Assembly (NCBI RefSeq): GCF_001553685.1 | Contig: NZ_CP014264.1 | Coordinates: forward strand, 1,186,001-1,250,000 | Origin: Streptococcus sp. oral taxon 431 | Lineage (GTDB): Bacteria; Bacillota; Bacilli; Lactobacillales; Streptococcaceae | Reading direction: 5' to 3' | Length of the DNA: 64,000 bases | Part shown: positions 1 through 64,000 of the stretch, in pieces | How the letters are laid out: each line of letters opens with the position of its first letter | How positions within the stretch are numbered: position 1 is the first letter of the stretch | Notes under the pieces: model-generated | Database searches by the model: none | What the model saw: the letters and a program-made list of their open reading frames with translations, nothing else | What the model was told of the DNA's origin: nothing | Made by a program: the position numbers and the translations under genes

Positions 1-586
1 TTTTCCAAATTTCGACATTAGGAACTTGAGTAGATAAATCCAATGTGCTTACAAGTAAGTATAAATAATTATCTATAATAACAAACTGTTGACTGGCATT
101 TAGTTGACCATCATTTTTCATGGTAACATTAGTGACAACCTCTAAATTGTTATCATATTTATAAAATTCAATTCTATCTGTAAAGACAGCAGTTGCATAT
201 AAATAATCCCCATCTGTTATGGATGCGTAAGCATCATTTCCTTCTGCTAATTTAAATGTTTCACTTAAATTTTCCTTATTAATTCTAGATACATATCTTT
301 TTAGACCTGAGGTATCTTTTGTTTTTGCAGTTGAATAGGATCCTGCTTCCGAAAAACTTTCTGCCCAATAGATATATTTTTCTTTTCTGGCTATATTACC
401 CTTGAACTCATTTAAATCATAATCATCAAATACAGCTATTTTATCGCTATCCCAGATAGCCATTTTATAATCATCTACCGAATTTACCTTATTTGACTGA
501 CAGGCACTTAGAGAAATAAGGCAGCAACAAGCACTTATAATCATCAACATGAAGTTCATGGCTCTTTTATTTCTTTTCAATATCAT
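1..586 (-). CDS. Putative lipoprotein, 3' end outside window
   Basis: Reading the minus strand from an ATG at 586 gives 195 open codons that run off the left edge, so the C-terminus is missing. A good ribosome binding site (AGGAG, 9 nt upstream) supports this start. Residues 1-29 form a lipoprotein signal: basic start, hydrophobic core, and lipobox LSAC with the lipidated Cys at about residue 29. The rest is polar and rich in Asp, Tyr and Lys, with repeated short strand-like blocks such as YLYATAVF and YLYLLVST that could be beta-propeller blades. I do not recognise the family. It is probably a surface-anchored extracellular protein; function unknown. Confidence 0.8.
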   Translation of the reverse strand, partial: MILKRNKRAMNFMLMIISACCCLISLSACQSNKVNSVDDYKMAIWDSDKIAVFDDYDLNEFKGNIARKEKYIYWAESFSEAGSYSTAKTKDTSGLKRYVSRINKENLSETFKLAEGNDAYASITDGDYLYATAVFTDRIEFYKYDNNLEVVTNVTMKNDGQLNASQQFVIIDNYLYLLVSTLDLSTQVPNVEIWK

Positions 587-759
587 ACTGATTTGCTCCT
601 ATATCGTTTGTTTCTACCAATTAAGACGTTCAAACAGATGAATAGAGAATTTATTGACTAGTTTAGATGCTTCTTTTTAATACCTGCTTGATTAACTGTA
701 CTACCAATTTGATATCCATATACAACTTAACGGTAGATGACAATCACAATATTCTTATC

Positions 760-789
760 ATTATATCCTAGTATGATTTATTATATCAA
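760..789 (-). promoter_or_regulatory. Sigma-A promoter for the lipoprotein gene
   Basis: On the minus strand TTGATA (784-789) and TATAAT (760-765) are separated by 18 bp. This predicts a start near 753 and an untranslated leader of about 165 nt before the lipoprotein. The rest of 587-873 shows no convincing gene. Confidence 0.55.
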
Positions 790-873
790 AAAAATAAAAC
801 GTTTTCAAAAAATACCAAAATTTCTTGCACTCCATGCTCCAAGTTTTCTAGAATCTTTTATATTTTGTGATTT

Positions 874-1566
874 TTAAAGGAGCCCCAAGCAATCAAGCAG
901 CGCCTGATAAGAGTCGACTTCATAAGTTGGCTGAGCTTGTGTCTTATTTTCCAGATGTTGAGGATTGTACCAGATGGTATCGATGCCAGCATTATTTCCA
1001 CCTTGAATATCAGCTGACAAAGAATCACCAATCATAAGGGTCTGATTTTTATCAAAATTAGGGATACGAGTTCCAATTTTTTCATAAAATTCAGCATCTG
1101 GTTTTTGGGTATGGAGTTGCTCAGAAATGAAGATTTCCTTGAAAAATGGCGCAATACCAGATTGTTCCAAACGACCTGTCTGAATATAGGTGATTCCATT
1201 TGTTGCAGCATAGAGCTCATAACCCTGACTTATCAATTTTCTTAATAAATCTTCGACACCTGGGAAAGTCTGTCCCTGTTTTGATAGGAAAAACTGGTAG
1301 CGCTCTGCTAAGTAAGCCCCATCTTTTTCAATACCAAAGTGAGCAAATAATTTTGCAAAACGTGTGTTAATTAACTCAGCCTTTGTAATTTTTTTCTGTT
1401 CCAAATCCTTCCAAAGAGCCTTGTTCATTGGTACATAGTAATCTTTATAGGCTTGTATATCCTCTACTCCTTCTTCTTTTAGGAGTTGCGATAAGGCAAT
1501 ATCTTCTGCAGCATCAAAATCGAGTAAGGTGTGGTCGAGGTCGAAGAGTAAATACTTATATTTCAA
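874..1566 (-). CDS. HAD-superfamily noncanonical pyrimidine nucleotidase, YjjG family
   Basis: A HAD hydrolase of about 230 aa. Motif I is FDLDHTLLDF near the N-terminus (nucleophile Asp and acid/base Asp), a Thr/Asn motif is in AATNGI, a Lys motif in QKPDAEFYEK, and the acidic motif IV in MIGDSLSADIQGG. Family members dephosphorylate noncanonical pyrimidine nucleoside monophosphates in the cytosol. I place the start at the TTG at 1566: AGGAG lies 9 nt upstream, and motif I then falls at the usual distance from the N-terminus. The longer ATG frames (to 1620) have no binding site. It stands alone, with no clear terminator. Confidence 0.85.
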   Translation of the reverse strand: MKYKYLLFDLDHTLLDFDAAEDIALSQLLKEEGVEDIQAYKDYYVPMNKALWKDLEQKKITKAELINTRFAKLFAHFGIEKDGAYLAERYQFFLSKQGQTFPGVEDLLRKLISQGYELYAATNGITYIQTGRLEQSGIAPFFKEIFISEQLHTQKPDAEFYEKIGTRIPNFDKNQTLMIGDSLSADIQGGNNAGIDTIWYNPQHLENKTQAQPTYEVDSYQALLDCLGLL

Positions 1567-1783
1567 ATCTAAATGCTCCTTTCTGAACATTAAGTGAGTA
1601 AAAAATAAATAGTCATTCAAAAGATTGCAGGAGCTAATTTCTATTGAACTGGCAGTATTGACTATGGTCTCAACTAGGTCTTTGGGTATCTATAGGTTTG
1701 ATCTATAAACTTCACCGAGTATTAACAAAAGCCGATATTCCTATCACCTTTTAATAACCAGTTTGAATTCTTCCTACTTGAAA

Positions 1784-1807
1784 AGCTCCTTTAACAGAAA
1801 AGGAGCT
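1784..1807 (-). terminator. Intrinsic terminator after pta
   Basis: A 9-bp perfect stem (AGCTCCTTT/AAAGGAGCT) with a 6-nt loop lies about 10 nt after the pta stop and is followed on the minus strand by TTTT. It would end the relQ-nadK-rluA-pta transcript. Confidence 0.65.
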
Positions 1808-1817
1808 ATCTTGTATT

Positions 1818-2792
1818 TTATTGGTGTACAGCTTGTGCTGCTGTGATTAGAGTAAGTTTGAAGACGTCATCTGAATTACATCCACGAGAAAGGTCATTAA
1901 CTGGTTTGTTCAAACCTTGCAATACTGGACCAACCGCTGCAAAGCCACCGAGACGTTCTGCCATCTTGTAGCCAATATTTCCTGCTTCGATACCTGGGAA
2001 GATAAAGACGTTTGCTTGTCCAGCAACCTTGCTTCCTGGTGCCTTGAGAGCAGCTGTTTCTGGAACGAAGGCAGCATCAAATTGTAATTCCCCATCGATT
2101 TCAAGGTCAGGACGCAAGTCGTGAGCAATCTTAGTTGCTTCAACAACTTTATCTACGCTTTCACCAAAACCTGAACCTTTAGTTGAATAGCTTAGCATAG
2201 CAATTTTTGGTTCGATACCGAACATCTTAGCTGTAATTGCAGAGTTAATCGCAATCTCTGCCAAAGCTTCAGCGTTAGGATTGATATTGATGGCACAGTC
2301 ACCAAAGAGGTAACGCTCAGTACCACGAACCATGAGAAAGGCACCTGAAGTACGGCTAACATTCGGACGAGTTTTAATGATTTGAAGGGCTGGGCGAACA
2401 GTTGCCGCAGTAGAGTGAATAGCTCCTGAAACCATACCATCGACTAAGCCCATGTATACCAACATAACACCAAAATAGTTAACGTCATTGATGAGCACTT
2501 CTCTCGCTTCCTCTTCAGTCATTTTTCCTTTACGACGTTCTACAAGTGATGCTACCATTTCTTCAAATTGAGGATAATGTGCTGGGTCAATTACTTCATA
2601 ACCATCCATGATTCCTTCAATTTCAAGATAGATTTTAATTTTATCAGGATTTCCTAGTAGGACAGGGATAACTTCTGTTTCTTTTACGATGCGTTTTGTA
2701 GCTTGAAGAATACGTGGTTCTTCACCTTCTGGCAAGACAATACGTGCATTTTTACCAACTAGGTTGGCTTTTAAACTTTCAAAAACTTCCAT
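1818..2792 (-). CDS. pta: Phosphate acetyltransferase
   Basis: A 324-aa protein matching the short Pta form (about 320-330 aa) throughout. It interconverts acetyl-CoA plus phosphate with acetyl-phosphate plus CoA, and with acetate kinase yields ATP and acetate. Family hallmarks are the N-terminal VLPEGEEPRILQAT, the SGAIHSTAATVRPALQI segment, and the C-terminal FIFPGIEAGNIGYK and GPVLQGLNKPVNDLSRG. An AAAAGGAG site precedes the ATG. It is the last gene of a four-gene run with relQ, nadK and the RluA-type gene (15 nt gap). That arrangement is familiar from streptococci and links overflow metabolism with alarmone and NADP supply only by co-transcription. Confidence 0.97.
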   Translation of the reverse strand: MEVFESLKANLVGKNARIVLPEGEEPRILQATKRIVKETEVIPVLLGNPDKIKIYLEIEGIMDGYEVIDPAHYPQFEEMVASLVERRKGKMTEEEAREVLINDVNYFGVMLVYMGLVDGMVSGAIHSTAATVRPALQIIKTRPNVSRTSGAFLMVRGTERYLFGDCAININPNAEALAEIAINSAITAKMFGIEPKIAMLSYSTKGSGFGESVDKVVEATKIAHDLRPDLEIDGELQFDAAFVPETAALKAPGSKVAGQANVFIFPGIEAGNIGYKMAERLGGFAAVGPVLQGLNKPVNDLSRGCNSDDVFKLTLITAAQAVHQ

Positions 2793-2807
2793 GAGTTTTG
2801 ACTCCTT

Positions 2808-3707
2808 TTAAGATAAATTATTATTTGATAACTGAGTTATAAGAGTGTTGAAATCATCCGGCAGTGGACTTTCCATCTCCAACTGCTCTTCAAGAAAAGG
2901 ATGATAAAACGATAAGTAATGGCAATGCAGAGCTTGACGCTCTATGCCATGTTCAAGACTACCACCATAGAGGTCATCGCCAAGCAAAGGGAAACCGATA
3001 TGGGAGAAATGAACACGAATCTGGTGTGTCCTTCCCGTATGTAGTCGAATATCAACTAGATGAATATTGCCATAAGACTCCACTATTCGATAGGAAGTAT
3101 GGGCATATTTACCACCTTTTGCCACTCGTCTAGTGATAATGGAATCTTCGTCACGGGCAATCGGGGCAATAATTTCACCTTGAGGTTCCAGAAAACCATC
3201 TCCTTTAACCAGAGCAAAATAGCGCTTTTCAATGGCTTTCTTTTGCAACTGCTTGTCTAGTCTAGCATGAGCATAACCATGTTTAGCAAAAAGCATGAGA
3301 CCCGAAGTATCGCGATCTAGTCTGGTTACAATGTGAACCTGCTGATTTTCATAGTTCTGTTTCACATAGTAGCCCTTGATAAAGTTGGCAATGGTATTGG
3401 AATGATTGACACTAGGAATCGAGGCCACACCAAAGGGTTTGTTTAGAATTAAGAAATGATCATCTTCAAACAGAATATCCAGTGGATAATCAATTGCTTC
3501 CAGTGTCTCAAAACCTTCCTCAGGAGGAATGTCGATGACAACCACATCCCCTATATCTAAGAGATAGGTTGCATTTTGTGGATGACCGTTTACGCGAATA
3601 TCTCCACCTCGAAACTTGATTTTGGCCAGCAAACCTTTAGAGACTTCATGCTTTTTCAGAAAAGTCTTTACCTTGACGTGTTCGTCAGCAATAAATTCAA
3701 ACCTCAT
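2808..3707 (-). CDS. RluA-family pseudouridine synthase (RluD-type)
   Basis: 299 aa. An S4-like RNA-binding segment occupies roughly residues 10-60 (VNG and LDIGDVV). The PseudoU_synth_2 catalytic domain follows. The catalytic aspartate is D131 in the RLDRDTSGL motif, and the family motif [10 protein letters not shown] sits near residue 230. Such enzymes isomerise specific uridines in 23S rRNA or tRNA; the target cannot be told from sequence. The ATG overlaps the 3' end of nadK by 4 nt, implying translational coupling within the relQ operon. Confidence 0.93.
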
Positions 3708-4522
3708 TCATCCACCTCACCAATAAAGGCATCTTTGACACGATTCCAAAAACTAGTATGGCTTGGTGTTGCTACAAAATGAATCTTATGATGGTCTATC
3801 TGGTATTCTATTCTTTCAATATTACGGTAAGAATAAATGCTATTGTCAACAGAAATCGTATGATAGTCATTACGAGTTGGTATCAATTCTATCTTATCCT
3901 TCTTAGGCACAATGATAGAAGAACCTAAGGTTCTGTAGACACGATTGTTAAGACTCGCAATTTCTGTCAATTGTAGGGCCTCAATAGTAGGATGTAAAAC
4001 AGCTCCACCAAGAGATTTGTTATAGGCTGTACTCCCGGTTGGCGTCGATACCGTCAGGCCATCTCCTCTAAAACGTTCAAATGGCACTTGGTTAATGATA
4101 ATATCGGCAACCATAGTCCTATCAGCTCTCCGAATGCTAGCCTCATTCAAAGCTCGGAAAATTTTCACTTCTCCATTTTCCAAAAATATCTTTACATTTA
4201 ACAGCGGGTAAGACACACGAGCCCCAGTATCCAACTGTAGATTAGTAAGCAGTTGATCTAGTTCAAAATCACGGTAATCCGTATAGAAGCCTAAATGACC
4301 TGTGTGAACACCAACGAAGCGAACCTTATCCAGCTGGTCTTCATACTTGTGAAAAGCAGACAAAAGCATCCCATCCCCACCTATGGAAATCACGATATCG
4401 GGATGTTTATCATTTAATATAAAGTTATTCTTTTTAAGTCGATCTCTTAATTCATATAAGACTCTTTGACTTTGAGGTTTGCGATTAGCGATTAGATCAA
4501 TTCGTTTACCTGTATTCTTCAT
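3704..4522 (-). CDS. nadK: NAD kinase
   Basis: 272 aa. Phosphorylates NAD to NADP in the cytosol. Diagnostic motifs are the GGDG nucleotide loop ([15 protein letters not shown]), the NEAS block, and [18 protein letters not shown], which forms the substrate pocket. I use the ATG at 4522 ([15 protein letters not shown]), the conserved start in streptococcal homologues; an in-frame GTG four codons upstream is possible. The start lies inside the relQ 3' end (overlap about 17 nt), so the two are translationally linked. The relQ-nadK pairing is conserved in Firmicutes. Confidence 0.96.
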
Positions 4523-5177
4523 CGGTATCGTCACTATTACCTACCCCGTCATTTAACTTTCTATGCAATGGATCAAAGAGTGCCTGTGCTTCCTGGATAT
4601 CATCACGAATTTTACTCATTTCTTCATCCAATTGGTGAGATATCCTTGCTGTGATTTCCAGACGTTTCTTAATTTCTTCTGGAAAATCCCCTTGATATTT
4701 ATAATTTAGAGAATGCTCGATGGTAGCCCAAAAATTCATAGCCAAGGTACGAATCTGAATCTCCACCAGAATCGTTCTTGCCCCCTTGATCGTATCAACT
4801 GTATACTCAATAATCAAATGGTAAGAACGATAGCCTGAAGCCTTTCGATGAGTAATGTAGTCACGTTCTTGTACCACTCTCATGTCTTGCCTCTTACGAA
4901 GGATGGCAACAACCTCGCTCACGTCATCTACAAATTGAACCATGACGCGTAAACCTGCAATATCTTGCAAGTCCTGTTCCAACGTATCGTATCCAATCCC
5001 TCGACGAGCCATTTTTTCTTTTATACTTTCGATCGGTTTGACTCGACCAGTTACAAACTCAATTGGAGAATGTTTATTTTGTTTGCGATATTGTTTTCGA
5101 ATACCTCGGAGTTTTATCTTCAGCTCTCCGACAGCCTGAATGTAAGGATCTAAAAATTCTTCCCATTCTGTAATCAT
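4506..5177 (-). CDS. relQ: Small alarmone synthetase RelQ
   Basis: 223 aa, the length of RelQ-type small alarmone synthetases. They transfer pyrophosphate from ATP to GDP/GTP to make (p)ppGpp and lack the hydrolase domain of Rel. Visible synthetase motifs are [11 protein letters not shown] (GTP/ATP contacts) and [20 protein letters not shown] with the catalytic Glu. The C-terminal helices (residues 170-210) are those used for tetramer assembly. First gene of the relQ-nadK-rluA-pta run. An extended -10 (TGGTATAAT, 5266-5274 on the minus strand) is the likely promoter. Confidence 0.96.
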
Positions 5178-5223
5178 ATATCTTTTTCATCCAATTCTCT
5201 ATACACTTCGATTTATCTAGCTT

Positions 5224-5252
5224 TTGATTTTCTAGGAAAAATCTTATACAAT
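5224..5252 (+). promoter_or_regulatory. Sigma-A promoter of the CYTH gene
   Basis: TTGATT (5224-5229), a 17-bp spacer and TACAAT (5247-5252), predicting a leader of about 50 nt. It faces the relQ promoter in the same 134-bp gap. Confidence 0.6.
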
Positions 5253-5311
5253 AAATACAATGCTTATTATACCATACAATCGCTTTCAAAGATAAGGAAA
5301 AAGTAAAAAAA

Positions 5312-5881
5312 ATGAAACATTTAGAAATTGAAATGAAAACACTTCTAATCAAGGATGAATATCAAAGATTGCAGGAGCACTTTTCAGGAGTCACACCTAT
5401 TACACAAAAAAATTACTACCTAGACACGCCTGATTTTTACCTTCGCAAACATAAAATCGCTATGCGCATTCGTACTTTTGAAAATAGCGCTGAATTGACC
5501 ATAAAAATCCCACAAAAAGTTGGAAATATGGAGTACAATCAAGATCTCAGTCTTGAGGAAGCAAACCATTGTCTTAAAGAATGTAAACTTCCACAAGGAA
5601 TGATTCTTGACGAATTGACTAGCCGTGGACTTTCAACCAGTGGCTGGGTAGTTTTAGGTTGCCTAACTACTGTTCGTTACGAAAAGCAAACTCCGATCGG
5701 ACTCATGGCACTTGATCAGAGCCAATACTTTGATATTGTTGACTATGAGCTTGAATTAGAAGTGGAAGATGGCAACCAAGGAAGTCTTGACTTCCAAGAA
5801 TTTTTACAAGACAATGAAATCCATTACAAAAAAGCTCCCTCAAAATTGGTTCGTTTTATAGAAAATATGAAAAAATACTGA
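5312..5881 (+). CDS. CYTH domain protein (YjbK-type, triphosphate tunnel fold)
   Basis: 189 aa. The CYTH signature ExExK is LEIEMKTLL at residues 4-12. Alternating Arg/Lys/Glu strands (AMRIRTFENSAELTIKIP, YELELEVED, KLVRFIENM) would line the triphosphate tunnel. Firmicute relatives are thought to hydrolyse inorganic triphosphate or bind nucleotides. It is divergent from relQ, an association common in Firmicutes and suggestive of a link to alarmone or nucleotide metabolism. Exact substrate unknown. Confidence 0.88.
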   Translation: MKHLEIEMKTLLIKDEYQRLQEHFSGVTPITQKNYYLDTPDFYLRKHKIAMRIRTFENSAELTIKIPQKVGNMEYNQDLSLEEANHCLKECKLPQGMILDELTSRGLSTSGWVVLGCLTTVRYEKQTPIGLMALDQSQYFDIVDYELELEVEDGNQGSLDFQEFLQDNEIHYKKAPSKLVRFIENMKKY

Positions 5882-5930
5882 AATAATCTTCTTTTTTTGA
5901 TAAAATAAAAGGGATGAAAAATAATAGAAT

Positions 5931-5972
5931 CTGTTGTAGAGAGCATTTATCACTAAAAGTGTTTCACTACAG
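5931..5972 (+). promoter_or_regulatory. Stem-loop in the prs 5' leader
   Basis: Two nested inverted repeats (TGTAG/CTACA and CACT/AGTG) lie between a probable extended -10 (TGATAAAAT, 5899-5906) and the prs start. This is a modest structure with no assigned role. Confidence 0.3.
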
Positions 5973-6005
5973 CGATTCACTTAGTTTAAAGAGGACGGTT
6001 TATCG

Positions 6006-6950
6006 ATGTCAGATACAAAAAACATGAAACTTTTCGCACTATCTTCCAACCAGGAAATTGCTCAAAGAATCGCAGATGCTGCAGGTGTTCCACTTGGAAA
6101 AGTATCTTCACGCCAATTTTCAGATGGTGAAATCCAAGTTAACATCGAAGAAAGTGTTCGTGGATATGATGTTTATATCATCCAATCAACTAGTTATCCA
6201 GTAAATAACCACTTGATGGAACTCTTGATTATGGTTGATGCTTGTGTTCGCGCTAGTGCTAATACTATTAACGTTGTACTTCCATACTTCGGCTACGCTC
6301 GCCAAGATCGTATCGCTTCTTCACGCGAACCACTTACTGCAAAACTGGTTGCAAATATGTTGGTCAAAGCCGGAGTTAGTCGTGTATTGACACTTGACCT
6401 CCATGCCGTTCAGGTTCAAGGATTCTTTGACATTCCTGTAGATAACCTCTACACAATCCCGCTTTTTGCCAAACACTACTGCGATAAAGGTTTGACTGGT
6501 TCAGATGTGGTTGTTGTCAGTCCTAAAAACTCTGGTGTAAAACGTGCTCGTAGTCTTGCAGAATACCTAGATGCTCCAATTGCCATCATTGATTATGCAC
6601 AAGATGATTCTGAACGCAGTCAAGGTTACATTATCGGGGAGGTTGAAGGTAAGAAAGCAATCTTAATCGATGACATTCTGAATACTGGCCGTACCTTCTC
6701 TGAAGCTGCTAAAATCTTAGAACGTGACGGTGCAACTGAAATCTATGCAGTTTCAAGTCATGGACTATTCGTTAACGGTGCTGCAGAGTTATTAGATGCA
6801 ACAAATATCAAGGAAATCTTGGTTACAGATTCTGTTGTGACAGAAAGTAGAAAACCTAAAAACGTACAATACATCACTGCTAGTGAATTGATTGGTGATG
6901 CTATGGTTCGTATTCATGAAAGAAAACCAGTTAGTCCACTATTTAAATAG
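6006..6950 (+). CDS. prs: Ribose-phosphate pyrophosphokinase
   Basis: 314 aa, normal for class I PRPP synthetase. It makes phosphoribosyl pyrophosphate from ribose-5-phosphate and ATP for purine, pyrimidine, His, Trp and NAD synthesis. Motifs are the flexible-loop region YGYARQDR, the metal-binding [14 protein letters not shown], and the PRPP loop [16 protein letters not shown]. An AAAGAGGA site precedes the ATG. The cysteine desulfurase starts 15 nt downstream, so the two are probably co-transcribed. Confidence 0.97.
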
Positions 6951-6965
6951 AAATTAGGTGAGTTT

Positions 6966-8081
6966 TTGATTTATTTGGATAATGCTGCAACGACTCCGAT
7001 GTCTTCAGTAGCTATCTCAGCAATGACTCAAGTCATGCAAGAAACTTATGGCAACCCTTCTAGTATTCATGGCCATGGGCGTCAAGCAGGTAAACTATTA
7101 CGAGAAGCTCGTCAAGAACTAGCAAGTTTACTAGGAACAAAGCCACAACATATATTCTTTACCACTGGTGGTACTGAAAGCAATAATACTGCTATCATCG
7201 GCTACTGCCTTCGCCATCAAAATCGTGGGAAGCACATTATCACTACTGCGATTGAGCACCATGCTGTTCTAGAACCCATCAAATACTTGGTTGAAAATTT
7301 CGGTTTTGAAGTGACTATTTTACAGCCTGAACATCAAGAAATCACTGCAGACCAAGTCAAAAATGCACTGCGTGAAGATACCATTCTTGTTTCTACTATG
7401 TTTGCCAACAATGAAACTGGTACACTGTTACCTATTGCTGAAATTGGTGAGGTTCTAAAAAATCATCCAGCCGTCTATCATGTCGATGCAGTTCAGGCAA
7501 TCGGTAAATTAGAGATACTTCCCGAAGAATTGGGAATTGATTTTCTCAGTGCTTCTGCACACAAATTTTATGGTCCAAAAGGAGTTGGTTTTCTCTATGC
7601 TGCATCTACAGATTTTGATTCCTACCTTCATGGTGGTGATCAAGAGCAGAAAAAAAGAGCAGGAACAGAAAATCTTCCTGCCATTGTAGGAATGGTAGCA
7701 GCTCTAAAGGATGATCTTGAAAACCAAGCACAAAACTTTAAAAAAGTTCAACAACTAAAAGACACCTTCTTAAAGGAAATGGCTGAGACAGACTATTACC
7801 TCAATCAAGGGAAAGATCAGCTACCTTATGTCCTTAATATTGGATTTCCAGGTCAACGAAATGATCTACTACTTCTTCGTCTGGATCTTGAAGGGATTTC
7901 TATTTCAACTGGTTCTGCTTGTACTGCAGGTGTCGTTCAGGTTAGTCATGTTCTTCAGGCTTTCTACGGAGAAGACTCTCCTCGCTTACACGAATCCGTT
8001 CGCGTCAGCATTTCACCTCAAAATACAGAGCAAGAAATGATCACTCTCGCACAAACTCTAAAAGAAATCATTGGAGGATAA
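6966..8081 (+). CDS. Cysteine desulfurase (NifS/IscS-like, PLP enzyme)
   Basis: 371 aa from a TTG start (TTG ATT TAT TTG) with a TTAGGTGAG site just upstream. Class V aminotransferase fold. The PLP lysine is K200 in SASAHKFYGPKG, and the catalytic cysteine is C319 in STGSACTAG. It removes sulfur from cysteine as protein persulfide for tRNA thiolation or Fe-S assembly. Streptococci keep a SUF operon elsewhere, so this IscS-like copy next to prs more likely serves tRNA thiolation; that is inference from family knowledge. The binding site of the next gene lies inside its 3' end. Confidence 0.93.
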   Translation: MIYLDNAATTPMSSVAISAMTQVMQETYGNPSSIHGHGRQAGKLLREARQELASLLGTKPQHIFFTTGGTESNNTAIIGYCLRHQNRGKHIITTAIEHHAVLEPIKYLVENFGFEVTILQPEHQEITADQVKNALREDTILVSTMFANNETGTLLPIAEIGEVLKNHPAVYHVDAVQAIGKLEILPEELGIDFLSASAHKFYGPKGVGFLYAASTDFDSYLHGGDQEQKKRAGTENLPAIVGMVAALKDDLENQAQNFKKVQQLKDTFLKEMAETDYYLNQGKDQLPYVLNIGFPGQRNDLLLLRLDLEGISISTGSACTAGVVQVSHVLQAFYGEDSPRLHESVRVSISPQNTEQEMITLAQTLKEIIGG

Positions 8082-8085
8082 CTCA

Positions 8086-8433
8086 ATGGCATTCGAAAAA
8101 ACTATTAGTCTCAAAAATTGCCGTTACGATTACACACTTAGCCCAACTGTCAAAAAGTTTACTCTAAAAGATAACACTTTTTTTGAAACAAAGGTTGGTA
8201 ACTATGAACTAACACGCCTTCTTGAGAAGGTTCCAAATAGTGGGGAAGGTTTCCAACTTAAGATTATTATCAACAAAGACTTAACAGGTGCAAAAATCAA
8301 CATCACTGATAAATTTGGTCTGCGTTTGGTTGATATCTTTAAGTCAGAAGAAACTCATATCCACCAAGAGAAATTCTACTTCTTGATGGACAGTCTTGTT
8401 GAACGTGGTGTCTTCACTAAAAGTGAAAGATAG
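8086..8433 (+). CDS. DUF1831 family protein
   Basis: 115 aa starting at MAFEKTISLKN, with a strong GGAGG site 7 nt upstream inside the desulfurase gene; the longer frame upstream is not needed. It resembles the DUF1831 family of small Firmicute proteins that sit beside cysteine desulfurases, but I know no biochemical function. Soluble, with no membrane segment or signal peptide and mixed alpha/beta composition. Its fixed position after the desulfurase suggests an accessory role in sulfur delivery (inference). Confidence 0.8.
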   Translation: MAFEKTISLKNCRYDYTLSPTVKKFTLKDNTFFETKVGNYELTRLLEKVPNSGEGFQLKIIINKDLTGAKINITDKFGLRLVDIFKSEETHIHQEKFYFLMDSLVERGVFTKSER

Positions 8434-8442
8434 AAGGTCCCT

Positions 8443-8658
8443 ATGTTTCGATTAACCTATAAGGATACCTATCAAGTCGATCGCCTTTTAGAATACGAAG
8501 ATTACGAAGCACTCATGCTGTCACTTTCAGGATGTGTGACTCTTCCAGATACGACCGTCATTACTTCTCTTACCTATAAGGGAAAAGAAATCTATCAAGG
8601 TCTTCTGGGAGATCTCTATCGTTTTCTATTTCACTATGATTTTACAAAGATAAACTAA
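8443..8658 (+). CDS. DUF4649 family small protein
   Basis: 71 aa, starting 9 nt after the DUF1831 gene with an AGAAGG site. It resembles streptococcal DUF4649 proteins. The sequence is acidic and aromatic-rich (VDRLLEYEDYEALML) with no catalytic motif. The stop codon lies inside the terminator stem, so it ends the prs-desulfurase-DUF1831-DUF4649 unit. Function unknown. Confidence 0.75.
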   Translation: MFRLTYKDTYQVDRLLEYEDYEALMLSLSGCVTLPDTTVITSLTYKGKEIYQGLLGDLYRFLFHYDFTKIN

Positions 8659-8675
8659 GATTTTCTTAGTTTTTT
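8652..8675 (+). terminator. Intrinsic terminator of the prs/desulfurase unit
   Basis: AAACTAAGA and TCTTAGTTT form a 9-bp stem with a 3-nt loop, followed by a T tract. The TAA stop of the upstream gene is part of the stem. Confidence 0.8.
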
Positions 8676-8682
8676 CTTGTTT

Positions 8683-8700
8683 TTGTTGATTTTTTCACAA
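8683..8700 (+). promoter_or_regulatory. Probable Rex operator in the rex promoter
   Basis: The 18-bp site TTGT-N6-TTTCACAA resembles the Rex consensus TTGTGAA-N-TTCACAA; the right half-site is intact and the left half has two changes. It overlaps the -35 of a promoter whose -10 is TATAAA at 8707. A second, longer inverted repeat (8695-8708 with 8721-8734, 13 of 14 bp) spans the -10. Autoregulation by Rex is inferred. Confidence 0.55.
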
Positions 8701-8738
8701 TCTTTCTATAAAATAGTAGTTAGAAAGGTTGTGATTTT

Positions 8739-9380
8739 GTGAAAGAAAAACAGTCCACTATTCCTAAAGCAACAGCAAAGAGACTTTCTCTTTATTATCG
8801 TATCTTTAAAAGATTTCATGCAGAAAAAATTGAAAGAGCCAACTCAAAACAAATTGCCGAGGCCATTGGTATTGACTCTGCTACTGTTAGACGAGATTTT
8901 TCCTACTTTGGTGAACTTGGTCGCCGTGGATTTGGCTACGATGTCAAAAAACTAATGACGTTTTTTGCTGATCTTCTAAATGATAATTCTATTACAAATG
9001 TTATGTTGGTGGGTATTGGTAATATGGGGCATGCACTCCTTCACTACCGTTTCCACGAACGAAACAAAATGAAAATCATTATGGCTTTTGATTTGGATGA
9101 TCATCCTGAAGTTGGGACAAAAACTCCTGATGGAATCCCAATTTATGGAATTTCCCAAATCAAGGATAAAATAAAGAATGCAGATGTTAAAACTGCAATC
9201 TTAACAGTTCCGAGTGTCAAATCACAAGAAGTAGCTAATCTCCTTGTCGAAGCAGGTATTAAAGGAATTTTAAGCTTTTCACCCGTTCATCTCCAACTTC
9301 CAAAAGATGTGGTAGCTCAGTATGTAGATTTAACTAGTGAATTGCAAACTCTCCTCTATTTCATGAGAAAAGAGGATTAG
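8739..9380 (+). CDS. rex: Redox-sensing transcriptional repressor Rex
   Basis: 213 aa from a GTG start with an AGAAAGG-type site. Residues 1-75 form the winged helix ([31 protein letters not shown]). Residues 85-200 form a Rossmann fold with the NADH loop GIGNMGHAL (92-100). Rex binds DNA when NAD is high and releases it when NADH accumulates, controlling fermentation genes. A Rex-like site in its own promoter suggests autoregulation. The amidotransferase-like gene starts 15 nt later and is likely co-transcribed. Confidence 0.96.
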
Positions 9381-9395
9381 AAAGCGAAAGCATTT

Positions 9396-10085
9396 ATGAA
9401 AAAACCAGTTATTGGGATTACAGGAAACGAAAAAGCTCATCCTGATGATGAGCTTATGATGAGCTATGCTGCGAAAGGCTTTGTTGAAGGAGTCAAGGAA
9501 GCTGGGGGAATTCCCATTATCCTACCAATTGGTGATCAAGAAATGGCTAGTTACTACATTGACTTGATTGATAAACTCATTTTAACAGGTGGACAAAATG
9601 TCGATCCAAAGTTCTACGGTGAGCCTAAAACAATCGATAGTGATGACTACTACCTTCAACGCGATATTTTTGAGTTAGCACTCATTGAAGAAGCAATCAA
9701 ACAAAAGAAACCAATTTTTTCTGTTTGTCGAGGCACTCAGCTCTTTAATGTGGCTATGGGAGGAACTCTTTATCAAGATATTGAAGACCATTGGCAGGAT
9801 ACTTCAGCCGAGTATACAACTCAACGTTTAGTCACCGAGCCTGATACTATTCTTCGAGAAATCTATGGAGAAATCTCCCATATCAACTCTTTCCACCATC
9901 AGAGTATTAAGGACCTAGCTCCAAATCTCAAGGTTGTAGCTCATGATCCTAAAGATGGAATTATCGAGGCTGTTACAACAACGGATGGTTTTCCTTACCT
10001 CGGTGTTCAATGGCATCCAGAATTTCTCTTTGAAAATCGCCCCAAAGATAAAACACTTTTCGACTATGTCGTCAATGAATTGTAA
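9396..10085 (+). CDS. Gamma-glutamyl-gamma-aminobutyrate hydrolase family protein (class I GATase-like)
   Basis: 229 aa. A peptidase C26/PuuD-like fold: Cys nucleophile in the elbow SVCRGTQLFNVAMGG, and catalytic His in VQWHPEF. Such enzymes hydrolyse gamma-glutamyl amides (PuuD: gamma-Glu-GABA). The streptococcal substrate is not established, and a PuuABC pathway is not visible here. Co-oriented with rex and followed by a strong terminator. Confidence 0.88.
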   Translation: MKKPVIGITGNEKAHPDDELMMSYAAKGFVEGVKEAGGIPIILPIGDQEMASYYIDLIDKLILTGGQNVDPKFYGEPKTIDSDDYYLQRDIFELALIEEAIKQKKPIFSVCRGTQLFNVAMGGTLYQDIEDHWQDTSAEYTTQRLVTEPDTILREIYGEISHINSFHHQSIKDLAPNLKVVAHDPKDGIIEAVTTTDGFPYLGVQWHPEFLFENRPKDKTLFDYVVNEL

Positions 10086-10086
10086 A

Positions 10087-10111
10087 AACCTGTATCATAT
10101 ACAGGTTTTTT
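10087..10111 (+). terminator. Terminator shared by the amidotransferase gene and radC
   Basis: AACCTGTAT-CAT-ATACAGGTT with A tracts before and T tracts after makes it bidirectional. The radC stop codon overlaps its right side. Confidence 0.85.
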
Positions 10112-10790
10112 ACACCAGATCCGTCTTCTCACGGTAACTAAAATAATCGGAATGTGAGACGATAAGATGATCCAATAAGACCAACCCCATTAATTCGCAG
10201 GCTTCTTTAACAAGCTTCGTAACATGGTCATCATTTCTACTCGGCATGACAGCACCAGATGGATGATTATGAACCAGAATCACAGATGTTGCCATATGCT
10301 TCAAAGCATAGTGGAGAATTTCCCTTGGTTCAGCAATACTTCTAGTAGCTGAGCCGATAAAAATGGTTTGCTGATGAATGATTTGATTTTGAGTATTCAG
10401 ATAGAGCGCCACCAGGTGCTCTTGTTTTTTATCTCCCAGTTCAGCTTGCATCTTTTTAGCCAGTCTTTGACTACTGAGGATACTCTCTGCCTCAATGGTT
10501 TCTTGTTTATGAATACGATGGCCCAATTCAATCATGGCTTGCAATTCAATAGCTTTTACTCTACCTATACCTGATAAACTCTGTAGTTCTTGCAAGGTCA
10601 TTTTTTTCAAATCAGTTAAGCAATTTAATTGATTCAATACTTTTTGAGCGATTTCAAAAACAGTAGATTGACGAGTTCCTGTTCTAAGTAAAATAGCTAG
10701 TAATTCCTGATTACTCAAACTCTCTACTCCTTCTGTCACCAGCCGTTCTCGTGGTAAGAGCGAATCTTGTTGAAAAGAAATACTATACAT
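10110..10790 (-). CDS. radC: RadC family JAB1/MPN protein
   Basis: 226 aa from the ATG at 10790 ([17 protein letters not shown]), with GAGGAGG upstream; the longer frame to 10805 is not supported. A UPF0758 helix-hairpin-helix region ([15 protein letters not shown]) precedes a metal-dependent MPN domain with the JAMM motif HNHPSG-N3-PS-N2-D. Named for DNA repair, but repair or competence roles in streptococci are disputed; the MPN fold suggests a hydrolase. Its binding site lies in a hairpin (see 10797-10824). Confidence 0.94.
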
Positions 10791-10796
10791 AAAAAT

Positions 10797-10824
10797 CCTC
10801 CTCACTTAATTATTCGTGAGAAGG
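10797..10824 (-). promoter_or_regulatory. Hairpin covering the radC ribosome binding site, possible metY-side terminator
   Basis: In minus-strand RNA CCUUCUCAC (from 10824) pairs with GUGAGGAGG, nine pairs with one U-G, closing a loop of about 10 nt. The 3' arm is the radC binding site and is followed by AUUUUUA. It could both stop transcripts from the upstream sulfhydrylase gene and hide the radC binding site. Confidence 0.5.
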
Positions 10825-10853
10825 ATGGTAAACCAGATAAAATTTATCTATTT

Positions 10854-12134
10854 TTAAATATTTTCAAGAGCAAGACGCAAATCTTCAATCAAATCATCAA
10901 CATTTTCAAGACCAATTGATAGACGGATTTGATTTTTAGTTACCCCTGCTGCTTCTAGATCTGAATCAGACAACTGGGCATGAGTTGTAGTTGCTGGATG
11001 AACGACTAATGATTTTGCATCTGCTACGTTGGCAAGGTTTGAAAAGATTTCTAAGCTATCAATCACCTTACGCGCTTCTGCTTCTCCACCCTTAACGTGG
11101 AAGGTAAAGATAGAACCTACACCTTTTGGTAGGTATTTTTCAGCCAAGGCATGGTAAGGGCTATCAGCTAATTTTGGATAGTTAACTTTTTCAACCTTTG
11201 GATGCTTCACAAGGAAATCAACGATTTTTTCAGCGTTTTGAACATGGCGTTCTACACGGAGAGAAAGTGTTTCAAGACCTTGCAAGAGCAAGAATGAGTT
11301 AAATGGTGAAAGGGCAGCTCCCATATCGCGAAGCAATTGAACACGAGCAGCAACGATAAAAGCTGCAGCACCAACATCACGAGTATAGCTGATATTGTGG
11401 TAGCTTGGATCTTCTTCGACTAATTGAGGGAATTTCCCTGAAGCTACCCAGTCAAACTTCCCACTATCAACAATAACACCACCAATAGTTGTACCGTGTC
11501 CACCGATAAACTTAGTTGCTGAGTGAACCGCAATGTCAACACCATGAGAAAAGACATTGATGAGGTAAGGTGTTGCAAAAGTATTGTCAGTAACCAATGG
11601 AATCTGGTGTTTATGAGCAATTTCAGCAATCTTTTCAATATCAGGAATGTTGATAACTGGATTACCCAAAGTCTCGATCAAAACAAGTTTGGTATTATCT
11701 TTAATAGCTACCTCTACTTCTTCTAGATTATCGATATCTACAAATGTTGTGGTAATTCCATATCGAGGAAGGGTTTCCTTCAAAAGGTTAAAGGTACCAC
11801 CGTAGATAGTTGAAGCTGCAACAACATGATCACCTGCGTGAGCAAGTCCAAGAATAGTATAAGTAAGAGCTGCCATCCCAGATGCTGTGGCAAGAGCACC
11901 AACACCACCTTCAAGAGCTGCAATACGCTCTTCAAAGGCTGAAGTTGTTGGGTTTGTGATACGAGTATAGATATTACCAGCCTTCTGAAGTGCAAAAAGT
12001 TCTGCACCTTCTTGTGTATCTTCAAAGACAAAGGATGTTGTTTGGTAAATTGGTACAGCACGAGACTTGGTAGTAGCGTCTACCACTTGTCCTGCATGCA
12101 ATTGAAGAGTTTCAAATTTAAATTCGCGAGTCAT
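10854..12134 (-). CDS. O-acetylhomoserine aminocarboxypropyltransferase (sulfhydrylase, MetY-type)
   Basis: 426 aa Cys/Met-metabolism PLP enzyme. The PLP lysine is in HSATKFIGGHGTTIGG, and NPTTSAFEERIAALEGG is a family block. Length and the C-terminal SVGLENVDDLIEDL pattern (here SIGLENVDDLIEDL) fit O-acetylhomoserine sulfhydrylases, which make homocysteine from O-acetylhomoserine and sulfide. The second of two adjacent ATGs (12134) gives better spacing to GGAGG. Its own promoter is TTGTAA-17-TACAAT, with an inverted repeat upstream that could bind a LysR-type sulfur regulator. Confidence 0.92.
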   Translation of the reverse strand: MTREFKFETLQLHAGQVVDATTKSRAVPIYQTTSFVFEDTQEGAELFALQKAGNIYTRITNPTTSAFEERIAALEGGVGALATASGMAALTYTILGLAHAGDHVVAASTIYGGTFNLLKETLPRYGITTTFVDIDNLEEVEVAIKDNTKLVLIETLGNPVINIPDIEKIAEIAHKHQIPLVTDNTFATPYLINVFSHGVDIAVHSATKFIGGHGTTIGGVIVDSGKFDWVASGKFPQLVEEDPSYHNISYTRDVGAAAFIVAARVQLLRDMGAALSPFNSFLLLQGLETLSLRVERHVQNAEKIVDFLVKHPKVEKVNYPKLADSPYHALAEKYLPKGVGSIFTFHVKGGEAEARKVIDSLEIFSNLANVADAKSLVVHPATTTHAQLSDSDLEAAGVTKNQIRLSIGLENVDDLIEDLRLALENI

Positions 12135-12164
12135 CATCAGACCTCCAAAGATTTCATTAGGTTC

Positions 12165-12193
12165 ATTGTATCACCTATTACACTAGGTTACAA
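12165..12193 (-). promoter_or_regulatory. Promoter of the O-acetylhomoserine sulfhydrylase gene
   Basis: Minus strand TTGTAA (12188-12193), 17-bp spacer, TACAAT (12165-12170), with TG one base before the -10. The predicted leader is about 25 nt. Confidence 0.6.
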
Positions 12194-12213
12194 ATACAAC
12201 TTTGTTATATATT

Positions 12214-12240
12214 GGCATAAGCAATAGCTATGGCTATGCC
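12214..12240 (-). promoter_or_regulatory. Inverted repeat upstream of the sulfhydrylase promoter
   Basis: GGCATA (12214-12219) and TATGCC (12235-12240) are the ends of a 27-bp imperfect palindrome about 20 bp upstream of the -35. Its position suits a LysR-type activator such as the sulfur regulators of streptococci. The regulator is not identified. Confidence 0.35.
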
Positions 12241-12304
12241 CGATTGAGATAAATAGCAATCTTTTATTAGAATTGTAGAACTTTTTTCAGATAGTTAAAA
12301 ATGT

Positions 12305-12333
12305 TTGTTTTCACTTCTCCTATACTTTATACT
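12305..12333 (+). promoter_or_regulatory. Promoter of the VIT-family gene
   Basis: TTGTTT (12305-12310), 17-bp spacer, TATACT (12328-12333); start predicted about 13 nt before the AAAGGAG binding site. Confidence 0.65.
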
Positions 12334-12352
12334 AGATATAAAGGAGAATACT

Positions 12353-13048
12353 ATGACAGAAAATAAACATGAAATAGATACAAACTTTGCTGGTCGTTTA
12401 AATATCCTACGTGCTGGTGTTCTTGGAGCTAATGACGGGATTATTTCCATTGCAGGTGTTGTTATCGGGGTTGCCAGTGCAACCAGCAATATCTGGATTA
12501 TCTTTCTCTCAGGTTTAGCAGCAATCTTAGCAGGTGCATTTTCTATGGCTGGAGGCGAGTATGTCTCTGTATCTACTCAAAAAGACACTGAGGAAGCCGC
12601 TGTAGCGCGTGAACAATTACTTTTGGATAAGGATCTCGAAGCTGCAAAAAAATCCCTCTATGCTGCTTATCTTCAAAATGGTGAGTGTGAAACTTCAGCT
12701 CAACTTTTAGTCAATAAAGCCTTTCTAAAAAATCCACTCAAGGCTTTGGTTGAAGAAAAATACGGAATAGAGTATGAAGAGTTTACCAATCCTTGGCATG
12801 CTGCTGCATCTAGCTTTATTGCCTTCGTACTTGGTAGCCTACCACCAATGCTTTCGATTATTATTTTCCCAAGCGAATACAGAATCCCTGCTACTGTTGT
12901 TATTGTAGCAATTTCTCTATTAGTTACTGGCTACACCAGTGCTAAACTTGGAAAAGCACCAACCAAAACAGCTATGATTCGTAACCTTTGTATCGGTTTG
13001 TTGACCATGGGAGTTACCTATCTATTCGGACAGTTGTTTAGTATTTAA
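12353..13048 (+). CDS. VIT1/CCC1 family transporter (Fe/Mn)
   Basis: 231 aa from the ATG at 12353, behind AAAGGAG; the upstream TTG frame reads through the promoter and is rejected. Five hydrophobic segments: two at about 15-65 (GVLGANDGIISIAGVVIGVA, a family signature) and three in the C-terminal third, separated by a charged helical insert at 75-140 (DTEEAAVAREQLLLDKDLEAA) that is the usual metal-binding extension. Family members move Fe2+ or Mn2+ across membranes, probably exporting excess metal from the cell. Single-gene unit with its own terminator. Confidence 0.9.
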   Translation: MTENKHEIDTNFAGRLNILRAGVLGANDGIISIAGVVIGVASATSNIWIIFLSGLAAILAGAFSMAGGEYVSVSTQKDTEEAAVAREQLLLDKDLEAAKKSLYAAYLQNGECETSAQLLVNKAFLKNPLKALVEEKYGIEYEEFTNPWHAAASSFIAFVLGSLPPMLSIIIFPSEYRIPATVVIVAISLLVTGYTSAKLGKAPTKTAMIRNLCIGLLTMGVTYLFGQLFSI

Positions 13049-13049
13049 A

Positions 13050-13075
13050 AAAGATACCGAGCGGTATCTTTTTTT
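13050..13075 (+). terminator. Intrinsic terminator of the VIT-family gene
   Basis: AAAGATACC-GAGC-GGTATCTTT stem followed by T4, starting right after the stop codon. Confidence 0.9.
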
Positions 13076-13101
13076 ATCCAAACATAAACAATTAAGTAAA
13101 A

Positions 13102-13151
13102 CTACCAAAACCAACCTATATTATCATTAATTGGTTCAGCCTCTTTTATCT
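13102..13151 (-). pseudogene. Remnant of a second PspC-domain gene (3' end)
   Basis: Read on the minus strand this encodes KIKEAEPINDNIGWFW and a stop, against KIKDAKPINDDEGWFW and a stop in the intact gene at 16135. By my count about 40 of 50 bases match. The upstream codons do not continue the PspC frame cleanly; only a short SIL-like match follows, so the fragment is internally deleted. It lies on the other side of the DUF1430/ABC cassette from the intact gene, in the same orientation. Confidence 0.7.
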
Positions 13152-13214
13152 TACATTTTTGTAAGATTGAGGAATTTTTTTGAAAATGGCTACTATAAGA
13201 AGTCCTGTCATTGC

Positions 13215-13243
13215 TTGTTTTATTCTTAAAAAAATAGTAAAAT
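13215..13243 (+). promoter_or_regulatory. Promoter of the DUF1430/ABC cassette
   Basis: TTGTTT (13215-13220), 17-bp spacer, TAAAAT (13238-13243). The start near 13250 gives a leader of about 130 nt that contains a terminator-like hairpin. A 30-codon frame (13250-13342) begins at the predicted start, but without a binding site is probably not translated. Confidence 0.6.
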
Positions 13244-13343
13244 TAAGTTATGAAAAGGCTTTCTTTAACATCTTGTAAAAGAATTGGCTTTCTGCTAATT
13301 TTTTTTAAAGGTGCTAAACTATCATTCGTATCACTGCTATAAG

Positions 13344-13369
13344 GAGGGAGGTTCAGCTTCCTCTTTTTT
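13344..13369 (+). terminator. Terminator-like hairpin in the leader of the exporter cassette (possible attenuator)
   Basis: GAGGGAG-N6-CTTCCTC (7 bp with one G-T) followed by six T, ending 14 nt before the ATG of the DUF1430 gene. The leader transcript would usually stop here, so expression may depend on antitermination. Confidence 0.6.
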
Positions 13370-13383
13370 AGAAAGAGGTTCCT

Positions 13384-15378
13384 ATGAAACGTGTTTTTCT
13401 CTTCATCAGCAATCTTCTTTTAACTTTCTTCCTCATTGCCACTCTGTCCTTTTGGAAAGACTCTCTTCCACAAATCCTGTTCCCAGGTGCAGCAGTATTA
13501 AGCGGGCAAGCAGATTATTCTACCGTTAAGGAAAAATTAAATAGTCTTGCTAAAGAACATAATAGTCTTATCGCAAGAACCATTTGGGAAGTAGATAGTG
13601 ATGGAAAATCAAGAACTCTCTACGAAGCTTTTGGAGATGGGCAACTCCCAGACTGGATGCCTCCAGCAAGTCAAGAAAGCATTCACAAGAGCGATCTTCT
13701 CAACAACTACAATATTATCAGCGGATCCCTAACTAGTCAAGAATTGGCTACTCATCTGAAAGAACTTGGACTAGAAAAAGCGAATGCATTTGAAAATGAC
13801 AGAGTATCCTTCGTACTGGCCATCTTTACCCAACCTGATCAGCTCATCAGTATGTTAATCTTTTTGCTGACTTTCTTAGCTTTAATTGTTATCGGTCAGA
13901 TTCAATCTCTTTCTCAGTCAGGGATTAGATTGATTTCTGGAGAGCGGCTGAGCTATCTCTTCTTTCGTTCTCTCGCAAGAGACGGACTTGATATCCTTCT
14001 TTTTGGTCTACCTGCTTTGCTGATAGCATGTATCTTGCTCATTTCCTTGGGATATCCTTATGAAGTTCAGACTTTTCTAGGAATACTTTTTATTCTTTAC
14101 AATAGCCTACTTCTCTTACTTAGTCTTCTAATTGCCTTTCTTTTTACCATTTCTTTAAAAAAAGTCCATCTCCTCTCTATCATCAAAGGAAAATTACCAA
14201 TCAAGTCAATTCTACGCATTCTCTACTTTGGTCAGGTACTTGCCATTCTACTGGTTATTGTAGGATTTGGACGTATGTCTACTTACTATCATATACTTGA
14301 GAAAAATGAGGCTGGACAAGCTACTTGGGAACAACGCTCCAATGTTGTTACTCTTAAAACAGGGCGTTCCAGTCAGATGAAAAATTTAGATGAACTGCAG
14401 ACAAATGCTGATAAATGGTTTGACTTTATTCAATATTCTTTAGAAAATGGAAATGCCTTTCTAGTCAAACATAATCTCGCTATTCAAGCTATAAAACATT
14501 CTCTTTCAACTCATAATGATTCTGAACAAAATCCCTATGACTTGGAAGGGAAAAATATTCTCTATGTAACACCTGACTACTTCAAAAAAGAAGGTATAGA
14601 GTTAACATCAGAAACCTTTAAAAAAATCAATAATCTAAAAGATGGACAGGTTCTTGTAATACTACCTCAAGAACAAAAGAAAAATGAGGAACAAATAAAA
14701 CAAAACATACAAGAAGATTTAACTAATCAATTATACAGTAGTGATACAAAGCATAGAGTCGAAGTTAGTATAACTTATACTGATCAAAAAAAAGATGTAT
14801 TCATTTATAATACCACCCATATCGCTTATGATCAATGGTTATCAAATCCCATCTTTCTTGTGCTTTCTCCTAAAGCACTTGGTAAGGCTTCCTCCATCTT
14901 CTGGTTTACAAATCTAGAATATCTCTATTTTACAGACCTCCACCAGACACAAGAACTTTTGAAACACTATCAACTTGATCAAATGGTCTCAGGGCTATCG
15001 TCTGCTAGGGAAACCTATCTCCAGTTAAATCAAAAAATTAAAATCGAAATTTTTAGTAACTTAGCGAGTGCTATGTTTGCTATTTTGACTTCAATTTTGC
15101 TGTTTACAAGTTTAAATCTGCTCTATTTTGAAGCCTTTCGCAAAACCATATTCTTGAAAAAAATAGCAGGCTATTATTTCTTTGAATTACACAATAGATA
15201 TATCACTTCTCAAATAGCAACTCTCTTTCTCGGAAGTGGTCTAGCTTTCATTATTTCTAAGAATATCTGGATTACCCTGATCCTATTTTTCAGCTTTTTA
15301 AGTTTAGCCGTTCTTCTATTGAAGATCTTTGATAAGAAGGAAAGCAAAACCTATGTTAGCATTATCAAAGGAGGATAG
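13384..15378 (+). CDS. DUF1430 bacteriocin-associated integral membrane protein (ABC permease-like)
   Basis: 664 aa. One N-terminal membrane segment (about 5-25), an extracytoplasmic region (40-150), a cluster of hydrophobic segments at about 150-300, a large soluble loop (310-540) and a final set at about 560-655. This is the layout of the family found beside lactococcin-972-type bacteriocins, usually annotated as putative immunity or export. An AGAGG site precedes the ATG. The ATPase gene starts 2 nt after its stop. No lactococcin-972-like precursor gene is visible upstream, so here it may be an orphan immunity or peptide-stress transporter. Confidence 0.88.
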   Translation: MKRVFLFISNLLLTFFLIATLSFWKDSLPQILFPGAAVLSGQADYSTVKEKLNSLAKEHNSLIARTIWEVDSDGKSRTLYEAFGDGQLPDWMPPASQESIHKSDLLNNYNIISGSLTSQELATHLKELGLEKANAFENDRVSFVLAIFTQPDQLISMLIFLLTFLALIVIGQIQSLSQSGIRLISGERLSYLFFRSLARDGLDILLFGLPALLIACILLISLGYPYEVQTFLGILFILYNSLLLLLSLLIAFLFTISLKKVHLLSIIKGKLPIKSILRILYFGQVLAILLVIVGFGRMSTYYHILEKNEAGQATWEQRSNVVTLKTGRSSQMKNLDELQTNADKWFDFIQYSLENGNAFLVKHNLAIQAIKHSLSTHNDSEQNPYDLEGKNILYVTPDYFKKEGIELTSETFKKINNLKDGQVLVILPQEQKKNEEQIKQNIQEDLTNQLYSSDTKHRVEVSITYTDQKKDVFIYNTTHIAYDQWLSNPIFLVLSPKALGKASSIFWFTNLEYLYFTDLHQTQELLKHYQLDQMVSGLSSARETYLQLNQKIKIEIFSNLASAMFAILTSILLFTSLNLLYFEAFRKTIFLKKIAGYYFFELHNRYITSQIATLFLGSGLAFIISKNIWITLILFFSFLSLAVLLLKIFDKKESKTYVSIIKGG

Positions 15379-15379
15379 C

Positions 15380-16030
15380 ATGATTGAATTGCAACATATT
15401 TGGAAACAATTTGGTTCTCGTATTATTTTTTCAGACTTGAATCTGAATTTTCAAAGTGGTATGGTGTATGCTTTGATAGGAGACAGTGGTTGTGGAAAAA
15501 CCACTTTGCTCAATATGCTTGCAAAACTAGAGACTTTCGATAAAGGAGAAATAGTTTACAAAGGAAAGTCTTTGACTTCACTAAAAAATGAGGAATTTTA
15601 TCGTAACGAACTAGGTTATCTCTTCCAGAATTTTGGACTATTAGAAAGTCAGACCATCCGAGAAAACCTTGAGCTAGGACTGATTGGTAAAAAGAAAAAC
15701 AAAAAACAAGAGAAAGAGAGACTTCTTCTTCAAGCACTGCAAGCTGTCAGACTGGATTATCTAAGTCTCAACCAAAACATCTATGAATTATCTGGTGGTG
15801 AAGCTCAACGCATAGCACTTGCTAAGATTATCCTGAAAGACCCTCCCTTAATTCTAGCTGATGAGCCTACCGCCTCGCTAGACCCCAAAAATTCCAAGGA
15901 AATTATGGAAATTCTCCTTGAACTTCGTAATGCTAATAGAACAATTATCATCGCAACTCACAATCCTAGTATTTGGAAAATGGCTGATCAGGTAATTCGT
16001 CTTTCTAAATACGAACCAGAATATAATTAA
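15380..16030 (+). CDS. ABC transporter ATP-binding protein (MacB/LolD-type, bacteriocin immunity)
   Basis: 216 aa from the ATG at 15380 behind GGAGG; the longer upstream frame overlaps the permease. Walker A GDSGCGKTTL near residue 35, Q-loop LFQNFGLL, signature LSGGEAQRIALA, Walker B LILADEPTASLD, H-loop THN. It would energise the DUF1430 partner, as in putative bacteriocin export/immunity systems. Last gene of the cassette, with a strong terminator after it. Confidence 0.93.
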   Translation: MIELQHIWKQFGSRIIFSDLNLNFQSGMVYALIGDSGCGKTTLLNMLAKLETFDKGEIVYKGKSLTSLKNEEFYRNELGYLFQNFGLLESQTIRENLELGLIGKKKNKKQEKERLLLQALQAVRLDYLSLNQNIYELSGGEAQRIALAKIILKDPPLILADEPTASLDPKNSKEIMEILLELRNANRTIIIATHNPSIWKMADQVIRLSKYEPEYN

Positions 16031-16036
16031 ATACCA

Positions 16037-16071
16037 AAATCCCTTGTGGTTATTTAGCCACAAGGGATTTT
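16037..16071 (+). terminator. Intrinsic terminator of the exporter cassette
   Basis: A perfect 13-bp stem (AAATCCCTTGTGG with CCACAAGGGATTT) around an 8-nt loop, followed by T and preceded by A, so it may work both ways. Confidence 0.9.
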
Positions 16072-16134
16072 CAATCATTTATGCTACTTCTTTTAAGTAT
16101 CATAGTGCAAATAATAAATATTTACTGTTAAATC

Positions 16135-16407
16135 TCACCAAAACCAACCTTCGTCATCATTGATTGGTTTGGCATCTTTGATCTTGCGTGGGCCTGTTCC
16201 ATACATTTCAGCTTCAATATCTTCCTTTGTTGGCAAGATAGAGGCTAAGATGATGTAGATGATGATTCCAAGTCCGAAGTTTGCGATTGTAAAGATAGCA
16301 AAAATGAAGCGCACAAGGGTGACGTCAAGATCCCACTTATCAGATAGACCTGCAAGAACACCTGATATCATGCGATTTCTTCTCATTTTATAAAATTTTG
16401 TATTCAT
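16135..16407 (-). CDS. PspC domain-containing protein
   Basis: 90 aa. The PspC domain fills residues 3-60: KMRRNRMISGVLAGLSDKWD, then a membrane segment FIFAIFTIANFGLGIIIYIILASILP. A short acidic tail ends KPINDDEGWFW. Related domains occur in phage-shock and LiaFSR envelope-stress circuits, so a role in sensing membrane stress is plausible. It sits after sprT and tex on the minus strand. The tail is duplicated at 13.1 kb. Confidence 0.88.
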   Translation of the reverse strand: MNTKFYKMRRNRMISGVLAGLSDKWDLDVTLVRFIFAIFTIANFGLGIIIYIILASILPTKEDIEAEMYGTGPRKIKDAKPINDDEGWFW

Positions 16408-16466
16408 AATTTATTCCTCTTTCGGATTTCTTAATCTTAGTATAGCACTAAGCTAGATTTGCTACA

Positions 16467-16916
16467 TCAGTCCTTAGGCCGATTTAACAAGAGGACCTTT
16501 CCTCGACAGAGACCACAACGATAACGCTTGGTATCGATTTTTCGCTTTCTTTGATAGATTTGCTGACAAGACTGACAAACATAGACTAAGCTTGGTTTTT
16601 GATTGGAACTTGACAAGGGAGGAACAAAGCGGAGACCGTCTACCTCTTTTAAAAGTTGCTTAAAGGCTAAATCTTTATGCTGATAGCCCTTGCCTTCAAA
16701 GTAAAGATGGTAATGGCAGAGCTCATGACGAACAATTTTACGAAAAACCTCTAAACCAAGTTCTTGATAAACTTTGGGATTAAAATCTAAATGCCCATCC
16801 TTAGGGAAAAAACGTCCACCTGTCGACCGTAGACGAGTATTCCACTGAGCTTGGTGTTTGAAAGGTTTTCCAAAATCTTCTATAGAAACCTGTTTAACGT
16901 AATCAGTTAGATTCAT
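16467..16916 (-). CDS. SprT family metalloprotease-like protein
   Basis: 149 aa. The zinc protease motif HExxH is [14 protein letters not shown] (residues about 75-88). The C-terminal zinc ribbon has CQSC and CGLC pairs. SprT-like domains in eukaryotes (Spartan) cleave DNA-protein crosslinks; the bacterial role is not settled. The start overlaps the 3' end of tex by 14 nt, so the two are translationally coupled, an arrangement usual in streptococci. Confidence 0.92.
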
Positions 16917-19032
16917 TTGGAGCTAGGAGCGACAGATTCACTTTTTCGCGGTCAGCATCGATTTTTTTAACCCAAACGGTTACCAAATCGCCAACCGATA
17001 CTACTTGACTTGGATGTTTGATAAATTTCTTACTCATGTGAGAAATATGAATGAGACCATCCTCGTGAATACCAATATCAACAAAGGCACCGAAGTCAAC
17101 GACGTTGCGCACAACTCCTTCAAGCTTTTGCCCAACTTGTAAGTCTTTGATATCCAAGACATCCTGGCGAAGAACTGGAGCGTCAAAAGAGTCACGGAAA
17201 TCACGACCTGGTTTGAGAAGGTCTGCGATAATATCTTTAAGTGTTTCTTGACCAAGGTCTAGCTCTTGGGCCATTTCCTTGATTGAAATAGATTTGAGTT
17301 TGGCTTGCGCTTCTTCATTTAGGTCTTTAATGTCCAAACGTTTAAAGAGTTCCTTGACTGCAGCATAGTTTTCTGGGTGAACACCAGTATTGTCAAGGAT
17401 ATTGCTACTTTCAGGGATACGGAGGAATCCTGCAGCCTGTTCAAACGCTTTAGCACCTAAACGAGGGACTTTCTTGATTTGAGCTCGTGAGGTGATTTTA
17501 CCTTCTTCTTCACGATACTTAACAATATTTTCTGAAATAGTTTTGTTAAGCCCTGCGACATGAGAAAGCAAGGCTGGACTAGCTGTATTGATATTGACAC
17601 CGACTTGGTTCACTACTGTATCAACAACAAAGTCAAGACTTTCAGACAGTTTTTTCTGACTAACATCGTGCTGATACTGGCCAACACCGATGGATTTAGG
17701 GTCAATTTTAACCAATTCAGCAAGGGGATCTTGCAAACGGCGAGCAATTGAGATAGCCGAACGTTTTTCAACGGTTAGTTCTGGAAACTCCTGACGGGCA
17801 AGTTCACTAGCAGAGTAGACAGATGCACCGCTCTCATTAACGATGACATAACTAACTTCTGGAAAATCCTTGAGCACTTCGGCGACAAAAGCTTCACTTT
17901 CACGACTAGCAGTTCCATTTCCGATAGCAATGATTTCAACACCGTATTGGCCAATCAAATCTGCCAAATCACGCTTAGCTTCTTCAATCTGACGAGCTGA
18001 AGCTGGTTTGACTGGATAAATGACTTGCGTTGTCAGCATCTTACCAGTCGTATCTACGACCGCAAGCTTGGCACCTGTACGAAAGGCAGGGTCAAATCCA
18101 AGAACCACGCGCCCTTTAAGAGGTGCTACCAAGAGGAGATTACGCAGATTGTCAGAAAATAGTTGAATGGCTCCTTCTTCTGCCTTCTCAGTTAATTCTG
18201 TCCGAATACGGCGCTCAATAGCTGGCAGTACTTTCTTCTTAACTGATTGCTGAATAACTTCGTCAATATAGGCATTTTTAACCTTAAAACGAGCAGCAAA
18301 GAAAGCAAGAATACGGTCCGTCGCATGTTCAAAACCGACCTTTAAGACACCTAGCTTCTCCCCACGATTAAGGGCAAGTGTACGGTAGCCCTGCATGTTA
18401 GCAACCGTCTCTGAGAAATCATAATAAATCTGAAAGACTTGCTTTTCATCTAGAGTTTCGTCTTTCAGTTGAGAAGTGATTTTAGAATTTTCAAGGACTT
18501 CGCGATAAGCAATAGCACGAAGTGTAGGATCCTCAGATAGAGCCTCAACTAAGATGTCTACTGCTCCAGCCAAGGCTTCTTTGCCACTAGAAAAACCTTC
18601 ACTGACAAATTTTTCTGCTTCAGCTTCTAAATGAGGAACATTTTGTAAAATCAAGCGAGCAAGTGGAAAGAGTCCGGCTTCACGCGCAATCGTTGCCTTG
18701 GTGCGACGTTTTTCCTTATAGGGAAGATAGAGTTCTTCTACATCTGCTAGTTTTTCAGCTGCTAGGATAGCTTCTTCCAATTCCTTGGTCAACTTTCCTT
18801 GTTCTTGAATCTTAGCTAAGACCGCTTCCTTACGATCATTGAGGTTGGTAAGACTTTTATCAAGGTCAATAATAGCCTTGATAGCAACCTCATCCAAACT
18901 ACCAGTCATGTCTTTCCGATAACGAGCGATAAAGGGAATGGTTGCTCCTTCTGCTGTCAAAGACAAGACCGTATCAATTTGCTTTAAGGTTACACCCAAA
19001 TCTTGGGAAATTTTTTCATATTTTTTATCCAT
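16903..19032 (-). CDS. tex: Tex family RNA-binding transcription accessory protein
   Basis: 709 aa. Order: N-terminal helical Tex domain (1-190), YqgF/RuvC-like domain around 320-450 ([23 protein letters not shown]), helix-hairpin-helix region (about 490-560, [17 protein letters not shown]), and C-terminal S1 RNA-binding domain (about 635-705, [20 protein letters not shown]). Tex binds nucleic acid and influences transcription; in Streptococcus and Bordetella it affects fitness and toxin expression. Full length, with divergent genes upstream. Confidence 0.96.
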
Positions 19033-19150
19033 AGAACTATTATACCATAAGGAAGAAAGCTTGTTTTCATTAATTAGTTGCTTTATTTCAACTTTATAAA
19101 GATAAAAGCCATGTTTATTTTAAAATCCAACTATTTCTTAGAAATAATAG

Positions 19151-19156
19151 TATAAT
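19151..19156 (+). promoter_or_regulatory. -10 element before the SPJ_0845-type gene
   Basis: A perfect TATAAT about 37 nt before the small gene; no good -35 at 16-18 bp, so the promoter is only partly supported. Confidence 0.4.
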
Positions 19157-19187
19157 AGTGTTAACTAAAAGAATCGAGGTATGCCTT

Positions 19188-19319
19188 ATGGCTGTTAAAT
19201 TTACAAAAACTGATGACTTAGATAAGATGTTCGAAGAATTCGCTAAACTACCTGATTTAAAGCAAGTAACATTTCCAGATGACAAAGAAAAAATAGATAA
19301 GGCAGAAAAGAAAAAATAG
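19188..19319 (+). CDS. Small acidic/basic protein, SPJ_0845 family
   Basis: 43 aa: starts MAVKFTKTDDLDKMFEEFA and ends in a lysine-rich tail. GAGGT lies 9 nt before the ATG. It appears to match the streptococcal SPJ_0845 family of 43-aa proteins of unknown function. It has no membrane segment. Its stop is immediately followed by the ATG of the permease gene, so it is coupled to the transporter operon and may be an accessory factor. Confidence 0.75.
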   Translation: MAVKFTKTDDLDKMFEEFAKLPDLKQVTFPDDKEKIDKAEKKK

Positions 19320-20225
19320 ATGACGATTTTTCAAAGTCTGCCTTCGAGTATTTTACAAGCTGGCGCTATTTTTCTATCAATCATCATTGAAGCCCTACCT
19401 TTCGTTTTGATTGGAAGCATTATTTCTGGTGCTATCGAAGTCTATGTGACTCCTGAGAAAGTTTATAGATTTCTCCCTAAAAATCGCTTGGGGAGAATCT
19501 TTTTTGGTACATTTATAGGGTTTCTCTTCCCATCTTGTGAGTGTGGAATTGTTCCGATCATCAACCGCTTCTTGGAGAAGAAGGTTCCAAGCTATACAGC
19601 TGTTCCATTTCTAGTAACAGCTCCTATCATCAATCCCATCGTACTCTTTGCGACCTATTCGGCCTTTAGTAATTCATTTAAAATGGTGTTACTACGTGCT
19701 TTGGGCTCTATTCTCGTTGCTACTATATTGGGTATTTTCCTTGGATTTTTTTGGGAAGAACCCATTCAGAAGGAAAATAGGCTGGCTTGTCATGAGCATG
19801 ATTTTTCTCACTTGACTTCAGGTCAGAAACTTCTTCAGGTCTTCATCCAAGCTATTGATGAATTCTTTGATATGGGGCGTTATTTGGTTTTTGGCTGTCT
19901 GTTTGCCAGCATTGTCCAGGTCTATGTACCAACTCGGATCCTGACTTCTATCAGTGCAACACCACTCCTTGCTATCGTTCTCTTGATGATCCTATCCTTC
20001 CTTCTATCACTCTGTAGTGAAGCTGATGCCTTTATTGGCTCTTCGCTTCTCTCTAGTTTTGGCTTTGCTCCAGTGCTTGCCTTTCTGGTTATAGGCCCTA
20101 TGCTTGATGTCAAAAATCTACTCATGATGAAGAATTATCTTAAAACTCGATTTATTTGGCAATTTATGACAATTGTAACTCTTGTTGTTCTTGTCTATTC
20201 TTATCTAGTCGGGGTGATGCTATGA
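19320..20225 (+). CDS. UPF0718/DUF318 family permease
   Basis: 301 aa with about eight hydrophobic segments. Family signatures are FPSCECGIVPI near residue 65 and the second-half SLCSEADAFIGSS near 235; Cys and polar residues within membrane segments resemble the ArsP/DUF318 superfamily. Substrate unknown; the two-gene set with a TIGR03943 subunit is common in Firmicutes and has been suggested to move metals. Starts directly after the 43-aa gene and overlaps the next gene by 4 nt (ATGA). Confidence 0.88.
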   Translation: MTIFQSLPSSILQAGAIFLSIIIEALPFVLIGSIISGAIEVYVTPEKVYRFLPKNRLGRIFFGTFIGFLFPSCECGIVPIINRFLEKKVPSYTAVPFLVTAPIINPIVLFATYSAFSNSFKMVLLRALGSILVATILGIFLGFFWEEPIQKENRLACHEHDFSHLTSGQKLLQVFIQAIDEFFDMGRYLVFGCLFASIVQVYVPTRILTSISATPLLAIVLLMILSFLLSLCSEADAFIGSSLLSSFGFAPVLAFLVIGPMLDVKNLLMMKNYLKTRFIWQFMTIVTLVVLVYSYLVGVML

Positions 20226-21037
20226 TACGATTTTTTATTTTGATGAGTTATTTTTTCTTAACCCTTTATCTACACCTATCAGGTAAGCTCAATCAGTATC
20301 TAAACCTCCACTACTCTTATCTGGCTTATATCACTATGTTTTTATCTTTGTTACTAGCCATCGTTCAAGCCTATATTTGCTTCAAGCGTTTGAAAGAACA
20401 TAGTCACTTACATAGTTTTTCAGCCAAGCTTGCTAGTTTTGCCCTCTTAAGTTTACCCTTGTTAGTTGGATTTACTTTTCCAACAGTCACTCTAGATTCG
20501 CAAACAGTATCGGCCAAAGGATATTATTTTCCTTTGTCGGAAGGAACTGACAAGGCAATCCAATCAAGTGAAGGAACTAGCAGTCAGTATCTGAAGCCAG
20601 ATACGAGTAGGTTTTATTCACACACAGCTTATGTAGACACTGTCCGTAAGAGTGCTGATAATTACTTAGCTCAATCTAGTATTGTTATCAAAGATGAGAA
20701 TTACTTGGAAGTCATGGAGGTCATCTACGATTTTCCAAATGAATTTGAAGGTAAGGAAATCGAGTTTACTGGCTTTGTCTACAATGATCCCAATTACTCT
20801 AATAGTCAATTTGTCTTTCGTTTTGGTATCATGCACTGTATCGCTGATTCAGGAGTTTTTGGACTTTTGACTACAGGAAACACCAATCAGTACGAAAATA
20901 ATACTTGGGTGAGAGTCAAAGGTAAGATTAGCAATCGCTACCACAAAGAACTCAACCAAATCCTCCCAACCCTTGAAGTTCAATCCTTTGTAAAAGTCGA
21001 TAAACCAGAGAATACTTATGTTTACAAAGAATTTTAA
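20222..21037 (+). CDS. TIGR03943 family permease partner subunit
   Basis: 271 aa from the ATG at 20222 (ATGA overlap with the permease). Three hydrophobic segments lie in the first 105 residues. A soluble domain follows (about 130-265) containing EFEGKEIEFTGFVYND and a conserved Cys in GIMHCIADSGVFG. The family always accompanies UPF0718 permeases. A role as a metal- or substrate-binding partner is inferred. A strong terminator overlaps its stop codon. Confidence 0.87.
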   Translation: MIRFFILMSYFFLTLYLHLSGKLNQYLNLHYSYLAYITMFLSLLLAIVQAYICFKRLKEHSHLHSFSAKLASFALLSLPLLVGFTFPTVTLDSQTVSAKGYYFPLSEGTDKAIQSSEGTSSQYLKPDTSRFYSHTAYVDTVRKSADNYLAQSSIVIKDENYLEVMEVIYDFPNEFEGKEIEFTGFVYNDPNYSNSQFVFRFGIMHCIADSGVFGLLTTGNTNQYENNTWVRVKGKISNRYHKELNQILPTLEVQSFVKVDKPENTYVYKEF

Positions 21038-21063
21038 AAAGTAGCCTGAGTGGGCTACTTTTT
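21037..21063 (+). terminator. Intrinsic terminator of the permease operon
   Basis: AAAAGTAGCC and GGCTACTTTT form a 10-bp stem around TGAGTG, with a T tract. Confidence 0.9.
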
Positions 21064-21177
21064 CTTGTTTAGTAAGGTTGAATATTTGACATATTCAAAA
21101 GATTAGTTTTCTGCATTACAGAATTCTAATACTGTCTGTTTATCTATTTTATTCTTATAGGATTTAAACATCCAAGC

Positions 21178-21591
21178 TTAATTGTTGCCATTAACTCTAA
21201 AAGAATGTTCGGAAATCCATTTGGTGTAGCTAGCTAATCCTTCATCTGTTAAGGATTCTACTGCAATAGTTACACACATATCCACCGCTTCTTCAACTGT
21301 TACAGAAAAACGATAACCATTTAACTGTAGAAATTTCACCAAAACGAAGAAAGCAGTTCGTTTATTAGCGTTGGCAAAAACATGCTTCTTGATTAATTGG
21401 ACAAATAGTATCGTTGCCTTATCAAAAATTGTTGGATAAAGAGGTTTGCCAAAAACAAATTGTTCTGGTAAATTGACAATCATATTTAAGGCAGAAGGAC
21501 TAACTGTCTGAATTTTTTCATTAGGTGAATACCGTTGAATTGCTAAAGAATTGATTTTTTCAATTTGTCTTTCTGTAAGATAGACTGTCAT
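21178..21591 (-). CDS. Doc-like toxin (Fic/Doc family, type II toxin-antitoxin)
   Basis: 137 aa. The Fic/Doc active-site motif is HVFANANKR at residues 70-78, followed by a hydrophobic helix. Doc toxins phosphorylate EF-Tu and stop translation. The gene overlaps the upstream antitoxin gene by 4 nt, the standard antitoxin-first order. All core residues are present, so it appears functional. The partner is of the AbrB/MazE type rather than Phd. Confidence 0.9.
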   Translation of the reverse strand: MTVYLTERQIEKINSLAIQRYSPNEKIQTVSPSALNMIVNLPEQFVFGKPLYPTIFDKATILFVQLIKKHVFANANKRTAFFVLVKFLQLNGYRFSVTVEEAVDMCVTIAVESLTDEGLASYTKWISEHSFRVNGNN

Positions 21592-21824
21592 TTTTCCACC
21601 AAAGCTTTGAAAACATCATCGTATTCATCAAAGATTTTATCTAAATTTAAGTCAAAGGCATCATCAGATACATAAGAAATTTGATGTTCAGACTCTTCGG
21701 GAGTAAAGATAATTTCACCACTTGGTAACAATTTCGCTTCGTATTTTACACCACTTGGAATATTGAATTCACTTGGAATGGTAATGGTGATTGAATTTCC
21801 TTGTTTTCTTGTTTTTACTACCAT
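21588..21824 (-). CDS. AbrB/MazE-type antitoxin partner of Doc
   Basis: 78 aa. Residues 1-45 form a swapped-hairpin AbrB DNA-binding fold (VVKTRKQGNSITITIPSEF). The acidic C-terminal part (DDAFDLNLDKIFDEYDDVF) would wrap the toxin. A strong AAAGGAGG site precedes the ATG. The promoter upstream contains a perfect palindrome, suggesting autorepression by the antitoxin or the complex. Confidence 0.88.
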   Translation of the reverse strand: MVVKTRKQGNSITITIPSEFNIPSGVKYEAKLLPSGEIIFTPEESEHQISYVSDDAFDLNLDKIFDEYDDVFKALVEK

Positions 21825-21844
21825 CTGATTTCCTCCTTTGAAGT

Positions 21845-21873
21845 ATTATAACAAATAATTACCGTAATTACAA
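21845..21873 (-). promoter_or_regulatory. Toxin-antitoxin promoter with palindromic operator
   Basis: Minus strand TTGTAA (21868-21873), 17-bp spacer, TATAAT (21845-21850). The perfect palindrome TAATTAC-C-GTAATTA (21856-21870) lies between the two boxes, where a bound dimer would block polymerase. Confidence 0.75.
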
Positions 21874-21911
21874 TGACAGAATATCAGCCAAAATACTCTT
21901 GCATGAGAGAT

Positions 21912-22010
21912 TTATTCAAATAACTCATCCGAATAAACCGAATAAGCATTTGGATCAGGGGCTTTGTGGTCGTTCATTGCTTGACCACATCTACAAGTCC
22001 ATTTTCCCAT
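21912..22010 (-). pseudogene. Truncated small zinc-ribbon-like gene
   Basis: A 32-codon frame starting MGKWTCRCGQAMNDH and stopping after SDELFE. GAGG is 6 nt before the ATG. The start with its CxCG pair resembles a longer Firmicute family of about 80 aa that carries a second Cys pair; this copy lacks it, so it is probably truncated. Immediately upstream is another 3' fragment (GWGALNQFF) with no start. Together they look like decayed material next to the toxin-antitoxin pair. Confidence 0.5.
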
Positions 22011-22095
22011 AATTAACCTCAGTCACGGCTTAATTCTTCAAGAAAAAATTGATTGAGAGCTCCCCAACCTCTCTTATCATTCTTACACTATGTTC

Positions 22096-22124
22096 ATTTT
22101 ATCAGATTTCTAATACTTTATCAA
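22096..22124 (-). promoter_or_regulatory. Strong promoter before the truncated small gene
   Basis: Minus strand TTGATA (22119-22124), 17-bp spacer, TAAAAT (22096-22101) with an upstream TG. It would drive a short transcript across 22.1-21.9 kb. Confidence 0.5.
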
Positions 22125-22147
22125 AAAATTATTATAGTATGTACATA

Positions 22148-22170
22148 AAAAAGCCTACGATAGGCTTTTT
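22148..22170 (-). terminator. Intrinsic terminator of the polyamine operon
   Basis: AAAAAGCCTA-CGA-TAGGCTTTTT, 10-bp stem and T tract, one base after the aguB stop codon. Confidence 0.9.
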
Positions 22171-22171
22171 C

Positions 22172-23047
22172 TCATCTGACAATATCTTTATACATGTCTG
22201 GTCTTCTATCTCTAAAGAGACCCCAATTCAGGCGCTCATTTGCTCCTTTGTCAAGGTCATAAGTAGTTAAGAGAATTGCTTCATCTTGTCTTTCGGCTTG
22301 AGTCAAAATAGCTCCTGTTTCATCGGTCATAAAGGATGAACCGTAGAAGTTAAGACTGGAACTTTGTCCCCCATTTTCCTCACAAGGTGAGACTTCTTCC
22401 AAACCATAACGATTAGCAGCAATAACTGGCACAATATTTGCTGCTGCATGCCCTTGCATAGTACGTTGCCAATGACCACAACTATCTGTATCCAAAATAG
22501 GCTCTGAACCGATGGCAGTTGGATAAAAGAGCAATTCTGCACCATTTAGAGCAAGGCAACGGGCTGTTTCAGGAAACCACTGGTCCCAACAGATGCCAAT
22601 ACCAATCTTGGCATAGCGAGTATCCCAAACTTTGAAGCCTGTGTTTCCAGGAGTAAAATAGAACTTTTCTTGATAATAATGGTCATCTGGTATGTGTGTT
22701 TTTCGATAAACGCCTAGTACTTCTCCATCTGCATCAATGACAGCAATCGAATTGTATAAGACATTGCCATCTTTTTCATAGAAACTGATCGGTAAAACGA
22801 CCTTTAGCTCTTTGGCAATTCCTTTGAAATGCTGAATAGCTGTATTTTCAGACACAGACTGGGCATACTGGTAGTAGTCATACTGACGTTCCTGACAGAA
22901 ATAAGGACGTTCAAATAATTCAGGCAAGAGAATAATTTGGGCTCCTTGCTCCGCAGCTTGTCGAACCAAACGTTCAGCTGTTTGGATATTAGTATCCACA
23001 TCCTTAGCGCATTGCATCTGAATGGCTGCAACCGTTACATTTCTCAT
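22172..23047 (-). CDS. aguB: N-carbamoylputrescine amidase
   Basis: 291 aa nitrilase-superfamily enzyme. Catalytic triad: E43 (LLPELFERP), K116 (YRKTHIPDDHYYQEKFYF) and C153 (GICWDQWFPE). It hydrolyses N-carbamoylputrescine to putrescine, CO2 and ammonia, completing the agmatine route. The specific blocks PDDHYYQEKFYFTPG and GCDQWFPE-type WDQWFPETAR match AguB. Last gene of the operon, 9 nt after aguA. Confidence 0.96.
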   Translation of the reverse strand: MRNVTVAAIQMQCAKDVDTNIQTAERLVRQAAEQGAQIILLPELFERPYFCQERQYDYYQYAQSVSENTAIQHFKGIAKELKVVLPISFYEKDGNVLYNSIAVIDADGEVLGVYRKTHIPDDHYYQEKFYFTPGNTGFKVWDTRYAKIGIGICWDQWFPETARCLALNGAELLFYPTAIGSEPILDTDSCGHWQRTMQGHAAANIVPVIAANRYGLEEVSPCEENGGQSSSLNFYGSSFMTDETGAILTQAERQDEAILLTTYDLDKGANERLNWGLFRDRRPDMYKDIVR

Positions 23048-23056
23048 CTTTTTCTC

Positions 23057-24142
23057 CTATTCTGGAATTTGTTGGGTAATACAGTGGATATTTCCACCAC
23101 CTAAAAGAATATCTCTTGCAGGAATTCCGACAACTTCACGGTCTGGGAAACACTGGCTCAGAATATTCAAGGCAACTTGATCGTTTACATCTTGAAATTG
23201 CGGCACTAATACAGACTTATTAGCAATGTAAAAATTTACATAGGAAGCTGCTAAACGTTCACCGGCATAGCGCTCCTCTTCGCCCTCTTCATAAGTATAG
23301 CCTGGTAAATCCTCTTCGGTAACTACTTGATGAATAGCTGGGATTGGAAGTTTATGAATAGTGAAACTCCGGCCTTTTGCATCAGTTTCCTTCTCTAAGA
23401 GAGCTAAATCAGCTGCAGACATGGCATACTGAGGATCGTCTTGGTCGTCCGTCCAAGCTAAAACAACTTCTGCAGGGCCTACAAAGGTAGCAACATTATC
23501 GACGTGTTCATTTGTCTCATCTTGATAAATACCGTAAGGCAACCAAATGACTTTTTCGGCACCAAGGCTCTCTAGTAAGGTCTTTTCAATCTCCTCTTTA
23601 GTCAGATGAGGATTACGACCCGGACTGAGCAAACAGCTTTCTGTGACAAGAATCGTTCCTTGACCGTCACTGTGTATAGCTCCACCTTCCAGTACAAAAG
23701 GTTTGGCATCATAAACAGGTATCTCTAAAACTTCTGCAAAGCGGCTGGCTACTTGGTCATCTGCTTCATAGTCTTGGTAGAGACCGTCAACAGCACCACC
23801 CCAGGCATTGAAAGACCAATCTACCGCTAACTTTTCCCTTTTATCATTAAGAAGAATGGTCGGACCTGTATCACGAGCCCAGGCATCATTTGTCGAAATA
23901 TCTAAATAAACAACCTTGTCTCCTAGATAGGATTGCGCTTCAGATAGATAGTCCTCCTCAACCAAAAGGTAGACTGTTTCCCCTTGAGCAATCGTTTTGA
24001 TAATCTGGCTAAAAGCTTTTTTTGCAGCCTTTCCTTGAAAAGGCCAAGACCCTGGTCGAGTAGGCCATATCATGAGAGTCCCATGATGGGGTTCATACTC
24101 TGCAGGCATACGATAACCTAATTTCTTTGGACTGTCCATCAT
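23057..24142 (-). CDS. aguA: Agmatine deiminase
   Basis: 361 aa member of the guanidino-group-modifying superfamily. Catalytic Cys354 is in [14 protein letters not shown]. Other blocks are [29 protein letters not shown] and [13 protein letters not shown]. It converts agmatine to N-carbamoylputrescine and ammonia. Overlaps the end of nspC by 4 nt and feeds the product to aguB. Confidence 0.96.
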
Positions 24143-25266
24143 GATAATCTCTCCTTAAAGTCTTGGTAGCCAAATGCTTTAACTAGACTGCACTCACCCT
24201 CTTTATCCATGAGATACAAACTTGGAAGTCCAATCCCGTTAAAGGTATTATTTTTGACAAAGGAGTAGATTGCCATGTCTTCAAAATAGAGGCGATCACC
24301 GATTTCAATCGGTTTTTCAAAGCTATAATCCCCAATGACATCCCCTGTTAGGCAAGTATTTGAAGAGAGTCTATAAGTATAAGGTTTTTCTTGCGCTTCA
24401 AATCCATCTCTCAATGGGGGGCGATAAGGCATCTCAAGGACATCTGGCATATGACAACTTGCTGAAGCATCTAGCACCAAGGTCTCAATCCCGTTTTCAA
24501 CAATATCCAAGACTTCTGTAGCTAGATAGCCCGCATTAAGGGCAATAGCTTCTCCAGGTTCAATGTAGACGTCAAGGTTATAGATTTCTCGTATTCTTTT
24601 AATCTCAGAAATCAGCAAGTCCACATCATAGTCATCTCTCGTAATATGATGACCACCACCCATATTGAGCCATTTAACTTGATGCAAATAGGCTCCAAAC
24701 TGCTCTTCTACTGCTTTCAAAGTCGTTTGTAAATCATCTGCCCCCTGCTCACAAAGAGTATGAAAATGAAGCCCGTCAACCAAGTCCAGCAAATCACTAG
24801 GTATCTTGTCTGAAGTCACTCCAAAACGAGAGCCAGGAGCACAAGGATCATAAAGCGCGTGGTCACCCTGCGTTGAACATTGAGGATTGATGCGCAGACC
24901 CACACTAATACCAACTTCACGACAACGTTGACCATATTTTCGAAGTTGTCTCTCTGAGTTAAAAACAATATGATCTGATATTTGTAGTAGCTCTTCCATA
25001 TCTGATTCCTTGAAAGCTGGCGCAAAAACATGGACTTCCCCAGGGAACTCTTCTCTAGCTAACTTAGCCTCATAGAGTCCACTAGCCGTCGTACCTGACA
25101 GATACTGACTAATCAAAGGATAGGTTTTATAGAGGGAATAAGCCTTTTGAGCCAGTAGAACCTTACAGCCGGTTTTTTCTTGAACCTCTTGCAGAATGCT
25201 ACAATTTTCTTCTAGTTTTGCTAAATCAATGACGTAAGCTGGTGTTGGTACTTGTTCTAACTTCAT
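24139..25266 (-). CDS. nspC: Carboxynorspermidine/carboxyspermidine decarboxylase
   Basis: 375 aa from the ATG at 25266 ([14 protein letters not shown]). Fold III PLP decarboxylase: the PLP lysine lies in LLAQKAYS near residue 40, and [14 protein letters not shown] and [15 protein letters not shown] are family blocks. It decarboxylates carboxyspermidine to spermidine (or the nor-homologue). The start overlaps the stop of the dehydrogenase gene by one base (TAATG), so the pair forming the alternative spermidine route is translationally coupled. Confidence 0.94.
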
Positions 25267-26525
25267 TAGTCCACCATTTGTGGGTTTTCTACCACAACCC
25301 ATGGCAAACCGTATTTATTTAAAGCTTCCATGAATGGGTCTGGATCCAACTCTTCAAGGTTATAAACTCCTGGTTGTTTCCATGTACCATCCATCACTAA
25401 TTTTGTCCCAATCATGGCTGGAACACCTGTTGTATAAGAAATGGCTTGTGAACCAACCTCTGCATAGCACTCCTGATGGTCGCAAACATTGTAGATGTAG
25501 ATGGTCTTTTCAACGCCATCTTTGATACCTGTAAAGATACATCCAATATTAGTTTTACCAACAGTACGTGGTCCAAGGCTGGCAGGATCTGGAAGCAAGG
25601 CTTTCAAGAATTGGATTGGTACGATTTCTTGGCCGTTGAAGTTAATAGCATCTGTACGAAGGAGCCCAACGTTTTCCAAGCATTTCATATGCGTTAGATA
25701 AGATTGGCCAAAAGTCATAAAGAAGCGAATGCGTTTAACTCCTGGAATATTCTTTGCTAATGATTCGATTTCTTCATGGTGGAGGAGATACATGTCTTTT
25801 TGACCAACTTGAGGGAAATCATACTCACGTTTGATAGACATGGCTTCGACTTCTACCCATTTTCCATCTTCCCAGTAAGAACCTGGTGCAGAAACCTCAC
25901 GTAGATTGATTTCTGGGTTAAAGTTTGTCGCAAATGGATAACCGTGGTCACCACCATTACAGTCTAAAATATCGATATAGTGGATTTCGTCAAAGTAATG
26001 TTTGAGTGCATAAGCTGAAAAGACGCTGGTTACACCTGGGTCAAAACCAGATCCAAGTAGAGCAGTCAAGCCTGCTTCTTTGAATTTATCTTGGTAAGCC
26101 CATTGCCATGAGTAGTCAAAGTAGGCTGTAAAACCAAGTTCCTTACAACGTTTCTCATAAATAGCACGCCATTCAGGGTCTTCTGTGTCCTCAGCCTCAT
26201 AGTTGGCAGTATCGATATAGTGGACACCTGTTGCCAAACAAGCATCCATGATGGTCAAGTCTTGATAAGGCAAAGCTACGTTCAAAACAGCTTCTGGTTT
26301 GTAGCTTTCAATCAAGGCAATCACTTCTTCTACCTTGTCAGCGTCAAGAGCAGCTGTCTCAATCTTAGTATTTGTTTTACCTTCTAATTTAGCCTTCAAG
26401 TCATCACATTTTGACTTGGTACGGCTAGCAATCATAATCTCTTTAAAAGTTTCGCTATCTTGGCAAATCTTTGAAATAGCAACTTGGGCAACGCCCCCAC
26501 ATCCAATAACTAATAAACGACTCAT
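25266..26525 (-). CDS. Saccharopine dehydrogenase-family carboxy(nor)spermidine synthase
   Basis: 419 aa. N-terminal Rossmann motif VIGCGGVAQVAISK, then the DTANYEAEDTEDPEW and GFDPGVTSVF blocks typical of carboxynorspermidine dehydrogenase. It condenses putrescine (or diaminopropane) with aspartate semialdehyde and reduces the imine using NADPH. Often annotated lys9. Next to nspC it makes spermidine independent of S-adenosylmethionine. ATGA overlap of 4 nt with speE upstream. Confidence 0.92.
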   Translation of the reverse strand: MSRLLVIGCGGVAQVAISKICQDSETFKEIMIASRTKSKCDDLKAKLEGKTNTKIETAALDADKVEEVIALIESYKPEAVLNVALPYQDLTIMDACLATGVHYIDTANYEAEDTEDPEWRAIYEKRCKELGFTAYFDYSWQWAYQDKFKEAGLTALLGSGFDPGVTSVFSAYALKHYFDEIHYIDILDCNGGDHGYPFATNFNPEINLREVSAPGSYWEDGKWVEVEAMSIKREYDFPQVGQKDMYLLHHEEIESLAKNIPGVKRIRFFMTFGQSYLTHMKCLENVGLLRTDAINFNGQEIVPIQFLKALLPDPASLGPRTVGKTNIGCIFTGIKDGVEKTIYIYNVCDHQECYAEVGSQAISYTTGVPAMIGTKLVMDGTWKQPGVYNLEELDPDPFMEALNKYGLPWVVVENPQMVD

Positions 26526-27382
26526 TTTTTTCCTTCCTCTTCTTCTAAAATGTCTTCTACATACTTAGGCAACATAAAGGCACCAATATGCAAGTTTGCA
26601 GTGTAGTATTCCGTAAATAACTGGCGTTTTTTCCAGCCTTCCTTGTCAAAATCTTTGACAGGGTGATATTTTTTCGATGCAAATCCAAACAACCAATAGC
26701 CAGCAGGACTAGTTGGGATATGGGCCTGGTAAACCCGGCTGATTGGAAAGGCTTGATTGACCTTGCGGTGCATACTACGGCAAGCCGACTCATCTTCGTC
26801 AAAGAAGGGACTACCATGCTGATAGATCATGATTCCGTCTTCTTTCAAGGCTCTATAGCTATTGCCGTAAAATTCCTTGGTAAAGAGCCCTTCTGTATGT
26901 CCAAATGGATCTGTCGCATCGTTGATGATGATGTCGTAATCATCTTCACAGTTTCTCAAAAATCTCAGTCCATTTTGGTAGTAAATGGTGACGCGAGGGT
27001 CATCAAGTCCTGCTGCAAAGTCTGGAAAATACTCTCGACAAACCTCAACCAGCATCTCATCAGGTTCTACAATATCGATTTGTTCCAATTCAGGATAGAG
27101 AGTTAATACTTGGGCAACACCACCGTCACCACCCCCAATAACCAAGACTTTCTTTGGATTGGGATGGACAGCCATAGGAACGTGAACTGTCATTTCGTTG
27201 TAGACAAAGTCATCTGCATCTGAGAATAAGACATGCCCATTTAAAATCAATATTTTCCCAAAAGCTGGTGTATCTAATACTTCAATATCCTGCCATTCAC
27301 TTTTGCCAGCGTAAAGTTGTTTAGCAGTTCTAAGCGACAATTTCACATCTGGAGTATGAACTTCAGAAAACCATAAATCCAT
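26522..27382 (-). CDS. speE: Spermidine synthase (aminopropyltransferase)
   Basis: 286 aa. The decarboxy-SAM-binding motif is VLVIGGGDGGVAQVLTLYP, the acidic loop is IINDATDPFGHTEGLF, and N-terminal QDIEVLDTPAFGK-like residues (WQDIEVLDTPAFGKILILNG) fit the family. It transfers an aminopropyl group from decarboxylated SAM to putrescine. No speD (SAM decarboxylase) is visible in this window, so its donor must come from elsewhere. It abuts the speA stop codon. Confidence 0.95.
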   Translation of the reverse strand: MDLWFSEVHTPDVKLSLRTAKQLYAGKSEWQDIEVLDTPAFGKILILNGHVLFSDADDFVYNEMTVHVPMAVHPNPKKVLVIGGGDGGVAQVLTLYPELEQIDIVEPDEMLVEVCREYFPDFAAGLDDPRVTIYYQNGLRFLRNCEDDYDIIINDATDPFGHTEGLFTKEFYGNSYRALKEDGIMIYQHGSPFFDEDESACRSMHRKVNQAFPISRVYQAHIPTSPAGYWLFGFASKKYHPVKDFDKEGWKKRQLFTEYYTANLHIGAFMLPKYVEDILEEEEGKK

Positions 27383-28837
27383 CTAGTTCTCCTTTCTTTC
27401 AATAACATTGATGTGATTGACCTCTGGATCTTCCGTTCCTTGGAGGGAACAACCACGTTCCTTTGCAAATTTGATATAATCGACAATTTCTCGTGTAATC
27501 CGTTCACCTGGCGCTAGGATTGGAATTCCTGGAGGATAGCACATGACAAATTCCCCGCAGACTTGCCCAACTGATTCGTCCAAGGTTAAGCTTCTTCTCT
27601 CTGCATAGAATGCTTCCTGAGGAGATAGCACTAATTCAGGTTGGATGTATTCTCCAGCAATCAAGTCCTTCCCATCTCGTGAGTAGAGTCTCTTGATATC
27701 TGCCAAAGCACCTACCAAGCGCTCAATGTCTTGAATGCGGTCACCAATTGAAATGTAGGCCAAGATATTCCCGATATCACCAAACTCAATCTGAATGTCA
27801 TATTCATCTCGTAAGAGATCATAAACTTCAATCCCTGTTAGACCAATACCCTGAGTGTAAACTGACAACTTGGTTACATCAAAATCACAAACCGATACAC
27901 CATCTACTAGCTCTTTTGAGTAAGCATAGTAGCCACCGATGGCATTGATTTCACGACGAGCATACTCAGATAACTCAATAACTTTCTCAAAGGACTCCTT
28001 ACCACGAAGGGCTAAGTTTCTACGAGAAACATCTAGACTAGACATTAGCAAGTAGGATGCTGATGTTGACTGTGTCAGATTAATAATCTGTCGTACATAC
28101 TCAGGATTCATCTGATTGCCAACTAAAAGAAGGGAACTTTGAGTCAAGCTGCCACCGGACTTATGCATGGATACAGCTGACATATCCGCTCCTGCGTCCA
28201 TAGCAGACAGAGGAAGTTTATCTGTAAAGTGCAGATGAGCACCGTGGGCTTCATCTACTAAGACTTTCATTCCTGCAACGTGAGCCATCTCTGTTAACCC
28301 CTTAAGATCTGAACAAATCCCATAGTAGGTTGGATTGTTTATTAGGATAGCCTTGGCATCCGGATGGTCCTTAATAGCTTGAGCCACACGATCATTTTCT
28401 AGCCCCAAAGCAATACCGATTTTAGGATCCACACTCATCTCGATATAGATGGGTATAGCACCACACAAAACAAGGGCGTTGATAGCTGATTTATGTACGT
28501 TGCGCGGAAGAATAATCTTATCTCCAGCTTTACAAGTGGAGAGAATCATGGTTTGAACAGATGAAGTTGTCCCGCCAATCATTAAAAAGGCATGAGCAGC
28601 ACCAAATGCTTCTGCTGCTAGTTCTTCTGCATCTCTGATAATCGAAATGGGATGTCCTAGATTATCCAAAGGTTTCATAGAATTGACATCAATACCAACG
28701 CATTTTTCACCTAAAAGTTCGACCAACTCTGGGTTCCCACGGCCACGCTTATGACCTGGCACATCAAAAGGTACAATCCTTTTCTTTCGTAACTTAACTA
28801 ACCCCTCATAAATGGGAGCTTGGTTCTGATTTAACAT
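27383..28837 (-). CDS. speA: Arginine (lysine/ornithine-family) decarboxylase, fold I
   Basis: About 484 aa from the ATG at 28837 (MLNQNQAPIYEGLVKLR); an in-frame GTG extends to 28870 but includes the binding site. Orn/Lys/Arg decarboxylase: PLP lysine in SMHKSGGSLTQSS, substrate region VDEAHGAHLHFT. As first gene of an operon with aguA and aguB, arginine to agmatine is the expected reaction. AAAGGAG is 12 nt from the ATG, unusually far; a 3-codon frame (ATG TCT TTA TAA) sits between and overlaps the start. A structured RNA with a terminator precedes the gene. Confidence 0.93.
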   Translation of the reverse strand: MLNQNQAPIYEGLVKLRKKRIVPFDVPGHKRGRGNPELVELLGEKCVGIDVNSMKPLDNLGHPISIIRDAEELAAEAFGAAHAFLMIGGTTSSVQTMILSTCKAGDKIILPRNVHKSAINALVLCGAIPIYIEMSVDPKIGIALGLENDRVAQAIKDHPDAKAILINNPTYYGICSDLKGLTEMAHVAGMKVLVDEAHGAHLHFTDKLPLSAMDAGADMSAVSMHKSGGSLTQSSLLLVGNQMNPEYVRQIINLTQSTSASYLLMSSLDVSRRNLALRGKESFEKVIELSEYARREINAIGGYYAYSKELVDGVSVCDFDVTKLSVYTQGIGLTGIEVYDLLRDEYDIQIEFGDIGNILAYISIGDRIQDIERLVGALADIKRLYSRDGKDLIAGEYIQPELVLSPQEAFYAERRSLTLDESVGQVCGEFVMCYPPGIPILAPGERITREIVDYIKFAKERGCSLQGTEDPEVNHINVIERKEN

Positions 28838-28905
28838 TATAAAGACATACTCCTTTACTGTATTTTTCACACCTTAATTAAACTTAGGCGCCAAGGATAC
28901 TTATG

Positions 28906-28932
28906 AAAAAAGAGCAGGTTGGCACCTGCTCT
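28906..28932 (-). terminator. Terminator of the structured RNA, 70 nt before speA
   Basis: AGAGCAGGT-TGGC-ACCTGCTCT, a 9-bp stem with a run of T on the minus strand. I see no strong separate promoter between it and speA, so speA may need read-through. Confidence 0.9.
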
Positions 28933-29236
28933 ACAATCTACTGACGTGTTTATGTTTGTTTCTTTTGAGTATGTCTGTTCCTGATGTTTCCTAACTCTCT
29001 AGTAGCAAATATTACGTACTTTATTGATCGTTTCACAAGATGACGTGTGCTTTCACCACACTAACAAATGTATACGAATTAGAACTAATGTTCTAACATC
29101 AACTTATAAAAGTAGGCTTTTAACCCTATCAATAATGTGGCTTTTCAACCACGCTTCGGCATTCAACCCTGCCTGTCCGTAGGCATTTTTTACTCGGGTT
29201 TATATTTGCTAGAAAACATCATCTCATTTTCTAAGC
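28906..29236 (-). ncRNA. Structured leader/small RNA upstream of speA, about 330 nt
   Basis: Transcribed from the promoter at 29243-29271 and ending in a strong terminator. A 10-bp closing helix pairs 29202-29211 with 29003-29012. Inside it an 8-bp helix pairs 29128-29135 with 29021-29028, and AAGUUGAUGU pairs with ACGUCAUCUU (9 of 10). Local hairpins include GUGGUU-GAAA-AGCCAC, GCCU-N6-AGGC, UUAGAAC-AUUA-GUUCUAA, GUGUG-N7-CACAC and UAAAAG-CCUA-CUUUUA. AACCC can pair with either of two GGGUU copies, one a possible pseudoknot. No ORF with a binding site is visible. It is not recognisably tmRNA, RNase P RNA or SRP RNA. A leader regulating speA or a free small RNA are both possible. Confidence 0.7.
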
Positions 29237-29242
29237 TTCATT

Positions 29243-29271
29243 ACTATATCATGTTTTCAGAGACTTGTAAA
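29243..29271 (-). promoter_or_regulatory. Promoter of the structured RNA (and speA operon)
   Basis: Minus strand TTTACA (29266-29271), 17-bp spacer, TATAGT (29243-29248), with an extended -10 (TGA before the box). Start predicted near 29236. Confidence 0.8.
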
Positions 29272-29363
29272 GTATTTTTAGAACTTTTTTAAAATAATTT
29301 AATATTTAGTTCGTGTAATTTATTCAACCCAGAAATAGAAATCGTTTTAAATTAAAATCAAAA

Positions 29364-29396
29364 ACAAAAAAAGGAACTAAATAAATTAATTCCTTT
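29364..29396 (-). terminator. Terminator after the 338-aa membrane protein gene
   Basis: AAAGGAA and TTCCTTT arms around a 13-nt AT-rich loop, followed on the minus strand by T7. Confidence 0.7.
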
Positions 29397-29434
29397 AGAT
29401 AGTCATAAACAAAGCTAACTATTCAAAATCGTAT

Positions 29435-30451
29435 TTACTCATCACGCGCTACTTTGGCAGCTAGTTCAAAATCAGTCATCAAATAATTTTCATCTAGACG
29501 GATAAGACTATAATATTCATTCCAAAATAGAGAGTCACTGTTACTTGACCACTGTAATCCATACCACAATTGAGTGACATCACTTGTATGTGATGGGGGG
29601 ATTGACCATAGATGCTTTTTAAAAGTTTCTTGAACAAGTGGAACATCCAGTCGACTAGTCAAGTCGAGTTCATCCAATTTCAAAATTATAGAATGTTCTT
29701 TAGCTGCTTCAATGCTATCCTTGTTAAATCGAACCTGAATAACCTTAGAATCTTCTAGAACCACGTCCTTATCTTCTGCCCCGTAAAAGGAAATACTCCC
29801 AAGAACTATGCCATCTTTTGCAAAGAGATAGGGAGCGTATGGGACAGCATTACTATCAAGCCTGAAGCCTTTTTCAATGGTGACTGTTTTATTACCTGCA
29901 TACTTTTGGAAACTTCCATCTGTCAGGAGGTATTCGTAGTCGCTAGCACCATCTCCCTGTCTTACATAGATATCAAATCCAGCTTCCATCAGATCACTTA
30001 CTTTGGTTTCTGCTAAAATGATTTTACTTTCATTAATTTGCAAAATTGGTGCTTGAGGTGGCAAACCAATCGTGAGATGAAACATGACTCCTACTAGAAA
30101 GACCATCAAGGTTATAAGGAGGGCAAGTAAAGACTTTCCAGTCCTTTTTCTTGCATTGAAAAGGGCCATTAGAGCAGGTAGGAGGATCATTTTGGCTAAA
30201 ATAGAATTCCCCACACCACCTCTATTTAAGGTCTGAAAGGCAAACATCCCTGCAATTGCAATCAGTGTCAGGTAGACCAAAATCTCACCTAGACCCAGTT
30301 TTTCTGTTCGAGTTTGTTGATTTACAGGAGTTTCGTACAATGACTGTCCATTCTCTTTCCTCTTTTTTAGAAAGAGATAAAAGCCCAGACCGAGTAGCAG
30401 ATTAAAAATTGCAAAAGCAATTAAAGTACCTATAATCACCGTTCTACCCAT
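29435..30451 (-). CDS. Membrane protein of unknown function, paralogue of the gene at 34891
   Basis: 338 aa with four hydrophobic segments (about 5-27, 56-74, 82-98, 106-128) and then a soluble domain of about 210 residues, probably extracytoplasmic. Directly after the last segment comes GLPPQAPILQINESKIILAE and KVSDLMEAGFDIY, closely paralleled in the plus-strand gene at 34891 (GLPAQPVPV, TKASELLDQGF). I do not recognise the family. It overlaps the upstream 155-aa gene by 8 nt, forming a two-gene membrane unit. Confidence 0.8.
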   Translation of the reverse strand: MGRTVIIGTLIAFAIFNLLLGLGFYLFLKKRKENGQSLYETPVNQQTRTEKLGLGEILVYLTLIAIAGMFAFQTLNRGGVGNSILAKMILLPALMALFNARKRTGKSLLALLITLMVFLVGVMFHLTIGLPPQAPILQINESKIILAETKVSDLMEAGFDIYVRQGDGASDYEYLLTDGSFQKYAGNKTVTIEKGFRLDSNAVPYAPYLFAKDGIVLGSISFYGAEDKDVVLEDSKVIQVRFNKDSIEAAKEHSIILKLDELDLTSRLDVPLVQETFKKHLWSIPPSHTSDVTQLWYGLQWSSNSDSLFWNEYYSLIRLDENYLMTDFELAAKVARDE

Positions 30452-30911
30452 GGCTCTCTACTCCTTTATCTTCTCTCTCAATTCTTATCTTTCTCTTTAA
30501 TGTCCAATTCCCAACTAATAAAACCACTAAGAAGAAGGGGCCGCCTTCTATCAGTACAATCGGTAAAGCCACTAGAGCAATCATCAAAAAACTAGCTTTC
30601 TTTTGACGCCAACTACCGCCCCATTCTCCGTTTATCAGTTCACCTAAATAATCGATGTAGTCAGTATACATCATAAACAAAGGATTTTGGAAATCACTGG
30701 TCTTAAGGTAAATGAACATAGCAGAATTTAGCAAAACATAAAGAATTCCAAGGATTAGAATAATCTTTTGACTAGTTCGAGTAGCCTCTAGAACGATTTT
30801 TTCTCTCTTCTCTGGTTTTATTTCCTTGAGACTTGGATTCTTACAAGAGAGTTTTTCAAATCTATAGACCAGAAAACGGTAGAGATAATACTTTTTTATA
30901 TCACGCTTCAT
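30444..30911 (-). CDS. Small membrane protein of unknown function
   Basis: 155 aa. A basic N-terminus (KRDIKKYYLYRFLVYRFEKL) precedes a hydrophobic segment at about 48-70; a second lies at 107-135 (SFLMIALVALPIVLIEGG), then a basic tail. No catalytic motif. Translationally coupled to the 338-aa membrane protein. Membership in the same transcription unit suggests the two act together; function unknown. Confidence 0.7.
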   Translation of the reverse strand: MKRDIKKYYLYRFLVYRFEKLSCKNPSLKEIKPEKREKIVLEATRTSQKIILILGILYVLLNSAMFIYLKTSDFQNPLFMMYTDYIDYLGELINGEWGGSWRQKKASFLMIALVALPIVLIEGGPFFLVVLLVGNWTLKRKIRIEREDKGVESHG

Positions 30912-30954
30912 AACCCCCCCAATCTAGGAAGGACACTCAATTATAAATCATGGT

Positions 30955-31749
30955 TTAAACATCTAATTTCAAGGAATTTCCTTCCAAATAGACGGCTTTT
31001 GACTCAGTGATTTTGATTTTTTGATCTTCTGAAAAGCCAATGGTTTCACCGTCCTTTAAGGTGACATCACTGCCTAAAACATACTGAAGAATAGACAAGA
31101 GGAAATAATATAAGTCATCGCTATTCATAGGAGACTCGATAATTTCAATCTCAGTTCTTCCAAACTCTTTCAAACCATAAGTGTAAATACTAGTTTTATC
31201 TCCCTGGTTGATAATTCCCATGTAAATCCAGAGTTGAAGGGGAAGCATTTCTTCTTTCAAAAGGTCAGCCAGGTCTAGATAAAGATCTTTGGGCAAGAGC
31301 AAGGTGGTAGAACCCTGATAAATACCAATAGCTAATTGACTAGTTTTTAGGATAGAGGCATTGACTTTAGTTAACAGGGAATAAGTTTCTACTGGCGAAA
31401 GATTGTCAGACAAAATAGAAACAATAGCATGCTGTGTGTGCTCCTGTGTTTCCTTCTCAACATCCTGCCAGAGGTAAGAATAGGCATACAATTTTTCAAA
31501 TTCTTGACTTGGGATGGGAAGATCCATCAAAGCCAGCGCAACGAGAGCACCATCAATCACAAAGGTTGCACTAGAATCATCCCCAGAAACTTCAGAAATT
31601 TCAAGTCCCCAGTGAGATTTCAATTCCTGAATGACCTGGTCGAAAGAATAGGCTTGATTGCCTTTGAAAAGAGGCATGGACAAGATCAGTTGTTTTTTCT
31701 TCTCTGACTTTTCTTTCTTACTAGTAAATAGATTTTTTAAAAAATTCAC
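30955..31749 (-). CDS. DUF4261 domain protein
   Basis: 264 aa. I choose the GTG at 31749, as AAAAAGGAG lies 7 nt upstream; the longer ATG frame (31770) includes that site. The DUF4261 pattern is visible: VIDGALVALALMDLPIPSQE, a YLWQDVEKET helix, ILSDNLSPVETYSLLTKV, SQLAIGIYQGSTTLLLP and LLKEEMLPLQLWIYMGI. The N-terminus is strongly basic (TSKKEKSEKKK). DUF4261 genes commonly sit with polymorphic-toxin immunity genes, which fits the neighbours. Function unproven. Confidence 0.75.
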   Translation of the reverse strand: MNFLKNLFTSKKEKSEKKKQLILSMPLFKGNQAYSFDQVIQELKSHWGLEISEVSGDDSSATFVIDGALVALALMDLPIPSQEFEKLYAYSYLWQDVEKETQEHTQHAIVSILSDNLSPVETYSLLTKVNASILKTSQLAIGIYQGSTTLLLPKDLYLDLADLLKEEMLPLQLWIYMGIINQGDKTSIYTYGLKEFGRTEIEIIESPMNSDDLYYFLLSILQYVLGSDVTLKDGETIGFSEDQKIKITESKAVYLEGNSLKLDV

Positions 31750-31797
31750 AGGACTTCTCCTTTTTCTCATATCAGTTGGAAAGCAAAGCTCTCTTAC

Positions 31798-32295
31798 TCA
31801 AAGTAAGTCGCCATACCAAGTTTCCTCATCCTCAAAACCGTAAAATTTCTCATCAAGTAGCCAATTTCCATCCACCAATCTAAGTACAAACTGATGCTTC
31901 ATTTCTAAAGCTTCTTGATAATGGGTGATGACTCTTGCTTCTTCAGCTTTTGTCATGATAAAATCTACAGAAAAATCATTCTTTTGAACATAGTTATACT
32001 CACTTGGAGAGCTATAAGAAATTCGAACTCCTCCTTCCAAGTAATTTTGAGTCACTCGTCCAGTTAGAAGTTGCATTTGCCTCTGAAAATAGTCATCCAT
32101 AAGTTCATTCCACTTGGGATGAATTTGATTTGCTGGGATGCCAAGGCGTTCTTTTTCCTTATCCAGTGCTCTGTTACGCTCAAAAATTTCCTCTTCTAAC
32201 AAGGTTAAACTTTTGAGTAAATCAAGCAAGGGTGGGATGATTATTTCCGCCATAGCTCGATAGTTTTCAGGGGTATTTTTATAGTTCACTCTCAT
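31798..32295 (-). CDS. Hypothetical protein, NTF2-fold immunity-like
   Basis: 165 aa. A helical N-terminal half (IIPPLLDLLKSLTLLEEEIFE) and a strand-rich C-terminal half (GGVRISYSSPSEY, HQFVLRLVDGNWLLDEKFYG) give the look of an NTF2-fold immunity protein, which protects against a polymorphic toxin. This is a pattern-level resemblance. No toxin gene is nearby. Minus-strand neighbours on both sides are equally small and unrelated. Confidence 0.6.
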   Translation of the reverse strand: MRVNYKNTPENYRAMAEIIIPPLLDLLKSLTLLEEEIFERNRALDKEKERLGIPANQIHPKWNELMDDYFQRQMQLLTGRVTQNYLEGGVRISYSSPSEYNYVQKNDFSVDFIMTKAEEARVITHYQEALEMKHQFVLRLVDGNWLLDEKFYGFEDEETWYGDLL

Positions 32296-32305
32296 GATAA
32301 CTCTC

Positions 32306-32860
32306 TTAACTCTCCTGGATTAATTGCTTTACTTCTATGTCTGAAAGTTGTCCATCCATGTAGAGTTTCCTAAGTAAATCTTTATCTACAGTAATTTCAT
32401 AATAGTCAGTCACAAACTCATGAAATCTCTCAAAGCTATCAAAAAGGTAAGAAAGCAACCATTCTCCACCATCCTGGCCTTGGTAAGTCTGTTGATGCGC
32501 GTGACCATCATACCAGATAAAGAAGGTTGTTTCATCTTTTTGTTCTTCTGAATAAAGTGAGACATACTTTTCATCTAGTCCTTTATAAAAACCATCAATG
32601 ACATCTTGATTCCACTCGTCAGCAGCAAACTGGCTTAAACTACTTTCATGATCAAAGCCTTTTATAAGGATCATTTTATCAGTCAAAATCACATCTAAAG
32701 AATCACCAGAGCCATTGTCAATAAGGTAGCGGAGTCCATAGTCTTCCTCAGTCTTAATCACGAGTCTGAGCCAATCCTCACTCGGATCTGTCAGATATTC
32801 GTCAATGACTAGCAAGGCATCTAAGCGAGTTTTTATCTTGTCCCAATTAATCTTTCTCAT
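32306..32860 (-). CDS. Hypothetical acidic protein
   Basis: 184 aa, strongly acidic, soluble, rich in aromatic residues (FFIWYDGHAHQQTYQGQDGG; EWLLSYLFDSFERFHEFVTDYYE). The size, acidity and position 10 nt upstream of the NTF2-like gene fit an immunity-type protein, but I recognise no family. ORF is intact with a plausible binding site. Confidence 0.6.
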   Translation of the reverse strand: MRKINWDKIKTRLDALLVIDEYLTDPSEDWLRLVIKTEEDYGLRYLIDNGSGDSLDVILTDKMILIKGFDHESSLSQFAADEWNQDVIDGFYKGLDEKYVSLYSEEQKDETTFFIWYDGHAHQQTYQGQDGGEWLLSYLFDSFERFHEFVTDYYEITVDKDLLRKLYMDGQLSDIEVKQLIQES

Positions 32861-32877
32861 CTCTAAAAACCTCCATC

Positions 32878-33339
32878 TTATTCTTGCAATTTATCAAGAT
32901 CACAAGCCCTATAACGAGCTGTTAGATAGCCTGAAAAGCTAATCTGAGGGATATTCCACTCATTAGGCAAATAAATCGAACAATCTACCTGATCACCTAG
33001 AGGGGAACTTGCTGAGAAGACATATCTTCCCAAATCCTCATTATTAGGATTTCTTTCAACTTGACCCAATCTGCTAGTATTGAACCAGTTTTTAAACAGT
33101 AACCAGATTTGCTCGGCATCTTCGTTTAATAGGGAGACTTTCAAGTTGTAGCTGATTCCGACCCTACATCTTTTTTTGAATCCTGACTCATCAGCCTTAC
33201 AAACTTTTATCGATCCCTTATCATACTGCCAGTTATCACTATCTAATAGGGCAAATTGAACAGATAGATTGTCTTTAAATCCCTGCATAGTATCTAATAA
33301 ATCTTTGGAGGCAGCTTCGAATAATTCTAGTTCTTCCAT
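32878..33339 (-). CDS. Hypothetical protein
   Basis: 153 aa from MEELELFEAASK at 33339, chosen because AAAGAGAAG precedes it; an upstream ATG (33360) has no site. Mixed alpha/beta, no signal peptide or membrane segment. A central NPNNEDLGRYVFSASSPLGD loop stands out. Co-directional with neighbours at short spacing, part of the immunity-like run. Family not recognised. Confidence 0.6.
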   Translation of the reverse strand: MEELELFEAASKDLLDTMQGFKDNLSVQFALLDSDNWQYDKGSIKVCKADESGFKKRCRVGISYNLKVSLLNEDAEQIWLLFKNWFNTSRLGQVERNPNNEDLGRYVFSASSPLGDQVDCSIYLPNEWNIPQISFSGYLTARYRACDLDKLQE

Positions 33340-33378
33340 AGTCTTCTCTTTAATTTTCATAGCTAATCACATTTCGAT

Positions 33379-34230
33379 TTAATCTGCATCAACCCAGATC
33401 TGGTATTTTTGACAATGTAGACATCTAAACAAATAACCACAGATAGGCCCGTCTTTGATCAAGTAGTCTTCTACCTCTTGATATTCTTCACGCGCTTCAT
33501 AGTCTGCCAAGACTTGCTCAGCGATTCCCATATCCTTCAATTCTCGAGTTCCAACTGTACCCAAGTAAGCACAATAATCTTGGCAACAAGAAAGCCAATA
33601 TTCTCCCTGCCAACTAGAGTAGCCTGGGGTCTGACAAAAAAGCAGCTGATTCTTTTCTGGATCCAATTCACCCTGCCACTCGGCATCTTGGATAAATTCC
33701 GCATCGAATTTCTTAGCTGCTTGACCGTTTGCAATGCACATTGGGCAAAGGTATTCTATATTCTCGATACTATAAGGTATCAAGGCATAATAAACATTGC
33801 TTTCTTTCCCACAAGATGGACAAAGCTTGGCTTCTCCTTCAACAAATGAACCTGTAGCTAAGGGATCTGGATGATAGATAAAATGTGGCAAAGACTGTAA
33901 TAGCTTCTGTCTTTGCTTCTTCTCTTCTTTTCTTAGAGGACGAGGAAGGGCAAAACGATCGCCATGACTCTGACTCATTTCTTGTAAACGGCTCAGTTTC
34001 TTTATCTGTTTTCGATCAGATTTGTCTAAAATTTCGGTAAATAAGCTATAGGCACTAGTGTAGAGACCCAATTGTTCATAGAAGTCAACTAAGACTTTTT
34101 TAGCATCTAAATCCTCAGACTTAGCTAATTCATCAGCCAAATCATAGAGTGCCGTAACACTGGAAGAATTTCCATCTTTAGCATGGTATTCCCTTGTCCG
34201 GGTGATATATTCTTGTAAATATGGATTCAT
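33379..34230 (-). CDS. CbrC family protein (UPF0167), zinc-binding
   Basis: 283 aa. Residues 1-90 are helical, TPR-like. The CbrC domain follows (LPHFIYHPDPLATGSF; ACLCPSCG-type Cys pairs LCPSCGKES and LCPMCIANG; CCQDYCAYLG; C-terminal RCLHCQKY). The Cys pairs suggest two zinc sites. In Escherichia coli CbrC is tied to colicin E2 tolerance. Here the family lies among other immunity-like genes, which fits a toxin-tolerance role, though the streptococcal target is unknown. Confidence 0.85.
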   Translation of the reverse strand: MNPYLQEYITRTREYHAKDGNSSSVTALYDLADELAKSEDLDAKKVLVDFYEQLGLYTSAYSLFTEILDKSDRKQIKKLSRLQEMSQSHGDRFALPRPLRKEEKKQRQKLLQSLPHFIYHPDPLATGSFVEGEAKLCPSCGKESNVYYALIPYSIENIEYLCPMCIANGQAAKKFDAEFIQDAEWQGELDPEKNQLLFCQTPGYSSWQGEYWLSCCQDYCAYLGTVGTRELKDMGIAEQVLADYEAREEYQEVEDYLIKDGPICGYLFRCLHCQKYQIWVDAD

Positions 34231-34263
34231 CTGACTACCTTTTCTTACATGGATAAATTCTGA

Positions 34264-34770
34264 TTAACAGATAGTAACTAAAACATTTCCTTCTAGACTT
34301 AAGATTTGCTTGTAAAATCTTTTCATATTTACAAAACTGATTCGAATTTCATCCTTGATTTCTTCCTCTTCCTCTAGATAATCCCAAATATTAGGATAGA
34401 GATCAGCTTTTTTACAAGCTTCCATACTAAAGTTAGCCATAGCTCTGTCCATGTCAAAACTTTCTAAAGCTTCTACAATCTCGGCTATCTTGGTTTTTTC
34501 AGTATAGGCAATATATTCAGATACATCCTCTAGAGGAGTCACTCCTAAAACAGCTTCTCTCAAGGGATTGTCATCCAAAAATTCTGAACTACTAAATCCT
34601 GTCAAGACAAAGACCAAGGCATCCCACATTTTGTCGATATCTATTAAGATATCATGAGTATCAGCTGAGTCCTCAGCAAAGTCTAACAAGTCATCTTCTT
34701 GGTTAGAAAGAGCTTTTATTTGTTCTAATTCATCGTCTGGTAAATATTGATAATTGGCAATCATTCCCAT
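34264..34770 (-). CDS. YfbM/DUF1877 family protein
   Basis: 168 aa. The start MGMIANYQYLPDDELEQI and the following DIDKMWDALVFVLTG block are characteristic of DUF1877 (YfbM). Soluble and acidic. The family is frequent in polymorphic-toxin immunity loci. AAAGGAG precedes the ATG. Divergent from the plus-strand membrane gene at 34891. Confidence 0.85.
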   Translation of the reverse strand: MGMIANYQYLPDDELEQIKALSNQEDDLLDFAEDSADTHDILIDIDKMWDALVFVLTGFSSSEFLDDNPLREAVLGVTPLEDVSEYIAYTEKTKIAEIVEALESFDMDRAMANFSMEACKKADLYPNIWDYLEEEEEIKDEIRISFVNMKRFYKQILSLEGNVLVTIC

Positions 34771-34836
34771 GATTTTTCTCCTTTGAATTTTATAGGATAA
34801 TACTGATGTTTTTAGCTCTATTTCTATAGAAAATGC

Positions 34837-34842
34837 TATAAT
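34837..34842 (+). promoter_or_regulatory. Extended -10 promoter of the 339-aa membrane protein gene
   Basis: TGC followed by TATAAT, about 50 nt before the ATG; no good -35. Confidence 0.5.
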
Positions 34843-34890
34843 GGAGCTAAGAAATTGTTTTATTGAATGTTAAAATAGGGGGAAATAGTA

Positions 34891-35910
34891 ATGTTCACTA
34901 GTATTGTTTTGGGTTTTTATGCTCTTTTCTTTCTATCCTTGTCCTTTACTATCTATCTCTATATTAGACTTGTAGTTGTAGTCAGACAAGGGAAAGATGT
35001 CCCAAAATGGATCTATAAACTCGGCCATGCCATTCAAGGTAGAATTCACGTTGACTATGAAGAAATCACTGATGCTAATGCCCTTAAAGAGATTCATTGG
35101 TTCTTTCTAATCTATCTAATCGTAAATCTACTAGTATTGGCTGTCTTCTACTATCATGGTAATAGCTTTCCTCAAGCCATTTATGAATGTTTAAAAAAAC
35201 AATTTTTTATCGTACTTGTTAGTATGGTTTTAAAAAGTATTGGCAAATTTGTTGTACTGGCTATAAGAAAAAACTTTCATAACAGTCATGTCTATGCATC
35301 AACCAACGCTTTTATCGGGGCAGCTTTTTTAACGAGTTATGTTTTTATGTTTTGCATGATGATGAGTGGTCTTCCGGCTCAACCTGTTCCGGTAGCCATT
35401 CAAGATACCACTATCATTATCGGGGAGACTAAGGCTTCCGAGCTTTTAGACCAAGGCTTTACCTTTGGAGATAAAGGCGCAGAGAGATCCATCACCAATC
35501 CCAAAAACGACCACTTCTACTACGGTCAGCTTCTCGAAGTCAAGCGGGATGATCAGTCCTATGGCTTTATGAGCCTTACTCCTACGGGAAGAGATACTGA
35601 TCAGCTCAAAAACTGCGTCATCACCTATTACAGAACACCTAAGGATAGCAAGCAACTAGAAGAAATTTCCATCAATCATATCAAGCTAGCAAATCTCAAA
35701 CTCCAAGATTTTCAAACACGAAAATTAATCGATATCTTTGAAGTCAATCCTGCTGATTATAATGTCTCTGATAAGGATACCAACTTTATCCTAACCATCC
35801 AAACAGCAGATTACGACCTCTGGAAAAGATACCGGATTGAAGCCAAGTTTAATACAGATGGTTCCCTAGATAGTTATGGTGTCAGAGCCCAACACATTCA
35901 ATGGGAATGA
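34891..35910 (+). CDS. Membrane protein of unknown function, paralogue of the gene at 29435
   Basis: 339 aa with four hydrophobic segments (about 3-27, 71-89, 106-125, 145-163) and a C-terminal soluble domain. After the last segment GLPAQPVPVAI and IIIGETKASELLDQGF mirror the 29435 protein. It is the only plus-strand gene between 21 and 48.8 kb, with its own extended -10 promoter, so it was probably acquired or inverted separately. Family not recognised. Confidence 0.78.
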   Translation: MFTSIVLGFYALFFLSLSFTIYLYIRLVVVVRQGKDVPKWIYKLGHAIQGRIHVDYEEITDANALKEIHWFFLIYLIVNLLVLAVFYYHGNSFPQAIYECLKKQFFIVLVSMVLKSIGKFVVLAIRKNFHNSHVYASTNAFIGAAFLTSYVFMFCMMMSGLPAQPVPVAIQDTTIIIGETKASELLDQGFTFGDKGAERSITNPKNDHFYYGQLLEVKRDDQSYGFMSLTPTGRDTDQLKNCVITYYRTPKDSKQLEEISINHIKLANLKLQDFQTRKLIDIFEVNPADYNVSDKDTNFILTIQTADYDLWKRYRIEAKFNTDGSLDSYGVRAQHIQWE

Positions 35911-35940
35911 TTGACCATTTCCCCCTTTATCACATAGGCA

Positions 35941-36747
35941 TTAAACTGGAAAAATATCGTCGACAAGCTTATAGGTTTCGATGAATCGAAGGCCAGAGGA
36001 ACCTTTATCTCTAGTGATTTCTTCATAAATATCTTCTAAATTTTGGGCAGGTGCTAGCATCCAAAGACTAAATGGGCTGAGTTTCACCTGTCCAATTTTT
36101 TCAATATTTTCTAATAATTGCCCTAAATCTTTGTGATTGAACCAGCAATCTGTAACCAGAGCAAACTTTGTATTGTCCATCTTACAGGAGATATGACTGG
36201 TCAAAAAATCATCGATGGTGGGCTTTTTTGTCTGTAAGAGGCGCGTGCAAGCCAAATGGTACTCAAGCTTTCTAGGACTCTGCTCAACCATAGATACAAA
36301 GACAAGACCATACTCATCTTGGAACTTAACAGCAAGGATATCCCCTTCTTCAAAGTAAAGTTTGCGTTTAGCTTTTGCTTTAGGAACCTTTAGAGGTCTA
36401 GGATTTTCAGTTTGCAACTGAACTGCAAGTTTTTCCAAGACCTTTTGCCTTTGCTTCAAAGCCTTTGAGTCTATTTCCGACCAAAATGGATCGGGACCTT
36501 TTTTGATAAGCTCTATGGTTTTATCTCTGATATCGTCTGTCAGGTGACCAATCTTCCACAGTGAGTAGGCAAGAGCTGTCCAATAAATTTCTGTAAAAAA
36601 GTCTGTTTGACAGTAATCATTCTCCGCATCGAGAATATCCTTGATGATATTCGCTACATGTTCACCGTCTCTATAGCGACCAACTACCTCATTGTAAATG
36701 TCATACCCTTGATCACTGTCAATGATTTTAACGCCATCAATAGCCAT
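35941..36747 (-). CDS. Hypothetical protein, two-part immunity-like
   Basis: 268 aa from the ATG at 36747 (MAIDGVKIIDSDQG) behind AGGAG; the TTG two codons upstream is less likely. The N-terminal half is helical with WTALAYSLWKIGHLTDDI; a basic linker KVPKAKAKRKL leads to a C-terminal half beginning YFEEGDILAVKFQDEYGLVFVS, which resembles the Imm26-type immunity fold. Fusion of a helical module to an Imm26-like module is a known layout, but the identification is tentative. Confidence 0.6.
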   Translation of the reverse strand: MAIDGVKIIDSDQGYDIYNEVVGRYRDGEHVANIIKDILDAENDYCQTDFFTEIYWTALAYSLWKIGHLTDDIRDKTIELIKKGPDPFWSEIDSKALKQRQKVLEKLAVQLQTENPRPLKVPKAKAKRKLYFEEGDILAVKFQDEYGLVFVSMVEQSPRKLEYHLACTRLLQTKKPTIDDFLTSHISCKMDNTKFALVTDCWFNHKDLGQLLENIEKIGQVKLSPFSLWMLAPAQNLEDIYEEITRDKGSSGLRFIETYKLVDDIFPV

Positions 36748-36795
36748 TCTCAACTCCTAATGCTCAATCGACATCTTATTGATAAATCTCAAAGC

Positions 36796-37107
36796 TTATT
36801 TAATCTTATGCTTGTTCATTTTCTCTTGGAAAATATCTGTAAGAATTTGTCGCAATTCTTGAGCTTCCTTTTCAGGAAGTTGGCCTTCTTGTTCAGCTAC
36901 AGCATACAACTCTGGATACTCGAGCGAGACTCTCTTAACAGTACGTGTAATGGCATGTTTTCTAACAAAAAATGGAATCCGTTTAATCATATCTTGAGGA
37001 ATTAAGGCGATAATCTTATCAGCAGTTTCCTTATCGTTCAGCTTAGAGAAAGTTAGTCCCTTTTTAATCATCTCTTGTTCTTTTTCTGTAAAATCTTTAA
37101 TATCCAT
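36796..37107 (-). CDS. Hypothetical helical protein
   Basis: 103 aa, entirely helical and highly charged (FTEKEQEMIKKGLTFSKLND; EKEAQELRQILTDIFQEKM). No signal peptide or catalytic motif. Good AGGAGACATA site. Member of the minus-strand run of small genes. Not recognised. Confidence 0.6.
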   Translation of the reverse strand: MDIKDFTEKEQEMIKKGLTFSKLNDKETADKIIALIPQDMIKRIPFFVRKHAITRTVKRVSLEYPELYAVAEQEGQLPEKEAQELRQILTDIFQEKMNKHKIK

Positions 37108-37145
37108 TATGTCTCCTTATGACTATTTTATTTACTACTATTATA

Positions 37146-37466
37146 CTATTTTTTTAATTGGTCGAATGAAAAATCTCTATAAATCCTCTCTTGCCCAAGA
37201 ACGGAATCTGTTGTAACAGGTAGTTTTTTCAGCAACTCTTTGATATCAATATCTTTGGGAAGAGGATTCAATTCTCCCAGACTATTTTCCTGAAGATGTG
37301 CTGCAAAGATAAACTCTCCCTTTTCCCAATCCATAGCACAATCATTGATAAGATCTACTGGCGACAGGTCCAGCAGTTCTTGCTCTTGAGCTATAAAAGT
37401 CTCGTAGAGCAGCTCAAAAATAGCTTCTTTATCAATTTTTACAACTCTTAATGTATGTTTAGCCAT
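37146..37466 (-). CDS. Hypothetical protein
   Basis: 106 aa, acidic, soluble. Contains LYETFIAQEQELLDLSPVDL and a central MDWEKGEFIFAAHLQ strand segment. No family recognised. Lies 22 nt downstream of the small membrane protein gene in the same orientation. Confidence 0.6.
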   Translation of the reverse strand: MAKHTLRVVKIDKEAIFELLYETFIAQEQELLDLSPVDLINDCAMDWEKGEFIFAAHLQENSLGELNPLPKDIDIKELLKKLPVTTDSVLGQERIYRDFSFDQLKK

Positions 37467-37488
37467 GCTTGATTTCCCTTAATCATTT

Positions 37489-37671
37489 CTATTCATCATC
37501 TTCTGTCACTTCCCAAACCTCAGCTTGGTAGGGCTCTCCATCTTCATCGTATCGATTGATATAACCAATAAACCTTTCATTTTTTCTTGGTCTCTGTTGG
37601 TTTCCTTTGATAACCCAAACAGCCCATACCCCTATTAGGAATAAGACTATCAGTCCAAACAATGAATCCAT
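37489..37671 (-). CDS. Small single-pass membrane protein
   Basis: 60 aa from MDSLFGLIVLFLIGVWAVWV at 37671 behind AGGAG (10 nt spacing); the longer frame to 37707 overlaps the DUF4300 gene. One N-terminal membrane helix, then a basic stretch (KGNQQRPRKNERF) and an acidic tail. 13 nt after the DUF4300 lipoprotein gene and probably co-transcribed with it. Confidence 0.6.
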   Translation of the reverse strand: MDSLFGLIVLFLIGVWAVWVIKGNQQRPRKNERFIGYINRYDEDGEPYQAEVWEVTEDDE

Positions 37672-37684
37672 AATGTCCACTCTC

Positions 37685-38563
37685 CTAAAATTGAACCCAC
37701 TTATCATTATCCATAATAAAGGGCTTCACTAGACCTTCACCTGTATAGTTTTCGTATTTTGTATCTAGATATTTGTAGCAATCTTCCTTGGTTGCAAATT
37801 TGATAGCTTGATAAGGCTCCTCAAAAGTTAACTTTTCGACAAAGAGATAACCGTCCTCGCTTGGTACAAGTATGCCGACATGTCCGATAAAGAGGAATTG
37901 ACCATCCAAGTCATCATGGACGACTACGGAGAGCATTCTTGCATTTTCATTAAACTTGAATTGAGAAAGGAACTGTTCCATCTTAGCAGCATGCACCTTA
38001 ACATCTGTCGTTGCTTCGGTCTTGACTCTTGAGAATAAAATATCAAAAGCATCCTTGTCTTCTGCACCAAAGACTTTGCCCTTATCAATGGCATCATTAT
38101 CGACAAACAAGAGGGAATCGTCTTTCTCTAACTTAGGGATTTCGATAGAATTTTTCAATAAACAATAACTGTTAATACGACAGTTAGTGCCGACAAAATC
38201 ACCTTTCTTCGGTGCCCAAAGATTGCTTATCTTTTCAACATCATAGTCTGTTTTGGTAAATGTAGAAAAATCTCCAGTTAAGCCTACTGAACCAACAGTC
38301 GCGTTATAATCATTTACAAGGTTGAAAAATGCATCGACACTGTCTTTATCCAAATGTGCAGCCAAGGCTTTCCGAACTTCTTCTGCACTTGGTTGACTGT
38401 TCATATTGGTATAGCTAGCCTTCCAAGAAACCTGATTCGACTGTGATTGAGTCACTGAAGTTTCAGCAGTACTATCAGAAGTCTTTTGAGTTTGACTACA
38501 AGCTACTAAGGTCAAAAGAAGTGTTGAGCAAAGACCAATAGTCGCTAATCTTTTAAATTTCAT
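37685..38563 (-). CDS. DUF4300 family lipoprotein
   Basis: 292 aa. Lipoprotein signal with lipobox LVAC and lipidated Cys22, then a Ser/Thr/Gln-rich linker (23-48). The DUF4300 domain fills the rest, with GDFVGTNCRINSYCLLKN containing two conserved Cys. Anchored on the outer face of the membrane; streptococcal members are of unknown function. Good AAAGGAAA site. Confidence 0.87.
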   Translation of the reverse strand: MKFKRLATIGLCSTLLLTLVACSQTQKTSDSTAETSVTQSQSNQVSWKASYTNMNSQPSAEEVRKALAAHLDKDSVDAFFNLVNDYNATVGSVGLTGDFSTFTKTDYDVEKISNLWAPKKGDFVGTNCRINSYCLLKNSIEIPKLEKDDSLLFVDNDAIDKGKVFGAEDKDAFDILFSRVKTEATTDVKVHAAKMEQFLSQFKFNENARMLSVVVHDDLDGQFLFIGHVGILVPSEDGYLFVEKLTFEEPYQAIKFATKEDCYKYLDTKYENYTGEGLVKPFIMDNDKWVQF

Positions 38564-38608
38564 AGGCTTTCCTTTGTTTAAAAAAATTGTTGTTAAAGGT
38601 AAATAAGA

Positions 38609-39490
38609 TTATGCTTTCGGTTGAGAATAGACCTCGATATGCTTACCTAGCACCTTGACTTCTACTGGTAGGTCATCAGATTTGTCACCATCAACATCCG
38701 TTTCTAATTCGGAACCAGAAGAAATTTTTATATGACGAGCTTTTATGTACTCGATGTGATCATTTTCTACAACATCACCTTTTAATAAATCAGGGATAAC
38801 TGACAATTTGGTAAGAATAGATGCATCTTTTAAAATCAAAATATTAGCATAACCATCCTTGTCTTCATCAAAGATTTTTTTGTCAGCGAAATAATTGGTA
38901 AGAAGAACTAAAACATGGCTGGCTGGGCCGATGTAATTTCCTTTTTCAGTCTCAACAGTAATATTAAATGCTTGATCTGTCACGACAGACTTCATGGTAT
39001 TAATCGCATAGGCTAGCATACCAAACTTTGTTTTATCTTCAATTCCAACGTTATGAATGGCTTCTGGTAGTGAACCAATACTAAAGATATAACCAAAATA
39101 ATTTCCATTTGATTTTCCGATATCAATCTTATTCGTAGAATTAAAATCGAGTTCGTCAATAGCCCCGTCAATATCTTGATTGATTTCTAACAACTTTGTA
39201 ATGAGATTTCCAGTTCCTCCAGGTATAATTGCTAGTTTTGGAACATAGTCTCTTTCAGCGATACCTGAGATTACTTCATTGACAGTCCCATCTCCACCAA
39301 AAACAAGGACTGCATCATAATTCTCCCGAGAAGCTTCTGTGGCGAAGTTGGTGGCGTCTTGCGCTTTTTGTGTAATTCTGGTATCGACTTGCTCGAAGTA
39401 TTTTTTTGCCTTACTTTCTAACTTTTCCTTATAATCTAAAGCCTTTTCTCCACCAGAGGTTGGATTGATAATCAACATTATTTTTTGCAT
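38609..39490 (-). CDS. YegS/BmrU family lipid kinase (diacylglycerol kinase catalytic domain)
   Basis: 293 aa. The nucleotide motif is FGGDGTVNEVISGI near residue 65, and IPGGTGNLITKLL follows; NPTSGG at the N-terminus is the first phosphate loop. Soluble lipid kinases of this group phosphorylate diacylglycerol or related lipids at the membrane. AGGAG 8 nt before the ATG. The 277-nt gap upstream (39491-39767) is AT-rich and holds no gene I can support. Confidence 0.9.
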   Translation of the reverse strand: MQKIMLIINPTSGGEKALDYKEKLESKAKKYFEQVDTRITQKAQDATNFATEASRENYDAVLVFGGDGTVNEVISGIAERDYVPKLAIIPGGTGNLITKLLEINQDIDGAIDELDFNSTNKIDIGKSNGNYFGYIFSIGSLPEAIHNVGIEDKTKFGMLAYAINTMKSVVTDQAFNITVETEKGNYIGPASHVLVLLTNYFADKKIFDEDKDGYANILILKDASILTKLSVIPDLLKGDVVENDHIEYIKARHIKISSGSELETDVDGDKSDDLPVEVKVLGKHIEVYSQPKA

Positions 39491-39767
39491 TCATTTTCTC
39501 CTCAATATCTATTTGCATCTTTAGGCTATCAATATATCTTTTTTTGATACACTTTATTATATAATGATATTTCTAAAAACAAAAATTGAAAGTAGTAAAC
39601 TAAAATAGATACAATCCTGAACTGTCTAAGAATTTTTCTTTCAAAATTCGAAAAATAAATTTGTGGAAAAAATTTTATCAAGTTACAAACTGAAGAAATC
39701 ATCTCATTCACTCTTTCTTCATATACGACAGTTTTTATTTTACTTTAAAACAAAACCTATGCTTCTA

Positions 39768-40487
39768 TTATTTTTTTAGCCACAAATGTTGTAAAAAACT
39801 AATATCTTTATAGGGTTTTAAATCACATACTGCAAGTTCAATCTTTGTCATTTCTTCTAACCAGTTTTCTTTGCTCTTAAATTCATTTGGTTGTAGACTG
39901 TAAAATGTTCGAATCCCCAAATAGTTTTCTAATTTAAGACCAGACAAAGCTAATAATTCCTCTATCGTATAAGTAGAACCACTTGCAAAAGATGGACTCT
40001 CAAAATTTTCACCATTGAGTAAGCTAAATGCTTGGTTGATGTCATTAGCAAAAACAACACTTTGTAGAACTTTTCCAACGTGATTATGCTTGATAATTGA
40101 AATCAAGCCATCATCTTTTAAAATTCTTTTGAACTCCAGAAGATAGTCTTTTCGGTCATTAGGATCTATATATTCTAAAACATTATGGCAAAGGACAAGA
40201 TCAAAGGATTTATCCGTAAAACGAGCGAGTTGGTCAATACTTCCCCACAATTTTTCATAGGATGTGGAAGAGTTGGCATAGAGCATTTCCTCATTAGGTT
40301 CAACAGAAATAACTTGATTCTTGCGAGAAAGAAATTCACTGACCAAACCAAATCCAGATCCAAAATCTAGAATTTTCTTACCTTCCAGATGAGCAAGTTG
40401 GGCAAAGGTTATTTCATATTGTATCTTTCCCCAAGGTTGTTTTAACATATTTCTATAATGTTCAAGATCAGATTTTTTGCTTGTCAT
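39768..40487 (-). CDS. Class I SAM-dependent methyltransferase
   Basis: 239 aa Methyltransf_11-type fold. Motif I ILDFGSGFGLVSEFLS near residue 40, acidic motif VISVEPNEEML, motif post-I SFDLVLCHNVLEYI. Substrate unknown. Its start overlaps the 3' end of the upstream alpha/beta hydrolase gene by 20 nt, so the two form a unit. Confidence 0.85.
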   Translation of the reverse strand: MTSKKSDLEHYRNMLKQPWGKIQYEITFAQLAHLEGKKILDFGSGFGLVSEFLSRKNQVISVEPNEEMLYANSSTSYEKLWGSIDQLARFTDKSFDLVLCHNVLEYIDPNDRKDYLLEFKRILKDDGLISIIKHNHVGKVLQSVVFANDINQAFSLLNGENFESPSFASGSTYTIEELLALSGLKLENYLGIRTFYSLQPNEFKSKENWLEEMTKIELAVCDLKPYKDISFLQHLWLKK

Positions 40488-41259
40488 GTCTTACCTCATT
40501 AAAACTGATATTTTTCTTTAAAATCATTTCTTTTAATAATTTACAGTAAACTGCCGAATTTTCAGTGATCTTGCGACAGTGGTCATATCCTTGCCAAATG
40601 TGAAATGTAGCATGAGGATACTTTTTGGGGACAACTTTTTTTGCAACTATCAAGTCGAATTCTTTTGAACCATAAAAGAAAACACAACTCTTTTGTTCCT
40701 CTGGCGTAAGATTAGGTAAAGCTACAAATGCACAATCATGGGAAATATGTCTGATACTTTCTTCATCCATAGCAATGAAAGAATCCGCCATCATCTCTCC
40801 TTTTTCTCCATAAAGTGCAACCATCTTACGAACAGCAAGATCTCTATTTCGCAGAGCTTTTCTGTGCTTTATTAACAATAAATACCTAGTAAAGACATCA
40901 AACAAGGGCGCATTTGTCCATAAACTAACCCCTTCAAAAACAAGTTTCCCAAACCTGATATCCTTGTAATTCAATAATTGCAGTAACACAACTCCACCCA
41001 AGGATGCACCAAAAGCTAAACACAAGTCTTTTATATGATGATCCTTTAGATAATCATAGATCATTTGGCTTTCCTTAAGAGCCGATTCGTAGATTAGCGA
41101 AGCTGATTGCCCATGCGCCGACAAATCCGGAATGATATATCTAAACTCTTGCCCCATCTGGTCTGCAATCAGGGACTTCATCCCTTGAGCCGATGATAAC
41201 ATCGGGTGGATTAACAATATCGTATCTTTCTGATTAGAATTAAGATCAAGAATGTTCAT
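40468..41259 (-). CDS. Alpha/beta hydrolase
   Basis: 263 aa. Oxyanion region ILLIHPMLSSAQG, nucleophile elbow FGASLGGV with catalytic Ser near 86, and catalytic His in QGYDHCRKI close to the C-terminus. Cytosolic esterase or lipase-like, substrate unknown. A second related hydrolase lies at 54522. Coupled to the methyltransferase. Confidence 0.82.
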   Translation of the reverse strand: MNILDLNSNQKDTILLIHPMLSSAQGMKSLIADQMGQEFRYIIPDLSAHGQSASLIYESALKESQMIYDYLKDHHIKDLCLAFGASLGGVVLLQLLNYKDIRFGKLVFEGVSLWTNAPLFDVFTRYLLLIKHRKALRNRDLAVRKMVALYGEKGEMMADSFIAMDEESIRHISHDCAFVALPNLTPEEQKSCVFFYGSKEFDLIVAKKVVPKKYPHATFHIWQGYDHCRKITENSAVYCKLLKEMILKKNISFNEVRHDKQKI

Positions 41260-41348
41260 TATCTATCACCAGATTTCTTTCCTTTTTAGCCCTTATCCTT
41301 AAAGAACTTATACCATCCATTTATGATTTATTCAGATAAATGCAACAA

Positions 41349-41725
41349 TTATAATACCTTCACTTGAACCCCTTGCTTGTCGAAGGTTTTTTTGACATGT
41401 TCAAAATTACTGCTTATGATAGTCGCTTGCTTCAGATTTGAAAACTGTTGCAGTTCTTTAAGACTAACTTCATTTAGATCGAAACTATCATCTTCACCGT
41501 CCCACTGAGGTATCAAATTCAGATAAATTTCATTTCCTCCATCCATATAGATTTCTTGGACATGTTGGGCGTACTCCTTAGGGATTTGGAGCTTTTCAAA
41601 ATGGTCTAAAGCAGGTTGAATGATCTCCATACTTTCAGTATCAATATCCAACTCGCTAAACTCTTCCGCAAAGTCAAAAATATCAAAAGCAGGCTTTAGA
41701 ACTCCTTCCTCTTTAATGACTGCCT
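41349..41725 (-). pseudogene. 5'-truncated copy of the DUF6892-type gene at 43238
   Basis: The frame from 41349 encodes about 100 residues from MDIDTESMEIIQPALDH and continues upstream without a start through VLKPAFDIFDFAEEFSEL. It matches the C-terminal third of the intact protein at 43238 closely (VLKPYFDIYDFAEEFSEE; GGNEIYLNLIPQWDGED). Homology stops near 41725, where a plus-strand repressor fragment begins. A recombination-truncated duplicate. Confidence 0.8.
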
Positions 41726-41738
41726 AAATGTATCTCAC

Positions 41739-42017
41739 CAATTGATAAAAGATGCTCGCATAGATGATATATTAGCAACAAGTGATGAACTTACTGCGGG
41801 ACTCATAAAAGGATATTAAGAAAGTGGGAACAAATGTCCCTATATTATTGGTCAGGAACATTTGTTAGTTGGACCACTGTTAAACCTCCCAACCATATAC
41901 GACAAATCCTATTCATTATGAAAATTAGCTTTTAGACAAGCCTTATCTGAAACAATTAGTCAAGAGGTTTTGATCTCAGAGTTTTTATCTCAAGACAAGT
42001 ATACTTTCAAAAATTAA
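41739..42017 (+). pseudogene. Remnant of a LacI-family regulator (effector domain)
   Basis: The plus strand reads QLIKDARIDDILATSDELTA, then GLIKGY and a stop, a pattern typical of the LacI sensor domain. The frame continues past the stop as ESGNKCPYIIG and then ends again; the last part (LSETISQEVLISEFLSQDK) is open to a stop at 42017. No start and several stops: a degraded fragment. Confidence 0.45.
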
Positions 42018-42172
42018 ACAAAAAACCTTAGAAACAAGGCCTTTTGTTATTCAAGTTTTTAGCAAGATTCCTTACTTTTATAAATCAAGTCATCTAGCCC
42101 ACTTTTGCTGATAGTAATCATTTCCTCCCTATAATGAAAATCCTTTATTAGCTAGATAACATTAAAATCTGT

Positions 42173-42844
42173 CTAGCTATACATCATTAGCAAAAGAATT
42201 CCTGTTGCATTTCCAAGAATATGAGAAAGTGTAGAAATCAAACAATTCCCAGACTTTTTATAAATCATTGCATAGATGATACTATCAACAAAAATCATGA
42301 AAATATCGTAGCTTACAAGCCCAACGCTTCCACTAGAAATATGGGCTATCGCGAACAATAAAGAAGATAGAATGGCACAAAGCCAAAATGGTATAATTCT
42401 CATTGACTTACCAAGAAAGAAACCTCTCCATGCAATTTCTTCCCCCAAGGCTGCGATTACTATTTGAACCATAAGGAGCGGTATTTTATCGAAGGATAAC
42501 ATACCATCCGTTCTTCCCAAAATATGACTAGCAAAAGCGCCCTTAAATATCATATCGCCGATAAGCAAAGTTGCTGCAGCGGTTCCTACAGGAAGCAAGA
42601 CCAAAAGAAATACCCCTTGTTTTTTCAGATCATCGAAAAATGATTTAAAGCGCAAACTTGATTCTATATGTGATTTCTTATCAAAATGTTCAAGAACAAA
42701 GAAAAAGAGAATACCAATCAGTACAGTGAGACCTGACAAAGAAAGTTCAGGTATTATCTTTGTCAAAGACAATACTGCCATTAGAAACAAACCAATGATC
42801 GTAGTATATACAGACTTTTTATCTATTTTAGCAAAATCAGGCAT
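42173..42844 (-). CDS. CPBP family intramembrane metalloprotease (Abi/CAAX-like)
   Basis: 223 aa with about seven hydrophobic segments. Catalytic motifs: EExxxR in ALGEEIAWRGFF, a second-motif His in IAHISSG, and third-motif LSHILGN near the C-terminus. Streptococcal members are linked to bacteriocin self-immunity or peptide processing. A small secreted-peptide ORF lies about 107 nt upstream in the same direction. A second, frameshifted CPBP gene is at 55.5 kb. Confidence 0.9.
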   Translation of the reverse strand: MPDFAKIDKKSVYTTIIGLFLMAVLSLTKIIPELSLSGLTVLIGILFFFVLEHFDKKSHIESSLRFKSFFDDLKKQGVFLLVLLPVGTAAATLLIGDMIFKGAFASHILGRTDGMLSFDKIPLLMVQIVIAALGEEIAWRGFFLGKSMRIIPFWLCAILSSLLFAIAHISSGSVGLVSYDIFMIFVDSIIYAMIYKKSGNCLISTLSHILGNATGILLLMMYS

Positions 42845-42950
42845 AAATATTTCTCCTCAACGTTAGTAGGTCGACATGGTTATACATTTGTCCTGAATTG
42901 TCAAACTAAGTTCACAATTCAAAACTTAAAAAACTTTCGCCAAAAGGTTT

Positions 42951-43109
42951 CTAGGATTTCACGAGCAAAGTTACACACTCAACAATTCGCTGTTGTCGTT
43001 GGTAATCGAATCCAGTTTGCTGAGCTTGAACACCTTGAAAAACGGTCAAGGACATAAAAACCGAGACCATCGCAACAATAACATTTTTCAAAAACCGTTT
43101 TGTAACCAT
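42951..43109 (-). CDS. Small secreted peptide beside the CPBP protease
   Basis: 52 aa. Signal peptide MVTKRFLKNVIVAMVSVFMS continuing to a cleavage-like VQAQQ at about residue 29; the remaining 23 residues (QQTGFDYQRQQ, then RIVECVTLLVKS) would be secreted. GGGAG is 7 nt before the ATG, and an extended -10 (TGCTATAAT, 43140-43148) lies upstream. The C-terminal VECVTLLVK resembles the end of RlmD (VECVSLLVK), so part of it may derive from an integration site. Possibly a substrate or partner of the CPBP protease. Confidence 0.6.
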   Translation of the reverse strand: MVTKRFLKNVIVAMVSVFMSLTVFQGVQAQQTGFDYQRQQRIVECVTLLVKS

Positions 43110-43139
43110 GATAAAACTCCCACATTTCTATCTAGTAAT

Positions 43140-43148
43140 ATTATAGCA
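43140..43148 (-). promoter_or_regulatory. Extended -10 promoter of the small peptide gene
   Basis: TGCTATAAT on the minus strand, about 30 nt before the start codon; the -35 is poor. Confidence 0.5.
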
Positions 43149-43237
43149 GAAAAAAGCGGTTACAAACATATAAGATCTGTTTAGATTTCGATTTTTTGTT
43201 TTATTAAATAAAACGATGGTTCCCCTGTACTAAGTTT

Positions 43238-44209
43238 TTACAACAACTCTACATCAATGCCAGCTTCATCAAAAACTGCTTTGACTTGTTTGAAATTGCT
43301 GCTCATGATGGTTGCTTCTTCCAAGTTCGGAAACTGTCTTAATTCTTCCACACCTACTTCATTAAGATCAAAGGTCTCATCTTCACCGTCCCACTGAGGT
43401 ATCAGATTCATATAAATCTCGTTACCTCCGTCCATATCGATTTCTTGAACTTGTTCAGCATATTTCTTAGGTATAGGAAGATTTATCATATATTCAAGTG
43501 CCGGCTGAATAATCTCTATACTTTCTGTGTCGATTTCCTCTTCACTAAATTCTTCCGCAAAATCATAGATGTCAAAGTAGGGTTTCAGTACTCGTAAATC
43601 ATACATCAAAACTTGGATAATAGTTAGTTTAAAATTTATATTGTCAAAGTGTAGCAGTTCTTCGTCAGTTTCTTTTAACTTGTAGCTTTCCCGTTCATGT
43701 TTAATCTCTGGAAAGTAGGAAATAGAAAGTGTGTCAGTGATGGTCTCTGCAATTCCATTAAAATTCGTTCCGTAAGGGGTCCATAAAATAAGGTTAAAAT
43801 CCCCTACTCTATGCCTATCAGAAAAGAAATAAGGAGATTTTCCATCTGATAATACCATAGCTTGACATGGTTGCTTTGGTAATTCTTTCTCTCCAGTCAT
43901 AGATTTTACAAAATCGCCATAGTAGAGGAAAACTGTAGAAATCAAATGTTCCTCATCAATGTAGGTCTTACATTTTTTTAAATGATTATTAATTGAGAAA
44001 GAATGTTCAAATACAATACCAGTATTGTCATAAATGTATTTAATAAACTTATTATCTCTTTTGACAACCTGGTCAGGCTTCCCCAAAGCAGCTTCAATAT
44101 CTTTCAAGGACAAAGGAAAAGCTAAGCTAGTTCCGTTAATAATCATTGAATTGTTTTGAAGATTGATTTCAAGTTTTTTGTGTGTTTTTTTCTTAAAAAA
44201 ATGAAACAT
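43238..44209 (-). CDS. DUF6892 domain protein (with DUF7738-like N-terminus)
   Basis: 323 aa. The N-terminal part (about 1-70, NGTSLAFPLSLKDIEAALGK) resembles a DUF7738-type module. The C-terminal half (about 195-323, FKLTIIQVLMYDLRVLKP, GGNEIYMNLIPQWDGED) matches my recollection of DUF6892; both names are tentative. Proteins of this type cluster with immunity genes. The start KKKTHKKLEI is basic but no signal peptide is present. A truncated copy is at 41349. Confidence 0.72.
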   Translation of the reverse strand: MFHFFKKKTHKKLEINLQNNSMIINGTSLAFPLSLKDIEAALGKPDQVVKRDNKFIKYIYDNTGIVFEHSFSINNHLKKCKTYIDEEHLISTVFLYYGDFVKSMTGEKELPKQPCQAMVLSDGKSPYFFSDRHRVGDFNLILWTPYGTNFNGIAETITDTLSISYFPEIKHERESYKLKETDEELLHFDNINFKLTIIQVLMYDLRVLKPYFDIYDFAEEFSEEEIDTESIEIIQPALEYMINLPIPKKYAEQVQEIDMDGGNEIYMNLIPQWDGEDETFDLNEVGVEELRQFPNLEEATIMSSNFKQVKAVFDEAGIDVELL

Positions 44210-44223
44210 ATTACTACCTTTTC

Positions 44224-44610
44224 TTAAGTTTCTTCCAGATAAATTTTGACCGCTTGGTATTCCTGTTCTTTAGCATAGGCAAACACCTCTGAAGCTCTAA
44301 TGTAATCAAAAATATTTTCCTCTAAATCTTCATCCCAGATTGATTCATGAAATATTTCATTCTCTTGACTTGCTTCATAGAAAATATCAAGGTGAACTTG
44401 ATAAAACTCTTCATCTTCATTTGGAGCTTATCTTACTAAGGATAGTTGAAACATTGGCTTATCAGATATAGCTGTAAATGTCCCTGTTTCAAATAAAATC
44501 ATCTCATCCTCAATAGGCTCACGACACAAGTCTTCAAAGATTGCTACCATTTCCTCTAAGGGCATCTTATCGGTGATTCTTTCTCTTAAAAATTCAAGTG
44601 ATTGCTTCAT
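44224..44610 (-). pseudogene. Hypothetical gene split by an in-frame TAA
   Basis: From the ATG at 44610 60 codons are open (MKQSLEFLRERITDKMPLEE to FQLSLVR), then TAA at 44428-44430. The same frame continues for 67 more codons (APNEDEEFYQVHLDIFYEAS to AVKIYLEET) to TAA at 44224. Composition and acidity are continuous across the stop, so this was a single 128-codon gene. Either a nonsense mutation, a sequence error, or read-through. Family not recognised. Confidence 0.7.
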
Positions 44611-44655
44611 ATTGCTCCTCTTTCTACATGTTTACCATTAGAAACTGACTAAAAA

Positions 44656-45066
44656 TTAAAAGTAACCTATAACTCTAATAATCTCTATAAAATAGTATAT
44701 ACCTATCGCGATAGCTATCATAATTGCTAGAACAACTAAACCAATGATAATCCTTGCCCAGATATGCCTTTGTGCCTGTTCAATGACAAAAGCACTAAGA
44801 GACGCGAACGATAATCCAAAAGCTAGAAAAATAGATATTGCCCAAACAAACGGAATAACTATCATCCATGGATATGGAAATGGTTGGCCGACTGGATGAT
44901 TTTCTAAAATAAAATAAGTAATAATCGCAACTAGATACAAAAAAATATTCACGATATATAAATATTTAAAAACCTGACGTCTATGAACGAATACCATCAA
45001 TCCTAAGACGAAAATCATGATAAGGGGGATGAAAAGACGCCCCCAAATAAAACTGTCATTAAACAT
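44656..45066 (-). CDS. Small four-helix membrane protein
   Basis: 136 aa with four hydrophobic segments (about 6-26, 34-53, 68-95, 105-130) and an HRRQVFK loop. No catalytic motif. AGGAG-like site precedes the ATG. Unknown function, part of the run of small genes; membrane immunity is one possibility. Confidence 0.65.
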   Translation of the reverse strand: MFNDSFIWGRLFIPLIMIFVLGLMVFVHRRQVFKYLYIVNIFLYLVAIITYFILENHPVGQPFPYPWMIVIPFVWAISIFLAFGLSFASLSAFVIEQAQRHIWARIIIGLVVLAIMIAIAIGIYYFIEIIRVIGYF

Positions 45067-45136
45067 AGCTAACTCCTATATCTTATGCAAAATCAATTTC
45101 AACTACCAATGCTGCAATTTACTAATCTGGTCTCCC

Positions 45137-45439
45137 TTATTCCTGATGATTCCAAAGATATTTTTCTGAATGACACCAGCCAGAAATATAGTCTAGCATT
45201 TCTGCAAACCACTCTTTTATCATTCCATCTTGTAAGCTGTCATAGTATGTAAAAAATCTCTCATAAACTTGTGTCTCCTTCATACCTAGATGATGGATTT
45301 TCCTTAAAAGATCATACCCTAACTCCGCATATTCTTGATAATTTTCAGCTATAACCTGATTCGAATATTCGATTATTTGAAGAAATAAGCTCTCAAATTC
45401 AGTCAACTTTCTCACCTCTGATCTAGCTTTTGACTCCAT
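45137..45439 (-). CDS. Hypothetical helical protein
   Basis: 100 aa, helical and amphipathic, aromatic-rich (YERFFTYYDSLQDGMIKEWF; ISGWCHSEKYLWNHQE). No signal peptide. Ends close to two other small genes on the same strand. Family not recognised. Confidence 0.6.
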   Translation of the reverse strand: MESKARSEVRKLTEFESLFLQIIEYSNQVIAENYQEYAELGYDLLRKIHHLGMKETQVYERFFTYYDSLQDGMIKEWFAEMLDYISGWCHSEKYLWNHQE

Positions 45440-45514
45440 AAAATAACTAATCTTAACTTGGAAAAATCCTATTAAAAAATAGAATTCCTACACCCTTTAT
45501 TATACTACATTAAC

Positions 45515-45558
45515 AGAAAAAAGACTGAACCAGATGGCTTTCAGCTTGGTTTCAGTCT
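45515..45558 (-). terminator. Intrinsic terminator
   Basis: AGACTGAACCA (45522-45532) pairs with TGGTTTCAGTCT (45547-45558) with one bulged base. T6 follows on the minus strand. It ends transcripts from the 45.6-46.6 kb genes. Confidence 0.8.
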
Positions 45559-45664
45559 AGATCTTTTTGATAATCAGAATAGCCGCTGTAAGGACGTCTA
45601 TCCCAAAATTAATTCCATGTAAAAGGGTTAATAAATACATATGCTTGGCAGCTATGGAAATCAT
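45557..45664 (-). CDS. Possible 35-aa hydrophobic peptide
   Basis: ATG at 45664 with AGGAG 5 nt upstream; 35 codons (MISIAAKHMYLLTLLHGINF then a second hydrophobic stretch ending IIKKI). Two short hydrophobic stretches and a basic end resemble small membrane peptides. The stop codon overlaps the terminator stem. It could equally be a fragment of a lost membrane protein. Confidence 0.45.
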   Translation of the reverse strand: MISIAAKHMYLLTLLHGINFGIDVLTAAILIIKKI

Positions 45665-45696
45665 AAAATCTCCTAAGAACTAACCTGGCTCATCTT

Positions 45697-46104
45697 TTAA
45701 TCTAACTTGATAGTTTCAGAAAGGATAATTGCCCCAGTACCACTGACATCAAAAAATCCCACATCATGTTTTAAGGCTAACATGAGCATTGTATTATATG
45801 CTGCTTCTGCTTGTGTCCATACAAATCCTGCATAGATAAAATTCTTACCAATACTATAGTCAGTAAAACGACTTTCCAGCTCTTGGTCATTCTCTAAAGC
45901 ATCATCCAAATCAAAGTCACCATTCATAGGAGGAAATAGTTTTATCATGTCCAGAAACCAACTTTTTAGTTTGCTTGAACTAACTTCAATTGAATCATAA
46001 TCGTGGTCTTCCTTCCACTCCACTTGCTCCTCATACCATTCTAAAAATTCAGCTTTACTAGCTGGTGCGATTGATTTCTCAAATACTACTAAATCATAAG
46101 ACAT
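45697..46104 (-). CDS. Hypothetical protein (MSYDLVVFE-type)
   Basis: 135 aa from MSYDLVVFEKSIAPASK at 46104, where AGAAAGG precedes; the longer frame to 46131 includes that site. The N-terminal pattern followed by WYEEQVEWKEDHDYDS and LKSWFLDMIKLFPPMNGDFD recurs in many bacteria among immunity genes. The strongly acidic, soluble product fits that role. No enzyme motif. Confidence 0.65.
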   Translation of the reverse strand: MSYDLVVFEKSIAPASKAEFLEWYEEQVEWKEDHDYDSIEVSSSKLKSWFLDMIKLFPPMNGDFDLDDALENDQELESRFTDYSIGKNFIYAGFVWTQAEAAYNTMLMLALKHDVGFFDVSGTGAIILSETIKLD

Positions 46105-46166
46105 AGCTATACCTTTCTCTTTTATTATCATTACGCATATTTTCTCAATATCCTATACAGCTTCTC

Positions 46167-46592
46167 TCAGCTATGCAAACTTTCAATCACGATTAAAACT
46201 AGAGATTGGGGATTGATTTCAAAACCATCAGCTGTAATTCTGTCATTAAAATACTTGACCGCTTGATCATGATCAAGAAAACGATTGCTACTAAGATACT
46301 GTTCAATCTCATCCAAGAGAAAAGCACTTTCTTTTAAAGATTTATCTTCAAAACCATTCGCATAATGGATGCTCTTCATCATTCGTTTGAGCTTAGTTTT
46401 AGGATAGCATTCTTTAAGTTTATCCCTTAAAGAAAGAACAAGATCCTCAAAGGAATGACTTTCCATATCATCCTCTAACAAACCTGCTATTATATTCTTT
46501 TTATACATATATTCGATTAGTTCCTTCAAAGCCTGTTTCAGGACAAGATTGCTTTCTTTAGAATTTGGTGTCATATAAAATTCTTTATCCAT
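46167..46592 (-). CDS. Hypothetical helical protein
   Basis: 141 aa from MDKEFYMTPNSKES at 46592 (a GTG four codons upstream is an alternative). All helical: LVLKQALKELIEYMYKKNII, DEIEQYLSSNRFLDHDQAVK. No signal peptide. Same-strand neighbours at short distance. Not recognised. Confidence 0.6.
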   Translation of the reverse strand: MDKEFYMTPNSKESNLVLKQALKELIEYMYKKNIIAGLLEDDMESHSFEDLVLSLRDKLKECYPKTKLKRMMKSIHYANGFEDKSLKESAFLLDEIEQYLSSNRFLDHDQAVKYFNDRITADGFEINPQSLVLIVIESLHS

Positions 46593-46691
46593 TATCTTTC
46601 TCACTAAATATATAAAAAATTATGATTTCCCACAAAAATATTTCAGTAAACTTTTTAAAAGCAAGCATTTTCAATTTGCAGCTCACCTTCT

Positions 46692-46934
46692 TCAGAAATT
46701 TTCATGAGTAACTTCTTCAAAATAGTCATCCAGATGATGGTAAATATGCATTTCTTCCTCTGAACCACCTTGTAAAACTGCAACTACCTTCACTTTATCA
46801 TCATTGACAAATACGAAATTATGTTCACCAAAATAAGCCTGATAACCCTTATCAACTAAGGTCCAGAGTTCATCTTTTTTAAAAATGAAAATATCATTTT
46901 TCACTAGATAGGTTTTCCCGATTTCCATTTTCAT
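46692..46934 (-). CDS. Hypothetical protein
   Basis: 80 aa from MKMEIGKTYLVKNDIFIF at 46934, behind AAGGAG; the upstream extension to 47018 lies before this site and is rejected. Strand-rich (WTLVDKGYQAYFGEHNFVFV; KVKVVAVLQGG) with an acidic tail. Not recognised; likely an immunity-sized soluble protein. Confidence 0.6.
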   Translation of the reverse strand: MKMEIGKTYLVKNDIFIFKKDELWTLVDKGYQAYFGEHNFVFVNDDKVKVVAVLQGGSEEEMHIYHHLDDYFEEVTHENF

Positions 46935-47038
46935 AATGCCCTTTCTCCTTAAGAAAGCAGATAGTGCTAGAGGTTTTCCTTTACTGTTCAAGCTGCCTAC
47001 GCAAGTAGTATCATACACTCACAAGGAACTTTGAGTGA

Positions 47039-47605
47039 CTATTGAATATCTTCCATTGCTTCTTTAATATATCCTTCTACATCTTCATTCTCTACAAACA
47101 GCGGGTCTAAGTGACACAAGAAATGCCAATCTTGAGTGCATTTTTTTCTGTAGACAATCGCCTCACCGTCTTCACTTCCAAAATAGCTTCTGTCGACTCC
47201 ATATCCACTGCCTTCTAAAAAGTCTTTTGCCTGATGATACTTGATTTCTCTTGCTTCGATATAAGCTTTGACTTCATCATTATTAACGACATAGGCATCG
47301 ACTTTTGTAGCTCCTTCAATCACTTTATCGTTTTTAACCGATAGATTCGAAATCTCTTTCCAAATAATGTCCACATTTTCTTCGGGTTCAAACGAGAATC
47401 TAGATAAAGGGACAATATTTCCATTGAAGACAATCTCCATATAATCCGGCAAGTTTGTAGGATTAAAAAATTCCACTTCAAACCCATCTTCTGTTTCTAA
47501 CGTATAGCCAGGGATTTGAGCTACAAAGGCTTTCCCTTCTTCTAAAGAATCAAAAGCGACTAAATCTTTTGAATAATTGTTTTGGTACAATTCCAATATA
47601 ACCAT
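47039..47605 (-). CDS. Hypothetical acidic protein with paralogous fragment at 60300
   Basis: 188 aa, very acidic, soluble. The first 50 residues (LYQNNYSKDLVAFDSLEEGK, FVAQIPGYTLETEDG) are shared with the 57-aa gene at 60300. A central VDAYVVNNDEVKAYIEAREI and C-terminal WHFLCHLDPLFVENEDVEGY stand out. Family not recognised; an immunity role is guessed from context. Confidence 0.65.
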   Translation of the reverse strand: MVILELYQNNYSKDLVAFDSLEEGKAFVAQIPGYTLETEDGFEVEFFNPTNLPDYMEIVFNGNIVPLSRFSFEPEENVDIIWKEISNLSVKNDKVIEGATKVDAYVVNNDEVKAYIEAREIKYHQAKDFLEGSGYGVDRSYFGSEDGEAIVYRKKCTQDWHFLCHLDPLFVENEDVEGYIKEAMEDIQ

Positions 47606-47720
47606 CTATCATCCTCTAATCTTAACTGTTTCTATTAATTCTGATCATTTTTACGTTATTACTCATTCTCAGGTGGTACTACTGTTGAAAAATAAAAGTA
47701 AGACATTAAATTTTGTCAAT

Positions 47721-47882
47721 CTACTTCTTAAACTTTAATTCAAGTATTTTATTATAACCTTCATAAAAACGATCTCTTGTTACCACTTCACCTGGATATT
47801 TCTCTTCTAGAAGTTCATAAATTTCAATTGGTCTAACCCCTTCTTCCGCCAAATCTTGAAGGAATGGACTGCATAGCCTCAT
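47721..47882 (-). CDS. Small hypothetical protein
   Basis: 53 aa from the ATG at 47882: FLQDLAEEGVRPIEIYELLE then VTRDRFYEGYNK and KFKK. AAGGTGAG stands directly before the ATG, which is rather close. The helix-turn-helix-like composition suggests a short regulatory or structural peptide. A 20-codon frame just upstream (MKKSTYNLLTKIPIYGVLLK) ends before it. The pair may be the two halves of one broken gene. Confidence 0.45.
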   Translation of the reverse strand: MRLCSPFLQDLAEEGVRPIEIYELLEEKYPGEVVTRDRFYEGYNKILELKFKK

Positions 47883-48047
47883 CTCACCTTTACTCGATTA
47901 TTTTAATAAAACTCCGTATATAGGAATCTTAGTTAATAGATTATAGGTACTCTTTTTCATAATATTTATCTCCCACATAAACTTGGATTAATTAGCAAGC
48001 CTACTTGACAAAATGATGCTGCTCATAGCTTGACTTAATTTTAGAAA

Positions 48048-48079
48048 AGAGGCCAGTAACAAACTTAAGCCCAGCCTCT
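48048..48079 (-). terminator. Intrinsic terminator after the 166-aa gene
   Basis: AGAGGC (48048-48053) and GCCTCT (48074-48079) with a 20-nt loop, followed by TTTTC on the minus strand. Confidence 0.6.
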
Positions 48080-48086
48080 TAGATAA

Positions 48087-48587
48087 TCATTTTTCTTTGT
48101 AGCAAATAATGTATGCTTTGATGAAATCACTACCCACGACAATGGTTAACGGAACACTCAAAACAACTTCATCAGTTTTGCCATTCTCATACTCTTGTCT
48201 TTCTTCAGGAGAGTATAGGTACATAGCTATTGAATAGGTGTTCCCAGCCTCCAAGTCAAGAGCCATACTGATATTTTCTGATTTGATATTGATTGTTTGA
48301 TTCAGTCGAGTCTCAGTCGTTTTATAAACGCCCTCAATTGTATATCTCCCTTGAACTAAAGCAACTACCTTTTCTAGGTTTTCTCCAGTTATTGGATTAA
48401 AGTCAGCAAGATTCTGTCCGTTAATTTTAGTTTTTGAACAGTATAAATGAACAACAGCTTTATCACTATTATCACTAACAAAGCTAACAGCTTTTTTCTT
48501 TCTATTGCTATATACAATCATAAATCCAACAAAAAGCAAGAGCCAAAGGACAAGAAAAAATACAATAATATAAGTTGATTTCATCAT
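48087..48587 (-). CDS. Membrane-anchored hypothetical protein
   Basis: 166 aa. One N-terminal membrane helix (about 4-26) then a basic stop-transfer NRKKKA. The strand-rich outer or inner domain has VVHLYCSKTKINGQNL, EGVYKTTETRLNQTINI and GNTYSIAMYLYSPEER. AGGAG before two adjacent ATGs. Promoter TTGCTT-17-TATAAT. Family not recognised. Confidence 0.7.
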   Translation of the reverse strand: MMKSTYIIVFFLVLWLLLFVGFMIVYSNRKKKAVSFVSDNSDKAVVHLYCSKTKINGQNLADFNPITGENLEKVVALVQGRYTIEGVYKTTETRLNQTINIKSENISMALDLEAGNTYSIAMYLYSPEERQEYENGKTDEVVLSVPLTIVVGSDFIKAYIICYKEK

Positions 48588-48620
48588 ATATCTCCTATAT
48601 TTTCTTTACTTTTCAACTAC

Positions 48621-48649
48621 ATTATAGCACCAATCATTGAACAAAGCAA
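48621..48649 (-). promoter_or_regulatory. Promoter of the 166-aa gene
   Basis: Minus strand TTGCTT (48644-48649), 17-bp spacer, TATAAT (48621-48626) with extended TGC. Confidence 0.7.
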
Positions 48650-48800
48650 AAAGATATACTAAATGCAAGTAATTGTTTTGGGACTTCTCTTTCAACTCCT
48701 TTTTGTCATCTTAAAATAGGTGTTTCTACAAGCATTTTTAATTATATTAACTGTATGAGGTCGATAGAAAAATCGTTAATCTATAATTTTTATAAAGCGC

Positions 48801-48831
48801 TTGCTCATGACCTTGCGTCATGATGTATAAT
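48801..48831 (+). promoter_or_regulatory. MerR-type promoter/operator of the exporter operon
   Basis: TTGCTC (48801-48806) and TATAAT (48826-48831) are 19 bp apart, the long spacer typical of MerR-activated promoters. The perfect inverted repeat TCATGAC-CTTGC-GTCATGA (48805-48823) sits in the spacer. Autoregulation by the first gene is expected. Confidence 0.85.
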
Positions 48832-48852
48832 ATATATTAGGAGGTGAGAATA

Positions 48853-49647
48853 ATGGCAAAATTCAGAGCAATCCCTGAAGGTTTTATGACAGTTGGGGAA
48901 GTCGCAAAGAAAATGGGAGTTACAGTCCGTACTCTACAATACTACGATAAAGAAGAATTGCTTTCTCCATCTGCAGAAAGTGAGGGGGGACGTAGGCTTT
49001 ATACCGATAAAGATCTAGTCGTGCTTCATCAGATTATATCCTTGAAATCACTTGGTTTTTCTCTGAAGGACATAAAGGGGCGTTTGAACTCTTTGAAAAC
49101 TCCAGCTGAAGTTGCAAATGCTCTTACAGAGCAAGCAGATGATATTCGCCAAAAAATAGAACAGCTTCAGGCATCATTGTCAGAAATAGAGCAGTTAAAA
49201 GTTGAAGTTTTACAAATACAGACGGTTGACTTTAAAAAGTATGCAGATATTATTGTCAATTTACAAATGAAGAATGAATCTTACTCTCTGATTAAACGTT
49301 TTGATGATGATACGCTGGATCACATACGCAGTCGATTTGACAAGAAAAGCGGACTAGACTTTATGGACAGATTTAATCGCCTAAGTGATGAGATTGTGCG
49401 TCTCCAAAAAGAAAAGGTGCCAGCTGAAAGTGAACAGTGCCAACAAGTTGTACAAGAATACTGGAGCTTGATCATGGAGTTTACAAATGGAGATATGACT
49501 ATGCTTCCGAAGTTGATGGCAGTCGGTAATATTGATATCGCTACTAACGCTTGGGAGGAAAAGCAAAAAATCGTTAACTCATATTTAGAGCCCGCTTTGA
49601 AAGTTTATTTTTCAAGACTTGGAACCAATCCCTTTGAGGAGGTGTAG
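48853..49647 (+). CDS. MerR family regulator with TipAS-like ligand domain
   Basis: 264 aa from the ATG at 48853 (GGAGG 8 nt upstream). Winged helix at 10-80 (MTVGEVAKKMGVTVRTLQYY), a coiled coil at 85-125 (ALTEQADDIRQKIEQLQASL), then a helical C-terminal domain of about 130 residues resembling the TipAS antibiotic-recognition domain. Such regulators bind hydrophobic drugs and switch on exporters. It heads a three-gene operon with an ABC ATPase and permease. Confidence 0.9.
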   Translation: MAKFRAIPEGFMTVGEVAKKMGVTVRTLQYYDKEELLSPSAESEGGRRLYTDKDLVVLHQIISLKSLGFSLKDIKGRLNSLKTPAEVANALTEQADDIRQKIEQLQASLSEIEQLKVEVLQIQTVDFKKYADIIVNLQMKNESYSLIKRFDDDTLDHIRSRFDKKSGLDFMDRFNRLSDEIVRLQKEKVPAESEQCQQVVQEYWSLIMEFTNGDMTMLPKLMAVGNIDIATNAWEEKQKIVNSYLEPALKVYFSRLGTNPFEEV

Positions 49648-49649
49648 CC

Positions 49650-50465
49650 ATGAAATACGCAATAGAGGTTCGTGAACTAAATAAAAATTACGGCTGTCAT
49701 GGGGTCCTAAAAGGTCTTAATTTTCAAATCGTAAAGGGAGAAATTTTCGCTTTACTTGGTGTGAATGGTGCTGGGAAAACAACAACGCTTGAATGTATCG
49801 AAGGACTGAGAAAATATGATGGAGGCACTATTGTTGTAAACGGCAAAATGGGAATTCAATTGCAGTCATCTTCTTTGCCTGCTCATATTAAACCTATGGA
49901 AGCGATAAAGCTCTTTGCGAAATGGAATCAAACAAAAATTGATGATAATATGCTTAAAGCTCTGAAAATAAAAGAAATTGAGAAATCACAATATCTGCAA
50001 TTATCCACAGGACAAAAAAGAAGACTACATCTCGCACTTGCACTTATCGGAAATCCCGATATTATTTTCCTTGATGAACCGACAGCGGGACTTGATGTTG
50101 AAGCAAGACTAGCCCTCCACGAACAAATACGAAAGCTTAAATCACAAGGGAAAACAATCGTTTTAGCAAGTCATGATATGGCTGAAGTTGAGACCTTATG
50201 TGACCGCATTGCTATCTTGAACAGTGGAAAGATTGTCTTTTGTGGCACTCCTTCAGAACTGACAGACAAGGTTGGAAGAAGATATTATATCCATTTGAAG
50301 ACTCAAGAAGCAGAGAAGTCTTTTGAAACGACTAATATTGAGGATACCTTAATTTCATTATTGAATGAATGCAAGCAGAAAAAAATCCAGATATTGGATA
50401 TTAAGGTTGATCGTGGCACCTTGGAACAGCATTTCATCAAAATGGCAAGGAGGGAATCAGAATGA
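49650..50465 (+). CDS. ABC transporter ATP-binding protein
   Basis: 271 aa. Walker A GVNGAGKTTT, signature LSTGQKRRLHLAL, Walker B IIFLDEPTAGLD, H-loop SHDMAEVE. A C-terminal extension of about 55 aa is typical of drug-export ATPases (DrrA/CcmA-like). GAGGAGG precedes the ATG within the MerR gene end, and it overlaps the permease by 4 nt. Together they form a two-component exporter. Confidence 0.93.
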   Translation: MKYAIEVRELNKNYGCHGVLKGLNFQIVKGEIFALLGVNGAGKTTTLECIEGLRKYDGGTIVVNGKMGIQLQSSSLPAHIKPMEAIKLFAKWNQTKIDDNMLKALKIKEIEKSQYLQLSTGQKRRLHLALALIGNPDIIFLDEPTAGLDVEARLALHEQIRKLKSQGKTIVLASHDMAEVETLCDRIAILNSGKIVFCGTPSELTDKVGRRYYIHLKTQEAEKSFETTNIEDTLISLLNECKQKKIQILDIKVDRGTLEQHFIKMARRESE

Positions 50466-51178
50466 ACTGTTTTCTATATAGTTTAGTATTACAGTGGAAA
50501 TTAGATATACGAAGCAAATCTCTCTTGGTTACTTTCTATATTGTACCGCTTGTTTTCTTTCTTATCATGGGTGGTATTTTTACTTCCGTTATGCCTGAGA
50601 TGGGAAGTACGCTCATACAATCTATGATAGTCATGAGTGTCTCAATGGGAGCCTTTCTTGGCTTGCCCCCTTCATTAGTTGAAATTTATGGAAGCGACAT
50701 TAAAAAAATTTATAATGCAAATGGAGTACCTATTTATTTAGGATTGCTAACTATGGTTCTCTCGGCTTTTGTCCATTTGATGATGACCAGCATTTTGATC
50801 CTGCTACTGGCCCCTATTTTATTTGAAGCAAGTCTGCCGACACAACTTCCCTTATTCTTTCTTGCGCTGTCCATCTACATGATTGTGTCATTATGTATTG
50901 GTAGTTTACTAGGGCTTACTTTAAAAAACCAAGCAAAGCTGACTATGATAGCGCAACTTGTATTTTTACCTTCAATTATGCTTTCGGGGATTATGTTTCC
51001 TATTAGCTTACTACCCGATTTTCTCCAAATATTAGGGCGAGTTTTCCCAGCTTATTGGGGATACCGTTTGATATTAGATAAAGGGCTTCGACTTGAAAAT
51101 CTATGGTATTTAATTCTGGTATCTTGTATTGCAGTAATGACTTGTATCCTCCTCTTGAATAAACAAAAATCTGAGTAA
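50462..51178 (+). CDS. ABC-2 type transporter permease
   Basis: 238 aa with six hydrophobic segments (about 20-40, 55-75, 95-120, 135-155, 165-185, 215-235). ABC-2 fold; LSGIMFPISLLPDFLQILGR is the re-entrant family block. Partner of the preceding ATPase. Likely exports a hydrophobic drug or peptide sensed by the MerR/TipAS regulator. Followed by a strong terminator. Confidence 0.9.
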   Translation: MNCFLYSLVLQWKLDIRSKSLLVTFYIVPLVFFLIMGGIFTSVMPEMGSTLIQSMIVMSVSMGAFLGLPPSLVEIYGSDIKKIYNANGVPIYLGLLTMVLSAFVHLMMTSILILLLAPILFEASLPTQLPLFFLALSIYMIVSLCIGSLLGLTLKNQAKLTMIAQLVFLPSIMLSGIMFPISLLPDFLQILGRVFPAYWGYRLILDKGLRLENLWYLILVSCIAVMTCILLLNKQKSE

Positions 51179-51227
51179 ATAACTGAATAGAGCAACATGA
51201 ATCCATGGCAACATTAACTTTAAAGAA

Positions 51228-51261
51228 AAAGCGACGAGATTGTTTCTTATCTCGTCGCTTT
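51228..51261 (+). terminator. Strong intrinsic terminator of the MerR-ABC operon
   Basis: A perfect 13-bp stem, AAAGCGACGAGAT with ATCTCGTCGCTTT, around an 8-nt loop. T5 lies a few bases later; an A-run upstream makes it potentially bidirectional. Confidence 0.85.
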
Positions 51262-51384
51262 GCTATTTTTCAGTGGTCAAGCTCATTATTTGGTTAAGTT
51301 TGTTTCTGCCTTTTCTTCTCAAAAGGTGATAACTCTTTACCCTAGTATTTGCTCAACTTCCTTAATCTTATTTTTCAGAGTTTA

Positions 51385-51402
51385 ATACTGACTAGTTAGT
51401 AT
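51385..51402. promoter_or_regulatory. Orphan TetR-like palindrome
   Basis: ATACT-G-ACTAGT-T-AGTAT is an 18-bp near-perfect palindrome of the type bound by TetR/QacR-like repressors. It lies just beyond the stop codon of the ADP-ribosylglycohydrolase gene, with no regulator gene beside it. Confidence 0.35.
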
Positions 51403-51405
51403 CCG

Positions 51406-52260
51406 TTATGATATCGAAACTTCTTTCTCCCATCGTCTAAGCACCTCTTTCAAAGGCTCATCTAGATAGCTAAAGGCCTTGTCCTTAATCCACTCAGGAA
51501 TTCCATAAGCTGCCTCGGCGATACTTCCTGTGATTGCAGCAAGAGTATCACTATCCCCACCAATAGAGATAGCATTTCTGATAGCATCTTCGAAGTCTGT
51601 ACTTTCAAGAAAGGCAATGATGGCTTGAGGTACCGTATTCTGGCAAGTTTCATTGAAACGATAAGTAGGACGAATTTCATCTAGTGTTTGAGAAAGATTA
51701 TATCCATACTCTTGCTCTATGTATTCCTTGATGCGTCTCTTGCACTCTATAGGGTTATCATTGATTGGTTGTTCATAATCCCCACAGTAACCTCCAAAGT
51801 AAAAGCGACACATAAAGATAGCATCAGCGGTTGCCATAGCTCCCTTGATACCTTCTGGATGATTATGAGTCACCTCTGCAGAGAGACGCGCGAGATTTCT
51901 ACTAGAAGGCCAAGTGCCTGTTCTGGCACAGAAGCCACAATCCATGACCCAAGCACATGGAGAAACACGCATGGCTGAGCCATTGCCAAAACTATTATAT
52001 GGTTCACGATCGTCGCCATCAACCCAATTACTAAATCTTGCACCGTAACCTGCATCTGGATACACCCTACTATATTTCTTCATAGCGTCAATAAAGTCAT
52101 CCTTCTGACCGCCATTCATAATTGCTTCTGCAACAGCACAGGTCATAACCGTATCATCAGTGAAAAAACAATCCTCACGAAATAATGGAAAATCCTTGGT
52201 TTTAATATTGTCCCATTCGTAAACAGAACCTACAATATCTCCAACTATTGCTCCTAGCAT
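51406..52260 (-). CDS. ADP-ribosylglycohydrolase family protein (DraG-like)
   Basis: 284 aa. Metal-binding motifs FFTDDTVMTCAVAEAIM near residue 35 and IGGDSDTLAAITGSIAEAAY near 235 are the DraG hallmark. It removes ADP-ribose from proteins or small molecules. No ADP-ribosyltransferase is seen nearby. The first 130 bp of the gene, including the binding site, are duplicated at 54354-54500 on the far side of the GntR-ABC cassette. Confidence 0.92.
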   Translation of the reverse strand: MLGAIVGDIVGSVYEWDNIKTKDFPLFREDCFFTDDTVMTCAVAEAIMNGGQKDDFIDAMKKYSRVYPDAGYGARFSNWVDGDDREPYNSFGNGSAMRVSPCAWVMDCGFCARTGTWPSSRNLARLSAEVTHNHPEGIKGAMATADAIFMCRFYFGGYCGDYEQPINDNPIECKRRIKEYIEQEYGYNLSQTLDEIRPTYRFNETCQNTVPQAIIAFLESTDFEDAIRNAISIGGDSDTLAAITGSIAEAAYGIPEWIKDKAFSYLDEPLKEVLRRWEKEVSIS

Positions 52261-52303
52261 AAGATTCCTCCTTTTAAGTTTTTATAATCCACTCTCAACT
52301 TCT

Positions 52304-52933
52304 CTAGTATTCTTTTTTCTCCATAATTAAAATAGATATTTTTATAGACATTCCTATGATAACAATACTGACAAAGACTATTCCAAGAAAAATCATTACC
52401 CTCGAATTGTTTAAGAAGAACTCCACAACATTAGTCAGTAAATCTGATTTTGCTTTTAAAAGACTAGATAGAGCAAAGACTGTAAAGTAGGATATAACCA
52501 TAATCAGCCTACCTTTTTCAGCACCATATTTAAGGATAAACGGTAGTTGAATAGCTGATATCAAAACACTTGCAAGTAATGTAATTAGTGAGATAAATAT
52601 GATATTATCTATCGACATCTCACTTTTAATTACCAATTGAACAAATAAACATACTGAACCGAATAGCCCAAACACAAATGCAAAAAACAATTTACTCAAT
52701 ACAAAGCTACTCTTTTTAATAGGCATTGAAAAGGCAAATTGTTCAAACTTCGATTTCGTATCATAACCAAAAGCGATAGCAGTTAAAATTAACGGTATCA
52801 TTGTACAAATAAGCGGTATCATAAAAATTTCATTTTCATATACCCCATACACAACGAGTGCAATACAGAGAGTAATCGATAATAGTAGTGTTTTCTTTAA
52901 AGTAGCTATATCTTTTAATATCAATGCAGTCAT
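52304..52933 (-). CDS. ABC-2 transporter permease
   Basis: 209 aa with six hydrophobic segments spread over the length. Matches the ABC-2 permease subunits that accompany YtrA-type GntR regulators. The stop of the ATPase gene overlaps its start by one base. Substrate unknown; related systems respond to cell-wall-active peptides. Confidence 0.85.
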   Translation of the reverse strand: MTALILKDIATLKKTLLLSITLCIALVVYGVYENEIFMIPLICTMIPLILTAIAFGYDTKSKFEQFAFSMPIKKSSFVLSKLFFAFVFGLFGSVCLFVQLVIKSEMSIDNIIFISLITLLASVLISAIQLPFILKYGAEKGRLIMVISYFTVFALSSLLKAKSDLLTNVVEFFLNNSRVMIFLGIVFVSIVIIGMSIKISILIMEKKEY

Positions 52934-53781
52934 TATCTTTTATCTCCTTTCACAAAATAAATCATAATATCTTCGATAGATGGTTTTTGTAATCTTATTT
53001 CATCCGGAACAAGATTTCTTTTAACAAGTAACTCTTGTCCAAATGAGTGTATCCTTCTCCCAATTATGGCTTCCACATTAAGATCTTTAACTTCTTCATT
53101 AGATAAAGTACAGATACCATAGTTTTCCTTGAGTTCATCCTTTGGTTCAACAAAAAGAACTTTACCATCATTGATAAAAGCAATATAATCTGCTACCTTC
53201 TCTAAATCGGATAGGATATGTGACGATATTAAAATTGTATGATTTTCATCTTGCATAAAGTCAAGAAGAAAATCTAAAATTTCTTCCCTTACTATTGGAT
53301 CCAAACCACTCGTAGCTTCATCCAATATAAGAATGTCTGCATTATGAGATAAAGCTACTGCCATCGATAATTTCATTCTCATTCCACGAGAATAACTTTT
53401 AATAAACTGCTTTTCTGATAAATTAAATTTCTTTTTTAGTTGATAGAAAAAATCTCTATCCCACTTTGAATAAACCCTGGAACAAAATTTTTCCAAATCA
53501 ACAAGTGTCATCTCTTCTGGTACTAGTAAGTCATCAAACACTACTCCGATTTTATCTTTCAATTCAATACTGTTAGGATTATCATAACCTAAAATTTTAA
53601 TTTCTCCTGAATCTTTCTTAAGTAATCCTAACAATAATTTTATAGTTGTACTTTTACCTGCTCCATTTTGACCAATGTATCCGACGATAGTCCCTTTAGG
53701 AATAGACAAATCTATCGGTCCTAATGTAAAGCTATCAAACTTTTTAACCAAGTTTTTGATTTCAATAGCATAATCACTCAT
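52933..53781 (-). CDS. ABC transporter ATP-binding protein (YtrB-like)
   Basis: 282 aa. Walker A GYIGQNGAGKSTTIKLL, signature SRGMRMKLSMA, Walker B ILILDEATSGLD, H-loop SHILSDLE. Middle gene of a GntR-ATPase-permease cassette with overlapping ends, the arrangement of the ytr operon of Bacillus. A C-terminal region of about 80 residues follows the nucleotide-binding domain. Confidence 0.92.
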   Translation of the reverse strand: MSDYAIEIKNLVKKFDSFTLGPIDLSIPKGTIVGYIGQNGAGKSTTIKLLLGLLKKDSGEIKILGYDNPNSIELKDKIGVVFDDLLVPEEMTLVDLEKFCSRVYSKWDRDFFYQLKKKFNLSEKQFIKSYSRGMRMKLSMAVALSHNADILILDEATSGLDPIVREEILDFLLDFMQDENHTILISSHILSDLEKVADYIAFINDGKVLFVEPKDELKENYGICTLSNEEVKDLNVEAIIGRRIHSFGQELLVKRNLVPDEIRLQKPSIEDIMIYFVKGDKR

Positions 53782-54154
53782 ATTTCCCCTCCATGTAACT
53801 ACTAAACATCTCTACCAACTCATCATTGGATACACCTGCAATTGCTGAAAGCTCAACAATATCTTGCATCTTTGATTCGATTCGTTTCAAATATTCTTCT
53901 CGAATAAGCTCTTTGTTCTGAGCCGCAACAAAATTACCTTTACCTTGAACTGAATTAATGAAACCATCAAGTTCCAGTTCATCAAAAGCTCTTTTAGCAG
54001 TTATCATACTCACTCGAAGTTCTTTTGCCAAAAATCTGATTGATGGCAATTGCTCGCCAACCTTTAATTCTCCCGAAATAATCTGAGCCTTTATTTGATT
54101 TTTTATCTGCAAATAAATCGGATCATCATTTGAATTATTAATTTGTATATTCAC
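53774..54154 (-). CDS. GntR family regulator, YtrA subfamily
   Basis: 126 aa. Winged helix at about 10-75 (DDPIYLQIKNQIKAQIISGE; LRVSMITAKRAFDELELDG); the short helical C-terminus of about 45 aa is typical of the YtrA subfamily. It likely represses its own operon: the promoter carries a perfect 9-bp inverted repeat. First gene of the cassette, overlapping the ATPase by 8 nt. Confidence 0.9.
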   Translation of the reverse strand: MNIQINNSNDDPIYLQIKNQIKAQIISGELKVGEQLPSIRFLAKELRVSMITAKRAFDELELDGFINSVQGKGNFVAAQNKELIREEYLKRIESKMQDIVELSAIAGVSNDELVEMFSSYMEGKYE

Positions 54155-54177
54155 ACTCCATATCCTCCTAATTATCC

Positions 54178-54234
54178 AACTGTTATCTCTGTTTCATCTG
54201 TTTATATTATAGCATAACAGTTATATTAGTTCAA
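54178..54234 (-). promoter_or_regulatory. GntR-ABC promoter with inverted-repeat operator
   Basis: Minus strand TTGAAC (54229-54234), 17-bp spacer, TATAAT (54206-54211) with extended TGC. Perfect 9-bp arms AACTGTTAT (54178-54186 and 54214-54222) flank the -10 and start site. Confidence 0.75.
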
Positions 54235-54303
54235 TATTTAACAATCTGTATGAATCATATTATCGTTTAAATTGATTACTTTTCGATTGCAATTTTTAAT
54301 ATA

Positions 54304-54330
54304 AGAAAAAGCCTTGAGAACAAGGCTTTT
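54304..54330 (-). terminator. Intrinsic terminator between the draG fragment and the GntR cassette
   Basis: AAAAGCCTTG and CAAGGCTTTT form a stem with A and T tracts on both sides; works in either direction. Confidence 0.75.
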
Positions 54331-54353
54331 CTAAATCACTTTCGTTCACAGGT

Positions 54354-54500
54354 TTATACGTTTTTACCATCAACAGCTCCTATCATAATCGTATCATCTG
54401 TGAAAAAGCAGTCGTCCCTAACCAAGGGAAAATCCTTTGTTTTAATATTGTTCCATTCATAAACTGAACTAACAATATCTCCCACAATTGCTCCTAGCAT
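54354..54500 (-). pseudogene. Truncated 5' copy of the ADP-ribosylglycohydrolase gene
   Basis: 48 codons from the ATG at 54500. The first 38 residues (MLGAIVGDIVSSVYEWNNIK, TKDFPLVRDDCFFTDDT) match the intact gene at 52260 with few changes; the frame then diverges and stops. The ribosome binding site region is also shared. With the intact gene it forms a direct repeat flanking the GntR-ABC cassette. Confidence 0.85.
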
Positions 54501-54521
54501 GAGATTCCTCCTTACAGCATA

Positions 54522-55307
54522 TCAGATTTCCAATGGATTGCTCTTTAAAAATGGTACCACCAAATCAACCCACTCTTGAGGCAGGTAAGCCGATAAATAG
54601 CCGTGGTTATAGCCCTTTGCTTCATACAAAATTGTATTTGAATGTAGCTGATGAAATAATTTCGCTGACTCTTTCACATAGTTCGATTCTTTTTCACCAT
54701 AGATATACAGAACCTGCGACTTGCTTGCAGAAATCGTGTCCTTGAGCTTGTAACGCCCCATATAGGTTTTATAAATGGTCACTAATGTTTTGATAGGCAT
54801 CCTTGGCAGATCCTCCAAATAATAATCTTTTATTTCCTCTGGATAAGCGAGTTTAGGATATATTTTGTTCATTATGCTTAACTGAAGTTTGCAAGAGAAT
54901 TTACTAAACATTAGTTTACCAAATAGAGATACTAGAAAGATGCTTATTTTAGCCAACCTTGGTTGAGGAATACAGAGGCTTCCGTCTATGATGGCTTTCT
55001 CAGCTATCTCGCTGTCTAAGGACAAAAGCTCCATGGCAATTTGACCACCAAGTGAAACACCACCAATCGCAAACAATTTACCACCACAGTTTGCTTTGAT
55101 ATAGTCTAGAATCTCCAAAGCAGAATCTTCAGTTGAAACATAATCAAGTTGATATTCCTCGCCGTGGCCATTCAAAGTGGGTAGAATAATACGGTATTCT
55201 TCTGACAAGATTCGTGCTTGACGAAGATAATTCCACCAAGAACTGCCACCACCATGTATCAGTAAAATAGGAGGCAAATTCTTATCACCAAATTCATGGT
55301 ATTTCAT
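54522..55307 (-). CDS. Alpha/beta hydrolase
   Basis: 261 aa. Oxyanion motif ILLIHGGGSSWWNYLRQ, nucleophile elbow GGVSLGGQIAMEL (Ser near 98), catalytic Asp/Glu near VLYIYGEKES, and His in AKGYNHGYLSAY near the C-terminus. Cytosolic, substrate unknown. Similar in layout to the hydrolase at 40468. Confidence 0.85.
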   Translation of the reverse strand: MKYHEFGDKNLPPILLIHGGGSSWWNYLRQARILSEEYRIILPTLNGHGEEYQLDYVSTEDSALEILDYIKANCGGKLFAIGGVSLGGQIAMELLSLDSEIAEKAIIDGSLCIPQPRLAKISIFLVSLFGKLMFSKFSCKLQLSIMNKIYPKLAYPEEIKDYYLEDLPRMPIKTLVTIYKTYMGRYKLKDTISASKSQVLYIYGEKESNYVKESAKLFHQLHSNTILYEAKGYNHGYLSAYLPQEWVDLVVPFLKSNPLEI

Positions 55308-55453
55308 GTTTAAACTCCTTACTGTAGGACTTTTACTAGCTACATCCTTGTTTAATCAGTTTGAACAAGCAGCGATACCGCATCAAACAGAAAATTCTCT
55401 AACATTGATTATCTAAATAGCCAATCATTACTTTCAATAACGCATTTCCTTTT

Positions 55454-56202
55454 CTAAAATTTAAAAATTTTTTCCTTACTAATTCTATTACTCGCAAATA
55501 TTGTATAAATTAAATAAGCAATAAAAATGATAATAAAAATAAGATTAATTTTTAACACAAAATAGAGATTTAACAAATTTGCGAACGCATGAAATAATAG
55601 ACAGTACCCCACAGATTTCGTTTGACGATAAAGAAGCCCTAAAACAAAACTTAAAAATAATGTATATATAAAAAATAAAATAAAAGGAAATCCTTGATGA
55701 CTTTCTCCAACTATAAACCATAAAGGCAGATGCCAAATTCCCCAGATTGAACCTACAATCAAATTAGATTGCCAATAAGTATATTTTTTATCAAGTAATG
55801 GTTGTAATATTCCTCTCCATCCTAATTCTTCATGTCCACCACCAAAAAAATTAATTGAATAAAGAATAGTGGCATCAGATAAATTGATACTCCATTTAAT
55901 TCTAAGGAAGATACAGAAAATAGTATCAAAATTGCTAACAAATGAATAATGAAATAAATACTACTATTTTTTCTTTTATTAAATATAAAATGTTTAAATT
56001 TTATATTATTACTATTCAAATAAAAGCCACTTGCAATAGCTGGACCAAGTGCACCTACTATATGTAACATTCTCCCTATAAATGTTTCTAATCCCAAAAT
56101 GTGAGATTGAGTAAAGATGGCAAGAAGCCCCCAAGCTATATAAGAAATTCCAAATGTAAAACAAAGATAATTTTTAAAATTCTTTTTGTCAATTTCTGCC
56201 AT
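55454..56202 (-). pseudogene. CPBP intramembrane protease gene with a frameshift
   Basis: The start at 56202 gives 126 codons ending IFLVVDMKN. One base shift at the run of seven A (55844-55850, plus strand) restores FFGGGHEELGWRGILQPLL, which carries the catalytic EExxxR motif, then GSIWGIWHLPLW and LLFHAFANLL to the stop at 55454. All catalytic motifs survive in the second frame, so this is a recent single-base change, a sequencing error, or slippage-based control. The last 70 bp are duplicated at 59.7 kb. Confidence 0.85.
55471..55542 (-). repeat. Direct repeat, copy A (3' end of CPBP pseudogene)
   Basis: 72 bp nearly identical to 59691-59762 in the same orientation (about 7 differences by eye). 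It encodes the C-terminal IIFIAYLIYTIFASNRISKE of the CPBP protein. Confidence 0.8.
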
Positions 56203-56301
56203 TTTATCTTCCTAATCCTGATTATTCTATGTATAATATTTTTTTACTGCTTCTTAGTTGCTCTCGATTATAACTACCTATATTCTATCACAAAAACACA
56301 A

Positions 56302-56325
56302 AAAAGCCTTACAATCAAGGCTTTT
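56302..56325 (-). terminator. Intrinsic terminator
   Basis: AAAAGCCTT-ACAATC-AAGGCTTTT with A and T tracts on both sides, between the AlkD-like gene and the CPBP pseudogene. Confidence 0.75.
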
Positions 56326-56349
56326 CATTATTGATTCATACCAAGCTTT

Positions 56350-56400
56350 CTATGCTTTTACGAGCAAAGATGCACACTCGGCGGTTCGCTGTTACCGTAT
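56350..56400 (-). repeat. Remnant sharing the 3' end seen at 42951 and in rlmD
   Basis: On the minus strand this reads QRTAECASLLVKA and stop, against RIVECVTLLVKS and stop at 42951 and [13 protein letters not shown] in rlmD. It has no start or open frame upstream. The rest of 56400-56625 contains no gene I can support. All three copies point the same way. Confidence 0.5.
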
Positions 56401-56625
56401 CGTTTCGTCGTAAACTCCTTACTCTACGACAGCTATCCCATGGGCAGAACATCTGCTTCTACTTCGCTGATACCTCAGCTCGGACAAGCAGTGATGCTGC
56501 CTCAACATGTGGCACTAGTCAACATCTATATTTTAGAACGAAAATGATAGAGTGTTTTATAAAATTATACTATAGAATGAAAATATTTTATAGTTACCAT
56601 TTTTTAACTTTATATTTTAGAATTA

Positions 56626-57243
56626 TCATTTTATAAATTTACTTGCTAACTTGTAAACTTGTTGAACCTCTTTACTCTTAACATCCCAATTACCAAGTTC
56701 TTCTTTAATCAACTCTGGAAATTTTTTGCTAATATCCCTCAAAGCATTACCGACTGATTTTCTAACATATTCACTAGAATCTTCTTTTAATGTTGCGATT
56801 CGTTTAATAGCTTCATCTGGATTATCCTTGAAATATGGTCTACTCGTCCATATTCTCAAACCTTCTGCAACAGCTCTTCTAACATTTGGATTACTGTTTT
56901 GTAACCATTCGTCAATAACCGGAAGAGATTTTTCATAACCTGTTTGCTTACAAAATTCATCAAATGCTTTTGCTAATACTTCTTGAACTCTCCAATTGTC
57001 ATCCTTTGAAACCTCATCCCTCATGAAGATCAAAATTTCTTCATACGATGACAAATGGCCGAAGAGAAATACACTATACATTCTAACTTGATATACATTG
57101 GATTTAAAGGCTAAAAATGCTAATTCTTTAGTATACGCATTATCGTTTGATAGATAGTCAGCAAGAGCTCTTTGCTCTTCCTCTTTAAATCCATTTTCTA
57201 TTAAAGAGAATTCTTTTTCTAAATTTAAAATATATTCTTTCAT
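56626..57243 (-). CDS. DNA alkylation repair-like HEAT-repeat protein (AlkD-type)
   Basis: 205 aa of alpha-helical repeats. The blocks DDNWRVQEVLAKAFDEFCKQ, NPNVRRAVAEGLRIWTSRPY and SEYVRKSVGNALRDISKKFP are the HEAT units of AlkC/AlkD-type DNA glycosylases. AlkD removes positively charged alkylated bases without base flipping. Arg and Trp contacts typical of the family are present. Stand-alone gene. Confidence 0.85.
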   Translation of the reverse strand: MKEYILNLEKEFSLIENGFKEEEQRALADYLSNDNAYTKELAFLAFKSNVYQVRMYSVFLFGHLSSYEEILIFMRDEVSKDDNWRVQEVLAKAFDEFCKQTGYEKSLPVIDEWLQNSNPNVRRAVAEGLRIWTSRPYFKDNPDEAIKRIATLKEDSSEYVRKSVGNALRDISKKFPELIKEELGNWDVKSKEVQQVYKLASKFIK

Positions 57244-57373
57244 GTAACTTGACCCCGAAACAACATTCCAATTTTCAAGATAATTCTCGATAGGTATCGA
57301 TAAAGAATTGAATTCGTTATAATATAAGCAAATAATCTTGACATTTTCTCAAATTGATATTTAAACTCTTTTA

Positions 57374-58255
57374 TTATTCAGCCTTTTTCTCAATCAAATA
57401 CCAACTAGGAATGATTTGCTTCATATCTTCATACCACTCTAGAATTTCTTTAGCTTGATGTTGCATTACTGCTATTTCTTCGATTCCGTAAGGAACAGAC
57501 CATGGCAGAGCACCAACTATGTTATTTAGAATATAGATAGCGAGAAGATTCCAAAATAAATCCGGAACCTTATGATCAAAATATCCATCTATCATACCAG
57601 ACGCAAAAGAGGGAGAGACTTGAGCAGACCATACAATACGATTGAATTCCTCCCAAGGATCTCCAAGATCAAATCGATCAAAGTCTATGACATAAATTTC
57701 TCCATCTTCACCAATCATGAAATTCCCGATATGATAATCTCCATGTTGGAAAACCTGAGGTCTATCTTTTAACAATTCTCGATTTGCATTTAAATAATCA
57801 ATAAAAATCTGACCATTTTCATATTGAACAGGACATTCTTTGTATTTTTTGATTTTGTCATCAATTTTACGATTAAAAAAGGATTCCCAATCTTCACGAA
57901 CTTCTGTAACAGGAAGAGAATGAATTTTTCGAAGGATACTTCCTGCTTCTACTCCGTAAGTGTATTGTTGTTCTTTTGAAACAGTTAAAATGGTTTCTCT
58001 TGCATCTTTCCCGTCTATCCATTCGTGTAAAGAATGCACTTCGTCATCACAGAGTTCTATGCTAATCGGTTTACACATCGGAACTCCAAGAGAAGCCACC
58101 TTCTCCATCATATCAAATTCAAATTTTTTAGAATCTAACTTATCCTTATCAGAAACACGCAAGAAATATTTTTGCTGATTTTGATCTGTCACACAATATT
58201 TTTTATCATCTGACCAGCCTTTATTTATGGTTATCTTACTACTAAAATCCATCAA
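57374..58255 (-). CDS. Aminoglycoside phosphotransferase-family kinase
   Basis: 293 aa APH/choline-kinase fold. Catalytic loop HGDYHIGNFMIG, metal-binding VIDFDRFDLGDPWEEFNR, and N-terminal KITINKGWSDDKKYCVTD as the phosphate loop. Members phosphorylate aminoglycosides, macrolides or small metabolites; the substrate cannot be deduced and resistance should not be assumed. Single-gene unit. Confidence 0.87.
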   Translation of the reverse strand: MMDFSSKITINKGWSDDKKYCVTDQNQQKYFLRVSDKDKLDSKKFEFDMMEKVASLGVPMCKPISIELCDDEVHSLHEWIDGKDARETILTVSKEQQYTYGVEAGSILRKIHSLPVTEVREDWESFFNRKIDDKIKKYKECPVQYENGQIFIDYLNANRELLKDRPQVFQHGDYHIGNFMIGEDGEIYVIDFDRFDLGDPWEEFNRIVWSAQVSPSFASGMIDGYFDHKVPDLFWNLLAIYILNNIVGALPWSVPYGIEEIAVMQHQAKEILEWYEDMKQIIPSWYLIEKKAE

Positions 58256-58358
58256 GCACTCTCCGATTCATTTCACAACACTTTTTGCAGTTTTCACTAG
58301 TAACCTATCCAGTTCGTCTACACTTTAGTTACCTAGATCAAGATTTAGATAATGGAAA

Positions 58359-58967
58359 CTAGTCAATTTTCTCTATGATATTTCCAAGTTTATCCAATAC
58401 AAGACATGAATGATCATTTAGTGGGATTACGGGAACATTAACGAGTTCTTCAGCTCTATCCTTATTAGCTTTATCATTCCATGAATCATAATGGACACTA
58501 ATTAAAAACTGACTAAAGAGTCCTAATCCATTTTTTATCTTTATCTGATGATCTGAATTATCATTAGGTGAAACATAGACTTTTTCTCCTAATAATAGGG
58601 CTCCTGCAGAAAATCCTATAACTTTCGCCCCTTTATTCAGCATACGATCGATATAATTTTTGAACTGCGGATTGACGTAAGTAGCTAAATACTTTTCCGT
58701 ATTTCCACCACCGATAATAATTAGATCAGCATCTAAATAGCTATCAAAATCAATCAGCTCAGTGTCCAAAAGTAAGTAATCAGTGTTTAGATTAGGAAAT
58801 TGACTTTGGAAAACTTCCGTGTACTTTTTCATATACGGTTGCCAATTTTCTCGATAAACTGTAAAAATGGCAATTCTTTCGATCTTGCTTGATGACACAA
58901 TTTTATTAACAATCGTATGGTTCTTTATCGGTGGATTTCCACCCATCAAAAAAATTTGTTCGCCCAA
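58359..58967 (-). CDS. Peptidase S51 family protein (PepE-like, class I GATase-like)
   Basis: 202 aa. Nucleophile elbow VIGFSAGALLLGE with Ser120, His159 in ISVHYDSW, and DADLIIIGGGNTEKYL as the family block. PepE cleaves Asp-X dipeptides; Ser rather than Cys supports S51. Cytosolic, no signal peptide. Flanked by structured AT-rich DNA at 58968-59203, where inverted repeats (AACGCTAAC at 59149 with GTTATCGTT at 59163) are visible but no gene. Confidence 0.85.
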   Translation of the reverse strand: MGEQIFLMGGNPPIKNHTIVNKIVSSSKIERIAIFTVYRENWQPYMKKYTEVFQSQFPNLNTDYLLLDTELIDFDSYLDADLIIIGGGNTEKYLATYVNPQFKNYIDRMLNKGAKVIGFSAGALLLGEKVYVSPNDNSDHQIKIKNGLGLFSQFLISVHYDSWNDKANKDRAEELVNVPVIPLNDHSCLVLDKLGNIIEKID

Positions 58968-59203
58968 TCTTTCACACTTTCTAAAGATACATAATGTTTA
59001 AACAAGTTTATTCACGTTTCTAAATTATAATTTTTTCTTAAAACATATCATTTTATTATTGACTGACTAAGATCGCACCAGCAACCCTACAACGCTAAGT
59101 ATGTCAGGTAGTCCTGTCTGTATGTGGAAACATGACTATAACCCTTTGAACGCTAACATAAGGTTATCGTTAAATGGTATTACCTAGATAAACTGAGTTT
59201 TTA

Positions 59204-59524
59204 TTATTTCTTTTTCTTTGGTTTTGGTGCAGGTAACTCATCATACATTGAATTAAATAAGCCGGTTAAATATTCTTTGTTGTCAACATCAGCTACCAAT
59301 AGCATTTCCTTTGCACCTTCATACGGCAATTCGTATTCTACATTCGGCATATACGCTATTGCAGATTCGACAGGCTTCACTAAAAATCTATCATCATAAA
59401 TTCCACCCATAATTTTCCCTCGATAATAAATTATATATTCACCCATCATTGCTCTATATGATATTTCTTCCAACTCGGACAATTGTTCTAAAATGAAATC
59501 TAAATATTCTTTACTTGAAGCCAT
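59204..59524 (-). CDS. TfoX/Sxy family N-terminal domain protein
   Basis: 106 aa. EYLDFILEQLSELEEISYRA, MMGEYIIYYRGKIMGGIYDD and FLVKPVESA match the TfoX/Sxy N-terminal domain; the C-terminal domain of full competence regulators is absent and replaced by a basic PKPKKKK tail. In Firmicutes such short forms are of unknown role and are not the streptococcal competence regulators. AGGGAG precedes the ATG. Confidence 0.87.
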   Translation of the reverse strand: MASSKEYLDFILEQLSELEEISYRAMMGEYIIYYRGKIMGGIYDDRFLVKPVESAIAYMPNVEYELPYEGAKEMLLVADVDNKEYLTGLFNSMYDELPAPKPKKKK

Positions 59525-59545
59525 TTTTGCTATCTCCCTTAATTA

Positions 59546-59689
59546 CTAAAATTTCAATAGTCCATTTTCATCAAATTGAAAATTGGGTCCCCAAGAAACT
59601 TCCCAATAATATCCATCTAAATCCGAAAAATATGAGTGATATCCACCCCAGAAAAGTCCCTGTGACTCTTTTACAATTTTTCCACCTGC
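59546..59689 (-). pseudogene. C-terminal remnant of a VOC (glyoxalase-fold) protein
   Basis: 47 codons without a start: AGGKIVKESQGLFWGGYHSY then FSDLDGYYWEVSWGP, the C-terminal half of a VOC domain with the metal-binding Glu in YYWEV. Homology ends exactly where the CPBP 3'-end repeat begins (59691), marking a recombination joint. Confidence 0.75.
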
Positions 59690-59690
59690 T

Positions 59691-59762
59691 TTTCCTTACT
59701 AATTCTATTACTAGCCAATATAGTATAAATTAATTAACCAATAAAAATGATAATAAAAATAA
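59691..59762 (-). repeat. Direct repeat, copy B (CPBP 3' end)
   Basis: Partner of 55471-55542, same orientation. The two copies lie 4.2 kb apart and enclose the AlkD, APH, S51 and TfoX genes. Confidence 0.8.
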
Positions 59763-59805
59763 CATAGCAGCCCGTCTAACAACTTACTACTTTTCATATG
59801 ATAAT

Positions 59806-60297
59806 TTACAAATGACTTTTCAGCCACTCGATCTTTTTAAAATCCTTATTGTTATTGTGATCATTTCGATAGGAGTCTTTAGAAGAAGCTTTGTAAATAC
59901 TTAGATACTGCTCCAGACTTGGAAGACGAAAAGTGATGCCTTCAATGTGAATAAGCTCTATATCCGATTCCGAAACTCCTGCAAAATCAGGTAAGGAATC
60001 GATACTTCCAAATTCAACACTCACTCGATCCTTTTTGAATTCATGCTCATGAATATCTATTAAGACGTAGCCTAAGTCTTTCATCACTTTCATTATCTTG
60101 TCCCATTCATAAATTCTGAGATGATCAGGCGCTTCCCAACCTCTAGGGTCACCAGGCACATGAATGTCAATGTCAGACGGCCCCCAATTTTCTTTCGTTC
60201 TAAACTCCAATCCCAAAGACCCCATCAGTGTCGGTGTAATTCCGACTCGATTTAAATGGAAACAAATGGTTTTAAATTCTTCAAATAAGAGACTCAT
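59806..60297 (-). CDS. Nucleotidyltransferase-fold hypothetical protein
   Basis: 163 aa. TPTLMGSLGLEFRTKENWGP followed by SDIDIHVPGD is the GS-(X)n-DxD pattern of minimal nucleotidyltransferases, with DRVSVEFGS as the possible third acidic strand. C-terminus LEQYLSIYKASSKDSYR is helical. A stand-alone protein without a HEPN partner; the neighbour upstream is the 57-aa gene, 3 nt away. Function unknown. Confidence 0.65.
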   Translation of the reverse strand: MSLLFEEFKTICFHLNRVGITPTLMGSLGLEFRTKENWGPSDIDIHVPGDPRGWEAPDHLRIYEWDKIMKVMKDLGYVLIDIHEHEFKKDRVSVEFGSIDSLPDFAGVSESDIELIHIEGITFRLPSLEQYLSIYKASSKDSYRNDHNNNKDFKKIEWLKSHL

Positions 60298-60299
60298 GT

Positions 60300-60473
60300 T
60301 TACTCTAAACCTTTCATATAAATGTTCGTTATTTCTACTTTATTACCTTGAACAAAATCATTTTCTAGAGTATATCCAGTTATTTTAGATACAAATTCTT
60401 TTCCTTCTTTTAAGGACCCAAATGCGACTAGATCTTTAAAAGAAGGATTTTGATATAATAATAACATATACAT
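60300..60473 (-). CDS. Short paralogue (N-terminal part) of the 188-aa protein at 47039
   Basis: 57 aa from the ATG at 60473 (AGAAGGA upstream). MYMLLLYQNPSFKDLVAFGS, LKEGKEFVSKITGYTLEND matches the first 45 residues of the 47039 protein; the rest is missing and replaced by a short unrelated end. Either a truncated copy or a short family member. Lies 27 nt after the rlmD stop codon and 3 nt before the nucleotidyltransferase-like gene. Confidence 0.65.
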   Translation of the reverse strand: MYMLLLYQNPSFKDLVAFGSLKEGKEFVSKITGYTLENDFVQGNKVEITNIYMKGLE

Positions 60474-60499
60474 CTCTAGTCCTTCTGATTTTTGAACGA

Positions 60500-61870
<1,371 letters not shown>

Positions 61871-61880
61871 CTATGTGCCG

Positions 61881-61908
61881 AAAAAAAGACGGCAACTGTT
61901 CTGTTACC
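61881..61908 (-). terminator. Terminator after the DUF1002 gene
   Basis: GGUAAC/GUUGCC stem on the minus strand followed by GTC and T7. An extended -10 (TGGTATAAT) just before it at 61913-61921 may be the rlmD promoter. Confidence 0.65.
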
Positions 61909-61930
61909 ATCTATTATACCATGAATTAAC

Positions 61931-62905
61931 CTAAGCACCAAAACTCTTGAAAAAGTTTACAATTGCTTGCCAAATAGCACTAAGAATATTGCCCCCATCC
62001 TCAAATGCTTTATTAGCATCAAAGTTAAGGTCAATATTGCTGAAACTATCACCTGCTTGTGCAACGATACTTTGTTTCAAATCTTTTAGGGTCTTTGTGA
62101 AGTCTTCGTTATTCAGAATATCACTCTTTGAAAGATTAAAGGCAAAGTTGATGATGATATTGATCTGATTTCCTGTTATAACCTGATCTAGCTTATAATT
62201 TTTCAATGTATCTTCTACAATCTTACGAACATCATCTTCAGTAAGCTCACCCTTGGACTCTTTAGCCTTAGCGATAGCAGATTTGATATCGGCAAGGGCT
62301 ACATTGAGTTTATTAGCATCATAGCCTGATTTGTCCTTGTTTTCATCGTTAATGTCTGACAAGGCTTTTAGCTCTTCCTGAGCTAGGTCTTTATTTTCTT
62401 GAGGAAGTTGAACACCATTAGCTTCTAATGAATAGTAAATACCTGCTAGGGCACTTTCACCTGTTACAGGGATTGGAGCAGCTACGGTTATACGAGCATG
62501 TTCCACACCCAAGGTAACGGCCGCATTACGGTACATGTCTTGGGTCACTTTAGTGATATTTTCAGGGGTTTCAATCTTCACTTCAAGTGGAGATTTTTCA
62601 CCTAATTTTTGAATTTTGGCAGACGAATAGAGCTGGAGACTAGAGTCATTGGCGACGTTCATAATCTTTGAGTAGACATCTGGCGTCATAGTCTTCAGTT
62701 CTTTGGTATCTGTAGAGGCATTATAGCCGAGTTTTTTTAATGTTTGATTTTTTTGATCTTCAGTAAGAGAAGAACCCAAGACGTACTCAGGTTGAACATA
62801 AGTTTCATCAATTACTTTTTGAACATCAGTGGCTGCTTGAGCGCTTTGCAAAGTTGCAACTGCTAAAAGAACTGCAGCACTAGTCAGAAAGAATTTCTTT
62901 CGCAT
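61931..62905 (-). CDS. DUF1002 family secreted protein
   Basis: 324 aa. Signal peptide MRKKFFLTSAAVLLAVATLQ to AQA (cleavage about 25). The DUF1002 domain follows, with DMYRNAAVTLGVEHARITVA and AAPIPVTGESALAGIYYSLE. A helical charged middle (190-270) and a hydrophobic end (AIWQAIVNFFKSFGA). Exported, function unknown. AGGAGGAAAG binding site. Confidence 0.88.
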   Translation of the reverse strand: MRKKFFLTSAAVLLAVATLQSAQAATDVQKVIDETYVQPEYVLGSSLTEDQKNQTLKKLGYNASTDTKELKTMTPDVYSKIMNVANDSSLQLYSSAKIQKLGEKSPLEVKIETPENITKVTQDMYRNAAVTLGVEHARITVAAPIPVTGESALAGIYYSLEANGVQLPQENKDLAQEELKALSDINDENKDKSGYDANKLNVALADIKSAIAKAKESKGELTEDDVRKIVEDTLKNYKLDQVITGNQINIIINFAFNLSKSDILNNEDFTKTLKDLKQSIVAQAGDSFSNIDLNFDANKAFEDGGNILSAIWQAIVNFFKSFGA

Positions 62906-62987
62906 GAGACTTTCCTCCTTTTCCTATCTAGGATAGTCGATTAGCCTTAAAGAAAGCTTATAAAAGCACCTAGAATTTTCTAAGTGC

Positions 62988-63590
62988 TTAAAATAGATTA
63001 AAAAATTTAATAATGTAGAGATTTAGTTGAACCTGTCTAGAGTAATAATAGTTCCCTCCATCTACATAAAGTTCTCCACCTTGAAAGATGGAAATTGGAT
63101 TGATGTAGCGATAGGTTTTTCCAGTTGTATTTCCTAAAGTTGGCGCAACGGTATCTCTTGAGTATTTCTTGGCTAGTGCAAGGGTATTTTCTTTCCCATT
63201 TTGGGCGATAAAATCAATATAAGCTGGACCAAAGTTATAGGCTTGTACAGCAGTCCAAACATCTACCCCCTTTTCTTGTGCTAAATAAAGATTTTCAGTC
63301 AATGTTTGAATTCCCTGACGAATACTACTCCTATTGTCAGAGATTGTATTTGTAGTTCCGCTAGCAGACTCACTAGACTGCATCACGTCGCTTTCTTTAC
63401 CTTTGGTTTCGGTATAAATCATGGCCAGGACTAGTTCTTCATTTGCTGGCGTATCTTGCTCACTTAAAACCTCTCGTACCAAGGATTGATAGGTCATGAC
63501 CTGCTTCACATCCCGATACATATGAAAAAGTTTATAACCAGTAAATAAGATAAGAACAAGCACCAAGACCCTTCTTATAAATTTAAACAT
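62988..63590 (-). CDS. pmp23: Lysozyme-like cell-wall hydrolase Pmp23
   Basis: 200 aa. One N-terminal membrane anchor (about 5-23), then a lytic-transglycosylase-like domain with the catalytic Glu in [20 protein letters not shown], and [18 protein letters not shown] as the second block. This matches pneumococcal Pmp23, a membrane-anchored muralytic protein affecting division-site organisation. The start is adjacent to the stop of the upstream nucleoid-associated gene. Confidence 0.88.
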
Positions 63591-64000
63591 TATTTGCTTT
63601 GTATATCCTCGATGTTTTTGATTAAGATAGAGTAGGTCCCATTTTCATTTTGGATAAATTCGACCGACTCAGCATCTTGGTAAATATTATTGGGTACAAT
63701 TAATTCAATCCCATTTGACAGAGAAAGTTTTTGGTTTTCAAATTTCTTTAATTGGCGACTAGCATCGATTTCATCAAACTGAACTGGCTCTGGTACTGCT
63801 TCCTTGACTTGATCAATAAAGCTAAGACGTGCAGTGAGATTGTTGTCAAAAAGGTCATTTGCCAATTTTTCAGGAGACAATTCATTGCTTTCTTCAAGGT
63901 TGTTGAAAATAGCAGACTTAACCTTGGATTGAAACTGAAAATCATCTGTATTAAATGTTTCAGCAATTCTCTGAGCTGTTTTTTCAAGTTCCTTGATTGA
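63590..64000 (-). CDS. Nucleoid-associated protein family, 5' end outside window
   Basis: The minus frame is open from the right edge to the stop at 63590 (137 codons including the stop): [17 protein letters not shown] at the edge, then [20 protein letters not shown] and [20 protein letters not shown]. The pattern fits the C-terminal third of the Firmicute 37-kDa nucleoid-associated family (YejK-like), the usual neighbour of pmp23. The start is beyond 64000. Confidence 0.7.

Follow-up and report, generated by a model that had tools for sequence, protein, structure and literature searches.

A structured RNA ahead of polyamine genes in Streptococcus and other Firmicutes is probably an unrecognized polyamine-sensing gene switch

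The only accepted polyamine riboswitch in the literature searched is a rare variant of the SAM-I class (PMC10853860, in the sections available). Among pneumococcal transcripts a small RNA, F59, also known as SN20 and srn235, was placed between SP0915 and SP0916 (PMC3395615), and srn235/F59/Spd_sr49 was later tabulated as a 327-nt sRNA candidate of strain TIGR4 with matches in 385 genomes (PMC12323649). In the available part of that table footnotes mark two other entries, but not srn235, as cis-regulators. SP0916 is the pneumococcal orthologue of SpeA, an arginine decarboxylase that prefers arginine as substrate (PMC7990898), and SP_0916 is absent from the main text of PMC6296669. Within the available portions of the open-licence literature no paper was found that describes the RF02440/F59 RNA as a riboswitch or as a leader of polyamine genes. 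The Rfam alias "ldcC RNA" suggests that the gene link apparently had been noticed by someone already.

The locus described here lies on the minus strand of the window, the whole 64,000-nt stretch of Streptococcus sp. oral taxon 431 that was analysed, to which all coordinates refer unless a locus label is given. The leader is followed by six polyamine genes in the order speA-speE-CANSDH-nspC-aguA-aguB:

29243..29271, minus strand: predicted speA-leader promoter, with -35 TTTACA at 29271-29266, a 17-nt spacer and extended -10 TG.TATAGT at 29248-29243
28906..29236, minus strand: leader RNA in its terminated form, ~327-331 nt, bounded by promoter and terminator in the sequence; corresponds to F59/srn235/SN20/Spd_sr49
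28906..28932, minus strand: intrinsic terminator AGAGCAGGU-GCCA-ACCUGCUCU plus U-run, read from the sequence
27383..28837, minus strand: speA, Orn/Lys/Arg decarboxylase family; closest NCBIfam model LdcC, with a score well under the cut-off
26522..27382, minus strand: speE, spermidine synthase; model score above cut-off
25266..26525, minus strand: CANSDH, carboxynorspermidine synthase/dehydrogenase; NF043000, E 1.1e-122, 410 bits, below the cut-off of 800
24139..25302, minus strand: nspC, carboxynorspermidine decarboxylase; TIGR01047 above cut-off
23057..24142, minus strand: aguA, agmatine deiminase; model score above cut-off
22172..23047, minus strand: aguB, N-carbamoylputrescine amidase; model score above cut-off

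The extended -10 promoter of the original prediction was confirmed from the sequence (TTTACA-17-TATAGT with the extended TG), and the best promoter-like match in an 85-nt stretch spanning the RNA start scored at least 10/12 at 62 of the 68 distinct loci from streptococci. Transcription of the leader probably starts near 29236; the TIGR4 counterpart of the terminated RNA is 327 nt long (869478-869804; PMC12323649). The strong terminator that had been proposed before speA was also verified as a hairpin with a U-run, the end of which lies 69 nt from the speA ATG at 28837, and the hairpin is present in 27/27 rows of the streptococcal alignment A1, with L047 lacking the U-run. The 5′ arm GAGCAGG of the terminator (28906-28932) is nearly invariant across the streptococcal alignment. 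A core segment, GAGAG(U)UAGG at 28990-28999, mimics this arm such that CCUGCUC could pair with either; by eye, the core segment GAGAGUAGG resembles the terminator arm and the tail ACGUCA resembles P5. The distance from the U-run to the ribosome site was 29-60 nt in 65 of 68 distinct streptococcal gaps, the others measuring 2, 88 and 91 nt. Between terminator and speA the highest-scoring promoter match reached 5-9/12 in 66 of 67 gaps, with a score of 9 in 12 of those, and 10 in the remaining gap. Gap matches are weaker than those around the RNA's own start, where the scanned stretch is somewhat longer, and 13/67 gaps, including that of the window, hold a match of at least 9/12, which makes an internal speA promoter possible.

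The prediction of a highly structured RNA was borne out by folding, the 366-nt sequence giving -94 kcal/mol compared to -72.6 ± 5.0 for shuffled versions (z -4.3; 0/100 as low). The comparative evidence for structure is far stronger than the folding energy. The helices of the conserved core are as follows:

28980..29222, minus strand: conserved core, covariance model R1 with 242 positions, 58 pairs and nine helices; R1 score 262.8 bits
29210..29220, minus strand: P1a 5′ strand GAUGUUUUCUA, by eye; overlaps P1b by UA and lies outside R1, its exchanges uncounted
28983..28993, minus strand: P1a 3′ strand UAGGAAACAUC, by eye
29202..29211, minus strand: P1b 5′ strand UAGCAAAUAU; two-sided changes in 8/8 modelled pairs
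29003..29012, minus strand: P1b 3′ strand AUAUUUGCUA, partner of 29202..29211
29165..29200, minus strand: P2, 29200-29196 with 29169-29165; two-sided changes in 3/4 pairs, 91.9% of cells paired
29184-29171, minus strand: P2b hairpin GCCU-ACGGAC-AGGC inside P2; two-sided changes in 4/4 pairs
29137..29152, minus strand: P3 hairpin with GAAA-type loop; two-sided changes in 5/5 pairs
29128..29135, minus strand: P8 5′ strand UUAUUGAU, partner 29028-29021; 100% paired, nearly invariant, one two-sided pair
29114..29126, minus strand: P4 hairpin; two-sided changes in 1/5 pairs, in 18 sequences
29098..29111, minus strand: P5 5′ strand UUUUAUAAGUUGAU; 99.4% paired, zero two-sided changes
29031..29044, minus strand: P5 3′ strand GUCAUCUUGUGAAA; complementarity to the 5′ arm of the terminator in most lineages, not significant in L001
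29078..29097, minus strand: P6 hairpin, variable; two-sided changes in 4/6 pairs, letters absent in 30/50 sequences
29045..29061, minus strand: P7 hairpin; two-sided changes in 3/5 pairs

The 10-bp long-range helix that had been predicted was recovered exactly as P1b (29211-29202 with 29012-29003), enclosing 209 nt. Two further predicted helices had been described without coordinates: the nested 8-bp helix probably is P8 (UUAUUGAU/AUCAAUAA) and the "9-of-10" third helix probably is P5. Covariation was assessed in the family alignment A6, which comprises 55 selected sequences (50 distinct; 22 streptococcal and 33 distant), the distant set being 33 of the 38 then known, without L202, L204, L208, L209 and L210. 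A6 was fitted to R1 and hence is biased towards the model. Shuffled and slid controls gave the following comparison: 98.3% of cells pair compared to 37-44% when slid; compensatory two-sided changes occur in 29/58 modelled pairs compared to 14.1 ± 1.9 when shuffled (0/500 as high) and 6-14 when slid; and the covariation score is 0.260 compared to 0.113 when shuffled and at most 0.046 when slid. RNAalifold on the MAFFT alignment A1 found two-sided changes in 5/61 pairs, a low figure that arises partly because MAFFT slid the P1b strand of the pneumococcal group and A1 consists of streptococci only. Overall, P1b, P2, P2b, P3, P6 and P7 are supported by base exchanges and P4 by one strong pair. Both P5 and P8 are almost invariant, for which reason covariation cannot prove either, and these helices rest on conservation and folding. 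A putative pseudoknot, GAGU at 28997-28994 with ACUC at 28970-28967, was noted by eye from conserved bases.

Several streptococci carry enlarged leaders. In Streptococcus entericus (L075 5190-5580; also L097) an insertion of ~170 nt lies near P4, and P7 and the P1a end are altered with pairing apparently retained by eye; the seeming tandem copies in this species were rejected as one copy that is split by the insertion. The leaders of S. henryi and S. porci (L076, L077; L154, L147) have insertions of >100 nt, apparently in P3, and their R1 matches span 381 and 378 nt compared to 242 model positions. A leader peptide was considered and dropped, as sequences that have lost the start codon contain no equivalent of the short open reading frame seen in the pneumococcal group.

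No Rfam family reached its gathering score within the window, and a housekeeping RNA was rejected given that no tRNA, tmRNA or gathering-level Rfam family was detected there. With the threshold relaxed, the strongest match in the window was to a 54-nt model of a catalogued sRNA:

29156..29201, minus strand: stretch covered by Rfam RF02440 (SpF59_sRNA, ldcC RNA); 28.5 bits, gathering 37.2, E 0.0053

The statement that the RNA could not be assigned to a known class therefore required correction, since part of it is RF02440, with the window copy below the family threshold and several relatives above it; the Rfam search otherwise gave no confident match to a housekeeping RNA. Among streptococcal relatives L042 (39.8 bits) and L078 (40.2 bits) exceed gathering, L044 (21.2 bits) does not, and L076 has no RF02440 match. 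The family exceeded gathering in 4/4 distant Firmicutes loci and in 8/10 further ones (exceptions L202 and L211). Scores were 21-40 bits in other streptococci and 40-74 bits in other Firmicutes where matched. The hallmark of RF02440, a ACGGACAG-loop hairpin within the closing stem followed by UGCCGA, is present, and full-length R1 identifies the window RNA and its relatives as the same RNA despite the sub-threshold RF02440 scores. From sequence comparison, the "Streptococcus sRNA" of Rfam is a wider Firmicutes family.

A DNA search gave matches in 63/147 genomes, one of which (G140) was dropped as it spanned just 27 nt. An exact 23-base pattern from the leader, which is itself streptococcal and hence uninformative on distant relatives, occurred in 78 stretches of the named genome collection, every one with a Streptococcus title, and in zero viral contigs. 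With R1 the leader RNA was detected in 120/284 Streptococcus genomes, and SpeA at E 1e-60 or better in 119/284. The two occur together in 117 genomes, that is, in 117/120 carriers of the RNA and 117/119 carriers of SpeA, and in 117/117 the RNA precedes speA in the same orientation. The core end is 115-263 nt from the speA start codon (median 143; one outlier of 657). Three genomes have the RNA without speA: G015 has no SpeA match, but its contig ends beside the RNA; G109 has only a SpeA-like match of 24% identity; and in G269 absence was judged at 1e-60 only. At two loci, L042 (4900-5550) and L061, the RNA and terminator are kept without a close SpeA, and an IS200-type transposase reading frame follows in both species. 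A comparison of G109 and G269 for selection on the RNA after speA loss was set aside as uninformative, the alleles appearing recombinant. At L045 (G120) the speA match is shortened and in two pieces and the adjacent leader has lost conserved bases (138.7 bits), a state consistent with joint decay of both.

Every Streptococcus genome with a close speA carries the leader RNA. The SpeA of G219 and G026, in which R1 did not detect the RNA, is only 63% identical, and the region upstream scores 9 bits with R1 but is a variant leader:

L217 2686-2985, plus strand, and L218 4605-4884, minus strand: variant polyamine leaders in two streptococci

The P2/P3 (5′) half of these leaders is replaced, and they end in a segment common to distant members, CUUGUGAAAACG..AAGAGUAGUAAAAGUAA..UGCUAUAUAGACUCU (P5/3′ segment). 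For the L217 leader no Rfam family matched with an E-value under 1. The operons also contain speE, speB and CANSDH. Judging from these sequences, the replaced half might reflect an altered ligand specificity.

Outside Streptococcus R1 matched 40 genomes of 19 Firmicutes genera. The class search (398 genomes, Streptococcus included) contributed 27 further genomes in nine genera, the phylum search (299 genomes) 12 genomes in 10 genera with one genome common to both sets, and an additional search of 43 genomes two more; the order search of 395 genomes yielded 31 R1 matches, all in Streptococcus. The order, class, phylum, 284-genome and 43-genome searches used stricter filters that may have missed weak matches. 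The family is patchily distributed, and horizontal transfer may be involved. The R1 scores of 38 distant loci were 32-91 bits. The first recognized downstream gene, defined as a match to one of six polyamine-protein queries, was a polyamine gene in 40/40 distant loci, namely CANSDH in 29, SpeA in eight and SpeD in three. In the subset of 38 loci (CANSDH 29, SpeA six, SpeD three) this gene is on the same strand, 83-267 nt past the core; both loci from the 43-genome search have SpeA first. Simple lists of open reading frames, which for L192, L204 and L211 had an antisense or distant frame displacing the real gene, showed no other same-strand frame of 60 codons between leader and polyamine gene. 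At L172 a c-di-GMP-I riboswitch (2670-2761) is located ~1 kb from the leader RNA on the opposite strand. A leader that precedes differing first genes of a single pathway is typically one controlled by a metabolite. As in riboswitches, the RNA combines a covariation-supported domain with a position in cis before the genes of one pathway across diverse taxa.

A terminator-like hairpin with a U-run precedes the gene in 38/38 distant loci, compared to 0.33 in the shuffled control. When windows were ranked by their pairing with the terminator 5′ arm, the P5 3′ strand fell within the top 5% in 39 of 56 leaders (31 distant and eight streptococcal; median 3.2%), the 56 consisting of 38 distant leaders and 18 streptococcal ones picked from 90 distinct. 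For the P5/P7 3′ strand, the terminator arms of 20/23 representatives beat 95% of their own shuffles; the exceptions were L001, which is the window lineage (0.18), L044 (0.28) and L202 (0.60), and of the four streptococcal representatives two passed, narrowly (0.047 and 0.033). Own arms averaged -12.3 kcal/mol compared to -10.8 kcal/mol for swapped arms, with 4/20000 permutations as good, although relatedness among the lineages makes the permutations not fully independent. In equilibrium folding before the 3′ arm, P5 reached at least 0.5 in 10/18 representatives with a value, and the antiterminator-like alternative did so in only 3/20, so that the alternative would require a kinetic step or one that depends on ligand.

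We consider it about two-thirds probable that the leader is a transcription-terminating, riboswitch-like element of the polyamine operon under polyamine feedback. In such a mechanism the RNA transcribed from ~29236 would fold into the closed P1-P8 domain and then either terminate at 28906 or be read through into speA-speE-CANSDH-nspC-aguA-aguB. When polyamine is plentiful, most likely spermidine as the shared end product, direct binding would hold the domain closed and P5 would retain its 3′ strand, leaving the terminator arm free, and transcription would stop to give the known "sRNA". With polyamine scarce, the P5/P7 3′ strand would pair with the terminator 5′ arm and permit read-through, which would be the main source of speA mRNA; the same antiterminator presumably would operate in the window lineage. 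On a broader view, the chances are even that the RNA represents a large Firmicutes-wide polyamine riboswitch class that is unrelated in structure to the SAM-I type, has at least one natural variant, and has spermidine or a metabolite of the carboxyspermidine pathway as ligand.

Published physiology includes responses in both directions. A pneumococcal mutant in polyamine transport, which had lowered polyamine levels, showed a 16.9-fold rise of speA and a 14.4-fold rise of speE by qRT-PCR, a change that the RNA-seq data, in the part of the article available, did not show (PMC8540371); the transport inhibitor AMXT 1501 raised three biosynthesis genes 1.4-1.7-fold (PMC10887117), and arginine decarboxylase increased in a speE mutant (PMC7990898). 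Deletion of SP_0916 lowered polyamine-synthesis proteins and DFMO lowered biosynthesis-gene expression (PMC10887117), and a putrescine-synthesis deletion reduced expression of spermidine biosynthesis (PMC7990898). The latter three results oppose simple feedback, and polarity or other control might explain them.

The original prediction weighed a sensing leader against a free small RNA. The leader is strongly favored by gene association, because the RNA precedes speA in 117/117 cases and polyamine genes in 40/40 with first genes that differ by lineage, and we infer the sensing itself. That the functional product is instead the terminated 327-nt RNA, acting in trans from a gene that precedes speA by chance, is unlikely, even though the RNA has numbers in four sRNA series (F, srn, SN, Spd_sr) and still was among the sRNA candidates of 2025 (PMC12323649). 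Near-perfect co-occurrence with speA and polyamine genes downstream of all the distant loci would be unexpected for such an RNA, nor is it independent of its neighbor, speA lying just downstream in nearly all RNA-bearing streptococci. The lung fitness of 0.05 assigned to srn235/SN20 by Tn-seq (PMC3395615) agrees with a role in trans, but leader insertions may have polar effects on speA, and therefore the value fits either reading. Likewise G109 and G269 have the RNA with its terminator and no SpeA, but their alleles differ and each by eye resembles that of speA-carrying relatives, and thus persistence may be recent or recombinant. Moreover, the terminated product of a leader would be the very RNA catalogued as an sRNA, so that a single RNA can answer to both descriptions.

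Recognition of the leader by a ribosomal or polyamine-responsive protein, rather than by a small molecule, is similarly improbable: a ~240-nt core with unpaired blocks that do not vary could serve equally well as a protein-binding site or an aptamer, whereas the link to polyamine genes across 20 genera, Streptococcus included, points elsewhere without being direct counter-evidence. Membership of the known spermidine riboswitch class would account for the similar genes controlled (speE, speB and ldcC; PMC10853860), but is very improbable. The leader region has no SAM-I match even at E up to 5, none reached gathering in 12 related loci, and the arrangement of helices is unlike the four-stem SAM-I architecture described from 13 aligned representatives (PMC10853860).

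In its regulatory logic the feedback-controlled leader favored here would resemble the spermidine riboswitch, which likewise is found near polyamine genes including ldcC and is a terminator/antiterminator off switch (PMC10853860). The odc1 and potE motifs similarly are structured RNAs near polyamine genes, and are set apart from the leader RNA by their description in the available part of PMC8632094. With an RNA catalogued as a pneumococcal sRNA of low lung fitness now placed as a polyamine-operon leader, streptococcal polyamine homeostasis and the fitness effect credited to the "sRNA" become directly testable. Whereas RF02440 describes a 54-nt sRNA gene and is named for Streptococcus, the RNA examined here forms a ~240-nt domain of nine modelled helices and stands ahead of polyamine operons in 19 other genera as well.
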